The notes: generated from the sequence alone by a model not told the origin. DNA of 44,913 nucleotides from a bacterium (GCA_016932575.1 JAFGCO010000050.1:1-44913); one strand, 5' to 3'. Shown: positions 1 to 44,913, counted from the first letter of the stretch. Made by a program: numbers and translations.

Positions 1-114
1 ATTATACGACTCTATGAACAATGCAATCTCAGCCAGCGTTCCATTGCCAGAGCTTTATCCATATCCCGCCCTGTAGTCAGTGAATATGTCAACAAAATCC
101 AGTCATCCGCCTAG
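1..114 (+). pseudogene. IS21-type transposase (IstA) N-terminal remnant
   Basis: The window opens inside a reading frame that ends with TAG at 112-114. The 37 residues contain LSQRSIARALSISRPVVSEY, which matches the helix-turn-helix DNA-binding segment at the N-terminus of IS21-family IstA transposases. Known IstA proteins continue for several hundred residues with a DDE catalytic domain; here the frame stops right after the HTH and no istA remainder or istB follows. I infer a decayed insertion-sequence fragment. The 5' end lies outside the window. A small stand-alone HTH protein is the alternative. Confidence 0.6.
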
Positions 115-147
115 TGCCCTGAGTGGGTGACATAACAAAATAGAACT

Positions 148-172
148 CGTGTGGCACTGGCTTTAGCCAGTG
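148..172 (+). repeat. CGTGTGGCA repeat copy with hairpin
   Basis: CGTGTGGCA at 148-156 overlaps a perfect hairpin at 155-172 (CACTGGCT, 2-nt loop, AGCCAGTG). The same nonamer, preceded by an A-rich stretch, recurs at 232-240 and 2712-2720, inverted at 42228-42236, and with one mismatch at 44270-44278. This looks like the conserved end of a dispersed non-coding repeat. Confidence 0.5.
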
Positions 173-693
173 TGATTTTGAATTTACACGACCGGGTGGC
201 CAGACAATTAAACTAAAATTAAAAAGAACAACGTGTGGCACGGCCTTCGTGGTAATATTATAGAACCTATAATTTATGTCACAGTAATACTTGCAAACGT
301 TTGTATTATAGTATGGTCATAATAATATTTTAAATAATAGCATTTGTTGAAAACTAAAAGATAAATTTGTTGATCATTATTTTTATAAAAATTAAGCTGA
401 AGCACTGAGGTTAATAGTTGTCAGTATCGTCTGGGCAATAACAACGTGATTCAGGTGGAACTTAAATAGATGCTTTTTATGAGGCTTGGATGCTTTCTGT
501 GTCTGGAGTCACATATATTCTTAAAATTTTTGGCTATTTAATTTCCGCTGATCATAGAAAGTTAAATATAAATAAGTCTGATAAAATTATTGATTTTTCC
601 TGACTTTTTTCTATATTATTTTTAAAATAAAATAATTAACGTTTAGAAGAAAAACTTTATAATCACTGGTTGAGCAAGAGAGAGGAGTTATCT
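173..693. other. non-coding stretch upstream of sulfotransferase-like gene
   Basis: No convincing gene is seen here. It contains a second CGTGTGGCA copy at 232-240, followed by GGCCTTCG. At 294-303 there is a 10-bp palindrome, CAAACGTTTG, that resembles operators of LacI-type regulators, but no such regulator lies nearby. Bases 520-660 are very AT-rich and probably hold the promoter of the next gene, although I cannot assign -35/-10 boxes with confidence. Confidence 0.4.
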
Positions 694-1974
694 GTGACTA
701 ATAAAATGACTGCGACATGGCAACAAATCTGTGCATACATGGCTCTTCTGGTAGTCATAGCTGCAATCATGGGGTGTGTCCGACATGAAGACGAGGAATT
801 ATCGGCGAATCGGCAGAGCCGACGGGATGTTGAGCGCCTTCGTTCGCTCCCATACGTGGGGGGGATAACTGCGCAACAGGATGAACCAACTGGTGTGGTC
901 CAAATAGATCGGGAGCACACATGCCCGGGGTATCGGCTGTATACGCTTGTAATGCTGGGACGTGCAGAGCTTATCAGCGTGGAAGGCAACGTCGTGCGAA
1001 GGTGGCAGTACCAGGATGGAGACAGATGGGTACGGGCGGAATTGCTGCCGAACGGAGACCTGCTGGTAGTGGGAATGGAACACCATGGATCGGGAGGAGG
1101 AAGACCGGTTCCGAATGGCATCACCGATTCCTCACGCTATGTGATGAGGTTAGACTGGGACAGCAAGCTTGTCTGGAAACGGAAGCTTCTAGCGCACCAT
1201 GATATCGAACTGACGCCCGATGGGAGACTTCTGGTGCTGACCTTCAAGCGTCGGATGGAACCCAGTATCCATGCAACGATACCGACGAGGGATGATTATA
1301 TGACCTTACTCGATCAGGACGGAAGGGTATTGGAATCAAGATCCATGCTGGAATCGATTAGGAACTCACCAGAGCATTTCAGTCTTGATACTTCGGGGCT
1401 GACTCCTTCCAAGCTGGGTGTGCACCCCTGGATAGACCTGTTTCATTCCAACTCAGTGGAGTGGATGCATCATAAAAACCTGTTCTCAAAACACCCCATA
1501 TACGGCCCCAACAACGTGCTTGTATGCTTCAGACACCAGGATCGAGTCGCAGTCTTCAACTACCAAGAGAAAAAGGTTGTTTGGTCGTGGGGTGCGAATC
1601 AGCTCAGTGGACCGCACGATGCTCAAGTCCTCAAGGATGGACATATCCTTCTTTTTGACAACGGTTTGTCTCGCGGCTGGTCCCGGGCTGTAGAGTTAGA
1701 TCCGCTTACCAACCACATCGTATGGGAATATAAGGCCAATCCCCCCAAGTCTTTTTATACAGCGTCGAAGGGCTCAGTTCAGCGCCTGCCGAATGGTAAC
1801 ACCTTACTTGCTGAGTCGGATAAAGGCCGAGCCATTGAGATTGCCCCGGATGGCAGTGTGGTGTGGGAGTTCATTTGTCCGTATGGCGTTGGTGAGTTCA
1901 AAAGATCTGCGATCGTGCGTATCATCCACCATTCTGCTGAGTTCGTTGACAAAATGGTGACGGCGTCGCAATGA
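694..1974 (+). CDS. arylsulfotransferase-like (ASST family) lipoprotein
   Basis: The predicted protein has a short N-region, a hydrophobic stretch (MALLVVIAAIMG) and then Cys, a plausible lipobox, so it is probably a lipid-anchored envelope protein. The mature part has repeated propeller-blade phrases such as VVWSWG, NHIVWEYKA and GSVVWEF together with GPHDAQVLKDGHILLFDNG and RLPNGNTLL. These are typical of the arylsulfotransferase family (Arylsulfotran_1/2), whose characterised members transfer sulfate between phenolic compounds in the periplasm. The HD in SGPHD falls where the family keeps conserved His. I chose GTG 694 because GAGAGAGGAG sits 6 nt upstream; an upstream TTG at 670 has no such site. 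Many FCB genomes carry ASST-like proteins of unknown substrate, so sulfotransfer is inferred. Base composition is more GC-rich than the toxin-antitoxin genes that follow. Confidence 0.7.
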   Translation: MTNKMTATWQQICAYMALLVVIAAIMGCVRHEDEELSANRQSRRDVERLRSLPYVGGITAQQDEPTGVVQIDREHTCPGYRLYTLVMLGRAELISVEGNVVRRWQYQDGDRWVRAELLPNGDLLVVGMEHHGSGGGRPVPNGITDSSRYVMRLDWDSKLVWKRKLLAHHDIELTPDGRLLVLTFKRRMEPSIHATIPTRDDYMTLLDQDGRVLESRSMLESIRNSPEHFSLDTSGLTPSKLGVHPWIDLFHSNSVEWMHHKNLFSKHPIYGPNNVLVCFRHQDRVAVFNYQEKKVVWSWGANQLSGPHDAQVLKDGHILLFDNGLSRGWSRAVELDPLTNHIVWEYKANPPKSFYTASKGSVQRLPNGNTLLAESDKGRAIEIAPDGSVVWEFICPYGVGEFKRSAIVRIIHHSAEFVDKMVTASQ

Positions 1975-2060
1975 AGTCTTCGGGCATGAGGGCGATGTCT
2001 GCCACTGCCTTCAGTGCGAACATAGGTAGCCCAACTAAAACATGCAGCCGACCAATTGTA

Positions 2061-2085
2061 TATAATATAAATATACTGTTAGTAT
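2061..2085 (+). promoter_or_regulatory. candidate brnTA promoter and operator
   Basis: TATAAT at 2061-2066 is a consensus-like -10 box. The inverted repeat ATACT-GTT-AGTAT at 2073-2085 covers the expected transcription start and the brnT start codon. BrnA-type antitoxins are known to repress their own operons, so this is a reasonable autorepression site. No clear -35 box and no Shine-Dalgarno sequence are visible; translation may be leaderless. Confidence 0.4.
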
Positions 2086-2392
2086 GAAGAACATATACGA
2101 TAAATTGCGTGAATGTACAGGATTTGAGTGGGACAAGTATAATATTGACAAAAACTGGCAAAAACATAGGGTTTCTCCAGTTGAAAGTGAACAAATGTTT
2201 TTTAATAAACCTTTATTTGTTGCTGGTGATATTAAACACTATAAATCTGAAATTAGATACTATGCGCTAGGTAAAAAGGATAGAAATCGAAAGCTATTTA
2301 TATCATTTACAATTCGGGATAATAAAATAAAAGTAATTTCATCCAGAGATATGAGTAAAAAAGAGCGAGATAATTATGAAAAATATAAATAA
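2084..2392 (+). CDS. brnT: BrnT-type ribonuclease toxin
   Basis: This 102-residue protein has the BrnT layout: FEWDKYNIDKNWQKHRVS near residues 14-31, ESEQMFFNKP, then RYYALGKKDRNRKLFISFTIRDNKIKVISSRDMSKKERDNYE. Characterised BrnT toxins are RelE-fold mRNA-cleaving ribonucleases neutralised by BrnA. Length is normal for the family. The start lies directly on the candidate operator, and the antitoxin start overlaps its last 17 bases, so the pair is co-translated. The gene is strongly AT-rich compared with the upstream gene, which fits horizontal acquisition. Confidence 0.85.
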   Translation: MKNIYDKLRECTGFEWDKYNIDKNWQKHRVSPVESEQMFFNKPLFVAGDIKHYKSEIRYYALGKKDRNRKLFISFTIRDNKIKVISSRDMSKKERDNYEKYK

Positions 2393-2666
2393 AAAAGAGA
2401 TACCAAGATTTAAAAACGAAGAAGAAGAAACAGTATTTTGGGCAACCCATGACTCTTCAGAGTATATTGATTGGTCTCAATCTATATCTATATCTTTACT
2501 CAAATTGAAACCCACTTTAAAAACAATTTCCTTAAGGTTGCCAGAAACAATTATTGAGGAGCTAAAATTTCTTGCCAACAAAAGAGATGTGCCTTATCAA
2601 TCCCTATTAAAAATGTTTTTAGCAGAAAGAGTTGAACAAGAATTACATAAATCATATAAGACATGA
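2376..2666 (+). CDS. brnA: BrnA/CopG-type antitoxin
   Basis: A 96-residue protein. Residues 10-35 read IPRFKNEEEETVFWATHDSSEYIDW, the acidic N-terminal signature of CopG/BrnA-type antitoxins that wraps the toxin. The second half (TLKTISLRLPETIIEELKFLANKRDVPYQSLLKMFLAERVEQEL) is a ribbon-helix-helix DNA-binding domain. It should bind BrnT and repress the operon through the palindrome at 2073-2085. It overlaps brnT by 17 bp, the usual toxin-first order for this family. AT-rich like brnT. Confidence 0.85.
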   Translation: MKNINKKEIPRFKNEEEETVFWATHDSSEYIDWSQSISISLLKLKPTLKTISLRLPETIIEELKFLANKRDVPYQSLLKMFLAERVEQELHKSYKT

Positions 2667-2711
2667 CGCCCGGTGGGTGGGCTTGAGAGTGTGAACAAAG
2701 CAAAAAAGTAT

Positions 2712-2872
2712 CGTGTGGCACGTGCCCTTTGGAGACTGTGTGAAAACGGATATACTAAAAGTGTTTTTTTAATATCAAAACTATGGAATGGCAATTAAAG
2801 TCAATAAAAACAATGACTTTTAAAACACCAGGGGTTTTTAAGATGGCTTATTTTTATTTTTCACACAGTCTC
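2712..2872. mobile_element. MITE-like element, 15-bp terminal inverted repeats
   Basis: GAGACTGTGTGAAAA at 2732-2746 is repeated exactly inverted (TTTTCACACAGTCTC) at 2858-2872, bounding 141 bp with no coding capacity. A CGTGTGGCA repeat sits just outside the left end at 2712-2720. A related, more diverged copy with the same left neighbour lies at 44270-44437. No clear target-site duplication is visible. I infer a non-autonomous transposable element, or the two ends of an internally deleted insertion sequence. A long-range hairpin in a transcript is the alternative. Confidence 0.6.
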
Positions 2873-2969
2873 GAACGCCGGGAACGAGAAATTCTTCAAT
2901 GATTGATCACTTTTTAATTAGATATCAGGTCTGCTTTTAAAACATACAATATTATTGCCGAGGGTATGA

Positions 2970-3608
2970 ATGATAAAAACGGGTTCCTTTAAAAACATAT
3001 TAAATAAGCGAGAACGGCAGATTTTGTCCAAACTGAATTCTCCATTTCAAATTCAGGCTTTTCTTGATTCAATTCCATACAGCTCTGAATCTATTTATCG
3101 TTGTCCATTGAAAGTATTTCAGGATCGGATCGCTCATTGTTTTGATGGCGCTTTATTCGCAGCGGCTGCCTTAAGCCAAATAGGTCATTCGCCTTTAATT
3201 CTGGATATGATTCCCAATGGCCGAGATGATGATCATCTATTGGCTTTGTATAAGCAGGAAGGCCACTGGGGAGCAATTGCCAAATCAAATTTTGTCGGAT
3301 TACGATTCCGAGAGCCAATTTTTAGAAGCCTTCGGGAATTAGTGTTGTCATATTTTGAGCAATATTATAATATCGAAAAAGAAAAAACACTGCGCGGTTA
3401 TACTATGCCCTTAAATTTAAAAACCTTTGACAGATATAACTGGCAAATAAGTGATGAGTGCATGGAGCGGATTGCGCAAAGGTTGGATGAGATTAAAAAA
3501 TATTTATTACTGACACCCACAATGATTGCCGGTTTGTCACCGGTAGATGAGCGATTATACAAATCCGGCCTGGAGGGGTCAAATGTGGCTGGACTATATA
3601 AACCCTGA
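2970..3608 (+). CDS. transglutaminase-like cysteine-protease-fold protein
   Basis: A 212-residue cytoplasmic-looking protein with no signal peptide. Residues 54-68 (RIAHCFDGALFAAAA) resemble the catalytic-Cys helix of transglutaminase-like proteins, and H89 in DDDHLLALYKQEGHWGAI matches the His strand, with Cys57 and His89 as candidate dyad. The family includes peptidases and amidases as well as proteins that lost activity, so the reaction is not predictable. The ATG has GAGGG 5 nt upstream. It stands alone between a MITE-like element and a non-coding region, so context gives no further clue. Confidence 0.55.
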   Translation: MIKTGSFKNILNKRERQILSKLNSPFQIQAFLDSIPYSSESIYRCPLKVFQDRIAHCFDGALFAAAALSQIGHSPLILDMIPNGRDDDHLLALYKQEGHWGAIAKSNFVGLRFREPIFRSLRELVLSYFEQYYNIEKEKTLRGYTMPLNLKTFDRYNWQISDECMERIAQRLDEIKKYLLLTPTMIAGLSPVDERLYKSGLEGSNVAGLYKP

Positions 3609-3956
3609 AAGGAAATTTGATTATCCGGGGGTTACGTTCCTGGGCGGATAAATAAGAGATGCCCATTCCTGCTGAGTCTGCATGGTAAGGGCTGAGCCCT
3701 CCCCGTTTCACGAACCGAAGCAGAACCCCGGTGCGATCAAGCATCTAGAAGTATACTCAGGAAGGCTGCCATGCCATTGAAAAATTTATTCATCATTTCG
3801 TACCATAATTTCTGAAAAATCGGGTTTGAAGGAATCACTTGAGGGTAATACGGCACAATATATATTTTATCATTAATATGGAGTTTGATTGCATTTATCA
3901 TTGATCGCTTCAGACTTCATGTCAAAAAAAAGTAATAACGAAAGAGGAAAATTAAT
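3609..3956. other. intergenic region, no gene seen
   Basis: No reading frame here looks like a real protein. A loose inverted pair (CCGGGG near 3625 and CCCCGG near 3727) brackets about 100 bp and could be a degraded repeat. The last 100 bases are AT-rich and presumably carry the promoter of the GH43 gene. Confidence 0.35.
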
Positions 3957-4925
3957 ATGAAACGGGTTATCATCCAATCAATGTTAATATTGGTATTATT
4001 TATCAATTCAATCAGTCTCTCTAAGAATCCGCTCAACTTTGGCAGTCATATAAGAACGGCCGATCCTTCGGGCCATGTGTGGGCAGATGGGAGAATGTAT
4101 CTTTATACCTCTCATGATGAGGAATGCCAGCCTGATTTTTTTATGAAGAACTGGCATGTTTTTTCATCAGGTGATCTCGTCAACTGGACCGGTCATGGCC
4201 CCTGTTTATCCGTTGATGATCTTTCATGGGCGGATAATTATGCCTGGGCGCCGGACTGCGCATATAAGAATGGAAAATATTATTTTTGTTTTCCTGCCGG
4301 TACGGGCATAAAAGATCGTCAGAATCCTGAAAACAGTACAAAATGGATGGGCATTGGAATCGCTGTCAGTGATTCTCCTGCGGGACCATTTACTGATGCC
4401 ATCGGCGGACCGCTGTGGACAGAACCGTATGCGAACGATCCCTGTCTTTTTGTTGATGATGATGGCAAAGGATATCTCTATTTCCATGGAGGCGGTGATT
4501 ATCTGGTTGCAGAAATGGCCGATGATTTACTGAGTAGAAAGGGCGATTTTTATAAAATGGATATGGGGGGATATGAACCCAAAATGGAAGGCCCGTGGGT
4601 ATTTAAAAGAAATAGCATCTATTATTTTACAATGCCTGAAAACAACAGAATAATTACCTATTATACGGCAAAATCTCCAAAAGGTCCGTGGGAATATCGG
4701 GGTGTCATTATGAAAGCTGAGGGCGGTAACAACCACCATTCAGTCGTTGAATTTAAGGGAGAGTGGATTTTGTTCTATCACAGATGGCTAGCCATTGGTT
4801 CATCCTGCGGGAAGCAGCGGCATTGTTGTGCTGAATATCTCGATTTTAATGATGACGGCGCCATTCAGGAAGTCGTAAGAACAGATACAGGTGTAGGAGA
4901 TAGCGCGGTTAAAAAAAATCAATAG
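3957..4925 (+). CDS. secreted glycoside hydrolase family 43 enzyme
   Basis: 322 residues with an N-terminal signal peptide (about 1-22). GH43 enzymes are five-bladed propellers, mostly beta-xylosidases or alpha-L-arabinofuranosidases that trim plant hemicellulose. The three family carboxylates are recognisable: D36 in HIRTADPSGH (base), D161 in ANDPCLFVDDDG (pKa modulator) and E211 in MEGPWVFKRNSIYYF (acid). The motif YAWAPDCAYKNGKYYF at 95-110 is also typical. Length suits a single catalytic domain without a binding module or sorting domain. AGAGGA precedes ATG 3957. Exact substrate is not deducible. A GH10 xylanase gene begins at the far right end of the window. Confidence 0.85.
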   Translation: MKRVIIQSMLILVLFINSISLSKNPLNFGSHIRTADPSGHVWADGRMYLYTSHDEECQPDFFMKNWHVFSSGDLVNWTGHGPCLSVDDLSWADNYAWAPDCAYKNGKYYFCFPAGTGIKDRQNPENSTKWMGIGIAVSDSPAGPFTDAIGGPLWTEPYANDPCLFVDDDGKGYLYFHGGGDYLVAEMADDLLSRKGDFYKMDMGGYEPKMEGPWVFKRNSIYYFTMPENNRIITYYTAKSPKGPWEYRGVIMKAEGGNNHHSVVEFKGEWILFYHRWLAIGSSCGKQRHCCAEYLDFNDDGAIQEVVRTDTGVGDSAVKKNQ

Positions 4926-4972
4926 AATAAAGAAAAATTATGATATCAATGTAATAAAAAGCAGGCTAAAAA

Positions 4973-5482
4973 ATGAGACACTTACATAAGAAATGGGATC
5001 AATTGTCTCATCTAATCATTATTATTTTAATTTTTGGATTGATTTCATGCCGAAAAAATGAATCATCAACTTAACCAGAAAAAAATGATGATGATTATCA
5101 GATAGAATTTGAGATGGTTCTTATCAATGCCTAAACGACTTTTACGATGGGCAGCAGTGACGGGGATTATGATTAATTGCTGAAGCATAATGTATACCTG
5201 TATGATTTTTACATGGATCAATACGAAGTAACGAATTCTCAATACTGTCAGTTTCTAAATGTGATGGGCAATCAAATACAGGGCGGAGAAACCTGGATTG
5301 ATATTGACAGTGAAAATTGCGGAATAACAAGAACTGATGAGGGGTATGTTGCAAAAACCGGCTATATAAAAATCATCCGGTATTGTATGTCTCCTGGTAT
5401 GGAGCTCGTGCCTATGCAAATTGGGCAAATAAGCGTCTGCCTACGGAAGCAGAGTGGGAATATGCGGCACGAGGCGGCCTTG
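4973..5482 (+). pseudogene. formylglycine-generating-enzyme-like lipoprotein, broken
   Basis: ATG 4973 starts a lipoprotein leader (IIIILIFGLISC). The same frame then meets three TAA stops (5072, about 5132 and 5174) while still encoding family-like sequence: TTFTMGSSDGDYD and YLYDFYMDQYEVTNSQYCQFLN. Near 5368 the frame shifts, and the other frame gives [18 protein letters not shown] and [17 protein letters not shown], the hallmark of the FGE-sulfatase/SUMF1 domain. So at least four lesions separate it from a working gene, and the C-terminal half with the catalytic Cys region is missing. Such lipoproteins are often surface or carbohydrate-binding relatives rather than true sulfatase-maturing enzymes. 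Confidence 0.8.
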
Positions 5483-5483
5483 A

Positions 5484-6110
5484 TGTGTGAAATGTATTGC
5501 AGTATCAGGAACTGATTTGTTTGCCGGTACAACAGGCGGAGGTATTTTTCTTTCGACAGACAATGGTTCACACTGGAATCCGGTCAATTCGGGAATCACA
5601 AATCTGAATATCTGGTCGATTTTTGCCTGCGGGAATCAGGTTTTCGCCGGGACGGAAGATGGCGCTTATCACTCTGCGGACCATGGTATCAGCTGGAATG
5701 CCGTGAATGAGGGATTTCCTCATGTCACAGTTTATAACCTCTCCTGCTCGGATACCCGTCTTTTTGCAGGAACATCATGCGAACTCTGGACTTGCGACCT
5801 GTCTGATATCATTGTTTCGGTCGGAGATGTTAACGGGATATCTCCAGGATGTGTTTGTCTCAAACAAAATTATCCCAATCCCTTTAATGCAGTAACAATC
5901 ATCCGATTTAACATGCGGAAATCTGCCCGTGTAAAGCTGGCAATTATGGATATGCTGGGTTGTGAATTGGCTGTACTATTGAATGACGACCGGGCTGCCG
6001 GATCGTATTCGGCTGTGTTTCACGCAGATCATATTCCGAGCAGTTTGTATGTTTGCGACTTGAAGGCCGGCAATGTCCGTATCAGAAAAAAGATGCTGCT
6101 GTTGAAGTGA
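5484..6110 (+). pseudogene. 5'-truncated beta-propeller with type IX sorting domain
   Basis: The readable frame encodes BNR/sortilin-like propeller blades (GGIFLSTDNGSHWNPVNSG, GAYHSADHGISWNAVNEG) and then, from about 5860, a type A T9SS C-terminal sorting domain beginning LKQNYPNPFNAVTIIRF and ending in KMLLLK. It has no signal peptide, although the sorting domain needs one to reach the periplasm. The start simply joins the FGE-like remnant, so a deletion around 5480 probably fused two genes. I treat it as non-functional; an internal ATG at 5487 could only give a cytoplasmic fragment. Confidence 0.7.
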
Positions 6111-6402
6111 TCATCAGTCGATCCGGATCTACGATATCTGACTAAAGAAGGACAGGCTGATCCCTTTGGTTTTAAAGCCGCCGTGGATGCATTGAGGGCC
6201 TGTTCAATCGATTCAGGTCTTATACACACGGATCCCCACTTGTAACAATCCACCGTACTGATGGCTGAAAATAATATAAACGGTCCGGCAATAACCCCGC
6301 TGGTTTTAAAGCCGCATTTTTATTACTGAGATGAAATGATTCATATCACGGGCATTATTATCACCTGTTTTCCGGATTATACAAAGCGTCCGGACAATAT
6401 CA
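6111..6402. other. convergent intergenic region with possible coding debris
   Basis: This lies between the plus-strand propeller remnant and the minus-strand gene ending at 6403. A plus-strand frame near 6120-6243 reads protein-like (DPFGFKAAVDALRACSIDSG, then TDPHL and a stop) but has no start or context, so it may be decayed coding DNA. GGTTTTAAAGCCGC (6302-6315) is a near-exact second copy of 6168-6181. No clear terminator. Confidence 0.3.
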
Positions 6403-7035
6403 CTATTTCATCACATCCGCAGTGAGATACCAGCGGCCTCCTTCACGGATAAAATGAACGGTTTCCTCGCCGGACTTTGCGCTTGCGTGGTCTCCTTCAA
6501 TTTTCAGGTCGGAGAGTTTTTCCTGGGGAAAAACTGACTGCTCTGCCATTTCGGGCATATTCAGTATGAGTGCCATAAGATCTGGAACAAAGCTCGTCAC
6601 ATCAACATGCCCGTAAAGCTTTTCTGCCCGCTTATACAGGTGCGCGTCAATAACTTCCTGGGGAGTATCTTGGGTGACCTGGAGCTTCTCACTCTCATCC
6701 TCTTCTTCTATCTTTATTTTGTACTTGTTTTGAATTTCCTGGTATTTTTTCTTCAGGGCTTCGGCTTTTTCCCCTTCATAAAACTCCACAAACATCCCCA
6801 CGCCCATGTCCGTACCCAATGCCAGCATGGGTCGTTCTGATGGTGCAACCAGTTTTACCAGGGTGGTAAAGTCCTTTTTTGCTCCGGCTTCTTGTGCGGC
6901 TTTGAAAACGGCCTTTGGTGTGTCACCCCCATTGTTCTTTCCGGCGAGGACGGGTGTTAACCAAAGAATGAGTAAAGAAAAAATGAGAAAAAATGTCAAT
7001 TGTTTGTTCGTTTTCTGATTTTTTGTATGAACCAT
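6403..7035 (-). CDS. secreted protein of unknown function
   Basis: About 210 residues. An N-terminal signal peptide (QLTFFLIFSLLILWLTPVLA) is followed by a small alpha/beta domain with a charged, Lys/Glu-rich middle (EALKKKYQEIQNKYKIKIEEEDESEK), probably helical. The end (SAKSGEETVHFIREGGRWYLTADVM) resembles NTF2/DUF4878-like folds that often close with a GRWYL strand, but this is only a shape similarity. I chose the ATG at 7035 because GGAGG lies 8 nt upstream; an ATG at 7050 lacks a site. It is the second gene of a likely minus-strand pair with the gene at 7152-7928, 116 bp apart. Confidence 0.6.
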   Translation of the reverse strand: MVHTKNQKTNKQLTFFLIFSLLILWLTPVLAGKNNGGDTPKAVFKAAQEAGAKKDFTTLVKLVAPSERPMLALGTDMGVGMFVEFYEGEKAEALKKKYQEIQNKYKIKIEEEDESEKLQVTQDTPQEVIDAHLYKRAEKLYGHVDVTSFVPDLMALILNMPEMAEQSVFPQEKLSDLKIEGDHASAKSGEETVHFIREGGRWYLTADVMK

Positions 7036-7151
7036 GATTGAATCCTCCATTGTAAAAATATGTTTTGCATGTTACCGGTTTAAGCGCTGTCTGATTCAAA
7101 TCCAAACAGACTCAGCCGTTTGAGGGCCTTATCCTGCATGGCAGTATGGCC

Positions 7152-7928
7152 TCAAAAGCCCAATCCTGATTTTATCTTAAAAGGCGCCTTCAGAATTTCA
7201 AGTTCCTGCCACAAATCAATCTCGATCCGCAGGGCTTCAGGTATTGTTTGTATATTGCAATTGTATTCCATTTGAGACGTATTGCCAAAGGTGAATGAAC
7301 CCTGGCTCCATATCTCAACAGGATCGCCATTTGTGGTATAAAACCTGATATCTTTCATGTTGTTCATGAATTCCCGGCTTATCTGGAGAACCAGCGTCAT
7401 ACCGTCATTTTCTGCTTGAACCTTCATCACCTGAATCACTTGCTGCCGGATATACGCTTTAGTGCCCACGTTTAGCTTGAGATTTTCAATGTTTTCAGTG
7501 ATCATTGATGCCGCCACCCGCAAATGGATGGTTCCCCTGGCATGTATTTGGACAGCACCCCCGGAGGGCTGGCGTTTTGAAGACACTTCAATAAGGGCCA
7601 TACGGCCGTCTTCTGATATCTTGGGGAATCCACCCCAATCGACGCCATCAAGAAGGGTATGACCGCGATCATCGGCGAATTCCACAAGCGAACACTTGTC
7701 GTCATCCACATCGACAATCTTTTTATTTTCAGGAGCCTCCGCAACCAATGCAAGGGTTGTACCGGATTGCTGATGAAATGCCTGCAATTCAGTGCCGTTT
7801 AAACCGTATCCTGGGCCGACAATTTGAAGGCCTGCCAGATGCACTGCCGGCTTTTCTCCCCCTGGCATGATCGTTGACAGTGCCAGAAATATAAAGACTA
7901 CGGCAAAACAATGAACTCTCCTCATCAT
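7152..7928 (-). CDS. secreted protein of unknown function
   Basis: 258 residues with a signal peptide (CFAVVFIFLALSTIMPGG). The mature part is predicted beta-rich, with runs such as GAVQIHARGTIHLRVAAS and GMTLVLQISREFMNN, and with no cysteine-rich or catalytic motif I recognise. AGGAG lies 6 nt upstream of ATG 7928, a strong start. It is read before 6403-7035 on the minus strand and probably shares its transcript. Both may act in the periplasm. No family assigned. Confidence 0.6.
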   Translation of the reverse strand: MMRRVHCFAVVFIFLALSTIMPGGEKPAVHLAGLQIVGPGYGLNGTELQAFHQQSGTTLALVAEAPENKKIVDVDDDKCSLVEFADDRGHTLLDGVDWGGFPKISEDGRMALIEVSSKRQPSGGAVQIHARGTIHLRVAASMITENIENLKLNVGTKAYIRQQVIQVMKVQAENDGMTLVLQISREFMNNMKDIRFYTTNGDPVEIWSQGSFTFGNTSQMEYNCNIQTIPEALRIEIDLWQELEILKAPFKIKSGLGF

Positions 7929-8415
7929 GCAATACTCCTATATCCTACAAGCCCGTGTGTGTCATTCATAAACATTCCTGTCTGAAAGTATGAAATTTGC
8001 TGATGGTTTCCAAATAAAATTTGTTTAAAGATTATATAAAAAATATTAAAAAAAATGTAAGAAATTGACGAATTTAGAAACATTAAATAATGGATGCTGA
8101 GTTTGGGAAAGGTGAATCATATTGTATGAAGTGTGAAAGAAAAATGAAATGTATTTCCGGCTTTTAATGGTATTTGACTGGAGTTCAAGCATTGACAGAT
8201 GAAGGTGCTCCATATTGTTGTTTCAACACCTGAAGGCAAAAAATAATGATTGCAAATATTAATAAAAATACTTACTATTTTTATGTTCAGAATTTCCAGA
8301 ATTTATCTGATCGAGAATTTGTTGTTGAAAAGCAGAGATGCACCATAACAAACGGTCGTTTTCGATCCATTGCCCACAATCGTCTGATTGATAGTAACTC
8401 AAGGAAATCGTATAA
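7929..8415. other. divergent intergenic region
   Basis: 487 bp between the minus-strand pair and the plus-strand envelope operon. It is AT-rich, especially 8016-8100, and should hold promoters for both directions. I see no coding sequence, no strong hairpin and no recognisable riboswitch. Confidence 0.4.
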
Positions 8416-8979
8416 ATGAAAAAAATGGCGTCATTCTTGATTGTTTTGATTTTTACCTTATCTTGTGCGAGCAGCACCAGGCATATTAAGTCTGAGGTTT
8501 GGAAAAATCCTGATATAGGTCGTATTCAGAATATAAAATACATTATTCTTCCTTTTGAAGATCATAATACTGCTGAAGGCAAATTTAATTATCCGCAGGC
8601 AAAAAATGTCATTTACGATGCTTTTGAGACAGCCATGCTCTCGGGTGGATATGAAATTGTGGAGTATACTCAATTGGAAAAAGAAATTGTAAAGAAGGGA
8701 GGCGATGTTGAAAATAAAAACAGTTTAGTTCTGGATTATGCCCTGAAACTTGGGGCAACTGCCGTAATTCATGGTTACTTAACGGATTATTACCAGGGCA
8801 GTTTCTTTGGGGGATATACGACCGTCGGATTTTCTGTTAAGGCATTGGGTATTGAAAACGGACAAATATTATGGAAAGCGGAGCGCAGCAAGAAAATGCA
8901 GTGGGATTATGATTATGATCCCGCTTTTTTGGCGAAAGAACTGGCCAAAGAAATGATACAGGAATTGTCAATCAATTAA
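8416..8979 (+). CDS. CsgG/DUF799-like lipoprotein
   Basis: 187 residues. A lipoprotein signal peptide ends at LSC (residues 1-17). The body (IKYIILPFEDHN, YDAFETAMLSGGYEIVEYTQLEKE, YALKLGATAVIHGYLTDY, GFSVKALGIENGQILWKAE) follows the Rossmann-like fold of CsgG, GNA1162/DUF799 and related lipoproteins: an aggregated-length loop, a helix ending in a xxYEIV strand, then the KLGATAVIHG turn. CsgG forms the curli export pore; shorter relatives like this lack the pore insertion, so a pore is not implied. AAGGA precedes the ATG. First gene of a four-gene run ending at 10598. Confidence 0.65.
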   Translation: MKKMASFLIVLIFTLSCASSTRHIKSEVWKNPDIGRIQNIKYIILPFEDHNTAEGKFNYPQAKNVIYDAFETAMLSGGYEIVEYTQLEKEIVKKGGDVENKNSLVLDYALKLGATAVIHGYLTDYYQGSFFGGYTTVGFSVKALGIENGQILWKAERSKKMQWDYDYDPAFLAKELAKEMIQELSIN

Positions 8980-8997
8980 ATTGTGGAGGAAGCAGTG

Positions 8998-9624
8998 ATG
9001 ATAATAAATAAGAAAAAAACGGTTCTACTTTACCTTCTTATTTGTACGGGCGTTATTTTAAATTGTGCAGTGGGCACGTCTACATTAAAAGTAGATTATA
9101 TGGGCGATTTACCTGAAAATGAAAGTATAAAAGAATTACCAGCGACAGTATTTATCGTGAACCTGTTAGAAGATGATCGTGATTATATTGATCGTGTGGC
9201 CAACAAAAAGAATACTTATGGTATGACGATGGGTAAAGCTGTCACTGAGACCGATGTAAGAACGATTATTCAGAATGCAATTATTAAAGAGTTCGAAAGG
9301 TATAATCACAAGTGTTATGCGTCCGGTAATCCGCAGGATGCAGAAATTATTATTGATGGGACATTGAAGGAATTTTGGGTGGGTCCGAAAGCAAATTTCT
9401 TTACTGTAGAAACAACAGCAACTATCAGTGCAAATGTTATTCTGAAAAATGCGAAAAATTCGGAAATCCTGTTTTCACGCAATTTTACCGGTCAGCATTC
9501 GTCTGAAAAAGCAATGGCCTGGACAGGGACATGGGAAGATCATCTAAACAAGGCGCTGATGGATTTCATACAGAAAATGACAACGCATGCTGATTTAATC
9601 AATGCCTGCAAGATTAACGAGTGA
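8998..9624 (+). CDS. YajG-like lipoprotein
   Basis: About 208 residues. The leader TVLLYLLICTGVILNC ends in a lipobox Cys. The body has PATVFIVNLLEDDRD, TDVRTIIQNAIIKEFERYNH, AEIIIDGTLKEFWVG and TTATISANVILKN, the pattern of YajG-type uncharacterised lipoproteins (beta-alpha-beta with a terminal strand pair). ATG 8998 follows GGAGGA with 7 nt spacing; a GTG at 8983 is part of the ribosome site itself. The preceding gene ends only 18 bp upstream and the next gene starts within its stop codon, so the three are translationally coupled. Likely periplasm-facing outer-membrane anchored. Confidence 0.65.
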   Translation: MIINKKKTVLLYLLICTGVILNCAVGTSTLKVDYMGDLPENESIKELPATVFIVNLLEDDRDYIDRVANKKNTYGMTMGKAVTETDVRTIIQNAIIKEFERYNHKCYASGNPQDAEIIIDGTLKEFWVGPKANFFTVETTATISANVILKNAKNSEILFSRNFTGQHSSEKAMAWTGTWEDHLNKALMDFIQKMTTHADLINACKINE

Positions 9625-9950
9625 AAATTGTGAATAATAAAAATAAAATAATCATTTTTACAATAGGCTGTATGAATTTATTGTATGTTATTATCGGAAC
9701 ATACTTCATGGGGATATATTTTTTCAATCGAGGTGTTATCCTGGCAAAAATAATTACTATGTGGTTTTCATTGGGCAGCATTGCAAGAGAATACTGGTTT
9801 ATAACCTTGTTTGTGCTGGCTTCATTGTATTTTCTTTTTCTGTCTTTAAGAAAAAAAATAGCGAATCCAAAATGGATTCTCATATTCTTATCAATATGGT
9901 CAATCATCATGTATTTGCCTTTATGCATTGTTCTTTTTATTATCATCTAA
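9621..9950 (+). CDS. small integral membrane protein
   Basis: 109 residues with three predicted membrane helices (about 10-35, 55-75 and 85-109) and basic loops (SLRKKIANPK). No family is recognised. The GTG start overlaps the previous stop (GTGA, 4-bp overlap), typical of coupled translation; a second GTG nine bases on is possible. The operon position between a lipoprotein and the EEVQA-repeat protein suggests an inner-membrane partner of an envelope assembly, but this rests on position only. Confidence 0.55.
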   Translation: MKIVNNKNKIIIFTIGCMNLLYVIIGTYFMGIYFFNRGVILAKIITMWFSLGSIAREYWFITLFVLASLYFLFLSLRKKIANPKWILIFLSIWSIIMYLPLCIVLFIII

Positions 9951-9971
9951 AATTAATAACGGAGGATAGCT

Positions 9972-10598
9972 ATGAAAATGAAACCGATGATACTTTTATG
10001 CATCTTAATAATCATGTCAAATGTTGCTCTTGCACAAATGAATGAGGAAGATCCTCAAGAAGAAGTACAGGCAGAGGAAGTACAGGCAGAGGAAGTTCAG
10101 GCAGAGGAAGTTCAGGCAGAGGAAGTACAGGCAGAAGAAGTTCAGGCAGAAGAAGTTCAGGCAGAAGAGGTTCAGACAGAAGAAGTTCAGGCAGAAGACA
10201 CAGAGAAGGGCTTAATTACATTGACCGAGGATGGGAAAGGATTCTTGAAGGACGGGGAGAAATTTTTGTTTGGTGAAAACTTTCAGACTTTGGAAAAAGC
10301 AGTGAGAAATTGTCCGCGGGCAAGAAGAGAAATAATAGCAGCGCGCGGTAAAAGCCGGGGTGCCGGCATTTTAGCTGCAATTGCCGGAGGCATGAGCGGA
10401 ACTGGAATCGGGATCTATCTTGGGGGAGATGAGTATGGCAGTAAATCTGAAAGAAGCAAAGTGTGCTGGACCTTTCAAGGACTTTGCTGCGGCTTTGCAG
10501 CTTTGGCCGTGATACCCACAACTATGCAGAAAAATCATATTGAAAATGCCGTGAAGTATTATAACGAAGATCTTAAAGCTGGCAAGTTAATTCAATAA
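9972..10598 (+). CDS. exported EEVQA-repeat protein with membrane segments
   Basis: 208 residues: signal peptide (1-21, ending VALAQ), nine tandem EEVQ[A/T] pentapeptides (about 30-74), a short domain (LITLTEDGKGFLKDGEKFLFGENFQTLEKAV), then two hydrophobic segments rich in Gly/Ala (AGILAAIAGGMSGTGIGIYLGG and GLCCGFAALAVIP). The repeats are highly acidic and should be extended or helical, perhaps a spacer or a cation-binding tether. GGAGG lies 6 nt upstream of the ATG. The strong hairpin at 10624-10666 ends the operon. No family recognised. Repeat number probably differs between strains because the DNA is a near-perfect 15-bp tandem array. Confidence 0.65.
   Translation: MKMKPMILLCILIIMSNVALAQMNEEDPQEEVQAEEVQAEEVQAEEVQAEEVQAEEVQAEEVQAEEVQTEEVQAEDTEKGLITLTEDGKGFLKDGEKFLFGENFQTLEKAVRNCPRARREIIAARGKSRGAGILAAIAGGMSGTGIGIYLGGDEYGSKSERSKVCWTFQGLCCGFAALAVIPTTMQKNHIENAVKYYNEDLKAGKLIQ
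10059..10193 (+). repeat. 15-bp coding minisatellite, nine copies
   Basis: Nine in-frame copies of a 15-bp unit (GAAGAAGTTCAGGCA with A/G and A/T variation) encode EEVQA; the eighth copy reads EEVQT. A unit length divisible by three lets copy number change without a frameshift. Confidence 0.9.
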
Positions 10599-10623
10599 TT
10601 TTTATCTGACTCACCATCTATTG

Positions 10624-10666
10624 AAAGGGAAGTGCAATAATGTTCATTCATCCGGCACTTCCCTTT
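10624..10666 (+). terminator. hairpin terminator of the lipoprotein operon
   Basis: AAAGGGAAGTGC (10624-10635) pairs perfectly with GCACTTCCCTTT (10655-10666) around a 19-nt loop, 26 bp after the stop codon at 10598. The T-tract behind it is short, so termination may be imperfect. Confidence 0.65.
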
Positions 10667-10715
10667 GTATTCATATTATTCAAATTTCATCTGTCTTGAA
10701 TAAAGGTTTATATTC

Positions 10716-12107
10716 ATGACCACAATAATGAAGCGATACCTGATTTTAATTTTCATATGTTGTCTGTTCATCCCCTCCGCGCTCTTCTGTGAAAACATTT
10801 ACTGGCCGTATGAATCAAAATTTGATAATGCATACATTATTAAACATATCATCCGTGACGCTGCCTATAATAACAGCAAAGGATATCCCTATTCAACGAA
10901 TATCTTATTAAATCCAATCGCATTATATCATCGTTCTTTATCAAATTCCAGCTGTCAGTATTATCCAAGTTGCTCACGCTACACATATTTGTCCATAGAT
11001 AAATATGGATCAATAAAGGGTTTGATATTGGGAGCTGAAAGATTTACAAGATGTTTTTATTTGGCCGATGCTTCAAAATATTTTCGTGTCGGACCCTTTT
11101 ATTATGATCCGCCAGCGGATTACTTTGGTTGTCATCCGGACAAATTTTCTCATAATACTTATGAAATATTTTTGCATGATAATCTTCAAAAATATTTGGC
11201 ATACGCCTCAAATACAGTCTCTTTAGATGAGACGATTTATAGCCGCATTGAAACAGAATTCGATTCATTGTTATTTCTTTTTTCATTCAAGGGCGTTGAT
11301 GATGACCCCCTGGATTTTGCCTGTTTTTTATATCAGAGTCATAAATACTATCAGGCATCAACCGAATTATATCGTTTTTTATATCGTCATCAGAACAACG
11401 AAAACAGTGATGAAGTACTCCTTCTTTTGGCCCTTTGCAATTTTCAATCCGGACGATATGCTGATGCCGCAAATTTATTTGCCAATTCAAACCAATATGC
11501 TATTCAGGACAGGATGATTATTTTTTCAAAGTATATGCAGGGGTTAGCACTATATTATGATTGCCGATATCCTGAATCAAAAACCCTATTGTCACAATTG
11601 CTGTCACTTCAAAATTCATATTTTAGAAAACAAATCTTAACGATGTATAGTCTCTCATGTATAAAGATGAATGACAGAGCGTCGGCTTTAAGCATGCTTG
11701 AGAGATTTCCTGAAGATGAACATGCATTGACACTCAAAGCCAGTTTTACTAAAAAAAAGGCAAAGTCGCCTTTATTTGCTTCAGTGCTCTCTTCTATCGT
11801 CCCGGGTTCCGGACAATTTTATTCCAATCATTATCGTGAAGGATTATTTGCATTACTTGTCAATGGTCTTTTTGGCTACACATTCTTTGATTCGTGTAAA
11901 AACGGAACGTCATCAGATAAAATTTTCCACGGATTTTTATTTTTACAATTTTATTCATCCAATATACTGGCGGGGAAAAGAGCAGCAATTGTATCCAACG
12001 AAATCAGTAATGAAAACATTATTTCAAATATGATATCAAAAACCGCTATAAATACCGACTATTCATTAATCAAGAAAAATAATGGTTATTACATCAAGGT
12101 CTATTGA
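10716..12107 (+). CDS. exported YidD-domain fusion with helical repeat region
   Basis: 463 residues. A signal peptide or N-terminal membrane helix (6-25) comes first. Residues 62-140 form a YidD-like domain: NPIALYHRS, the signature CQYYPSCSRYTYLSIDKYGSIKGLILGAERFTRC, and a final YYDPPADY. YidD is normally a stand-alone protein of 70-100 residues on the cytoplasmic side that helps YidC insert membrane proteins. Here it is followed by about 200 residues of helix pairs that look TPR/SEL1-like (YQASTELYRFLYRHQ, DEVLLLLALCNFQSGRYADAANLF), and then a tail with SIVPGSGQFYSNHYREGLFALLVNGLFGY, a membrane segment like those of DUF5683-type proteins. The leader suggests periplasmic location, opposite to classical YidD. 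No clear ribosome site; ATG 10728 is an alternative start. It follows the lipoprotein operon terminator, so it has its own promoter. Confidence 0.7.
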   Translation: MTTIMKRYLILIFICCLFIPSALFCENIYWPYESKFDNAYIIKHIIRDAAYNNSKGYPYSTNILLNPIALYHRSLSNSSCQYYPSCSRYTYLSIDKYGSIKGLILGAERFTRCFYLADASKYFRVGPFYYDPPADYFGCHPDKFSHNTYEIFLHDNLQKYLAYASNTVSLDETIYSRIETEFDSLLFLFSFKGVDDDPLDFACFLYQSHKYYQASTELYRFLYRHQNNENSDEVLLLLALCNFQSGRYADAANLFANSNQYAIQDRMIIFSKYMQGLALYYDCRYPESKTLLSQLLSLQNSYFRKQILTMYSLSCIKMNDRASALSMLERFPEDEHALTLKASFTKKKAKSPLFASVLSSIVPGSGQFYSNHYREGLFALLVNGLFGYTFFDSCKNGTSSDKIFHGFLFLQFYSSNILAGKRAAIVSNEISNENIISNMISKTAINTDYSLIKKNNGYYIKVY

Positions 12108-12172
12108 ATCTATATTTTTATTGTGAGGCTTCAGAGGTTTGTTTTGGGGGGGTATTATTTTGGGAGCAAAAA

Positions 12173-12595
12173 ATGGAAAAACCCTGTCTGAACGATCAAA
12201 ACAAATACCCAAGTGATGAAGTTATCAGCCGCACTCTTGGAGAAGTGAAGAATACGTGGAACAGGTTTATTGATTTATTAAAAAATGACTATCCGTCATT
12301 CTACAGTGAGTGGCGCTATTATCGTGATGGAAAAAACTGGCTCTTTAAGGTGACAAAAAAGAAAAAGACAATCTGTTGGGTTTCTGTGTATCCACAAATG
12401 TTCAAGACGACTTTTTATTTCTCTGACAAAGCAGAAGAATTAATGATCAACAGTCAATTAAAAAAAGCATATATCGATCAATTTATTCACGGGAAGCGAT
12501 ATGGAAAAATAAGGGGCATTACGGTCTCGATTCAAGAGGCCGATGATTTGAATTCAACAAAAATCCTTATTGATATTAAGGAAAAATTAAAATAA
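12173..12595 (+). CDS. DUF3788 family protein
   Basis: About 140 residues, soluble and cytoplasmic. MEKPCLNDQNKYPSDEVI at the start, WRYYRDGKNWLFKVTKKKKTICWVSVYPQMFKTTFYFSDKAEEL in the middle and GRYGKIRGITVSI-like strands near the end match DUF3788, a family of unknown function with a YdhG/Iron-related or START-like compact fold often found as single genes. ATG 12173 has GGGAG 6 nt upstream and fits the family N-terminus; an upstream in-frame extension to 12104 overlaps the previous gene and has no conserved sequence. Confidence 0.65.
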   Translation: MEKPCLNDQNKYPSDEVISRTLGEVKNTWNRFIDLLKNDYPSFYSEWRYYRDGKNWLFKVTKKKKTICWVSVYPQMFKTTFYFSDKAEELMINSQLKKAYIDQFIHGKRYGKIRGITVSIQEADDLNSTKILIDIKEKLK

Positions 12596-12676
12596 ACTGT
12601 TGTACAGTCATACTGAAAATATGCATATGACCCATGTTTTACATTTGATGTTAAATCATTTTAAAAGTAAAAGTTC

Positions 12677-15670
12677 ATGCGTAAAAATTGTGTAAAAACC
12701 TCGGCCGCTGAAGATCCACTGTGGGTTCAGAAGGGCTATGATGCCCGATTCCAAAATTTTCAGGGATTAATGCGCCATCGCATTCGTGATATCCTGCTTG
12801 TTTCCAGCCTGTATGATTTTATTATTTTCGAAGAAGACGGCCGTATTTATGATTTGATACGCGATAAATATCAGGGACTGAATCTTACTCATCAACCCGA
12901 ACTGACCCAGGTCTCCTCTGGTGGCCAGGCCATTTCTATGGTGCGTGATATGCGTTTTGACATGGTGCTGGTGACTTTGCATATCGAGGATATGGCACCG
13001 GCGGATTTGGCAAAAGCCATTAAACAGAGCGGTATTGATATTCCTGTGGTCATGCTTGCCTTTGACAATAAAGAGCTGTCCGATATGCTCATTCATCACG
13101 AAACAGAGTATTTTGACGATATTTTTATCTGGCAGGGAGATTACCATCTTATTCTGGCGATTATAAAAACTGTGGAAGACCGTCTGAATGTGGCTGAAGA
13201 TACGGACAAGATCGGCGTGCAATCGATTATTATGATCGAAGACAACATCCTTTATTATTCATCGCTTCTGCCAATGATTTATGTAGAAGTCATGAACCAT
13301 TCTCAGCGTCTGATTGAGGAAGGGATCAATTTTTCGAATCGACGTCTCAGAATGCGAGCCCGTCCAAAAATATTGTCATGCAAAACATATGAACAGGCAT
13401 GGGATTATTTTCAAACCTATCAGGAAACCGTTCTGGGAGTGATTTCGGATATTGATTTTTATAAAGAAGGCAATCCCTGCCCTGATGCCGGTTTGCAGTT
13501 TGCAAGAGATGTAAAAGACGTTTATTCGGATATTGCCGTGCTTCTGCATTCGACCAACTCGGATTATCAGTCCGCTGCGGAAAAGCTGGGAGCTTATTTT
13601 GTTTTGAAAGATTCTCCCACATTGCTTCAGGAACTACGACGGTTTATGGTGGATCAATTAAGTTTCGGGGATTTTATTTTTCATTTACCGGATGGAACAG
13701 AGGTGGGACGTGCACATGATTTGTTATCCCTGGAACATCAGTTGGCCGAAGTTCCGGAAGAAAGCATTGTTTTTCATGCGGAAAGAAATCACTTTTCAAA
13801 CTGGCTCAAGGCGCGCACGGAATTCTGGCTTGCTCATGAAATTCGTGCACAGAGACTCTCTGATTTTCCCACGGTTGAAGACACAAGACAGAGCTTGATT
13901 CGGTCGCTGCGTGATTATCGAAAACTTCGCCAATTGGGAGTGATTACTGATTTTGATCCTGACGGATTCGATCCGAATACCAGCCTGTCAAGAATCGGAG
14001 GAGGATCGCTTGGAGGAAAGGCACGGGGATTGAATTTTGTCAATATGCTGATGATCAATGCCAATTTGCAGAACCGGTTTCCGCATATAAATATCCGGAT
14101 TCCACCGGCTGTGATCATAGGTACGGATGTGTTTGATCAATTTTTGGATAATAATGATCTAAGAGATTTTGCCCTGCATTCCGAGGATGATCAATCGATA
14201 TTGAATCGATTTATTGAAGCTGAGAAGTTTCCTGAGCAGATTATGCGAAAATTGGCTGCCTTTTTAGAAATTGTGAATGTACCGCTGGCTGTTCGCTCCA
14301 GTTCTTTGCTGGAAGATTCTCATGTGCATCCTTTTGCCGGAGTTTACAAAACCTATATGCTGCCCAATGTACATCCTGATCCATTTGTCCGGTTATTGGA
14401 ACTGATCAAGGCCATTAAGAAGATATACGCCTCAGCCTTTTACCAGTCCGCAAAAAATTATGTGAAGGTTACACCCTACCGGCTTGAGGAAGAAAAGATG
14501 GCTGTTGTCATTCAGAAGATGGCGGGGGATATACATGACAATCGGTTTTATCCGACGTTTTCCGGTGTGGCCAAGAGTTATAATTATTATCCGATCGCTC
14601 CGCAAAAATATGATGATGGAATTGTCAACATTGCGCTCGGTCTGGGAAAGACTGTGGTTGAGGGAGGATTATGCGTAAGATTTTGTCCCAGATATCCGGC
14701 AATGTTATCAGTCGGGACTTCTCCTGGAGAACTCATAAGAAGTTCACAGCAAACATTTTATGCATTGAACCTGAATGCTGAAGAACAGGAACAGACCAAT
14801 AAAGATGATGTATTCCTTGAAAGGTACAATCTGTCTGTTGCTGAGAAGGATCAAACATTGACATATGTTGCCTCCACATATTCTCCGCAAAATGACCGCA
14901 TTTATGATGGGTTGTCCAGAGCGGGGGAGCGTCTGGTTACATTTGCCCCTATTTTGAAGAATAAACATTTTCCATTGGCTGATATTATGAATTCATTATT
15001 GAAACTTGGAAGCTGGGGAATGGGAACACCCGTTGAGATTGAATTCGCAGTAAATTTATCCGGAAAAAACCAGGAATTGTATTCCCTTTATGTTTTGCAG
15101 ATGCGCCCCATTGTGTTAAATCGGGAACTGGAAGTTTTTGATATCGATGATTATCAAAAAAATGAGTTGATATGTCAGAGCCATCAGGTTCTGGGAAATG
15201 ATATTGTAGACAATATTTATGATATGGTTGTGGTTGATAATAACTGTTTCAACCGGTCCGAAAGTGTTAAAGTTGCCGAAGAAGTCAGTACTTTAAATGC
15301 CCGGTTGATCGAATCAGAGCGGCCCTATATTTTAATCGGTGTGGGTCGTTGGGGAAGCCTGGATCCATGGCTCGGAATTCCTGTCGCCTGGGAGCAAATT
15401 TCCGGAGCAAGAGTTATTGTAGAAGCAGGATTTAAGGATTTTTCTGTAGAGCCTTCGCAGGGGACGCATTTTTTTCAAAATCTCAACAGTTTTGAAATCG
15501 GTTATTTAACCATTCATAAAGAAAATGATCAGAATTTTATCAACTGGGAATGGCTGCTTTCGCAACCGGTTTGCTCAGAGATGGCTACCACACGACATCT
15601 CCGCTTCGATAAACCAATTGTAGTGAAAATGAGCGCGCATCAGAATAAAGGCATCATTTTGAAACCATAA
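12677..15670 (+). CDS. tandem receiver / PPDK-type ATP-grasp signalling protein
   Basis: 997 residues. Residues 38-165 look like a receiver domain but lack the acidic pair (LLVSSLYDF) and a normal phospho-Asp site. Residues 183-325 form a second receiver that keeps the expected set: E188/D189, D258 or D260 in ISDIDF, T293 in LLHSTN and K311 in YFVLKDS. Residues 440-830 are the ATP-binding domain of pyruvate phosphate dikinase/PEP synthase: GGGSLGGKARGLNFVN, PLAVRSSSLLEDS and AGVYKTYMLPN. The central phospho-His domain and the PEP/pyruvate barrel of the enzymes are absent. The C-terminus (ILIGVGRWGSLDPWLGIPVAWEQISGARVIVEA, SQGTHFFQNL) is a domain typical of this FCB-wide group of unassigned proteins. 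It probably uses ATP in a phosphotransfer step controlled by phosphorylation. The next genes are a CheY-like and an OmpR-like regulator, then the polysaccharide cluster. Confidence 0.75.
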   Translation: MRKNCVKTSAAEDPLWVQKGYDARFQNFQGLMRHRIRDILLVSSLYDFIIFEEDGRIYDLIRDKYQGLNLTHQPELTQVSSGGQAISMVRDMRFDMVLVTLHIEDMAPADLAKAIKQSGIDIPVVMLAFDNKELSDMLIHHETEYFDDIFIWQGDYHLILAIIKTVEDRLNVAEDTDKIGVQSIIMIEDNILYYSSLLPMIYVEVMNHSQRLIEEGINFSNRRLRMRARPKILSCKTYEQAWDYFQTYQETVLGVISDIDFYKEGNPCPDAGLQFARDVKDVYSDIAVLLHSTNSDYQSAAEKLGAYFVLKDSPTLLQELRRFMVDQLSFGDFIFHLPDGTEVGRAHDLLSLEHQLAEVPEESIVFHAERNHFSNWLKARTEFWLAHEIRAQRLSDFPTVEDTRQSLIRSLRDYRKLRQLGVITDFDPDGFDPNTSLSRIGGGSLGGKARGLNFVNMLMINANLQNRFPHINIRIPPAVIIGTDVFDQFLDNNDLRDFALHSEDDQSILNRFIEAEKFPEQIMRKLAAFLEIVNVPLAVRSSSLLEDSHVHPFAGVYKTYMLPNVHPDPFVRLLELIKAIKKIYASAFYQSAKNYVKVTPYRLEEEKMAVVIQKMAGDIHDNRFYPTFSGVAKSYNYYPIAPQKYDDGIVNIALGLGKTVVEGGLCVRFCPRYPAMLSVGTSPGELIRSSQQTFYALNLNAEEQEQTNKDDVFLERYNLSVAEKDQTLTYVASTYSPQNDRIYDGLSRAGERLVTFAPILKNKHFPLADIMNSLLKLGSWGMGTPVEIEFAVNLSGKNQELYSLYVLQMRPIVLNRELEVFDIDDYQKNELICQSHQVLGNDIVDNIYDMVVVDNNCFNRSESVKVAEEVSTLNARLIESERPYILIGVGRWGSLDPWLGIPVAWEQISGARVIVEAGFKDFSVEPSQGTHFFQNLNSFEIGYLTIHKENDQNFINWEWLLSQPVCSEMATTRHLRFDKPIVVKMSAHQNKGIILKP

Positions 15671-15775
15671 CAGGTTTTTATTGGACTGTGGCTTGCATGT
15701 TTTTCATGTTGATTTCTCTTGTAAAAGTTTTTATTTTCAATAAACATTTCATTTATTCAATCTGGGGTATGTACC

Positions 15776-16159
15776 ATGGCGGGGAAAGGGCATATCATTC
15801 TATTAATTGAGGACTCACAATCCACGCGATACATGTATCACAATATTTTTGCCAAGGCTGGCTTTTTTGTGATTGAAGCCGAGGATGGTGAAACAGGTCT
15901 GAAAATGATCAAACAGCATCACCCGGATTTGGTGGTACTTGATTTGATTCTTCCCGGTATTCACGGACTCGAAGTACTCCGACGTATACGATCCGATCAT
16001 ACAACGAAACAAATACCGGTATTGGTTTTAACCAATGTAAAGGACATGGAAAATCGACAGAAAACCCTGAGTTCGGGTGCCAACTATTACATGCACAAGG
16101 AAAGTGTGACAGATCAGCACATTTTAAAAGTCATCAATGATTTACTGGGAATTCAATAA
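15776..16159 (+). CDS. CheY-like single-domain response regulator
   Basis: 127 residues, a lone receiver domain. All key positions are present: E12/D13 in LIEDSQ, phospho-acceptor D56 in VVLDLILPGIHG, T86 in VLTNVKD and K108 in YMHKES. Without an output domain it should work by protein contact or as a phosphate relay. The neighbouring tandem-receiver/ATP-grasp protein ends 105 bp upstream, so it is a plausible partner. No histidine kinase is encoded in the window. Confidence 0.9.
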   Translation: MAGKGHIILLIEDSQSTRYMYHNIFAKAGFFVIEAEDGETGLKMIKQHHPDLVVLDLILPGIHGLEVLRRIRSDHTTKQIPVLVLTNVKDMENRQKTLSSGANYYMHKESVTDQHILKVINDLLGIQ

Positions 16160-16322
16160 TCATGCGGATTTTCAATTGAAGCTGAATAGTATCATCATGA
16201 TTCATACTAATGTTCTTAGAATAAAAATCTCCTGTCATTGATAGCAATCAGTCCCATTCCGTGTCTGTAATCGTCAGTATCATTATTTTATATTGATACC
16301 GGACATTGTTGCCGGGTATTTT

Positions 16323-16343
16323 AAGGAAATATTTTCCTTTCTT
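16323..16343 (+). terminator. short hairpin followed by T-rich run
   Basis: AAGGAAA-TAT-TTTCCTT (16323-16339) is a perfect 7-bp stem followed by TCTT. It lies 160 bp after the CheY-like gene and could terminate it. The stem is AT-rich and weak. Confidence 0.35.
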
Positions 16344-16344
16344 T

Positions 16345-16368
16345 AACAATTATTGTAATTGTTATAAA
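16345..16368 (+). promoter_or_regulatory. inverted repeat at putative promoter of the OmpR-type gene
   Basis: AACAATTA-TTG-TAATTGTT (16345-16363) is a perfect 8-bp inverted repeat that runs into TATAAA (16363-16368), a possible -10 box 120 bp upstream of ATG 16489. An operator for the regulator encoded just downstream would fit. The rest of 16160-16488 shows no gene. Confidence 0.35.
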
Positions 16369-16488
16369 TATGTATTCTACGTAACAAATTTAAAAAATAT
16401 GATTTACATATGGCAATCAGTACATGGCATGGATGTTGCCTGAAACCCGGTTGATAGTCACATTCAGATTAGTAAAGGAAACCATGCC

Positions 16489-17172
16489 ATGGAAGGAAAA
16501 AAAGTACTTCTTATGATCTCAAATTCTGTTGTCGGGGACCGTCTCGAGCAGGCATTTTACCGTGCCAGCTATGAGGTGCTCAGGACGGACAACGGAAAAC
16601 AGGCTGTTCATTGGCTTCAGACCAGTACACCTCAGGCTATGATTGTAGACTGGGACATTGCCAATGGTTCAGTTGATGAGATCCGCCGTTTAATCAATGA
16701 TCAATTCCAGAAAACCGCGCTTATTCTTCTTTCTGAGAATCGGCCTCCTGAAGAGCGAATACATGCCCTGGAAGAAGGGGCTGATGACTGTTTAAGCTCT
16801 TATCCGGCTGTGGATGAACTGGTGGCCAAAGTGAACGCGCTGATTCGCAGAATTAATCTGGTGGATCATACACCGCGGAATCTGCAGATCAAAGATATAC
16901 AAATTAATCTGGATACGCATGAAGTGCGAAAAAGCGGTAAACTCATCGATCTTACTTACACGCAGTTCAAGCTGCTTTATCTTTTGGCTTCAAAACGGGA
17001 TTATATTTTTACCCGAAATGAAATTTTGGATAAAGTATGGGGCGAAAACGCCTATGTCACTGACCGCACCGTTGATGTGCACGTAAAACGGCTGAGAGAG
17101 AAGCTGGGCGAAGACCGCCTTCCTTCCCGGTATATTCAGACCATTCACGGATTGGGTTACCGGTTCGCTTAG
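16489..17172 (+). CDS. OmpR/PhoB-type DNA-binding regulator, degenerate receiver
   Basis: 227 residues. Residues 130-227 are a winged-helix output domain with the family landmarks LTYTQFKLLYLLASKRDYIFTR, VWGENAYVTDRTVDVHVKRLREKLG and IQTIHGLGYRFA. The N-terminal receiver keeps D54 in MIVDWDIANGS, but the acidic pair is replaced by S11-N12 and the conserved Lys by Ser in DCLSSYPA, so phosphorylation is doubtful. Such atypical regulators usually bind DNA without a kinase or respond to a ligand or partner. It sits directly before the sugar-transferase gene (117 bp gap) and is the best candidate regulator of the polysaccharide cluster. AAAGGA precedes the start. Confidence 0.9.
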   Translation: MEGKKVLLMISNSVVGDRLEQAFYRASYEVLRTDNGKQAVHWLQTSTPQAMIVDWDIANGSVDEIRRLINDQFQKTALILLSENRPPEERIHALEEGADDCLSSYPAVDELVAKVNALIRRINLVDHTPRNLQIKDIQINLDTHEVRKSGKLIDLTYTQFKLLYLLASKRDYIFTRNEILDKVWGENAYVTDRTVDVHVKRLREKLGEDRLPSRYIQTIHGLGYRFA

Positions 17173-17289
17173 TACTGGTCAGCTTGAAAATATCCGGAAT
17201 AATGTCACTGAAGAGATCGTTGATATTTAAAGACGATACTCTTTAAACACATAAAATATACACTGTTACAAGTGAATGAATAAAAACCA

Positions 17290-18051
17290 ATGAATCGAAG
17301 AATATTTAAAGGCATGACAGGTCAGATCGAAGATGGAATTACTGCTTCATTTTCCGAATTTTCGTTTTCACCATCAGTGCGTGTAAGAAATAGTCGAAGC
17401 GACAGGTGGATTATATTTATCCAGCAAATTTTAAAACGTACTATTGATATATTCTTATCCCTTGTTTTTATTTTGATTAGCCTGCCATTAATGATTTTAA
17501 TTTCTGTTGCGATAAAATTGACTTCCAAAGGCCCGATATTTTTTACCCAGAAAAGAGTGGGATATCAGGGCAATCAATTTAAAATCATTAAATTCCGGAC
17601 GATGCGTCCTGAAAATAAACAGGAAGAGCACCACGAATATATTCAAAATCTGTTGAAAGAGGATTATCATCTCGATCAGAACAAGGTTATTACCGATTAT
17701 TTTGATTATATTGACCGGAGAACCACAAAAATTGGAAATTTTCTACGTGCAACCAGTCTGGATGAATTACCCCAGTTGCTTAATATATTGCTTGGGAATA
17801 TGAGTCTGGTTGGACCTCGGCCGCATCCGGTTTATGAAGTTAAAGAATACAAAGACTGGTATAAAAGACGTTTGCATGTCAAGCCGGGATTAACCGGATG
17901 GTCCAAATTGAATTTACGGTTAACTCCTCAAAATTATGAAGAATCTATACTGTATGACCTTTGGTATGTTGATAACTGGTCGAACCGACTGGACATTAAG
18001 ATATTATTAATGACGGTGCCGTTCGTGCTTTCAATGAAAGATGCCCATTGA
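17290..18051 (+). CDS. initiating sugar-1-phosphate transferase
   Basis: 253 residues, a bacterial sugar transferase (PF02397 type). It moves a sugar-1-phosphate from a nucleotide sugar to undecaprenyl phosphate and so starts the repeat unit. Residues 50-75 ([25 protein letters not shown]) are the membrane anchor, followed by [25 protein letters not shown] and [23 protein letters not shown], the two catalytic signatures. It lacks the long multi-helix N-terminus of WbaP/WcaJ enzymes and so resembles the short PglC-like class, with about 40 extra residues at the front. The next gene begins only 16 bp later. No good Shine-Dalgarno. Confidence 0.9.
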
Positions 18052-18067
18052 TAAGGAGAAATATGCT

Positions 18068-19093
18068 ATGCGTTTTCGAGGCCTGAAAGTGTTGGTCACC
18101 GGAGGAGCCGGATTCGTCGGGAGCAATTTGGTAAATCGGCTTGTTGAGGAAGGTGCGAAAGTCACAGTGCTTGATGATCTGTTTACCGGACGCCGTGAAA
18201 ATATTATGTATCTGGATGATATCAAATTTATTGAAGGATCGGTAACTGATTACGACCTGCTTGAAAAAATTATATCAGGCAAGCATATTGTATTCAATCT
18301 GGCTGTTAGGAATATTATTGTTTCGGTAAAATCTCCACGTCTCGATTTTAAAGTCAATACAGAGGGAACATTCAATGTATTACAGGCTGCAAAAGATCAC
18401 CGTGTGGACCGTGTGGTTTATACATCTTCAGCTTCTGTTTATGGAAATCCGCGTTATCTGCCTATCAATGAGGATGACGGTATCAGCCCCCTGAATCCAT
18501 ATGCTGCCAGTAAACTCAGTGGAGAAAATTATTGTTTTGCTTTTTATGAATCATACCGGCTTCCCGTGACTATTTTAAGATATTCAAATGTTTATGGCGT
18601 GAATCAATCGCCTTTGAATCCATATTGCGGAGTGGTTTCAAAGTTTTTTGAAAGCGTCATGAAAGAAGAACCGATGCATATTCACGGAGATGGTGAACAA
18701 ACCCGTGATTTTACTTATGTGGATGATGTGGTTGAAGCCACACTTCTGGCTGCATTGAATCCCCGAACAGAAGGGGAAGTATTCAATGTGGGCACCGGTA
18801 AAGAAACCAGTGTTGTGGATCTTGCTGAACGTATTCTTGGTTTATCTGACTGCCCGACTCGACCGGTGTATATAGACCGTCGCGATATTGACAATATTCG
18901 AAGACGCGTACTGAATATTGAGAAGAGCCGCCGGGTTTTACGCTGGATTCCTCAGGTTACTTTGAATTCTGGACTGAAAAAAACCTATCTCTGGCTGCTC
19001 GAAAATGAAGAACAGTGTCCATCATGCCGTCCGACTCAAGACCGCCGCAAACGTATGAAATCGCTTGCGAATGCAACAGGAAGCCAACAATAA
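18068..19093 (+). CDS. NAD-dependent sugar-nucleotide epimerase/dehydratase
   Basis: 341 residues of the extended short-chain dehydrogenase family. TGGAGFVGSN (11-20) is the NAD-binding loop; TSSASVYGN and Y145-xxx-K149 in NPYAASKLSGENYC are the catalytic elements; YSNVYG, GDGEQTRDFTYVDDV and FNVGTG follow as expected. It should prepare a nucleotide sugar, for example as a UDP-glucose or UDP-GlcNAc 4-epimerase or similar; the exact substrate cannot be read. I chose ATG 18068 (AAGGAG upstream) over the in-frame ATG 18041 inside the previous gene. The last 30 residues, with CPSCRPTQDRRKR, are an unusual basic tail. Confidence 0.9.
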   Translation: MRFRGLKVLVTGGAGFVGSNLVNRLVEEGAKVTVLDDLFTGRRENIMYLDDIKFIEGSVTDYDLLEKIISGKHIVFNLAVRNIIVSVKSPRLDFKVNTEGTFNVLQAAKDHRVDRVVYTSSASVYGNPRYLPINEDDGISPLNPYAASKLSGENYCFAFYESYRLPVTILRYSNVYGVNQSPLNPYCGVVSKFFESVMKEEPMHIHGDGEQTRDFTYVDDVVEATLLAALNPRTEGEVFNVGTGKETSVVDLAERILGLSDCPTRPVYIDRRDIDNIRRRVLNIEKSRRVLRWIPQVTLNSGLKKTYLWLLENEEQCPSCRPTQDRRKRMKSLANATGSQQ

Positions 19094-19171
19094 ATAGAAT
19101 TGAAAAATTATATTACATGCATATTTTTCAATAGATTCTGAAAATCCAATCAATAACATTTGTTTGATTCT

Positions 19172-20461
19172 ATGAATGCTCTTGCTCTTATTCGAGAAAG
19201 GTTTCGAGCGCGCTCACTGAAATATTCCATAATTCGCTTTTACAACCTTTTTATGCGATATGGAATGACACCTTTACCCTTTGCTGTTAACCTTGAAAAT
19301 TTCGTACGGTTTTTATTCGCTCGAGATATCAATCCAACATTTCCGGTTACAGCCATCACTGTGCACCGTCATCCAAATCTTTTCAGGCGCCTTCAAGATC
19401 AGGGTGTGGAATTTGCAATTCATGGGTACAGACATATTGATTATACACAATTAACACCAACTGAAATGGAAAGTCATCTTGAAAGGGCGATTCAAATATT
19501 CAAAGACAACCATATTGACTATCATGGATTTCGTTTTCCGTTTTTGCGACGGACACCGGAATGCGTGATGCGTCTGTCGAAATACGATTTTATCTGGGAC
19601 AGCAGCGAAGTGGTCTCATGGCCGCTTCCAGAAAACATCCCGTTAACGGATTTGCGCCGGAACGATTATCAGCAAATTTTGAATACATATCAGGTTCGGG
19701 AAAGTCGAAACACATTTTCTTATCCCTGGAAAAATTCAGGGCTCATTGAAATTCCGGTTTCTGTTCCGGACGATGATATCTTGTCGGAGAGATTGGGTCT
19801 GAATGCCCATTGGATCGCCAAAGCCTGGATACAGATATTGCAGAAGACTCATAAACGCGGAGATCTGTTCGTTCTTCAGCTTCATCCAGAGCGTTTCGCT
19901 ATGTGCCGTTCCGCTTTGGCGGGGCTTTTAAATTCCGCGATGAAAATGAATAATGTCTGGATTGCAGCATTACATGAGATTGCACAGTGGTGGAAAACAC
20001 GTATTGCCACCACCTGTGAGGTGATTGCCAGCTCTTCAGGTCAATGGATGGTTCATGGGTCAGAACTCACGGATTCGCGCATTCAATTAGGCCTATGTTA
20101 TTTCGAAAATCATCAACAAACATGGAAGGTTCTGCAAGCTCTGCCTGCCAGAGTGAAAGCAAAAGACAAACCTGTTATCGGTATTGATCCGCCAATTCGA
20201 AAGGAAATGATTGACTTTTTAAAACAGGAAGGCTATCTTTTTGAAGAAGCGCGCAATGATCAAATGTATGCGGTTAAAATTAAGGGCGACTATTGTTTTG
20301 AAAAAGCGAAAAATGAGTGTATTCGGAAGATACAATCATCATCAAAACCCTTGTTAAAACTGGCCTTGTGGCCTGATTTTTATCAGAGTGCTCTGTCGAT
20401 AACCGGGGATATTGACGGGGTGGATATTTGGGATTACTGGATGCGATTTTATGGAACGTGA
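19172..20461 (+). CDS. polysaccharide deacetylase-like protein
   Basis: About 429 residues without a signal peptide. A NodB-like barrel spans about 30-270. ITVHRHPNLFRRLQDQGVEFAIHGYRHIDYTQL carries the H-G-x-R-H metal site, FRFPFLRRTPECV is the substrate-side Arg-Pro motif, and LQLHPERF supplies the final His. The usual first motif (TFDDG) is replaced by TAITVHRH, so the metal/base set may be incomplete and activity is uncertain. The remaining 150 residues are an unassigned C-terminal domain with a basic stretch. It overlaps the next gene by 11 bp. Expected role: removal of N- or O-acetyl groups from glycan intermediates on the cytoplasmic side. Confidence 0.75.
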   Translation: MNALALIRERFRARSLKYSIIRFYNLFMRYGMTPLPFAVNLENFVRFLFARDINPTFPVTAITVHRHPNLFRRLQDQGVEFAIHGYRHIDYTQLTPTEMESHLERAIQIFKDNHIDYHGFRFPFLRRTPECVMRLSKYDFIWDSSEVVSWPLPENIPLTDLRRNDYQQILNTYQVRESRNTFSYPWKNSGLIEIPVSVPDDDILSERLGLNAHWIAKAWIQILQKTHKRGDLFVLQLHPERFAMCRSALAGLLNSAMKMNNVWIAALHEIAQWWKTRIATTCEVIASSSGQWMVHGSELTDSRIQLGLCYFENHQQTWKVLQALPARVKAKDKPVIGIDPPIRKEMIDFLKQEGYLFEEARNDQMYAVKIKGDYCFEKAKNECIRKIQSSSKPLLKLALWPDFYQSALSITGDIDGVDIWDYWMRFYGT

Positions 20462-22724
20462 TATTCGAAATAATCAATGGTCAGATTTAATCCGGCCTTT
20501 CCGCAGAAATCTGTGGCTGATCATCATTCCGTTTGTAAGTATTGTCGGCACGGTTGCCTTGCTGACATGGATGGCACAACCCATTTATGAATCCAAGGCA
20601 GCTGTCTATATTGGCAGCGGCGATCAACTGCTGTTTGATGCAGGCCAGGTGGCCGCCCAGCGGTACATGGTCAAGAATCAAATACCAATTTTAAAAAGCC
20701 GGAGGCTGGCAGCTGATGTGATCCGGCGATTTCAAAATTCAGCCTGCCGGGATTCACTTTATATTCTGCGCATTCGTCAACTGCCCTCCAGGTATCCTTT
20801 TTTTCATAAATTGATTCGCATTTTCAATTCGAATGAATCGGAGGCAGAGCCTCCTACATTTATTGAGCTCGTAGAAGCATTTCGGGATGCGACATTCATT
20901 TCGGAACAATTGGAAACAAATGTCATTATTCTTCTTGCCAGGTCGCCTTCTCCGACTGAAGCGGTTTATATGGTCAATACATGGGTCGACGCCTATTTGA
21001 ACTACGATCAGCTTTTAAGTCAGGGAGATGCCTCAGAAAACAAACGCTTTCTTGAATCAAAACTTAGAGATGTGGAAAAGGATTTAAAGGAATCTGAAAC
21101 CCGGTTAATGGCGTTTCAGAAACGTGAACAGGTGGTTTCGCTAAACAGCGAAACAGAGCAACTGGTTGCACAGCTTGCCAATTTTGAAACCCAATATAAT
21201 CAGGCGCATACAGATCTGGAATCCATAGAGAATCAGCTTGTCTATCTTAAAGATCAGCTGGATGACAGCCGGCGAAATTTTGTTAATGATATATTAAAAA
21301 TGTCGAGCCCTGTGCTTCAGCAATTACAGACACAAATGGCTGAGCTGGTGACTGAAAAGGCTGCATACGAGGCACAGTTAATTGGTGCCGGTCTGGATCC
21401 TGAACAAGACGGACGATTGGCTCAGATGGAAAGCCGGCTCAACGGGATTCGCGAGAAAATCATTGAAGAAACGTCAAATTATATGAAATCAACCCGGAAA
21501 AGTGTCGATCCTGTGGAACATTCAGAGACACTCGTTACTCAGATTCTTCAGATGGAGACTCAGCAGCAATCATTGAAGGCTAAAGAGCAAGCACTGAAAA
21601 AAGTGGTCGATGAATATACAGAGAAACTCACTCGCCTGCCGGAAAAAAGTCTGCGTTTGGCGCAGCTGGAACGAAATGTTCAGGTGAATCGCGAAATCTA
21701 TACAATGCTTCGTCAGAAATTTGAAGAAGCGAAGATTAAAGCCACAGGGCTTGGAGGCAATATTGTTGTTTTGGATCGTGGGCAGCCGCCTCTTCATCCC
21801 GTTTATCCCAGAAAAAAGATGAATTTGGCTTTGGCGGTCATGCTCGGGTTGATTCTGGGTGTTGGGCTGGCTTTTGCTCGTGATTATTTTGAAGATTATC
21901 TGTGGCGGTCTGAGGACGTGGAATCAATGCAACTGAAAGTCATTGGTGCTATTCCCGTGTTAAGTGAGAAAATAAAATCTAAAAAATCAAAGTCCCATAA
22001 AATGAAACATAAGCTTGAGCGGGTAAAGGCCATTTCGCCTTATTTGATCACCAGAAAAAGCTCGCAGTCTGTGCTTCCGGAAGCCTATCGGGTCATTCGA
22101 ACCTTCATTCATTATAAGATGCAAAATGAAAAAGTGAATACACTCCTCGTGACAAGTCCGGGTCCAGGTGAGGGTAAATCGACAACAGCAGCGAATATTG
22201 CCATTGCCTCTGCTCAAAAAGGGATTCAGACATTGCTTGTCGATTGTGATTTACGAAAACCTGTACAGGATATGTTGTTGAATGGAATCAGCCGCCCGGA
22301 AGGTTTGGTATCCTACCTAAGCGGAGAAATGGACTGGAAAGATATTATCCGTGAAACTCCTGTCCGCAGATTGGATATTATGGCGGCGGGGACACCTGCA
22401 AAACATGCTTCTGAAATGTTGAGCTCAAAACGGATGCACCGTTTTATTATAGAGACATCAAAAGCCTATCGAATCGTTATTTTTGATTGCCCTCCGGTAT
22501 TGCCGGTGACAGATGCGGTTGTTTTATCTGAGCATGTGAAAGGTGTTGTCCTTACTTTGAAAATAGGCAAAACAACACGCCATGGAACAAAGCTGGCCTT
22601 AAATCGTCTTTATGGCGTTCAGGCGCCGGTTTGGGGAGCAATTCTGACAGGCGTATCTGAAGATGCGCATTATGGCTATGAAGCATATTATGATTCATAT
22701 GATGAAAATGTAATGAAGGGATAA
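20451..22724 (+). CDS. Wzz chain-length protein fused to BY-kinase
   Basis: 757 residues. The Wzz-type N-terminus has a membrane helix (about 20-42), a periplasmic coiled-coil region (about 190-440) and a second helix at about 460-485 (LALAVMLGLILGVGLAFA), preceded by the GQPPLHPVYPRKK motif. The C-terminal cytoplasmic domain is a bacterial tyrosine kinase: Walker A SPGPGEGKSTT near 568, Walker A' LLVDCDLRKP, Walker B IVIFDCPPVLPVTD. It ends with a tyrosine cluster (HYGYEAYYDSYDEN) that is normally autophosphorylated to set the oligomeric state and polymer length. ATG 20451 overlaps the previous stop. The gene sits between the deacetylase and the first glycosyltransferase. Confidence 0.93.
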   Translation: MERDIRNNQWSDLIRPFRRNLWLIIIPFVSIVGTVALLTWMAQPIYESKAAVYIGSGDQLLFDAGQVAAQRYMVKNQIPILKSRRLAADVIRRFQNSACRDSLYILRIRQLPSRYPFFHKLIRIFNSNESEAEPPTFIELVEAFRDATFISEQLETNVIILLARSPSPTEAVYMVNTWVDAYLNYDQLLSQGDASENKRFLESKLRDVEKDLKESETRLMAFQKREQVVSLNSETEQLVAQLANFETQYNQAHTDLESIENQLVYLKDQLDDSRRNFVNDILKMSSPVLQQLQTQMAELVTEKAAYEAQLIGAGLDPEQDGRLAQMESRLNGIREKIIEETSNYMKSTRKSVDPVEHSETLVTQILQMETQQQSLKAKEQALKKVVDEYTEKLTRLPEKSLRLAQLERNVQVNREIYTMLRQKFEEAKIKATGLGGNIVVLDRGQPPLHPVYPRKKMNLALAVMLGLILGVGLAFARDYFEDYLWRSEDVESMQLKVIGAIPVLSEKIKSKKSKSHKMKHKLERVKAISPYLITRKSSQSVLPEAYRVIRTFIHYKMQNEKVNTLLVTSPGPGEGKSTTAANIAIASAQKGIQTLLVDCDLRKPVQDMLLNGISRPEGLVSYLSGEMDWKDIIRETPVRRLDIMAAGTPAKHASEMLSSKRMHRFIIETSKAYRIVIFDCPPVLPVTDAVVLSEHVKGVVLTLKIGKTTRHGTKLALNRLYGVQAPVWGAILTGVSEDAHYGYEAYYDSYDENVMKG

Positions 22725-22826
22725 CCAAAATATATTGCCTTTGTTCTTTATCCTATGCACCTCGCCTCCGCTGTTGTGGAGTGTTTGTTAATATTTTCCC
22801 TGCGAACGCTTCAGGAACATGATGAT

Positions 22827-24014
22827 ATGCGGTTATGTATGGTGGGTTATACCCAGTTTGAAAGTGACGGCCGTTTACACCGATATGCGACCTCGCTTCT
22901 GTCGCAGGGACATTCTGTGGATGTCGTTGGTCTGGGCGAGTCTGTTCAAAAATCACCTGTCAATATTGCTGGTGTCAATGTATACCGCATTCATCGCCGT
23001 GATTTTCAGGAATCAGGACCGTTGTCTTATCTTAAACACTTAACGATATTTTTCTGGAAATCCTTTATTATTACAACAAGGCTGCATATTCAAAAAAAAT
23101 ATCACGTCATCCATTTTCATAATATTCCGGACTTTGGGATATTTTGTACGATTTTAACCAAATTTTTAGGTGCAAAAATTATTCTGGATGTTCATGATCT
23201 TGTACCGGAATTTTATATGCGCAAGTTTCATGTTTCAGAGAGTCACCTGATTATTGTATTATTGAAATTCATCGAAAAATTGAGCTGCCGGTATGCAAAT
23301 CATGTCATAACCGTAACAGAATTGTGGCGGGAAAAATTAATTCAACGCTCAGTAAACAGTCGGCACTGTTCCGTAATTATGAATCTGCCGATTCATGCAA
23401 TTTTTAAAAAACAACCTTTCAATTCCTATAAAACCGGTAATTTTTTTTATCTGACCTATCATGGCAATCTGGCGGAACAAACCGGCGTTGATTTGTTAAT
23501 TCGTGCCGTCAGAAAATTAACAGGCCGTATTCCCAATATTCGGCTCCAGATCATTGGCGGCGGGCGGGAAGAGACGGAATATCGTCAATTGACAGATACG
23601 CTTGAGCTTAACGAACAGATTATTTTCAAGAATAATGTTCCTGTTATTCAATTGACAGATGCTGTAAAACATGCCCACATAGCAGTAGATCCCAAACGAC
23701 CGGGAGTGTATGCAGGTGAGACGCTTAGTGTCAAGGCAATGGAATATCTTGCATTGGGTATTCCGCTTGTGGTTGCAGAAACCGAAGCGGCGTCCTATTA
23801 TTTTCCAAGAAAGTCGGTTCGGTTTTTTAAACCCGGAAATGCGGATTCTTTGGCAAGCGCCATTTTAGATTTATACTTGCATCCCGATAAAAGAAGGAAG
23901 CTGTATAAGCATTCAGATGATTTTAACCGAAAGTACAATTGGGAAGACGAGAAACAGACTTATTTTTCTATATTATCAAAATTAACGGGTCTGGAAGCCA
24001 ATCCGGAGAAATGA
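22827..24014 (+). CDS. glycosyltransferase family 4
   Basis: 395 residues with a GT-B fold. The N-terminal half begins MRLCMVGYTQFESDGRLHRYATSLLSQGHSVDVVGL and includes HFHNIPDFG and LDVHDLVPEFY. The C-terminal donor domain has the typical GNLAEQTGVDLLIRAV, IRLQIIGGG and the ExxxxxxxE region KAMEYLALGIPLVVAETEA. It is a retaining transferase that builds the repeat unit. I chose ATG 22827, which has CAGGAA upstream and fits family N-termini, over an in-frame ATG at 22755 that adds unconserved sequence. Donor and acceptor unknown. Confidence 0.88.
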   Translation: MRLCMVGYTQFESDGRLHRYATSLLSQGHSVDVVGLGESVQKSPVNIAGVNVYRIHRRDFQESGPLSYLKHLTIFFWKSFIITTRLHIQKKYHVIHFHNIPDFGIFCTILTKFLGAKIILDVHDLVPEFYMRKFHVSESHLIIVLLKFIEKLSCRYANHVITVTELWREKLIQRSVNSRHCSVIMNLPIHAIFKKQPFNSYKTGNFFYLTYHGNLAEQTGVDLLIRAVRKLTGRIPNIRLQIIGGGREETEYRQLTDTLELNEQIIFKNNVPVIQLTDAVKHAHIAVDPKRPGVYAGETLSVKAMEYLALGIPLVVAETEAASYYFPRKSVRFFKPGNADSLASAILDLYLHPDKRRKLYKHSDDFNRKYNWEDEKQTYFSILSKLTGLEANPEK

Positions 24015-24219
24015 AGTCTGTCTACCCGATTGTAAGATTCTCTAAAGCAATTGGCCCTTGAAAAAGACTGGTGACCAGGTACCCTGATTCACCAAAAGAG
24101 GATAACCGAGTTAAACACGCAACGAACAATCCAGAAACTCACTTTTATGGGTAACTATTTCAATCCATCCCCTCTGGCGGATGTAACGGAGGTTGCTCTG
24201 AATTGCCTGTAATGAATCT

Positions 24220-25758
24220 TTGGTTTTTTCAGAATATAACCCGGATATAGAGATATTGATCAATAAGCTCGGCTTTAAAAAAATTGTATTTCTTACAGTG
24301 ATGGGCACCGGCTCGGGTGTCATTCTATTTCAGTCGATGAGTCTGGATGCACCATTTATGGGATCTCTGGCTGTGCTCTGTGTCCTTTTACTGCCGTTTT
24401 TATTGATATGGCCCGTACTGGCAAGAGACGTCCTGGTAGCTGTGCTGACACTGACCCTGCCCTTTAATATTGATCAAACTTTCAACCTTCATCCAAATCA
24501 TATCGGTGGTGCGAAAGGCTATGTGATTTCTATCAGCGGCATTGCAATTGTCATGCTTTATCTGCTTTACTTAATCGAAATATATCGAAACCGGGAAAAA
24601 CATATAAAATGGTTTCCTGTTTCAACATTCCCTTTGCTGGGACTGCTTCTGATGTGTATTTTGTCCCTGGCCAACGCTCCGGATCGTCTCCTGGGTTTTT
24701 ATGAAATTCTGGAGATTTTGAAAATGGCCTGTATTCTTTTATACATCGCCAATTATATACAAGATCAGAAACGATTTCAGTTTGTGGTCACATTACTGGT
24801 CGCTGGTCTTTTTTTAGAGAGCACTGTTGCGATCCTGCAGCGTCTGACGGGGACGACATTAAATTTACGAATTTTCGGAAGCTCAGCCGCCGCTTCCATG
24901 CAGCAAATCGAAGGTGATACTGTGTTTCGGGTGGGTGGTACATTGGGAGGGCCCAACGCACTGGCCTGGTATCTCGATTTTTTGCTGCCCCTGGGTTTTG
25001 CGTTGCTTTTTTATCATATGAGAACCCTGTTTCGGATGATATTGATTGTTGTGCTTGTTTTAGGTGCCGCATCTTTGATTATCACGCTTTCACGCGGAGG
25101 ATGGCTGGGCTTTATTGTTGGCATTATTTTTATTGCCCTGTTTCATGTTCACCGCTTAACTTTACTAAAACGAATTTATCTGGCACTATTTTTAATATTA
25201 TTGATGTTAACTGGCAGTATTGTACTGCTGAAAACCGAAAATCCTGTCCGGACGCGTCTAATATCGGATGATATGGGTTCTGTCAATGTACGGATTCCGT
25301 TGATGAAAGTGGCTTATAATATGATCAAGGAGAATCCTTTCATAGGTCATGGAATTAATAATTATGCATTGGTCCACCATCAATTTGACGACACACCGGA
25401 ACAGGTGACCATGCATTTCCCTTATCCGGTCCATAATATTTACCTGCAGCTGACAGCCGAAGTCGGATTGCCGGGTCTTTTGTTTTTATTATTTTTTATT
25501 GTGCATCTTTATTATCGATTCATTAAAGCAATTCCTGATGCCGGTGAACTGGACCGGTCCGTTTTTATCGGAATGACCGGTGCTTTGACAGCTGGTTTGA
25601 TTCAGGGGATGGTTGAAAACAGCACGATCGGTCAATATCACCTGCTTCCTTTCTGGTTTTTATGCGGTGTGGCTGTCGGCCGCCAGGATCTTTATAATCG
25701 TCAAAGGGTATCGGACCATCCAAAGAACCAATCAAACGGGAATTTTAAATCAACATGA
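24220..25758 (+). CDS. O-antigen ligase/polymerase-like membrane protein
   Basis: About 512 residues with 10-12 predicted membrane helices. The O-antigen ligase family signature is present: SLIITLSRGGWLGFIVGIIF, then a large periplasmic loop with NPFIGHGINNYALVHH, and the motif FPYPVHNIYLQLTAEVGLPGLL. In an exopolysaccharide locus with a flippase and Wzz it is best read as the Wzy polymerase, but a WaaL-type ligase is possible. The start is uncertain: TTG 24220 has no good ribosome site, and ATG 24301 within the first helix is the next candidate. The 205 bp before it have no gene. It overlaps the flippase by 4 bp. Confidence 0.85.
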   Translation: MVFSEYNPDIEILINKLGFKKIVFLTVMGTGSGVILFQSMSLDAPFMGSLAVLCVLLLPFLLIWPVLARDVLVAVLTLTLPFNIDQTFNLHPNHIGGAKGYVISISGIAIVMLYLLYLIEIYRNREKHIKWFPVSTFPLLGLLLMCILSLANAPDRLLGFYEILEILKMACILLYIANYIQDQKRFQFVVTLLVAGLFLESTVAILQRLTGTTLNLRIFGSSAAASMQQIEGDTVFRVGGTLGGPNALAWYLDFLLPLGFALLFYHMRTLFRMILIVVLVLGAASLIITLSRGGWLGFIVGIIFIALFHVHRLTLLKRIYLALFLILLMLTGSIVLLKTENPVRTRLISDDMGSVNVRIPLMKVAYNMIKENPFIGHGINNYALVHHQFDDTPEQVTMHFPYPVHNIYLQLTAEVGLPGLLFLLFFIVHLYYRFIKAIPDAGELDRSVFIGMTGALTAGLIQGMVENSTIGQYHLLPFWFLCGVAVGRQDLYNRQRVSDHPKNQSNGNFKST

Positions 25759-27176
25759 GCAGATCACGCAGTGTGATTAAAAATACCGGAGCCATGCTGC
25801 TGGGTACGATTGTCCGCATGTCGGCTTCATTTGTACTTGTGATCTTTGTGGGCCGGAAACTGGGACCGACAGGTATGGGGGAATTTTCATTAATTCTGAC
25901 CCTGTTCTGGGTTTTTCAAACCATGGCCAGTATGGGAATCCAGCCACTGCTGATTCGCGAGATCGCCAAAGACCGTGAGAAGACCGGATTGATTTTAATC
26001 AATGCCTCGATTCTTTCACTGGCTGTTTCTTTGCTGATGTCAGGCGCCATGATCGGATTCGGTCATATGATGGGATACAGCAGCACAATCAACAATGCCT
26101 CCATATGGATGGGTATCGCGTTGATACTGGCCACGATCAGTCTGGTCTTCCAGTCCGTTTTCATTGCCTGGGAAAAAGCGGAACTTGTATTGATCAGCAT
26201 GACCTGGGAAAATATTGTGCGTTTGGCCGCAGGCATTTTTGTGATATTCAGGGGAGGTGAAGTCGTTGCGATTGCCGGCGTTTTTGCATTGGCAAGCCTG
26301 GTAAATCTGTTGGTGAATATCCGGCTGGCTTTTCATCAGATTACCTGTCATTATATGAAGTTCGATATGAAAATCTGTGTCTGGCTTGCGCGTTTGGTGC
26401 CGGCTTTTGCGGGTATTTCTGTTTTCAACACGCTGTTCTGGAATATGGACATGCTTCTTTTGTCACGCCTCGTTACCATGGAATCTGTGGGATTTTACAG
26501 CGCACCGATGCGTCTGGTCAATGTCGCGAAACTCGTGCTGCAAAGTTACAAAGTGGCCATCCAGCCTGTGGCCGCGCGCCTGTTTGTGGAATCAAAACAA
26601 GAATTCAGGGCTTTTTGTGAAAAATCTTTATTTTATGTTTTTATGTTTGCCATTCCTGTGTGTATCGGAGGATTTATTTTATCTGATAAAATTCTGTTAT
26701 TTATATTCGGGGCTGCTTTTGCTCAATCCGGTCTTATTTTTAGAATTGTCGTCTGGATTCTTATCCCATATGGTGTTGTTCTTGTTTTTGCCTCCTTTTT
26801 AATTGCCAGTCATCATCAGAATATTGATTTAAAAATCAATGTCATCAGTATGATTGCTGCCTATATTCTGGGATATGTGTTTATTTCGAATCTGGGAGCC
26901 ATTGGCGCCGCACTGGCTGTCCTGTGTTCGCTTACCCTCTTTATGATACAACAGCTTATTTATATATTCCGGAATATGTTTAAGATTGATATTTGGCGGT
27001 TAACTTATAAAATGATTTTGGCTGCGGTTTACATGGGAAGCATTGTCTGGTTATTGCAGGATTTTCATGTTTTAATCGCTATCACAACCGGCGGAGTTGT
27101 ATATTTTGGTATGCTTGCCCTGCTTGGGTTATTTTCGATGCGTGATATTCAATATTTCATTCGACTGAAGCGCTGA
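25755..27176 (+). CDS. Wzx-type polysaccharide flippase
   Basis: 473 residues with about 14 membrane helices and no hydrophilic domain. The N-terminus (NTGAMLLGTIVRMSASFVLVIFVGRKLGPTGMGEFSL) is diagnostic of the polysaccharide transporter family within the MOP superfamily. It moves the undecaprenyl-linked repeat unit across the inner membrane. It overlaps the polymerase gene (ATGA), a common coupling. ATG codes directly at the junction. Gap of 121 bp to the next gene. Confidence 0.92.
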   Translation: MSRSRSVIKNTGAMLLGTIVRMSASFVLVIFVGRKLGPTGMGEFSLILTLFWVFQTMASMGIQPLLIREIAKDREKTGLILINASILSLAVSLLMSGAMIGFGHMMGYSSTINNASIWMGIALILATISLVFQSVFIAWEKAELVLISMTWENIVRLAAGIFVIFRGGEVVAIAGVFALASLVNLLVNIRLAFHQITCHYMKFDMKICVWLARLVPAFAGISVFNTLFWNMDMLLLSRLVTMESVGFYSAPMRLVNVAKLVLQSYKVAIQPVAARLFVESKQEFRAFCEKSLFYVFMFAIPVCIGGFILSDKILLFIFGAAFAQSGLIFRIVVWILIPYGVVLVFASFLIASHHQNIDLKINVISMIAAYILGYVFISNLGAIGAALAVLCSLTLFMIQQLIYIFRNMFKIDIWRLTYKMILAAVYMGSIVWLLQDFHVLIAITTGGVVYFGMLALLGLFSMRDIQYFIRLKR

Positions 27177-27297
27177 TACTGAATTCTTGTTGATTTTTCA
27201 TAAATGAATTTGTAGTATTAATGGGTTGTTCTTGTTCTCTTATTGTATTATAAAGGGGGGAATCGAAAAAAGGCCGTGTTAATGTCAGGATGAAACC

Positions 27298-27654
27298 ATG
27301 TTTACATTAGGTTATGACAAAACCAGAAAGTGTCTGGTGGGTGTTTACAAAGGCATGTATTCCGAAGAAATTTTGACGGTCTGTGCAGCTAAAACCCGAT
27401 CCGCTATAATGCGTCATCCCTGCAATCGGTTTGTAATGGATATGCGGCAGGCGGATATGATCCCTGAGCGACTCGATTTTAAAAAATGGTACAAGGTATT
27501 TTATGAAGCCGGTCTTGATACATCATGGAAAAAAGTGATATTGTTATCAAATGACAATTATAAGGAAATCAAAGAGAATCAAAAGGTCCGTGATTGTCAG
27601 GATATGGATGTATTCGGCGACATCAAAGAAGCAATCCAGTGGATGCTTTCATGA
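27298..27654 (+). CDS. SpoIIAA/STAS-like small protein
   Basis: 118 residues. The pattern strand (KCLVGVYKG), helix (SEEILTVCAAKTRSAIMRH), strand (RFVMDMRQADM), helix (RLDFKKWYKVFYEAGL), strand (KKVILLSN) and final DVFGDIKEAIQWM resembles SpoIIAA-like/STAS proteins; their members act as phosphorylatable anti-sigma antagonists or bind lipids. No conserved Ser phosphosite can be named with certainty. It lies inside the polysaccharide cluster, so a regulatory role is plausible. AGGATGA precedes the ATG. Family call is by fold pattern only. Confidence 0.5.
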   Translation: MFTLGYDKTRKCLVGVYKGMYSEEILTVCAAKTRSAIMRHPCNRFVMDMRQADMIPERLDFKKWYKVFYEAGLDTSWKKVILLSNDNYKEIKENQKVRDCQDMDVFGDIKEAIQWMLS

Positions 27655-27853
27655 ATCTGATTATTGTTTTAATATCAGTATCAGCGAAAATATCAACCTC
27701 GATTCGGATGTTTAAACGGAGATTTTTCAGATATCATGAATCCCGTCCTCATACTTAAAAATGCAGAATCAACGGACGTGGTGGTTCATACGAGTTCATA
27801 TTTCTGAAATATTGGGAACAGTCAAAAAGTATTAATTTTCTCTGTAAGATTTT

Positions 27854-28864
27854 ATGATAAAACTTTCAGTAATCATTATCGGCCGGAACGAAGAGGCACA
27901 TATAGAAGCATGTCTTCGTTCTGTCATCAAAGGCATAAGAACAATATCGGACACAGAGATTATCTATGCAGATTCTGCTTCCACGGATAATACCCTTCAG
28001 ATTGTCCGTCAATATCCCGCTTCTGTCTATCAATTAAAACCGGAATGGCCACTGAGTGCGGCAGCCGGACGATATATTGGTTATTTGCATGCGAAAGGCA
28101 GTTATTTGTTTTTTATTGACGGAGATACGGTGTTGTATCATGACTGGCTGCCCAAAGGAATCCGGTATTTACAGACCCATTCAGATACGGGCGCTGTTGC
28201 AGGTACAGTGCATGAGCTGTTCGAAGATGATTATGGAAAACCGATATCTCTTCAGCGACACCGTTATGGCAGGCTTGAGAATCCGCGTACAGAAAAGACA
28301 CTGGGAGGGATCGCGCTTTACCGGAGGTCTGTTCTGGAACAGGCAGGACCGTTTAATCCCTATATACCTGTGGATGAAGAACGCGAGCTCGGCCTGCGGA
28401 TCCGAAGAGCCGGATTCAGTCTTGTGCGAATTTCAGATCTCATGGCCGTGACTTATGGCCCTTCCCGTGAAACATGGGGCGAGTTGAAACGCCGTTATTA
28501 TTCGGGCCTGTACACATTCGGGACAACACTGCAGTACTGCCGGCGGAACGGATTTTTCTGGCAGTATATGTTTGAAAGGATGGGTATGATCATTTCCTTT
28601 CTTTTTGCATTGGCTGCAGCCGGCGCTGTTTGTGCAGTGTCCGTTCTTTACGGCTGGTTTTTCATTCTGCTGTTCGGAAGTGCGGCAGTGATACTGGTTT
28701 TAAAGCTGACCAGGCCCCGTTTTTTTGATCGTGTTTTCATCAGTCTGATCAAGCGAACATTGATGACGGTCAGTACCATTCAATCCTTTATTCAGTCCAG
28801 ACCCAGAATGATCGAGGAATATCCCGTTGCTGCTGATCATGTTGAAAAGGATGAACGTTCATGA
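27854..28864 (+). CDS. glycosyltransferase family 2
   Basis: 336 residues. Residues 1-220 form the GT-A domain: LSVIIIGRNEEAHIEACLRSV, YADSASTDNTLQIVRQYP, and the metal-binding DGD in YLFFIDGDTVLYHDWL, with TLGGIALYRRSVLEQAG and DEERELGLRIRRAGF as the acceptor-site parts. Two hydrophobic helices follow (about 248-290), so it is membrane-associated. It overlaps the next gene by 4 bp (ATGA). The 199 bp before it contain no gene. A processive or inverting transferase is expected; sugar unknown. Confidence 0.88.
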   Translation: MIKLSVIIIGRNEEAHIEACLRSVIKGIRTISDTEIIYADSASTDNTLQIVRQYPASVYQLKPEWPLSAAAGRYIGYLHAKGSYLFFIDGDTVLYHDWLPKGIRYLQTHSDTGAVAGTVHELFEDDYGKPISLQRHRYGRLENPRTEKTLGGIALYRRSVLEQAGPFNPYIPVDEERELGLRIRRAGFSLVRISDLMAVTYGPSRETWGELKRRYYSGLYTFGTTLQYCRRNGFFWQYMFERMGMIISFLFALAAAGAVCAVSVLYGWFFILLFGSAAVILVLKLTRPRFFDRVFISLIKRTLMTVSTIQSFIQSRPRMIEEYPVAADHVEKDERS

Positions 28865-29859
28865 GGGTACTGATGGTTACCAATATCTATCCGACCGAAA
28901 TGACTCCCGGACGGGGCAGTTTTGTAAAAAGTCAGGTGGATTCCATTCGCAGAGAAGGCATACAGGTTGAAATTGAATATGTGAATGCCATTGACGGACG
29001 TATGGCGTTTCCACGAAGCGCGTTTCGTATTTTCAGACGATCATTCCTGGATGAGTTCGATTTAATCCATGCACATTATGGTACCACCGGTATCATCTCG
29101 CGTATGCAATGGTGCAAGCCTGTTGTGGTTTCTTACCTGGGGAGTGATATTCTGGGAAATCCCAGATCCCGCGGGTATGGAAAAACGCTGCCAAGCCAGA
29201 TCGTGGCCCTGGCCGATCGCACAAGTTCTCTGGCCATGAATGCGGTGATAGTGAAATCCATTGAACTACGAAGCAAAATCCCGAAAAAAGAGAATGTTTA
29301 TATTATTCCCAATGGAGTCGATTTCCAATTATTTCGTCCGATGAATCAGCGGATGGCAAAGAAAGAACTCGGTCTCGATCCTGAAAAGAAGTACATTGTT
29401 TTTCCTTCCAATGCAACCTGGCCGAGAAAATGTTATCCGATGGCGGAAAAGGCCGTTCAAATATTAAAAAATAAGGGATACCGGGTTGAACTCATTCCGA
29501 TTTACGGGAAGCCGCAGAATTTGGTTCCCTTGTATATGAATGCCGGTGATGCCATGGTCATGACTTCTCTCTGGGAAGGATCTCCCAACGTGGTCAAGGA
29601 ATCGATGGCGTGTAATTTGCCCGTGATTTCTGTAGATGTGGGAGACGTATCCGAAGTTATCGGATCATGCAGGGGATGTTCGATCGTGCCACGCAGGGCC
29701 GAGTCAGTATCGGCTGCACTCAGGGAAATCATCAGGCAGCCGTTCAGAACCCGGGGGCGCGAACATATTCGTCATCTTGAAATTCAGAAGGTGGCCAGAC
29801 GCATCATTTGTATTTATCGTCAAATTCTTAAACATCAATTCGGGAGCATGCGATCATGA
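28861..29859 (+). CDS. glycosyltransferase family 4
   Basis: 332 residues, GT-B fold. It starts MRVLMVTNIYPTEMTPGRGSFVKSQVDSI, a common GT4 opening, with HAHYGTTGIISRM and YIIPNGVDFQLFRP in the middle and DAMVMTSLWEGSPNVVKESMACNLPVISVDVGDV as the donor-site EX7E region. It overlaps both neighbours by 4 bp, so GT2, GT4 and the toroid protein form one translational unit. AAGGA lies upstream of the ATG. Confidence 0.9.
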   Translation: MRVLMVTNIYPTEMTPGRGSFVKSQVDSIRREGIQVEIEYVNAIDGRMAFPRSAFRIFRRSFLDEFDLIHAHYGTTGIISRMQWCKPVVVSYLGSDILGNPRSRGYGKTLPSQIVALADRTSSLAMNAVIVKSIELRSKIPKKENVYIIPNGVDFQLFRPMNQRMAKKELGLDPEKKYIVFPSNATWPRKCYPMAEKAVQILKNKGYRVELIPIYGKPQNLVPLYMNAGDAMVMTSLWEGSPNVVKESMACNLPVISVDVGDVSEVIGSCRGCSIVPRRAESVSAALREIIRQPFRTRGREHIRHLEIQKVARRIICIYRQILKHQFGSMRS

Positions 29860-30956
29860 CCCAGTATTTACAGGCGGCCAGACAATTGGCGGAATTTACA
29901 ATTCATCGGCACTGGACCGGCAAGGCATTGATTGGTCCTGATCCGGGAGTGCGCTTCAACTCGCGAATCTGGCGTTTTTTCAAAAGCTACCTGCAATGCA
30001 TTGACTGGAAGGATGATCGGTATTTCCTGCAGTGCCAGGGATACTGGATTCGAAATATGTGGACACTCTTCAAACTCACGGGCGAGGATCAATATCGCCG
30101 GATCGCCATGGCTGCCACCAAAACCGTTCTCAGACAGCAAAAGCCGGAGGGATTCTGGGAGTATCCCCTGCCGGAATGGCGGGGCCGAATTGCCACGGTG
30201 GATGGTAACTATGCCGCTTTGGGGCTTCTGGCCACTTATCATGAGACGCGCAATGAGCGGATGCTCGAGGGTGTCATCCGCTGGTATAGGTATTTAATCA
30301 ATGAGATCGGATTTCAGGAGTACCGGGGAACACGGTGCATCAATTATTTTGCTCATCTTCATAATGACATGGTCCCCAATAATAACACACTGACTCTGGA
30401 ATTGCTGGGTGAACTGTATCATGAAACACAAAAGAAGACGGTCCTTGAGCATTGCAGGGAAATGGTCCGGTTTTTAAAAATGGCCCAGCTGGAAAACGGG
30501 GAACTGCCTTACGCCTTTGACTGGCCCGGGGCGAGGGGACGGACTCATTTTCTCTGTTATCAGTATAATTGTTTTCAGTTCATTGATCTGGCTGCATACT
30601 GGGAGTTCACAAAGGATCCGAAAATCAATGAGGTTATAAAACCCCTGATTCGGTATATTCAAACCGGGATCACCGCAGACGGTCATGCAAAATACAACTG
30701 TTTCAAGGCGTACCCGGAGGTAACCTATTATACAGCCGTTATCGCCGCGGCATTGCTCAGAGCCCGCCAAATCGGCCTTGGCGATTTCAGTGATCTGGAA
30801 AACCATGCATTTCAGCGGGTGTTGCAGCGTCAGCAGCCGGGCGGCGGATTTATTTACAGCACACGCAATTATGGTTTTCTGCATGACAAACGGTCTTACC
30901 CGAGATATCTGGCCATGATTTTGCGGCATCTGCTGATGAAGGCCCAGGCGAATTAA
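29856..30956 (+). CDS. alpha/alpha-toroid protein in polysaccharide cluster
   Basis: 366 residues without a signal peptide. The sequence is a chain of helix hairpins with repeating phrases (YWIRNMWTLFKLTGEDQYRRIA, TVDGNYAALGLLATYHETRNERML, TLELLGELYHETQKK, LIRYIQTGITADGHAKYNCF, AFQRVLQRQQPGGGFIYS). This is the arrangement of alpha/alpha-toroid enzymes such as six-hairpin glycosidases and the C-terminal domain of glucuronyl C5-epimerases. The NGELPYAFDW and GGGFIYS repeats resemble turns in terpenoid-cyclase-like toroids. No catalytic residue can be named. Coupled to the GT4 upstream, it could tailor or trim the glycan. Confidence 0.6.
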   Translation: MTQYLQAARQLAEFTIHRHWTGKALIGPDPGVRFNSRIWRFFKSYLQCIDWKDDRYFLQCQGYWIRNMWTLFKLTGEDQYRRIAMAATKTVLRQQKPEGFWEYPLPEWRGRIATVDGNYAALGLLATYHETRNERMLEGVIRWYRYLINEIGFQEYRGTRCINYFAHLHNDMVPNNNTLTLELLGELYHETQKKTVLEHCREMVRFLKMAQLENGELPYAFDWPGARGRTHFLCYQYNCFQFIDLAAYWEFTKDPKINEVIKPLIRYIQTGITADGHAKYNCFKAYPEVTYYTAVIAAALLRARQIGLGDFSDLENHAFQRVLQRQQPGGGFIYSTRNYGFLHDKRSYPRYLAMILRHLLMKAQAN

Positions 30957-31036
30957 AAAATGATTTACCGGATTTTGGTATCTTTTGTCATGTTATTCCG
31001 ATGTTATTTAATGGAAGTGCCGACAGGATGAGAACA

Positions 31037-33658
31037 ATGAAAAGGATGATTCATATTTGTCTGAGCGGCGGATTGTTATTATTGGTCTGTCTGCATGCCC
31101 AGGAATTAATCGATCTGGAAAACCCGGTCTATTTTCTCATCAACGATGATACGACAGGCGGTACGGAACAAACCAGCTCGTGTCTGGGTGCGGACAGCTC
31201 AGGCGTGGTGACTTTGGTCTGGGAGGATGGGAGGGAGGGAGACAGAAATATATATTTTCAGCGTTTTGATACTTTGCTGAATGAAATCAGCGAACCCGTG
31301 AGAGTTAATGACGATCCGGGATTCTCGGATCAGGCCCGTCCTGTGATTGCCGTTCACCCTGCAGGTTCGGGGCTGATTACATGGGAAGATCAGCGTGAAA
31401 ACGGTCCCCAAATTTATATGCAGATCATTGATTCCAAGGGCCGGTTCGTTGGCGTGAATCAGCGGGTCAATCGTGAAGAGTCGTATCCGGATTTCATTCA
31501 CAAAGATCCGGTTGTCATATTTTCAGAAGACCCCATGTTTCATGTGGCATGGTCTGATAATCGTACGGGGACCATGCAGATCGCCATTCAGTCTTTTGAC
31601 TCCCTGGGAAATGCCGTCGGGAATAATATCGGACTCAGCCGGGATGTGCTCAGCGGCGCGCAAAACCGCTGTCCTTCACTGGCAGTCTGGAGAGAGGATA
31701 CTCTGATTGCCGCCTGGCAATCCACTCGGGACAATACCACAGATGTGTATATCCGGAAAATCAGTTTAAATCCGCCCGAATTTGAAACACCGGTTTTGAT
31801 TGCCAATAACGGTTACTATCCCCGAATTTCTGTTCAGGACGATTTCATAGCCCTTGTTTTTCAGAAGTCAAACATGGAAATAAACGTCTGTCTGATGAAC
31901 GGGCAGTTGCAGTTGAAATCGCCTTCACTGACACAATCCTCGGTGAGTCCGAACGGGCAGGCAAGTTCATTGTCTCTGCTGAATGTATTGTCATACCATG
32001 TGATTATCTGGGAATCCCGGGAAAATGACGACGTTTCACTTTATTTCCGTGAATTCGGATTCTCCGGCTGGATCAATGAACATATCCGTCTTTCTATGTC
32101 AGACCGGTTCGGAAGCCAGAATGCTCCCTGTGCCGTATCTCTGAATGAAAATGTGATTATTGCATGGGAAGATCATGCCCTGCATCATTCAGATCTGGGA
32201 CTGGCTGTCTTGAATGCCGGTCAACCTGAGACTTTGACATCCCAGTGGATCCAGCCAGACGAAGGCACATCGGATCAGACAGCCCCCGGAATCGCCATGA
32301 ATTCAGAAGGAAAATGGATTGCGGTCTGGGAAGACTTGCGCGATGGCTACCAGGATATTTACTGCCAGTTATATGACGAAGAATCCCAGCCGGTCGGTGT
32401 AAACGTTCGTGTAAATTCGAATACGGGACCACGGCATCAGGTTAATCCGGACGTGGATATCAATGCGTCCGGAGATTTTGTGGTGGTATGGCGGTCGGAT
32501 CAGTCCGATCAGGCTTCTGTGTACGCTCAGCGATTCAATGGATGCGCCGAACCAGTCGGCGGGAACCTGATGATCACTGATTCCCCGACAAGCACTTCAC
32601 AAAACGAACCGCAGGTGGCTCTGGAAAATAACGGATCCTATCTGGTCGTATGGCGGAGCAGTCCGAATCAGGGCGATGATATCATGGGGCAGTATGTGAA
32701 TGCGCAAAACATAAAATCAGGTGACAATCAAATCATCAATGATGATTTAAACCAGAGTGATCAGAATGCGCCGGCGGTCAGCTCAGACGGGGATGGCAGG
32801 TTTGTGGTTGTCTGGGAGGATAATCGAAACGGGTCCATGGATGTTTACGGGCAAATTCTGAATTCAGGCATAAAAGCAGGCGCTAACTTTTCGGTTCACG
32901 GCAATATTGATTTATATCAGGGGGATCCTTCGGTGGATATGAATCCCCTCGGTCAATTTGTGGCTGCCTGGCACGACAACAGAGATCAGATCGCCAGAAT
33001 ATATTTGCAAAAGATTGATGCGGACATGACCAAAGACGGTCCTGAAATTTCGCTTGAAAGCAAACCCGGGGCCATACAAAAAGAACCACACCTGTCTTTT
33101 TCCGCGGCAGGATGGATTGCGGTCTCATGGCTCGATTATACATTGGGAGCTCAATGTCCGGTTCTTCATTGTCAATGGATCCCGCCCTCAGGTGATCCGG
33201 GTGGATCGGAATGGGCCTGGGAGCAAACATATACGGCTGATGCGGATGTGGTCATGAATGATCATCAGACTCTTTTTGTGATTCAGGAAAATCAGCGTCA
33301 TTATGGGTGGGATATCAGCGGCATCCGGCTCAATCATCAAATGAATCAGATCAGGAACAATGATATCAATCCATTGCCCGATGATTTTGGCATTCTGTCT
33401 GCATACCCGAACCCCTTTAATCATCAGGTCCGGATTATCATAAAGCTTCCGAAAGAGACTGCCTCCGGTATTCAGATACTGAATCTCAAAGGAGAATCTG
33501 TCTTTGAATTTAAATTTTCCGGCAGGACCGATATTCACCGGATATTTACATGGGACGGCAAAGCGTCCGACGGTACCTGGCTTCCATCCGGTCTGTATTT
33601 TATTCGTCTTCATACATGTTCCGAATTTGATCAGTGTAAGCTGATTCTGATGAAGTAA
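31037..33658 (+). CDS. WEDxR-repeat beta-propeller with T9SS sorting domain
   Basis: About 873 residues. Signal peptide (MKRMIHICLSGGLLLLVCLHAQ), then some dozen repeats in two blocks built on the core WEDxRxGxxDIYxQ, for example LVWEDGREGDRNIYFQ, AVWEDLRDGYQDIYCQ and VVWEDNRNGSMDVYGQ; these make propeller blades. From about residue 785 a type A sorting domain runs (LSAYPNPFNHQVRIIIKL ... GLYFIRLHT ... KLILMK). The protein is expected on the cell surface or released by type IX secretion. I prefer ATG 31037 because the signal peptide begins there and GGATGA lies just upstream. No enzymatic motif. Not clearly linked to the polysaccharide operon, from which it is separated by 80 bp. Confidence 0.85.
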   Translation: MKRMIHICLSGGLLLLVCLHAQELIDLENPVYFLINDDTTGGTEQTSSCLGADSSGVVTLVWEDGREGDRNIYFQRFDTLLNEISEPVRVNDDPGFSDQARPVIAVHPAGSGLITWEDQRENGPQIYMQIIDSKGRFVGVNQRVNREESYPDFIHKDPVVIFSEDPMFHVAWSDNRTGTMQIAIQSFDSLGNAVGNNIGLSRDVLSGAQNRCPSLAVWREDTLIAAWQSTRDNTTDVYIRKISLNPPEFETPVLIANNGYYPRISVQDDFIALVFQKSNMEINVCLMNGQLQLKSPSLTQSSVSPNGQASSLSLLNVLSYHVIIWESRENDDVSLYFREFGFSGWINEHIRLSMSDRFGSQNAPCAVSLNENVIIAWEDHALHHSDLGLAVLNAGQPETLTSQWIQPDEGTSDQTAPGIAMNSEGKWIAVWEDLRDGYQDIYCQLYDEESQPVGVNVRVNSNTGPRHQVNPDVDINASGDFVVVWRSDQSDQASVYAQRFNGCAEPVGGNLMITDSPTSTSQNEPQVALENNGSYLVVWRSSPNQGDDIMGQYVNAQNIKSGDNQIINDDLNQSDQNAPAVSSDGDGRFVVVWEDNRNGSMDVYGQILNSGIKAGANFSVHGNIDLYQGDPSVDMNPLGQFVAAWHDNRDQIARIYLQKIDADMTKDGPEISLESKPGAIQKEPHLSFSAAGWIAVSWLDYTLGAQCPVLHCQWIPPSGDPGGSEWAWEQTYTADADVVMNDHQTLFVIQENQRHYGWDISGIRLNHQMNQIRNNDINPLPDDFGILSAYPNPFNHQVRIIIKLPKETASGIQILNLKGESVFEFKFSGRTDIHRIFTWDGKASDGTWLPSGLYFIRLHTCSEFDQCKLILMK

Positions 33659-33901
33659 GTTTGTCATGCCGGAAAAAATTGCCGCTTTGACCCTGCAAAT
33701 ATGTCATTTCTGAAAAATTCATGTCAGATTCATTCAGAATAGTTAATTTTCTTAAACATTATAAATATTTAGTTTAGATTATGTAACAAAATGTGGCATT
33801 CGATAAATCATCTGTTTATTTTACTGGCAAGGATCTTGCTTGAGGATACGGGTGTATAATCAAGGGAGTCGTGGGAGGACGCACAATCAAAGGGGGCTGA
33901 T

Positions 33902-36304
33902 GTGCAAAACAAGCTGTTTACTCGCATCCTCCAAATTTTTTTCGGGGGAATCATTTCAATACCACTTTTTGCTTCCGTCGGATTGTATAAACATATCGAC
34001 CTGTCCGGTCACTCGATTGAAAATTGCCGAATGACAGTCGGAGATATCACAGGTGACGGTAAAATCGATTATGTGTTCAATGACGGCCGGCGCGTTCTGA
34101 AAGCCTTCGACCACAATGGATCCCTGTTATGGGAAAAATTCAATCCGGATGATCCGGGCGTGGCAGAGCCTTACCACAATTTCACCATATCCATCTATGA
34201 CATCGATCTGGATGACAAGGCAGAAGTGATCTGCTATCTTGAAATCAACGGGGAAAACGCGTTGGCGATTGTGGACGGGGCTACCGGCAATGTTCAGACA
34301 CATGCAGTGGTGCCGTATGACTCGCCGCGTGATCATGAGAAATTCGGGCTCGATAATTACTATATGCAGGATCATGTCGCCATTATCAACCTTCGGGGTC
34401 TGGACGTCCCCCAGGATATTCTGGCCATTCATGCGAGCAAATTGAAAATCGCTGCTTATGCTTATATCAACGGCAGTCTGGAACAGCAGTGGTTTTATAT
34501 CACCGATCACTGGGGTTATTCCAGCGGACACTGGGCCTTTCCGTATGATATCGATGAGGACGGACGGGATGAAATCATCGCCGGTCCTGAAATACTGGAT
34601 GAGAATGGAAACGAATTATGGGCTCTGGATATTCTGCCATTCAATCCAGATCATCCGGACTGGGGGCTCGACCATGTGGATGCTGCTTCTTGTGCGGATG
34701 TGGATCCTGATCTTCCCGGCAAGGAAATCATTTTTGTGGCAGCCACCGGTATGTGGATGACCGATGCCGACGGCAATGAACTCTGGTTCCATCCCACTAA
34801 AATCACCGATCCGGAGAACGGCTACTTTGTGGGAGAAGGGATCCAGGAAGTGTTGATCGGTAATTTTCGGCCGGATATTGTCGGGCTGGAAGCGGTGATC
34901 TATTCCGAAGATATGTATGCGGACAATACGGTCGGCATGTTTGACCGGCATGGAAATGCACTGGCATGGGACAGCCAGGTGGACGGGCCGAGACGCTGGA
35001 TTACCTGCGCCATCGATTGGGACGGGGACCGCACCCTGGATGAACTCTACTCGAGAAACGGGATTTTCGACGGGCAGTTTCAAAAATTGTCAGAATCTTT
35101 TCGTTCAAGTTACAGGCAGTCTTCAGATAATGATGAATTTCCTCCTGTGGTATGTGACGCACAGGGCGATCATCGGGAAGAAATTCTCTGGTACGATGAA
35201 GATGAGATGTTTATTATGTACAACAATGCCTCTCTGTCCGGAGATGCCAAACCCTCTCCATGGGAAAATTTGAAATACCGTCTTCGGGTCGCAAATATGA
35301 ACCATTGCAGTCCCATGTATTTTGACTGGTCGGATATGGATGAGGCTCCGGATACCACACCGCCGAATTCTCCGGTTCAGCTCAATTTAATGGAAAGCAC
35401 GGCATCCAGCCTCTCTTTGAGCTGGCAGGCTCCGCCGCCTGCCCCTGATGGTGATGTGGCGGATTGCTACTGTATTCATCGGGATGGCAGCCTTCTGACT
35501 TCAGTAACAGAAACACAGTTTACGGATGTTGATTTGGATGCGGAGACGTCTTATTTCTATGAAATCTATGCTTTGGATGAATGCGAAAATGCCTGTCTCA
35601 CGCCTGCTTCCGGAACGTATTCCACCTCAGACGGCGATGGTATTCCGCCCAACGTGCCCACTGATTTGCGAAGTCCCTATCAAACCGAGAGCGCCATTTT
35701 TCTGGAGTGGAACGCGCCAGGCCCTGCCAGTGACGGAGACGAAGCCGCCTACTATCGGATTTCCCGCAACGGATCGTATTTAAACATCGTGACCGAACTT
35801 CAGTATCTTGACCAGAATTTAAGTCCCAGCACAGCATATCAGTATGAGGTGTTTGCCCAGGACAATTCGGGAAACGTCAGTACGCAGGCAGCCACAGGTT
35901 CGTTTCAGACCTTTGATGTGCCAAAACCGAATACGATTCTGAGAGATCTCAACGCCTCTGTGCTCACCAGCACGCCGATTCGGCTGACGAACGGCATGAA
36001 AACATTGACCGTACAGGTGAGCACGACATCTGCTGTGGCTGAATTGCCGCCCCCGCTTATTCTGATGGAAAGCGACGGAACCGAATCAGAGATATTCCTT
36101 TCGGGCAATGTTCCGGGAACGCAATTTTCCGGCACATTGATCATTGATGATTCGGTTGCCCATGGCAATGCGACGTTTCAGCTGCCAGAAGGTGCGCTGG
36201 TGGATCTTGAAGGCAATTCAGGATTGAGTGATATTATTTCCGGCAGCACCGTATTTATCGATCAGATTGCACCCTCAAGACCCATGTCCCTGATGATTCG
36301 GTAA
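33902..36304 (+). CDS. secreted FG-GAP-like protein with fibronectin III domains
   Basis: 800 residues. The GTG start has GGGGG 5 nt upstream. A signal peptide spans about 1-24. Residues 35-470 carry repeated Asp-rich phrases such as VGDITGDGKIDYVFND, YDIDEDGRDEIIAGPEI and AIDWDGDRTLDELYS, typical of FG-GAP/VCBS propeller blades that bind calcium. Two fibronectin type III domains follow (about 487-575 and 582-670), with SLSLSWQAPPPAPDGD and IFLEWNAPGPASDGDEAAYYRI. A last Ig-like part (672-790) ends with the short APSRPMSLMIR. No YPNPFN sorting domain follows, so the C-terminus may be truncated or export may be different. The region 33659-33901 is non-coding. Confidence 0.75.
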   Translation: MQNKLFTRILQIFFGGIISIPLFASVGLYKHIDLSGHSIENCRMTVGDITGDGKIDYVFNDGRRVLKAFDHNGSLLWEKFNPDDPGVAEPYHNFTISIYDIDLDDKAEVICYLEINGENALAIVDGATGNVQTHAVVPYDSPRDHEKFGLDNYYMQDHVAIINLRGLDVPQDILAIHASKLKIAAYAYINGSLEQQWFYITDHWGYSSGHWAFPYDIDEDGRDEIIAGPEILDENGNELWALDILPFNPDHPDWGLDHVDAASCADVDPDLPGKEIIFVAATGMWMTDADGNELWFHPTKITDPENGYFVGEGIQEVLIGNFRPDIVGLEAVIYSEDMYADNTVGMFDRHGNALAWDSQVDGPRRWITCAIDWDGDRTLDELYSRNGIFDGQFQKLSESFRSSYRQSSDNDEFPPVVCDAQGDHREEILWYDEDEMFIMYNNASLSGDAKPSPWENLKYRLRVANMNHCSPMYFDWSDMDEAPDTTPPNSPVQLNLMESTASSLSLSWQAPPPAPDGDVADCYCIHRDGSLLTSVTETQFTDVDLDAETSYFYEIYALDECENACLTPASGTYSTSDGDGIPPNVPTDLRSPYQTESAIFLEWNAPGPASDGDEAAYYRISRNGSYLNIVTELQYLDQNLSPSTAYQYEVFAQDNSGNVSTQAATGSFQTFDVPKPNTILRDLNASVLTSTPIRLTNGMKTLTVQVSTTSAVAELPPPLILMESDGTESEIFLSGNVPGTQFSGTLIIDDSVAHGNATFQLPEGALVDLEGNSGLSDIISGSTVFIDQIAPSRPMSLMIR

Positions 36305-36367
36305 GAGTTGCCCGTCTGTCTTTTATCCAACAGATGCTTCATAATAAAAAAGCATTGAATCACGAAT

Positions 36368-36387
36368 TTCAGGGATTATTCCCTGAA
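36368..36387 (+). terminator. hairpin after FG-GAP/FnIII gene
   Basis: TTCAGGGA-TTAT-TCCCTGAA forms a perfect 8-bp stem with a 4-nt loop, 64 bp after the stop. There is no T-tract, so it may be a repeat hairpin rather than a true terminator. Confidence 0.4.
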
Positions 36388-36497
36388 TCATGTTTCGAAC
36401 AAATCAGCATCGTTTCTCATCCGACTGTAAAAATCATTTGACTTCAAAGCGGATAATTTGTACTTTATTGGCCGATTCGGATCCTATTCGTTGAATT

Positions 36498-36571
36498 GCC
36501 CCCGTAGCTCATCTGGATAGAGCAGCTGACTTCTAATCAGCAGGTAGCAGGTTCGAGTCCTGCCGGGGGTA
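36498..36571 (+). tRNA. tRNA-Arg (anticodon UCU)
   Basis: 74-nt cloverleaf. The acceptor stem GCCCCCG pairs with CGGGGGT (terminal G-U), followed by discriminator A. The D arm is GCTC...GAGC, the anticodon stem GCTGA/TCAGC encloses loop CTTCTAA with anticodon TCT at 36532-36534, and the T arm holds GGTTCGAGTCC. CCA is not encoded. It reads AGA codons. Confidence 0.95.
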
Positions 36572-36641
36572 CTCCATTGTTTTTATATTATCCCGCAATA
36601 TTTTTTGTACTGGTTTAAAAACGATCGAATCCAAATATAAA

Positions 36642-36677
36642 CCCCGGGTGTCGAGCAAAGCGAGTCCCCGGGTGTTT
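36642..36677. repeat. CCCCGGGTG palindromic repeat, copy 1
   Basis: A 36-bp unit in which CCCCGGGTGT appears at both ends, separated by CGAGCAAAGCGAGT. A copy with one difference (CGAGCGAAGCGAGT) is at 44311-44346, inside the second MITE-like element. It is imperfectly palindromic and non-coding. Confidence 0.8.
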
Positions 36678-36821
36678 GCCATGAGGAAAATTTTGTTTCC
36701 CGGATAACAAAACAATGACAGACAGATATAAAATAATCAGTGATGATTATTCTGTAATCCAGGTCGATTGTCCATTGATATAATTTAAGGTATACGAAAC
36801 AGTGTTTCTTGAACACATGTA

Positions 36822-36887
36822 TTCCAAAACAGAAGTTTTGGAACGAGGAGAAAAGTCCGTAGGCTGGATTGAACGCAGTGAAATCCA
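36822..36887. repeat. two hairpins in non-coding region after tRNA-Arg
   Basis: TTCCAAAAC-AGAA-GTTTTGGAA (36822-36843) is a perfect 9-bp stem. TGGATT...AATCCA (36865-36887) is a second, smaller stem. They lie in the non-coding stretch 36572-37171 before the decayed transposase and look like palindromic repeat units. Confidence 0.5.
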
Positions 36888-37072
36888 AGGTACAGTGTTT
36901 ATCAATGGTTCTGTCATTCATTAAGAATGTGAATAACAAATCTCTGACCCGATTTTTTATCAATGAATAAATTGATTTGCTTTTATGAAACATTTTTATT
37001 ATAATTGATTAATATCAGCATTCACTAATACGACATTTTTCGCGCTGACTCCAATGAGTGATTATCTATAAA

Positions 37073-37128
37073 CCGATCGCCCTGGATTTCACAATGCAGG
37101 GCGCAATAAATAATGGGCTTCATAGCCC
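37073..37128. repeat. REP-like hairpin CCGATCGCCCTGGATT, copy 1
   Basis: CCGATCGCCCTGGATTTCAC with its inverted half AATGCAGGGCG (one mismatch) ends at 37103. A small hairpin GGGCTTCATAGCCC follows at 37115-37128. Both parts recur together at 41964-42012 and the first part at 42996-43029. Positioned 45 bp before the Y1 transposase remnant. Confidence 0.75.
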
Positions 37129-37171
37129 TTTCTTCAGCAGTGTAAAAATCTAAAATGAAAAGATTTTAAAC

Positions 37172-37615
37172 TTACAGCGATGAAACATCCTATTATTACT
37201 CCACATGCACGATTGTGAACTGTAATACCTGTTTTTCAACAGGATGCGTATTTTCAGTTGATCATTCAAAGTCTCAAGTATTGTCAGAAAAATAAAAGCC
37301 TGTACATTCTGGGTTATATCATCATGCCAATGCATATTCATATGATAACTTCGAATCGTGAATCGATATCCCCGTCAAGCATCATGTGCGATTTTAACCA
37401 TCATACATCCACACAGATAATACAATTACTAGAAAAAAAAATACAAGCTTTCTGAATATTTTTAAAAAAGCAGCAGAAAATAAGTTAAAAAAGCAATCCA
37501 TTAAAATATGGCAGGATGAATTTCATCCAATAGCACCTAAATCAGAGAAACGGTTTCAACAGAAACAGAATTATTTATATTATAATCCTTTTTATAACAA
37601 AAGGTTAGTAAGATT
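37172..37615 (+). pseudogene. REP-associated Y1 (IS200-like) transposase, decayed
   Basis: Joining three frames gives a Y1/HUH transposase of the REP-associated type. The first reads ETSYYYSTCTIVN. After a frameshift near 37223 comes PVFQQDAYFQLIIQSLKYCQ and LYILGYIIMPMHIHMITSNR, where HIH is the metal-binding HUH motif. A second break near 37455 leads to NIFKKAAENKLKKQ, IKIWQDEFHPIAPKSEKRF and QQKQNYLYYNPFYNKRLV, which align with the conserved family end (WQDEFHP, NNPVRKGLV). It has no intact start, so it is inactive. The family's intact members mobilise REP hairpins, and REP-like hairpins flank this copy. Confidence 0.8.
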
Positions 37616-37780
37616 TTTGGCTTTGCTCGAAATGACATATATTTTGAATATATTATTGTTGTCGCACAGTCTCAGACATTGTGAACGAGAAAAAATCTGA
37701 CGACTTAAATGCCATTTGCTGTTTATATAAACTTATATTCTTGATTTAACTTCATTCATCCAAAACTTAAGGAGTTAGAT
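37616..37780. other. non-coding stretch with partial inverted-repeat end
   Basis: GCACAGTCTC at about 37674-37683 matches 8-9 bases of the right end of the element at 2858-2872 and is likewise followed, some 15 bases on, by GAACGAGAAA. It could be a solo end or an older copy. AAGGAG for the next gene lies at the right edge. Confidence 0.4.
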
Positions 37781-39694
37781 ATGGAAAAGCGTTATGGCTT
37801 AAGAATGTTGGTGCTCGTCATACTCTTGATGGGTGCTGCCCGAATGGATGCCCAGGTACCCCAGCTCATGAATTATCAGGGGTACCTGATGGACTCAGGG
37901 GAGAATCCAGTGAACGGTGATCTGCCGATGGTGTTCATGATCTATGGTGTCGCTGAAGACGGAACGGCATTGTGGTCGGAAACGCACGAAAGCGTAACGG
38001 TGACGGATGGATATTTTACCGTGCTTTTGGGTTCGGAAACACCGATTCCAAAGTCTGTTTTTAACGGAGAAGATTGCTACCTCGGTATCACTGTAGGAAG
38101 CGATGCGGAGATGACACCAAGGAAGCGTCTGGTGAGTGTGGGATACGCGTTTCGAGCGGGAGAAGCGGACAGCCTGGGCGGATTCGGTGCGGCCAATTAC
38201 GTGCGGAGTTTGGACGGTGTGCTTCCAGAAGATGGGGATATCGACCTTGTGGCAGGAAGTAACGTATCGATCACGCCGGATACAGCGAATCACAAAATCA
38301 CGATTTCAGCCACCCCTGGCGGACAAGGGGGCGACATCACTTCCGTGGTTGCCGGAGAGGGTCTGGCAGGAGGCAACGATGCCGGTGATGCCACGCTGGA
38401 TGTGACAGTAGGCAGCGGCCTTCAGATTACTTCCGATACAGTTAAACTCGATCAGACGTACACGGACGGCTTATACGTGAACGAGGGCCAGTCGAACAGC
38501 GTGACAACTGGCATGATCACACCGAATGTGGTGAGCAGCATTGATGGTGTTTCCAACGACGGGGGGAATGTGGATCTCGTGGCAGGAAGCAATGTGACGA
38601 TCACGCCTAATGATGGTGCCAACACGATCACGATTTCAGCCTCAGGCGGAGGAAGTGGCGACATTACAGCCGTCAATGCGGGCACCGGCCTGGATGGAGG
38701 CGGCCCATCGGGGAATGTAACACTGGGTGTGGAAGTGCCTCTTCATCTTTCCAGCTCATCAGATCAGGTCATTCAAGGGACTCACACCAGCAGCGGCAAC
38801 TACGGTTATCTTGGCCATAACAGCTACGGCGTATGTGGCTACAGCTTCAGCAACTGCGGTGTGTTTGGAAGGCGCGGTACAGGCCCCTATGGCTCGCTTG
38901 GCAGCAAGGACCAAGGTGTTTACGGTGCACATCCCAGCAGCGGCAACTACGGTACGCTTGGCAGCGAAGGCGCAGGTGCGTATGGCTCCAGCGACAGCGG
39001 TATCGGTGTGAATGGCACCAGCGTCAGTGGTACGGGTGTGTATGGATACAGCGCCACACATAAAGGTGTAAATGGCAACAGCAACAGCGGCTACGGTGTG
39101 TATGGATACAGCCTCAATGGTATGGGTGTATATGGTTACGGCGGAGATAGAGCTGCATATTTTGACGGGAGAGTCAGTATTCATGGCACTTTATGGAAAT
39201 CGGCTGGATACTTTAAGATTGACCATCCTTTGGATCCTGCCAATCAATACCTGCAGCACTCGTTTGTGGAATCACCAGATATGATGAATGTGTACAATGG
39301 GAATGTCTTACTCGATGCCGGCGGTGAGGCTGTTGTCGAGCTGCCCGCGTGGTTTGAAGCACTGAACCGGGATTTTCGGTATCAGGTAACCTGCATCGGC
39401 GGTTTTGCTCCCGTCTATATTGCCGAAAAGATATCAGGCAACTGTTTTAAGATTGCCGGTGGACAGCCTGGAATGGAAATTTCATGGCAGGTCACGGGCA
39501 TTCGCCAGGATGCGTATGCCAATGCCCATCCTATTCAGATAGAGGTTGAAAAAGAAGGTAATGAGCGGGGCAAGTATATTCATCCGGAAGAACATGGGGT
39601 CTCTGAAATGCTTGGCATAACCTACGAAAAAAGGATGATAATTGAAGAAGAACTACGCCGAATGGAAGACGAACATCAAAGACTGAAACAATAG
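37781..39694 (+). CDS. tail-fibre-like secreted repeat protein
   Basis: 637 residues. Signal peptide 1-24, then a head domain (25-125) starting VPQLMNYQGYLMDSGENPVNG and ending MTPRKRLVSVGYAFRAGEADS, a module common at the front of FCB surface proteins. A stalk (130-320) has two repeats of DLVAGSNV[ST]ITP and GDIT[AS]V..G.GL.GG, phrases also seen in phage tail-fibre proteins. Residues 325-455 are YG-rich repeats on the theme GVYGYS/GVNGNS. A compact C-terminal domain (HPLDPANQYLQHSFVESPDMMNVYNG onward) and a coiled-coil end follow. AAGGAG lies 7 nt upstream. Likely a surface fibre or adhesin. First of a three-gene operon. No sorting domain of the YPNPFN type. Confidence 0.7.
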   Translation: MEKRYGLRMLVLVILLMGAARMDAQVPQLMNYQGYLMDSGENPVNGDLPMVFMIYGVAEDGTALWSETHESVTVTDGYFTVLLGSETPIPKSVFNGEDCYLGITVGSDAEMTPRKRLVSVGYAFRAGEADSLGGFGAANYVRSLDGVLPEDGDIDLVAGSNVSITPDTANHKITISATPGGQGGDITSVVAGEGLAGGNDAGDATLDVTVGSGLQITSDTVKLDQTYTDGLYVNEGQSNSVTTGMITPNVVSSIDGVSNDGGNVDLVAGSNVTITPNDGANTITISASGGGSGDITAVNAGTGLDGGGPSGNVTLGVEVPLHLSSSSDQVIQGTHTSSGNYGYLGHNSYGVCGYSFSNCGVFGRRGTGPYGSLGSKDQGVYGAHPSSGNYGTLGSEGAGAYGSSDSGIGVNGTSVSGTGVYGYSATHKGVNGNSNSGYGVYGYSLNGMGVYGYGGDRAAYFDGRVSIHGTLWKSAGYFKIDHPLDPANQYLQHSFVESPDMMNVYNGNVLLDAGGEAVVELPAWFEALNRDFRYQVTCIGGFAPVYIAEKISGNCFKIAGGQPGMEISWQVTGIRQDAYANAHPIQIEVEKEGNERGKYIHPEEHGVSEMLGITYEKRMIIEEELRRMEDEHQRLKQ

Positions 39695-39707
39695 GAGGAA
39701 AAAAATC

Positions 39708-41195
39708 ATGTGTGGTAATAAGGTTATTAAAACCATCCTGTTTTTCCTTCTGTTTTTACCGTTGATGAGCGGTGAGACGGCGTTTGCCCAGTCCAGCGCA
39801 AACTACACCCTGTCGCGATCGGTTGTCGATGCAGGGGGAAATGTTTCCCAATCTGCCAGCTATGGTGTTCTGGACGTCTCGGGCCAGCCGTCGCCGGTGG
39901 GGGAGTGCACGGATTCGAACTACTGCCTGCATTCCGGGTTCCTGGGGGGTATCTTTACCACCGAGGCTTCGAGTTTCTGGACCAAGCAGTTATCCGGCAC
40001 CCCCTCGAGTCTGTACTGCATCGATGCGGTCTCCGAACAGATCGGCTGGGCAAGCGGGGGTAACCGCACCATTCTTAAAACAACGGACGGCGGAGTGACG
40101 TGGCAGGATGCGAGCGGAAATATCGATGATTTGTTCTATGGTTCCATCGACGGGCTGGATGAAAACACAGCCCTGGTAACCGGCTACACCAATGCAGCCG
40201 GTCATTCCACCATTTTCAAGACGGATAACGGCGGCACCTCCTGGACCACAGTCTTTGAACCGCCGGGGTATATCAACCACATTATCATGTTCGATGCATT
40301 GAACGGAAGAGCCTGCGGGGATCCGGTCGATGATGTGTGGATGGTTTACGAGACCTCCGATGGAGGGGAGTCCTGGACGCAGATGGCCAATTGTCCTTCG
40401 GCAGAAGCCGGGGCGTACGGATTATTCAACGATGTGAACTGGTATGAGCCCACGGGCTGCTGGTTCGGTACCGGCAGAACCGACCCACCGAAAGTGTACC
40501 ATACAGACAACGGCGGGGCCACCTGGATCCCTGTATCGGTACCCGATCTCAGCCAGGTCTCCTGTATTGCCTTCAATACCTCCGGAGAAGGTCTGGCCGG
40601 TTCCGGTGATGAGGGGGTGCTGATCCGAACGGTGGATAACGGTAACCACTGGGAGCCGGTCACTCCCCCAGCCGCCGGGACCATTCATTATCTGGCCTAT
40701 TTTGACAGCAGATTCTGGACACTCATTAACGGAGAGATCTATTCCAACCCGGATCTTGACGGTGATTGGCGCCATGAGACATCGGCTTCGTCCAATCTGC
40801 ACTGCCTTTCCCTGACAGGTTCCAACAGCACCCTGTCCGGCTGGGTTGTTGGCAATGACGGGATCATCATCCGGTATGGAACCGAATCACCGCAAGGCAT
40901 CAATCCTGAATCAGACCTGATGGCCATTCCGTCTGAATTCCACCTTTTTCAGAATTATCCAAATCCATTTAATGCAGTAACCACCCTGCGGTTTACACTG
41001 GACAGACCGGGCTCAACGACATTGTCAGTCTTCAATCTTCATGGTCAGCTTGTTGAGACGATTATAGACCAAACCAGAAGCGCAGGACCGCACAACGTAC
41101 AGTGGAATGCAGGCCGCCTGGCAAGTGGTATCTATCTGGTGCAATTAAAATCCAATAATCGGAAGGAAATTAAAAAAATCATTATCCAAAAATGA
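39708..41195 (+). CDS. BNR/YCF48-like propeller with T9SS sorting domain
   Basis: 495 residues with a signal peptide (ending AFAQ). Residues 29-85 (SANYTLSRSVVDAGGNVSQSASYGVLDVSGQPSPVG ... SGFLGG) are an N-terminal module seen in many FCB secreted proteins. Residues 90-395 form a propeller with Asp-box-like repeats such as ILKTTDGGVTWQD, IFKTDNGGTSWTT, VYETSDGGESWTQ and VYHTDNGGATWIP, similar to YCF48/sortilin folds. From about 412 a type A sorting domain begins LFQNYPNPFNAVTTLRFTL and ends KKIIIQK. Exported by type IX secretion. It starts 13 bp after the tail-fibre-like gene with GGAGG before its ATG. Confidence 0.85.
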   Translation: MCGNKVIKTILFFLLFLPLMSGETAFAQSSANYTLSRSVVDAGGNVSQSASYGVLDVSGQPSPVGECTDSNYCLHSGFLGGIFTTEASSFWTKQLSGTPSSLYCIDAVSEQIGWASGGNRTILKTTDGGVTWQDASGNIDDLFYGSIDGLDENTALVTGYTNAAGHSTIFKTDNGGTSWTTVFEPPGYINHIIMFDALNGRACGDPVDDVWMVYETSDGGESWTQMANCPSAEAGAYGLFNDVNWYEPTGCWFGTGRTDPPKVYHTDNGGATWIPVSVPDLSQVSCIAFNTSGEGLAGSGDEGVLIRTVDNGNHWEPVTPPAAGTIHYLAYFDSRFWTLINGEIYSNPDLDGDWRHETSASSNLHCLSLTGSNSTLSGWVVGNDGIIIRYGTESPQGINPESDLMAIPSEFHLFQNYPNPFNAVTTLRFTLDRPGSTTLSVFNLHGQLVETIIDQTRSAGPHNVQWNAGRLASGIYLVQLKSNNRKEIKKIIIQK

Positions 41196-41213
41196 TAACA
41201 AGGAGGCTTTACA

Positions 41214-41795
41214 ATGACTCACGTCAAACACCCTTTGGTGATCATCATGATTATTCTTGTGGTCTGTTTTATTTCTTCAGATCCTATACGGGCGCAGGAA
41301 AATGTTTTTGGTCTTGACATCGGAATCGTTTTCAGCGGTGAAGACCTCATCTACCTCGACGATCCAATCGATACGTGGGTGGATCGCGAAAGTGGTCCTA
41401 TTTTGAGTGGGCAGTATTACAGGAAACTTTCCCCAACGTTCATGGTTGGGGGCTACGCAGAGTACGAAGCCTTGAATACTGAAGGCGACGACGGCTCACG
41501 CATCGGTTTTGGATTGACCTATATCGGTCGTTATCCTGGCGATCTCTCCAATGGGCTGGGTTTCGAACTCGGAGGTACACTTGGCTTCACATTTGCCAAT
41601 CTGGGGGATTTGGATTCCCAGTCCGGAATAGACTTCGGGATATTACTGGGTCCTGTCATGCAAATAAGTCCGAATATGCAGCTGGCGATCCATTTGAATG
41701 CTTTATATGGCTGGTACAGCGGAGGAGACGTTCCGGAAGGAGTACAGAACAACCGGCCGCCTGCTTTGAAACTGCAAATTTACCGGTCCTTTTGA
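41214..41795 (+). CDS. outer-membrane beta-barrel-like protein
   Basis: 193 residues with a signal peptide (ending IRAQ). The mature part alternates strand and turn (FGLDIGIVFSG, FMVGGYAEYEAL, RIGFGLTYIGRYPG, GFELGGTLGFTFANLG, MQLAIHLNALYGWY) and ends in a terminal Phe (LKLQIYRSF), features of small outer-membrane barrels recognised by BamA. AAGGAGG precedes the ATG. Third gene of the operon that starts at 37781; it may anchor or assist the two secreted partners. Confidence 0.65.
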   Translation: MTHVKHPLVIIMIILVVCFISSDPIRAQENVFGLDIGIVFSGEDLIYLDDPIDTWVDRESGPILSGQYYRKLSPTFMVGGYAEYEALNTEGDDGSRIGFGLTYIGRYPGDLSNGLGFELGGTLGFTFANLGDLDSQSGIDFGILLGPVMQISPNMQLAIHLNALYGWYSGGDVPEGVQNNRPPALKLQIYRSF

Positions 41796-41963
41796 TTGCC
41801 CGGCAACTGGTCCCATGGCTTTTTCCAAGTAAGTTTGAGCGGGAGGCCTGATTGAAACAGCATTCATCAGATGATGTATGGCATGGTATCCCGAATGAAA
41901 AAATCGGTACAGGCTCCCAATCAAGTTGAGGACAGGCTTTGTCCCATGCGTGCACAGCTTTAT

Positions 41964-42040
41964 CCGATCGTCCTGGATTTCACAATCCAGGGCGAAAGGG
42001 GCTTCATATCCCTCCTGATCTTCCCGGGTATCTTACCCGG
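41964..42040. repeat. REP-like hairpin copy 2 plus extra stem-loop
   Basis: CCGATCGTCCTGGATTTCAC / AATCCAGGGCG (41964-41994) and GGGGCTTCATATCCCT (41997-42012) repeat the unit seen at 37073-37128. CCGGGTA-TCT-TACCCGG (42024-42040) is an added perfect stem. All lie in the non-coding region 41796-42354, where they may also end transcription of the preceding operon. Confidence 0.75.
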
Positions 42041-42227
42041 AACGCAAACTGGGGGGATTCATAACCCACAAAACATAAGAATAACATGATGACAAGATAT
42101 AGAATATTTAAAGATGACACTTTATATTGATGTGCCATTTCTAATGAAATGATTTTATAGCAGTTTTAAGTGTTATTTTATTCTTACATTGATCCTGTAG
42201 AATTACGTTGGTATGGGACAAGTCACA

Positions 42228-42236
42228 TGCCACACG
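42228..42236 (-). repeat. CGTGTGGCA repeat copy, inverted
   Basis: TGCCACACG is the reverse complement of the nonamer found at 148, 232 and 2712. It lies within the non-coding region before the gene at 42355; no terminal inverted repeat is attached here. Confidence 0.4.
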
Positions 42237-42354
42237 CTTAAAGGAAATTTGGAAAAATATCGAGCACCCGGCGTTCAGACAAACGTTATTTGGCGTGGGA
42301 TGTATTAATAACAATATATTCAAATAATTTTTAATCAATAAATTGGAGATGATT

Positions 42355-42912
42355 ATGAAAAAATGTATTATTATTTTTATTTCTATTTTACAAGCTGCTG
42401 TTTTATATAGTCAGTCTGATCCGTTATTAAAAAAAAATGATAATACATTTTTATCCACAAAAAAAAGTGGATTATCAATTGCTCTCTCCACCGATTTTTT
42501 ATTTTTCGGGCCGGTGATTTCAGGTGAAATGTTTTTCCCAATAGGGAAAGGAACAAAAGCGATAGGGCTTTTTGCAGGGTATCGTTATATTAGGGGAGGT
42601 TGCGCAGCAAGAAGTTTATTATCTTGGTTACAAAGTTCATCGTATACAGTACCCATAAGTTTTAGATTTTATAATAAAACTGGGATTTGGTGGGGACCTT
42701 GGGTTGAGTTTGGTAAATGTGAATATTCTAGAGTTAAAGATGATCGGGTATTAGTAAGGGGTATTGAGGGTGGATCAAAACATATTTATAAAAATGGTGC
42801 AACATTAGAGTCAACAATTATGTTTGGACATTCAAAGCTTGAAGGCGGATTTCAGGAAACTGCCTTTTGGGTTCCGCTTTATATAACATTTCGGATTGGA
42901 GTAACAATTTAA
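42355..42912 (+). CDS. outer-membrane-type protein of unknown function
   Basis: 185 residues with a signal peptide (CIIIFISILQAAVLYSQ). Strand-turn sequences (GLSIALSTDFLFFGPVISGEMFF, AIGLFAGYRYIRGG, VPISFRFYNKTGIWWGPWVEFG, LYITFRIGVTI) suggest a small beta-barrel. I chose ATG 42355, which has GGAG 6 nt upstream, over the TTG/ATG codons just before. The gene is AT-rich and has poly-A runs unlike the GC-richer genes on either side, a sign of different origin. No family recognised. Confidence 0.6.
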   Translation: MKKCIIIFISILQAAVLYSQSDPLLKKNDNTFLSTKKSGLSIALSTDFLFFGPVISGEMFFPIGKGTKAIGLFAGYRYIRGGCAARSLLSWLQSSSYTVPISFRFYNKTGIWWGPWVEFGKCEYSRVKDDRVLVRGIEGGSKHIYKNGATLESTIMFGHSKLEGGFQETAFWVPLYITFRIGVTI

Positions 42913-42997
42913 AAAACCAATCTTGAAAGAACTCACTGTCAAACAAAATATGTGTGAAAAAAATCTTATAAAATGATTGTTGTACAGGCTTAAATCC

Positions 42998-43029
42998 GAT
43001 CGCCCTGGATTATGAAATCCAGGGCGATC
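42998..43029. repeat. REP-like hairpin copy 3 (perfect)
   Basis: GATCGCCCTGGATT-ATGA-AATCCAGGGCGATC: a perfect 14-bp stem with 4-nt loop, the most intact copy of the family at 37073 and 41964. CCAGGGCGATCAG recurs again at 44547-44559. It lies between two convergently unrelated plus-strand genes and could also act as a terminator. Confidence 0.8.
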
Positions 43030-43087
43030 AGGAGTTTAACAAAATATTCTACTCAACCCTGTCTTACCTTCAAAAAAAGGAGAACAA

Positions 43088-44227
43088 ATGATGAATCTAT
43101 TCGATAAACGAAAGTACAGCATTTTCCATTCAATCGCAAAGGCCAGTAGTATCGCAGCTCTTGGACTTGTTGTGATCATAGGCATCAATGGATGCGGCGA
43201 TGGAGACGGGGAACCTGCCGGCCCCGGAGACAATACGGATACGAACATCATTGAGATTACAGAGGATATCGATGAAACCACTTCCTGGCAAAGCAGTAAT
43301 GTCTATCTTATCCGTAAATGGGATTTCTACGTCAATGCAACGTTGACAATCGAAGCCGGAACCATCATCAAGTTTCACCCAAGTGATGGTCCATATATGA
43401 TGATGTCCGGAGACGGCACTGTCATTGCAGACGGCACCGAAAGCCAGCCGATCATATTTACGTCATATAGGGATGACGCTCATGGGGGTGATACCAATAA
43501 TGACGGAAACGCCACTTCACCGGCAGCCGAAGACTGGGGATCTATTCATACAAATGCCACCCAGGGATCTGTCTTCGATTACTGTGAGTTTTACTACGGT
43601 GGCGGAGACAACTCGATGACGACCCTCGAGCTCTTTGATTCCCGTGCTACCGTAACCCATTGCACATTTGCCTATAATAAAGGCGGACCTAGTGGTGATT
43701 TTTACAACGGGGCTCTGGATGCATCGGACGCCAGATCCGGAACAATTATAACCGGCAATCTATTCTTTAACAACGTGATTCCGCTATCGATTGGAGATGA
43801 ATACAATATCGACAATTCCAATAACTTCTCATATCAGTCGCAAACCAACACATACAATGGGATATTTTACAATACAACCGACAATATTACTAAAAATCTG
43901 ATCTGGGCAGAAACTGAAGTGGCTTTCGTGATCGACGATAATCAGCTTATCATCGATGGGGTCGTTCTGACACTGGGTAACAATGTTGTCATTAAGTTTA
44001 CAAACGGCAGCAATTTGTCGTTGTGGGATGACACCTCAAACCTCGGCAATTATAATGGTACCGGCGTTTATTTCACATCCTTCCGGGATGATAACTTAAA
44101 GGGCGATACTAATGGCGATGGATCAGCGACATTACCAGCGAATAACGATTGGGACGGTATATACAATAACAATATTGCTGTTTCTGAATATATGACATGG
44201 TCAAATATCTTGTATGACTCACATTAG
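43088..44227 (+). CDS. right-handed beta-helix lipoprotein
   Basis: 379 residues. A lipoprotein leader (SSIAALGLVVIIGINGC) is followed by a Gly/Pro/Asp linker. The body repeats short strand phrases in a ladder: ATLTIEAGTIIKFHP, GTVIADGTESQPIIFTSYRDD, SVFDYCEFYYGGGDN, ATVTHCTFAYN, GTIITGNLFFNN, VVLTLGNNVVIKFTNG and GVYFTSFRDDN. This is the parallel beta-helix pattern of pectate-lyase-like and adhesin domains. The GDTNNDGNAT and GDTNGDGSAT motifs recur at two symmetric places and look like calcium-binding loops. No catalytic residue is evident. AAGGAG precedes the ATG. Confidence 0.75.
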   Translation: MMNLFDKRKYSIFHSIAKASSIAALGLVVIIGINGCGDGDGEPAGPGDNTDTNIIEITEDIDETTSWQSSNVYLIRKWDFYVNATLTIEAGTIIKFHPSDGPYMMMSGDGTVIADGTESQPIIFTSYRDDAHGGDTNNDGNATSPAAEDWGSIHTNATQGSVFDYCEFYYGGGDNSMTTLELFDSRATVTHCTFAYNKGGPSGDFYNGALDASDARSGTIITGNLFFNNVIPLSIGDEYNIDNSNNFSYQSQTNTYNGIFYNTTDNITKNLIWAETEVAFVIDDNQLIIDGVVLTLGNNVVIKFTNGSNLSLWDDTSNLGNYNGTGVYFTSFRDDNLKGDTNGDGSATLPANNDWDGIYNNNIAVSEYMTWSNILYDSH

Positions 44228-44269
44228 ATCGCCGGGTATCATGAGCGTGTGACATATCAAGGTAGAAAT

Positions 44270-44437
44270 CGCGTGGCATGGCCTTCAGAGTTTGTGTGAA
44301 AACGTAAAAACCCCGGGTGTCGAGCGAAGCGAGTCCCCGGGTGTTTTGAAATACCTTGTTTTGATTGATCTTAATGCCTATTTAATAACTACTGGATCCA
44401 AAGGACACCTTGGATTTATCCCTTTTCACACAGTTAC
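44270..44437. mobile_element. MITE-like element, diverged second copy
   Basis: CGCGTGGCA (44270-44278, one mismatch to the repeat nonamer) is followed by TTTGTGTGAAAACG from 44291, and TTTTCACACAGT closes it at 44423-44434. The inverted core (TGTGTGAAAA / TTTTCACACA) equals that of the element at 2732-2872, and both have GTGGCA just outside the left end. It carries the CCCCGGGTG palindrome copy at 44311-44346. No coding capacity. It and the rest of 44228-44602 form the gap before the last gene. Confidence 0.55.
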
Positions 44438-44602
44438 TTTAGAGCATTCCACCCAGAAAAAAGAACTGCTGTTAAGGTCCCCCGTCGAAGGATGAAAATG
44501 AAAGAATAGCTTATGTTGCTAAAACTGCTAAAAAGTACCATCAGGCCAGGGCGATCAGAAAAACATATACTACAAAAAAGAATAACTTGAGGAGATTGAA
44601 TA

Positions 44603-44913
44603 ATGAACACGAAATTGATCTTTTTATCGTCCCTGAGTACTATTTTGATCATTTCTGCCGCCTGTTTTTCTCAGATTGATATTTCAGCAAAGCTGACCCC
44701 TTCCGCCATTAATGCTCGTATAAAAGAGCTGCGCATGGGTGAGATTATCATAACGACAGAACCTGGGGCAAACGTTGAGATCCAACAGATTCGCCACGAA
44801 TTCAGATTTGGTACTGCAATCGCAAATTCTGTTGCAGAGCAACACCCTAATGCCATGTCAGATCAAGATAGAAAAATGTATCTTAAAATTTTAAAAGAAA
44901 ACTTTAACTTTGC
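44603..44913 (+). CDS. GH10 endo-xylanase-like protein, 3' part outside window
   Basis: The first 103 residues are visible: a signal peptide (LIFLSSLSTILIISAACFSQ), then RIKELRMGEIIITTEPGANVEIQQIRHEFRFGTAIANS and KMYLKILKENFNF. The IRHEFRFGTAI and KILKENFN phrases are the entry to the GH10 barrel of endo-1,4-beta-xylanases, with the front beta-module often seen in environmental members. The catalytic acid/base and nucleophile lie beyond the edge. GAGGAG precedes ATG 44603. Together with the GH43 gene it points to xylan use. Confidence 0.75.
   Translation, partial: MNTKLIFLSSLSTILIISAACFSQIDISAKLTPSAINARIKELRMGEIIITTEPGANVEIQQIRHEFRFGTAIANSVAEQHPNAMSDQDRKMYLKILKENFNF

Follow-up and report, generated by a model that had tools for sequence, protein, structure and literature searches.

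The window analysed here, i.e. the whole stretch of 44,913 nucleotides of bacterial DNA, carries on its plus strand an uninterrupted open reading frame (12677–15670, start codon ATG) for a protein of 997 residues. It belongs to a large and uncharacterised bacterial family in which two receiver domains (REC1 and REC2) are joined to an ATP-using domain. The features referred to below are the following, with the evidence for each in brackets:

12677–15670, plus strand: protein of 997 residues with the order REC1, REC2, linker, ATP-grasp domain, C-terminal swivel-like domain (open reading frame, Pfam, homologue alignment, model)
12782–13171, plus strand: REC1, residues ~36–165 (Pfam Response_reg below cut-off; residue counts in 104 homologues)
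13214–13681, plus strand: REC2, residues ~180–335 (fold match; residue counts in 104 homologues)
13682–13951, plus strand: linker with the HAERNHFSNWLKARTEFWLAH motif, about residues 336–425 (conservation in homologues)
13952–15130, plus strand: PPDK_N or ATP-grasp domain, residues 426–818 (Pfam, fold matches, residue counts)
15140–15667, plus strand: C-terminal swivel-like domain, residues 822–997, not in Pfam (conservation, model)
15467–15469, plus strand: codon of His931, candidate phospho-His (His in 132 of 133 homologous domains)
15776–16159, plus strand: CheY-like single receiver of 127 residues, 105 bp downstream, a possible partner at the window locus only (open reading frame, Pfam)
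16489–17172, plus strand: OmpR/PhoB-type response regulator, a neighbour that nothing ties to the system (open reading frame, Pfam)

Polysaccharide genes follow the two receiver genes. Upstream, the window encodes a predicted secreted protein in which a signal-like N-terminus is followed by about eight pentapeptide repeats of the AEEVQ type in tandem (9972–10598) and a protein of 463 residues in which a YidD domain is fused to TPR-like and DUF5683-like segments (10716–12107), an unusual arrangement for YidD, which is usually tiny.

A full-length AlphaFold model of the 997-residue protein, computed with 21 homologues as input (mean pLDDT 81), shows two receiver folds, the linker, the ATP-grasp domain and the C-terminal domain. 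A PEP/pyruvate-binding TIM barrel is absent, as the preliminary description of this DNA had stated: Pfam finds no C-terminal PEP-utilizers match, and the protein stops 180 residues past the ATP-grasp domain. The linker motif HAERNHFSNWLKARTEFWLAH is highly conserved, and the linker (residues 340–425, 13694–13951) resembles DUF5752 only very weakly (E 0.15).

For the region of REC1, Pfam gives a Response_reg match at residues 72–132 with E 3e-6, under the gathering score. In the window protein T100 stands in for the acceptor Asp, S43 and S44 for the acid pair and W152 for the Lys. Among homologues of the same architecture (class 1, see below) the acceptor position is occupied by Thr in 69, Met in 12, Ser in 10, Asn in 9 and Ala in 2 sequences, with Asp absent among these counted residues (102 of 104 sequences), and Trp152 sits at the expected position of the conserved Lys in 101 of the 104. 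To judge by these residues, REC1 is a conserved pseudo-receiver. REC2 is unseen by Pfam, and its model matches the receiver domain of ComE (Z 15.2, 128 residues, r.m.s.d. 2.2 Å). All 104 class-1 homologues keep E188, the predicted phospho-acceptor D258 (codon 13448–13450), Ser or Thr at 292 (S292 in the window protein) and K311, and 96 of them keep D189, which is Asn in the other 8. REC2 is thus a complete receiver as far as its residues can tell, with acid pair, acceptor Asp, Ser/Thr and Lys all present, and the combination of one degenerate and one apparently intact receiver, which had been proposed for the window protein, is correct and holds across the family.

The PPDK_N match (PF01326, residues 444–817) is strong, with E 9e-39 and 134 bits against a Pfam cut-off of 27, and the structural matches of this domain are PEP synthase, rifampin phosphotransferase (RPH), HpeI and PPDK (Z 16–26; 17–26 for PEP synthase, RPH and PPDK). 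K448, R540, E789, Q808 and R810 are invariant in the 104 class-1 homologues; we take them to be the equivalents of K22, R92, E323, Q335 and R337 of PPDK. An hhalign comparison with a small set of PPDK sequences aligned poorly, and the assignment as ATP-grasp domain rests on Pfam and the fold matches. Together with the intact reading frame and the fold of REC2, these matches bear out the earlier view of the protein as two receivers linked to a PPDK-type ATP-grasp domain.

The C-terminal 176 residues (822–997) form a highly conserved domain with the motif GRWGSxDPWLG...E...PSQG[ST]HFF. G890, R891, G893, E916, S927 and F932 are invariant in 133 sequences, and the single exception at His931 is a Tyr in one class-3 relative. 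Three classes of PPDK_N proteins have the domain in common, although outside it their identity to the window protein is only ~30–40%. Folded alone, with the 133 sequences, it is predicted with a pLDDT of 93.8, and nine of its top ten matches in VIA-align are swivel domains of the phospho-His type, all with Z values (5.7–7.4) below 8, i.e. in a range where chance resemblance is possible. They come from PPDK, RPH and EI-Ntr, and from bacterial pyruvate kinases, whose extra C-terminal domain is related; the best is the phosphoryl-carrier domain of PPDK in 5jvj (Z 7.4, 116 residues, 3.2 Å), and 2fm4, 5lu4, 2r82 and 5jvl are further matches to this PPDK domain. Lower-ranked matches are LD-carboxypeptidase, GroEL apical and aconitase-type domains, which have the same swivelling beta/beta/alpha fold in SCOP. 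The order of ATP-grasp and swivel-like domain is that of PPDK; His931 comes after a Ser or Thr where a helix begins, as does the catalytic His of PPDK in its GGMTSH motif.

At the level of sequence none of the 133 domains matched PF00391 in a Pfam scan with E up to 10, an hhalign profile comparison, for which swivel domains were taken from 30 genome loci, revealed no PEP-utilizers similarity, and a PDB profile search detected no phospho-His domain. Foldseek alone gave no match below 0.001 for the C-terminal model. Its best match, glutathione peroxidase, had a probability of only 0.33 and was rejected, and a weak PDB-profile match to VAMP7 longin domains (E 0.03) was taken as chance. We consider it probable, on the strength of the modelled fold, that the domain is a divergent swivelling phospho-His domain, and no more than probable because structural Z values below 8 can be chance and Foldseek alone is not significant. 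Structure prediction, the check suggested for this domain in the preliminary description, has given a confident fold with modest swivel-domain matches (Z about 7) and no sequence similarity. Since the domain probably is of the phospho-His type, the argument that the protein lacks such a domain is weakened and, in view of the structural matches and the near-invariant His931, probably wrong despite the absence of PF00391.

A homologue scan over contigs of one genome per species found at least 569 confirmed relatives, the best 80 of which were used for the analysis of neighbourhoods. Relatives of near full length and 47–63% identity occur throughout the phylum of the window. The titles of the best 80 of the at least 569 include KSB1, Ignavibacteria/Bacteroidota, Calditrichota, Acidobacteria, Gemmatimonadota, Planctomycetota, Zixibacteria, Eisenbacteria, Aminicenantes, Myxococcales and others, mostly metagenome bins of which some are possibly misassigned. 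Class 1 consists of the receivers, linker, ATP-grasp domain and C-terminal domain and nothing more. Class 2 proteins, of about 590 residues, have the same core and are receiver-free, and class 3 proteins are extended at the N-terminus; some genomes encode versions of class 3 that end in a nucleotidyltransferase domain (PF01909).

When genes around the best 80 of the at least 569 homologues were clustered, glutamate dehydrogenase (GDH; PF00208/PF02812) was the sole outstanding neighbour. Of the 67 loci among these 80 that could be assessed by tblastn, 59, spread over at least eight phyla, have a GDH gene no more than 2.5 kb away, and the other 8 have none at this distance; GDH is upstream on the same strand in 50 of the linked loci, downstream on the same strand in 5 and downstream on the opposite strand in 4. 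A further 20 stretches from the phylum of the window include 18 with GDH beside or near the gene, and a contig end truncates one of the remaining two; this count shares some contigs with the former and is not independent of it. The linked enzyme is of the hexameric type and related to solved NADP-dependent GDHs. A second GDH type directly precedes class 2 and class 3 genes, in the order GDH, class 2, class 3, and is followed by all 11 class-3 genes with N-terminal extension that were retrieved for this test; at least one such locus (L116) has a single-receiver gene 5' of GDH, and by inspection of the sequence L117 has a similar open reading frame. In Ignavibacteria-type genomes, copies next to a GDH of 446 residues and copies next to a GDH of 453 residues form separate clades, which suggests that class-1 paralogues and GDH types are partner-specific pairs. 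A distant relative whose N-terminal region has no Pfam match is placed between GlnB, two glutamine synthetases (GlnA) and GltB (L230:342–12501, in genome G006, contig C72); this locus extends the link of the PPDK_N superfamily to ammonium assimilation.

Because a GDH gene adjoins most relatives across many phyla, the protein probably regulates nitrogen metabolism under the control of a signal, rather than being an enzyme for polysaccharides. Tentatively, and as not quite an even bet, we propose by analogy with VadK (see below) that its members are PPDK-derived, receiver-gated phosphotransferases devoted to GDH and ammonium assimilation that may regulate GDH after translation. If so, a sensor kinase would phosphorylate D258 of REC2, which has the residues of an intact receiver; phospho-REC2 together with the pseudo-receiver REC1 might then open or close the ATP-grasp domain, which in turn would move a phosphoryl group from ATP onto His931 of the swivel-like domain, as the conserved residues would allow; and the phospho-form might bind or phosphorylate the GDH encoded next to it, a linkage that is observed, and so alter its activity. 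A phosphotransferase under the control of phosphorylation, with a protein or a sugar as its target, had already been suggested; the protein target gains from REC2, the ATP-grasp domain and the adjacency of GDH, and the polysaccharide side of the idea fails. The probable phospho-His domain and the missing polysaccharide link are both points that the preliminary description had itself named as counting against it. GDH adjacency could also reflect co-expression without physical regulation, and the conserved His residues that are present in the GDH sequences include none that can be called special to the linked enzymes, nor do these sequences show an obvious special modification site.

The family might instead consist of small-molecule dikinases whose ATP-grasp and swivel-like domains phosphorylate a metabolite at the glutamate/2-oxoglutarate node, in the way that RPH and HpeHI phosphorylate their substrates, with GDH as a pathway neighbour and the receivers gating activity. 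Adjacent enzymes can signal a shared pathway, and the small-molecule kinases rifampin phosphotransferase and HpeI are among the best matches of the ATP-grasp domain; class 1, however, lacks the additional domain with which RPH and HpeH bind their substrates, and links to several enzymes of nitrogen assimilation (two GDH types, GlnA/GltB) suit a regulator better, which makes this reading an unlikely one. The protein could also be an allosteric partner of GDH, gated by ATP and the receivers, that senses energy charge through its ATP-grasp domain and docks with its C-terminal domain without any covalent transfer. Such a binding surface would fit the conservation of the whole GRWG...PSQGTHFF motif beyond the His, and a C-terminal domain without detectable sequence relation to phospho-His domains; yet the catalytic residues of the ATP-grasp domain are kept in 104 of 104 homologues and the structural matches point consistently to phospho-His domains, and we assign a low probability to this possibility as well.

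The window copy itself lies away from any GDH gene. Its genome has two of these, on contigs C63 and C7: the former has a second class-1 gene of this genome directly downstream (mostly masked as N), the latter (447 residues) has none. The closest relative of the window protein, 63% identical and its sister with a support of 100, comes from genome G002 and is encoded in a cluster with a GDH of 447 residues, itself the best match (75%) to the C7 enzyme. The end branch is 0.29 for the window copy versus 0.12 for the second copy, the latter value being derived from the first 309 residues only. The likeliest account is that the window copy is a diverged, duplicated paralogue that moved away from its GDH. 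By analogy with G002, its partner would most likely be the C7 GDH, because the closest relatives of both sit in one G002 cluster; the pairing with the 447-type enzyme is drawn from G002 and not from co-phylogeny, because the window protein falls on the side of the tree linked to the GDH of 453 residues. A separate canonical PPDK is encoded on contig C6 of the same genome. The CheY-like neighbour was rejected as a conserved partner, homologues being found near only a few loci.

The window copy might also be a scaffold without catalytic activity or a decaying paralogue, drifting after the loss of its GDH partner. This would agree with its separation from GDH, its longer end branch and a closest relative of only 63% identity, but is very improbable given an intact open reading frame with all catalytic residues kept and the persistence in the same genome of a partner-type GDH (447 residues, 75% identical to that of G002). 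Most improbable is a phosphotransferase of the polysaccharide cluster, with a sugar or BY-kinase/Wzz proteins as its target. The position of the gene upstream of the CheY-like, OmpR-type and polysaccharide genes speaks for it, as does the scope for a changed role of the window copy outside the GDH neighbourhood; against it, homologues of the window's Wzz, Wzx, Wzy and GT_22755-type glycosyltransferase are absent near the best 80 of the at least 569 relatives, where GDH is the dominant neighbour. In the window the gene does stand at the head of several signalling genes that lead up to polysaccharide genes, as had been described, but this arrangement is not conserved near these homologues, and the neighbourhood survey once suggested for Wzz/BY-kinase genes revealed conservation of GDH instead.

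Our preferred reading, a regulatory phosphotransferase, has precedents. VadK (Rv1127c) of M. tuberculosis, a PPDK-derived regulatory kinase without the PEP barrel, phosphorylates itself on His422 and interacts with enzymes of the methylcitrate cycle whose genes lie close to its own; it has been proposed to tune flux after translation (PMC13400623). The window family resembles it in having an ATP-grasp domain followed by a phospho-His-type domain (here a candidate), no PEP barrel and a gene for a metabolic enzyme nearby. VadK, however, has a canonical PPDK His domain, methylcitrate-cycle partners and no described receivers, whereas in the window family two receivers stand at the N-terminus, the C-terminal domain is highly divergent and the neighbour is GDH. 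With PPDK and PEP synthase it shares the PPDK_N ATP-grasp domain with its catalytic residues and a C-terminal swivel-like domain in the same order, but it has neither the PEP/pyruvate TIM barrel nor a PF00391 signature and has gained N-terminal receivers. Rifampin phosphotransferase and HpeHI/CreHI/PpsAB have the same type of ATP-grasp domain and use a swivel His domain, and differ in having a domain that binds a small-molecule substrate, which the window family lacks; HpeHI is also an example of the natural recombination of ATP-grasp and swivel modules (PMC12167813). A census from 2018 lists a fusion of REC and PPDK, called a 'Bacteroides-like combination', in three Heimdallarchaeota; in the part of the census that concerns it, the fusion receives a passing mention without function or GDH link, and it is by architecture alone that we liken it to the window family (PMC5847659). 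The architecture is therefore not new, and regulators of the VadK type are known as well. In the literature searched, which leaves most subscription journals outside, the GDH linkage and the C-terminal domain are unreported, and nothing relevant turned up on GDH-linked PPDK-like proteins or on a connection with Salinibacter gdhX.

A more far-reaching and decidedly doubtful extension is a so far unrecognised covalent control system for GDH in many phyla, formed by class 1 and the receiver-free class 2, which some operons would pair with a nucleotidyltransferase-bearing class 3 protein, i.e. an analogue of GlnD/GlnE with a new phospho-carrier domain. GlnD/GlnE control acts on glutamine synthetase; the analogue, if true, would act on GDH. 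GDH is a central point at which carbon and nitrogen metabolism meet, and to our knowledge its post-translational control is little known outside a few models. The pair of genes for GDH and a putatively receiver-gated dikinase, conserved over several phyla, is a concrete candidate case of a two-component system that controls a metabolic enzyme directly and not through transcription. The C-terminal domain, for which Pfam has no family, would represent a novel kind of phospho-carrier or docking domain. Labels such as 'PEP synthase' or 'PPDK' are likely on genes of the family and would mislead metabolic models.

Some further arrangements were seen among the relatives. Class-3 proteins with a polymerase-beta-type nucleotidyltransferase domain follow GDH at L116:8946–12131 and L118:2235–5405 (PF01909 in both), with homologues in G005, G009 and G020, and in principle recall control of the GlnD/GlnE type. 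Short class-3 proteins (about 770 residues) are not GDH-linked in the examined stretches; in three genomes (L225, L226 and L227) they lie near a PorX-like receiver–PglZ gene, with PglZ confirmed by Pfam only in L226, and also near a CHASE2-like gene that is named from inspection of the sequence only. Finally, in each of two Deltaproteobacteria bins two class-1 genes follow one another directly, separated by about 3 and 14 bp (L098:3663–9673 and L099:9947–15956); GDH is absent from the examined stretches of both loci, and the tandem genes possibly encode a heteromeric pair.
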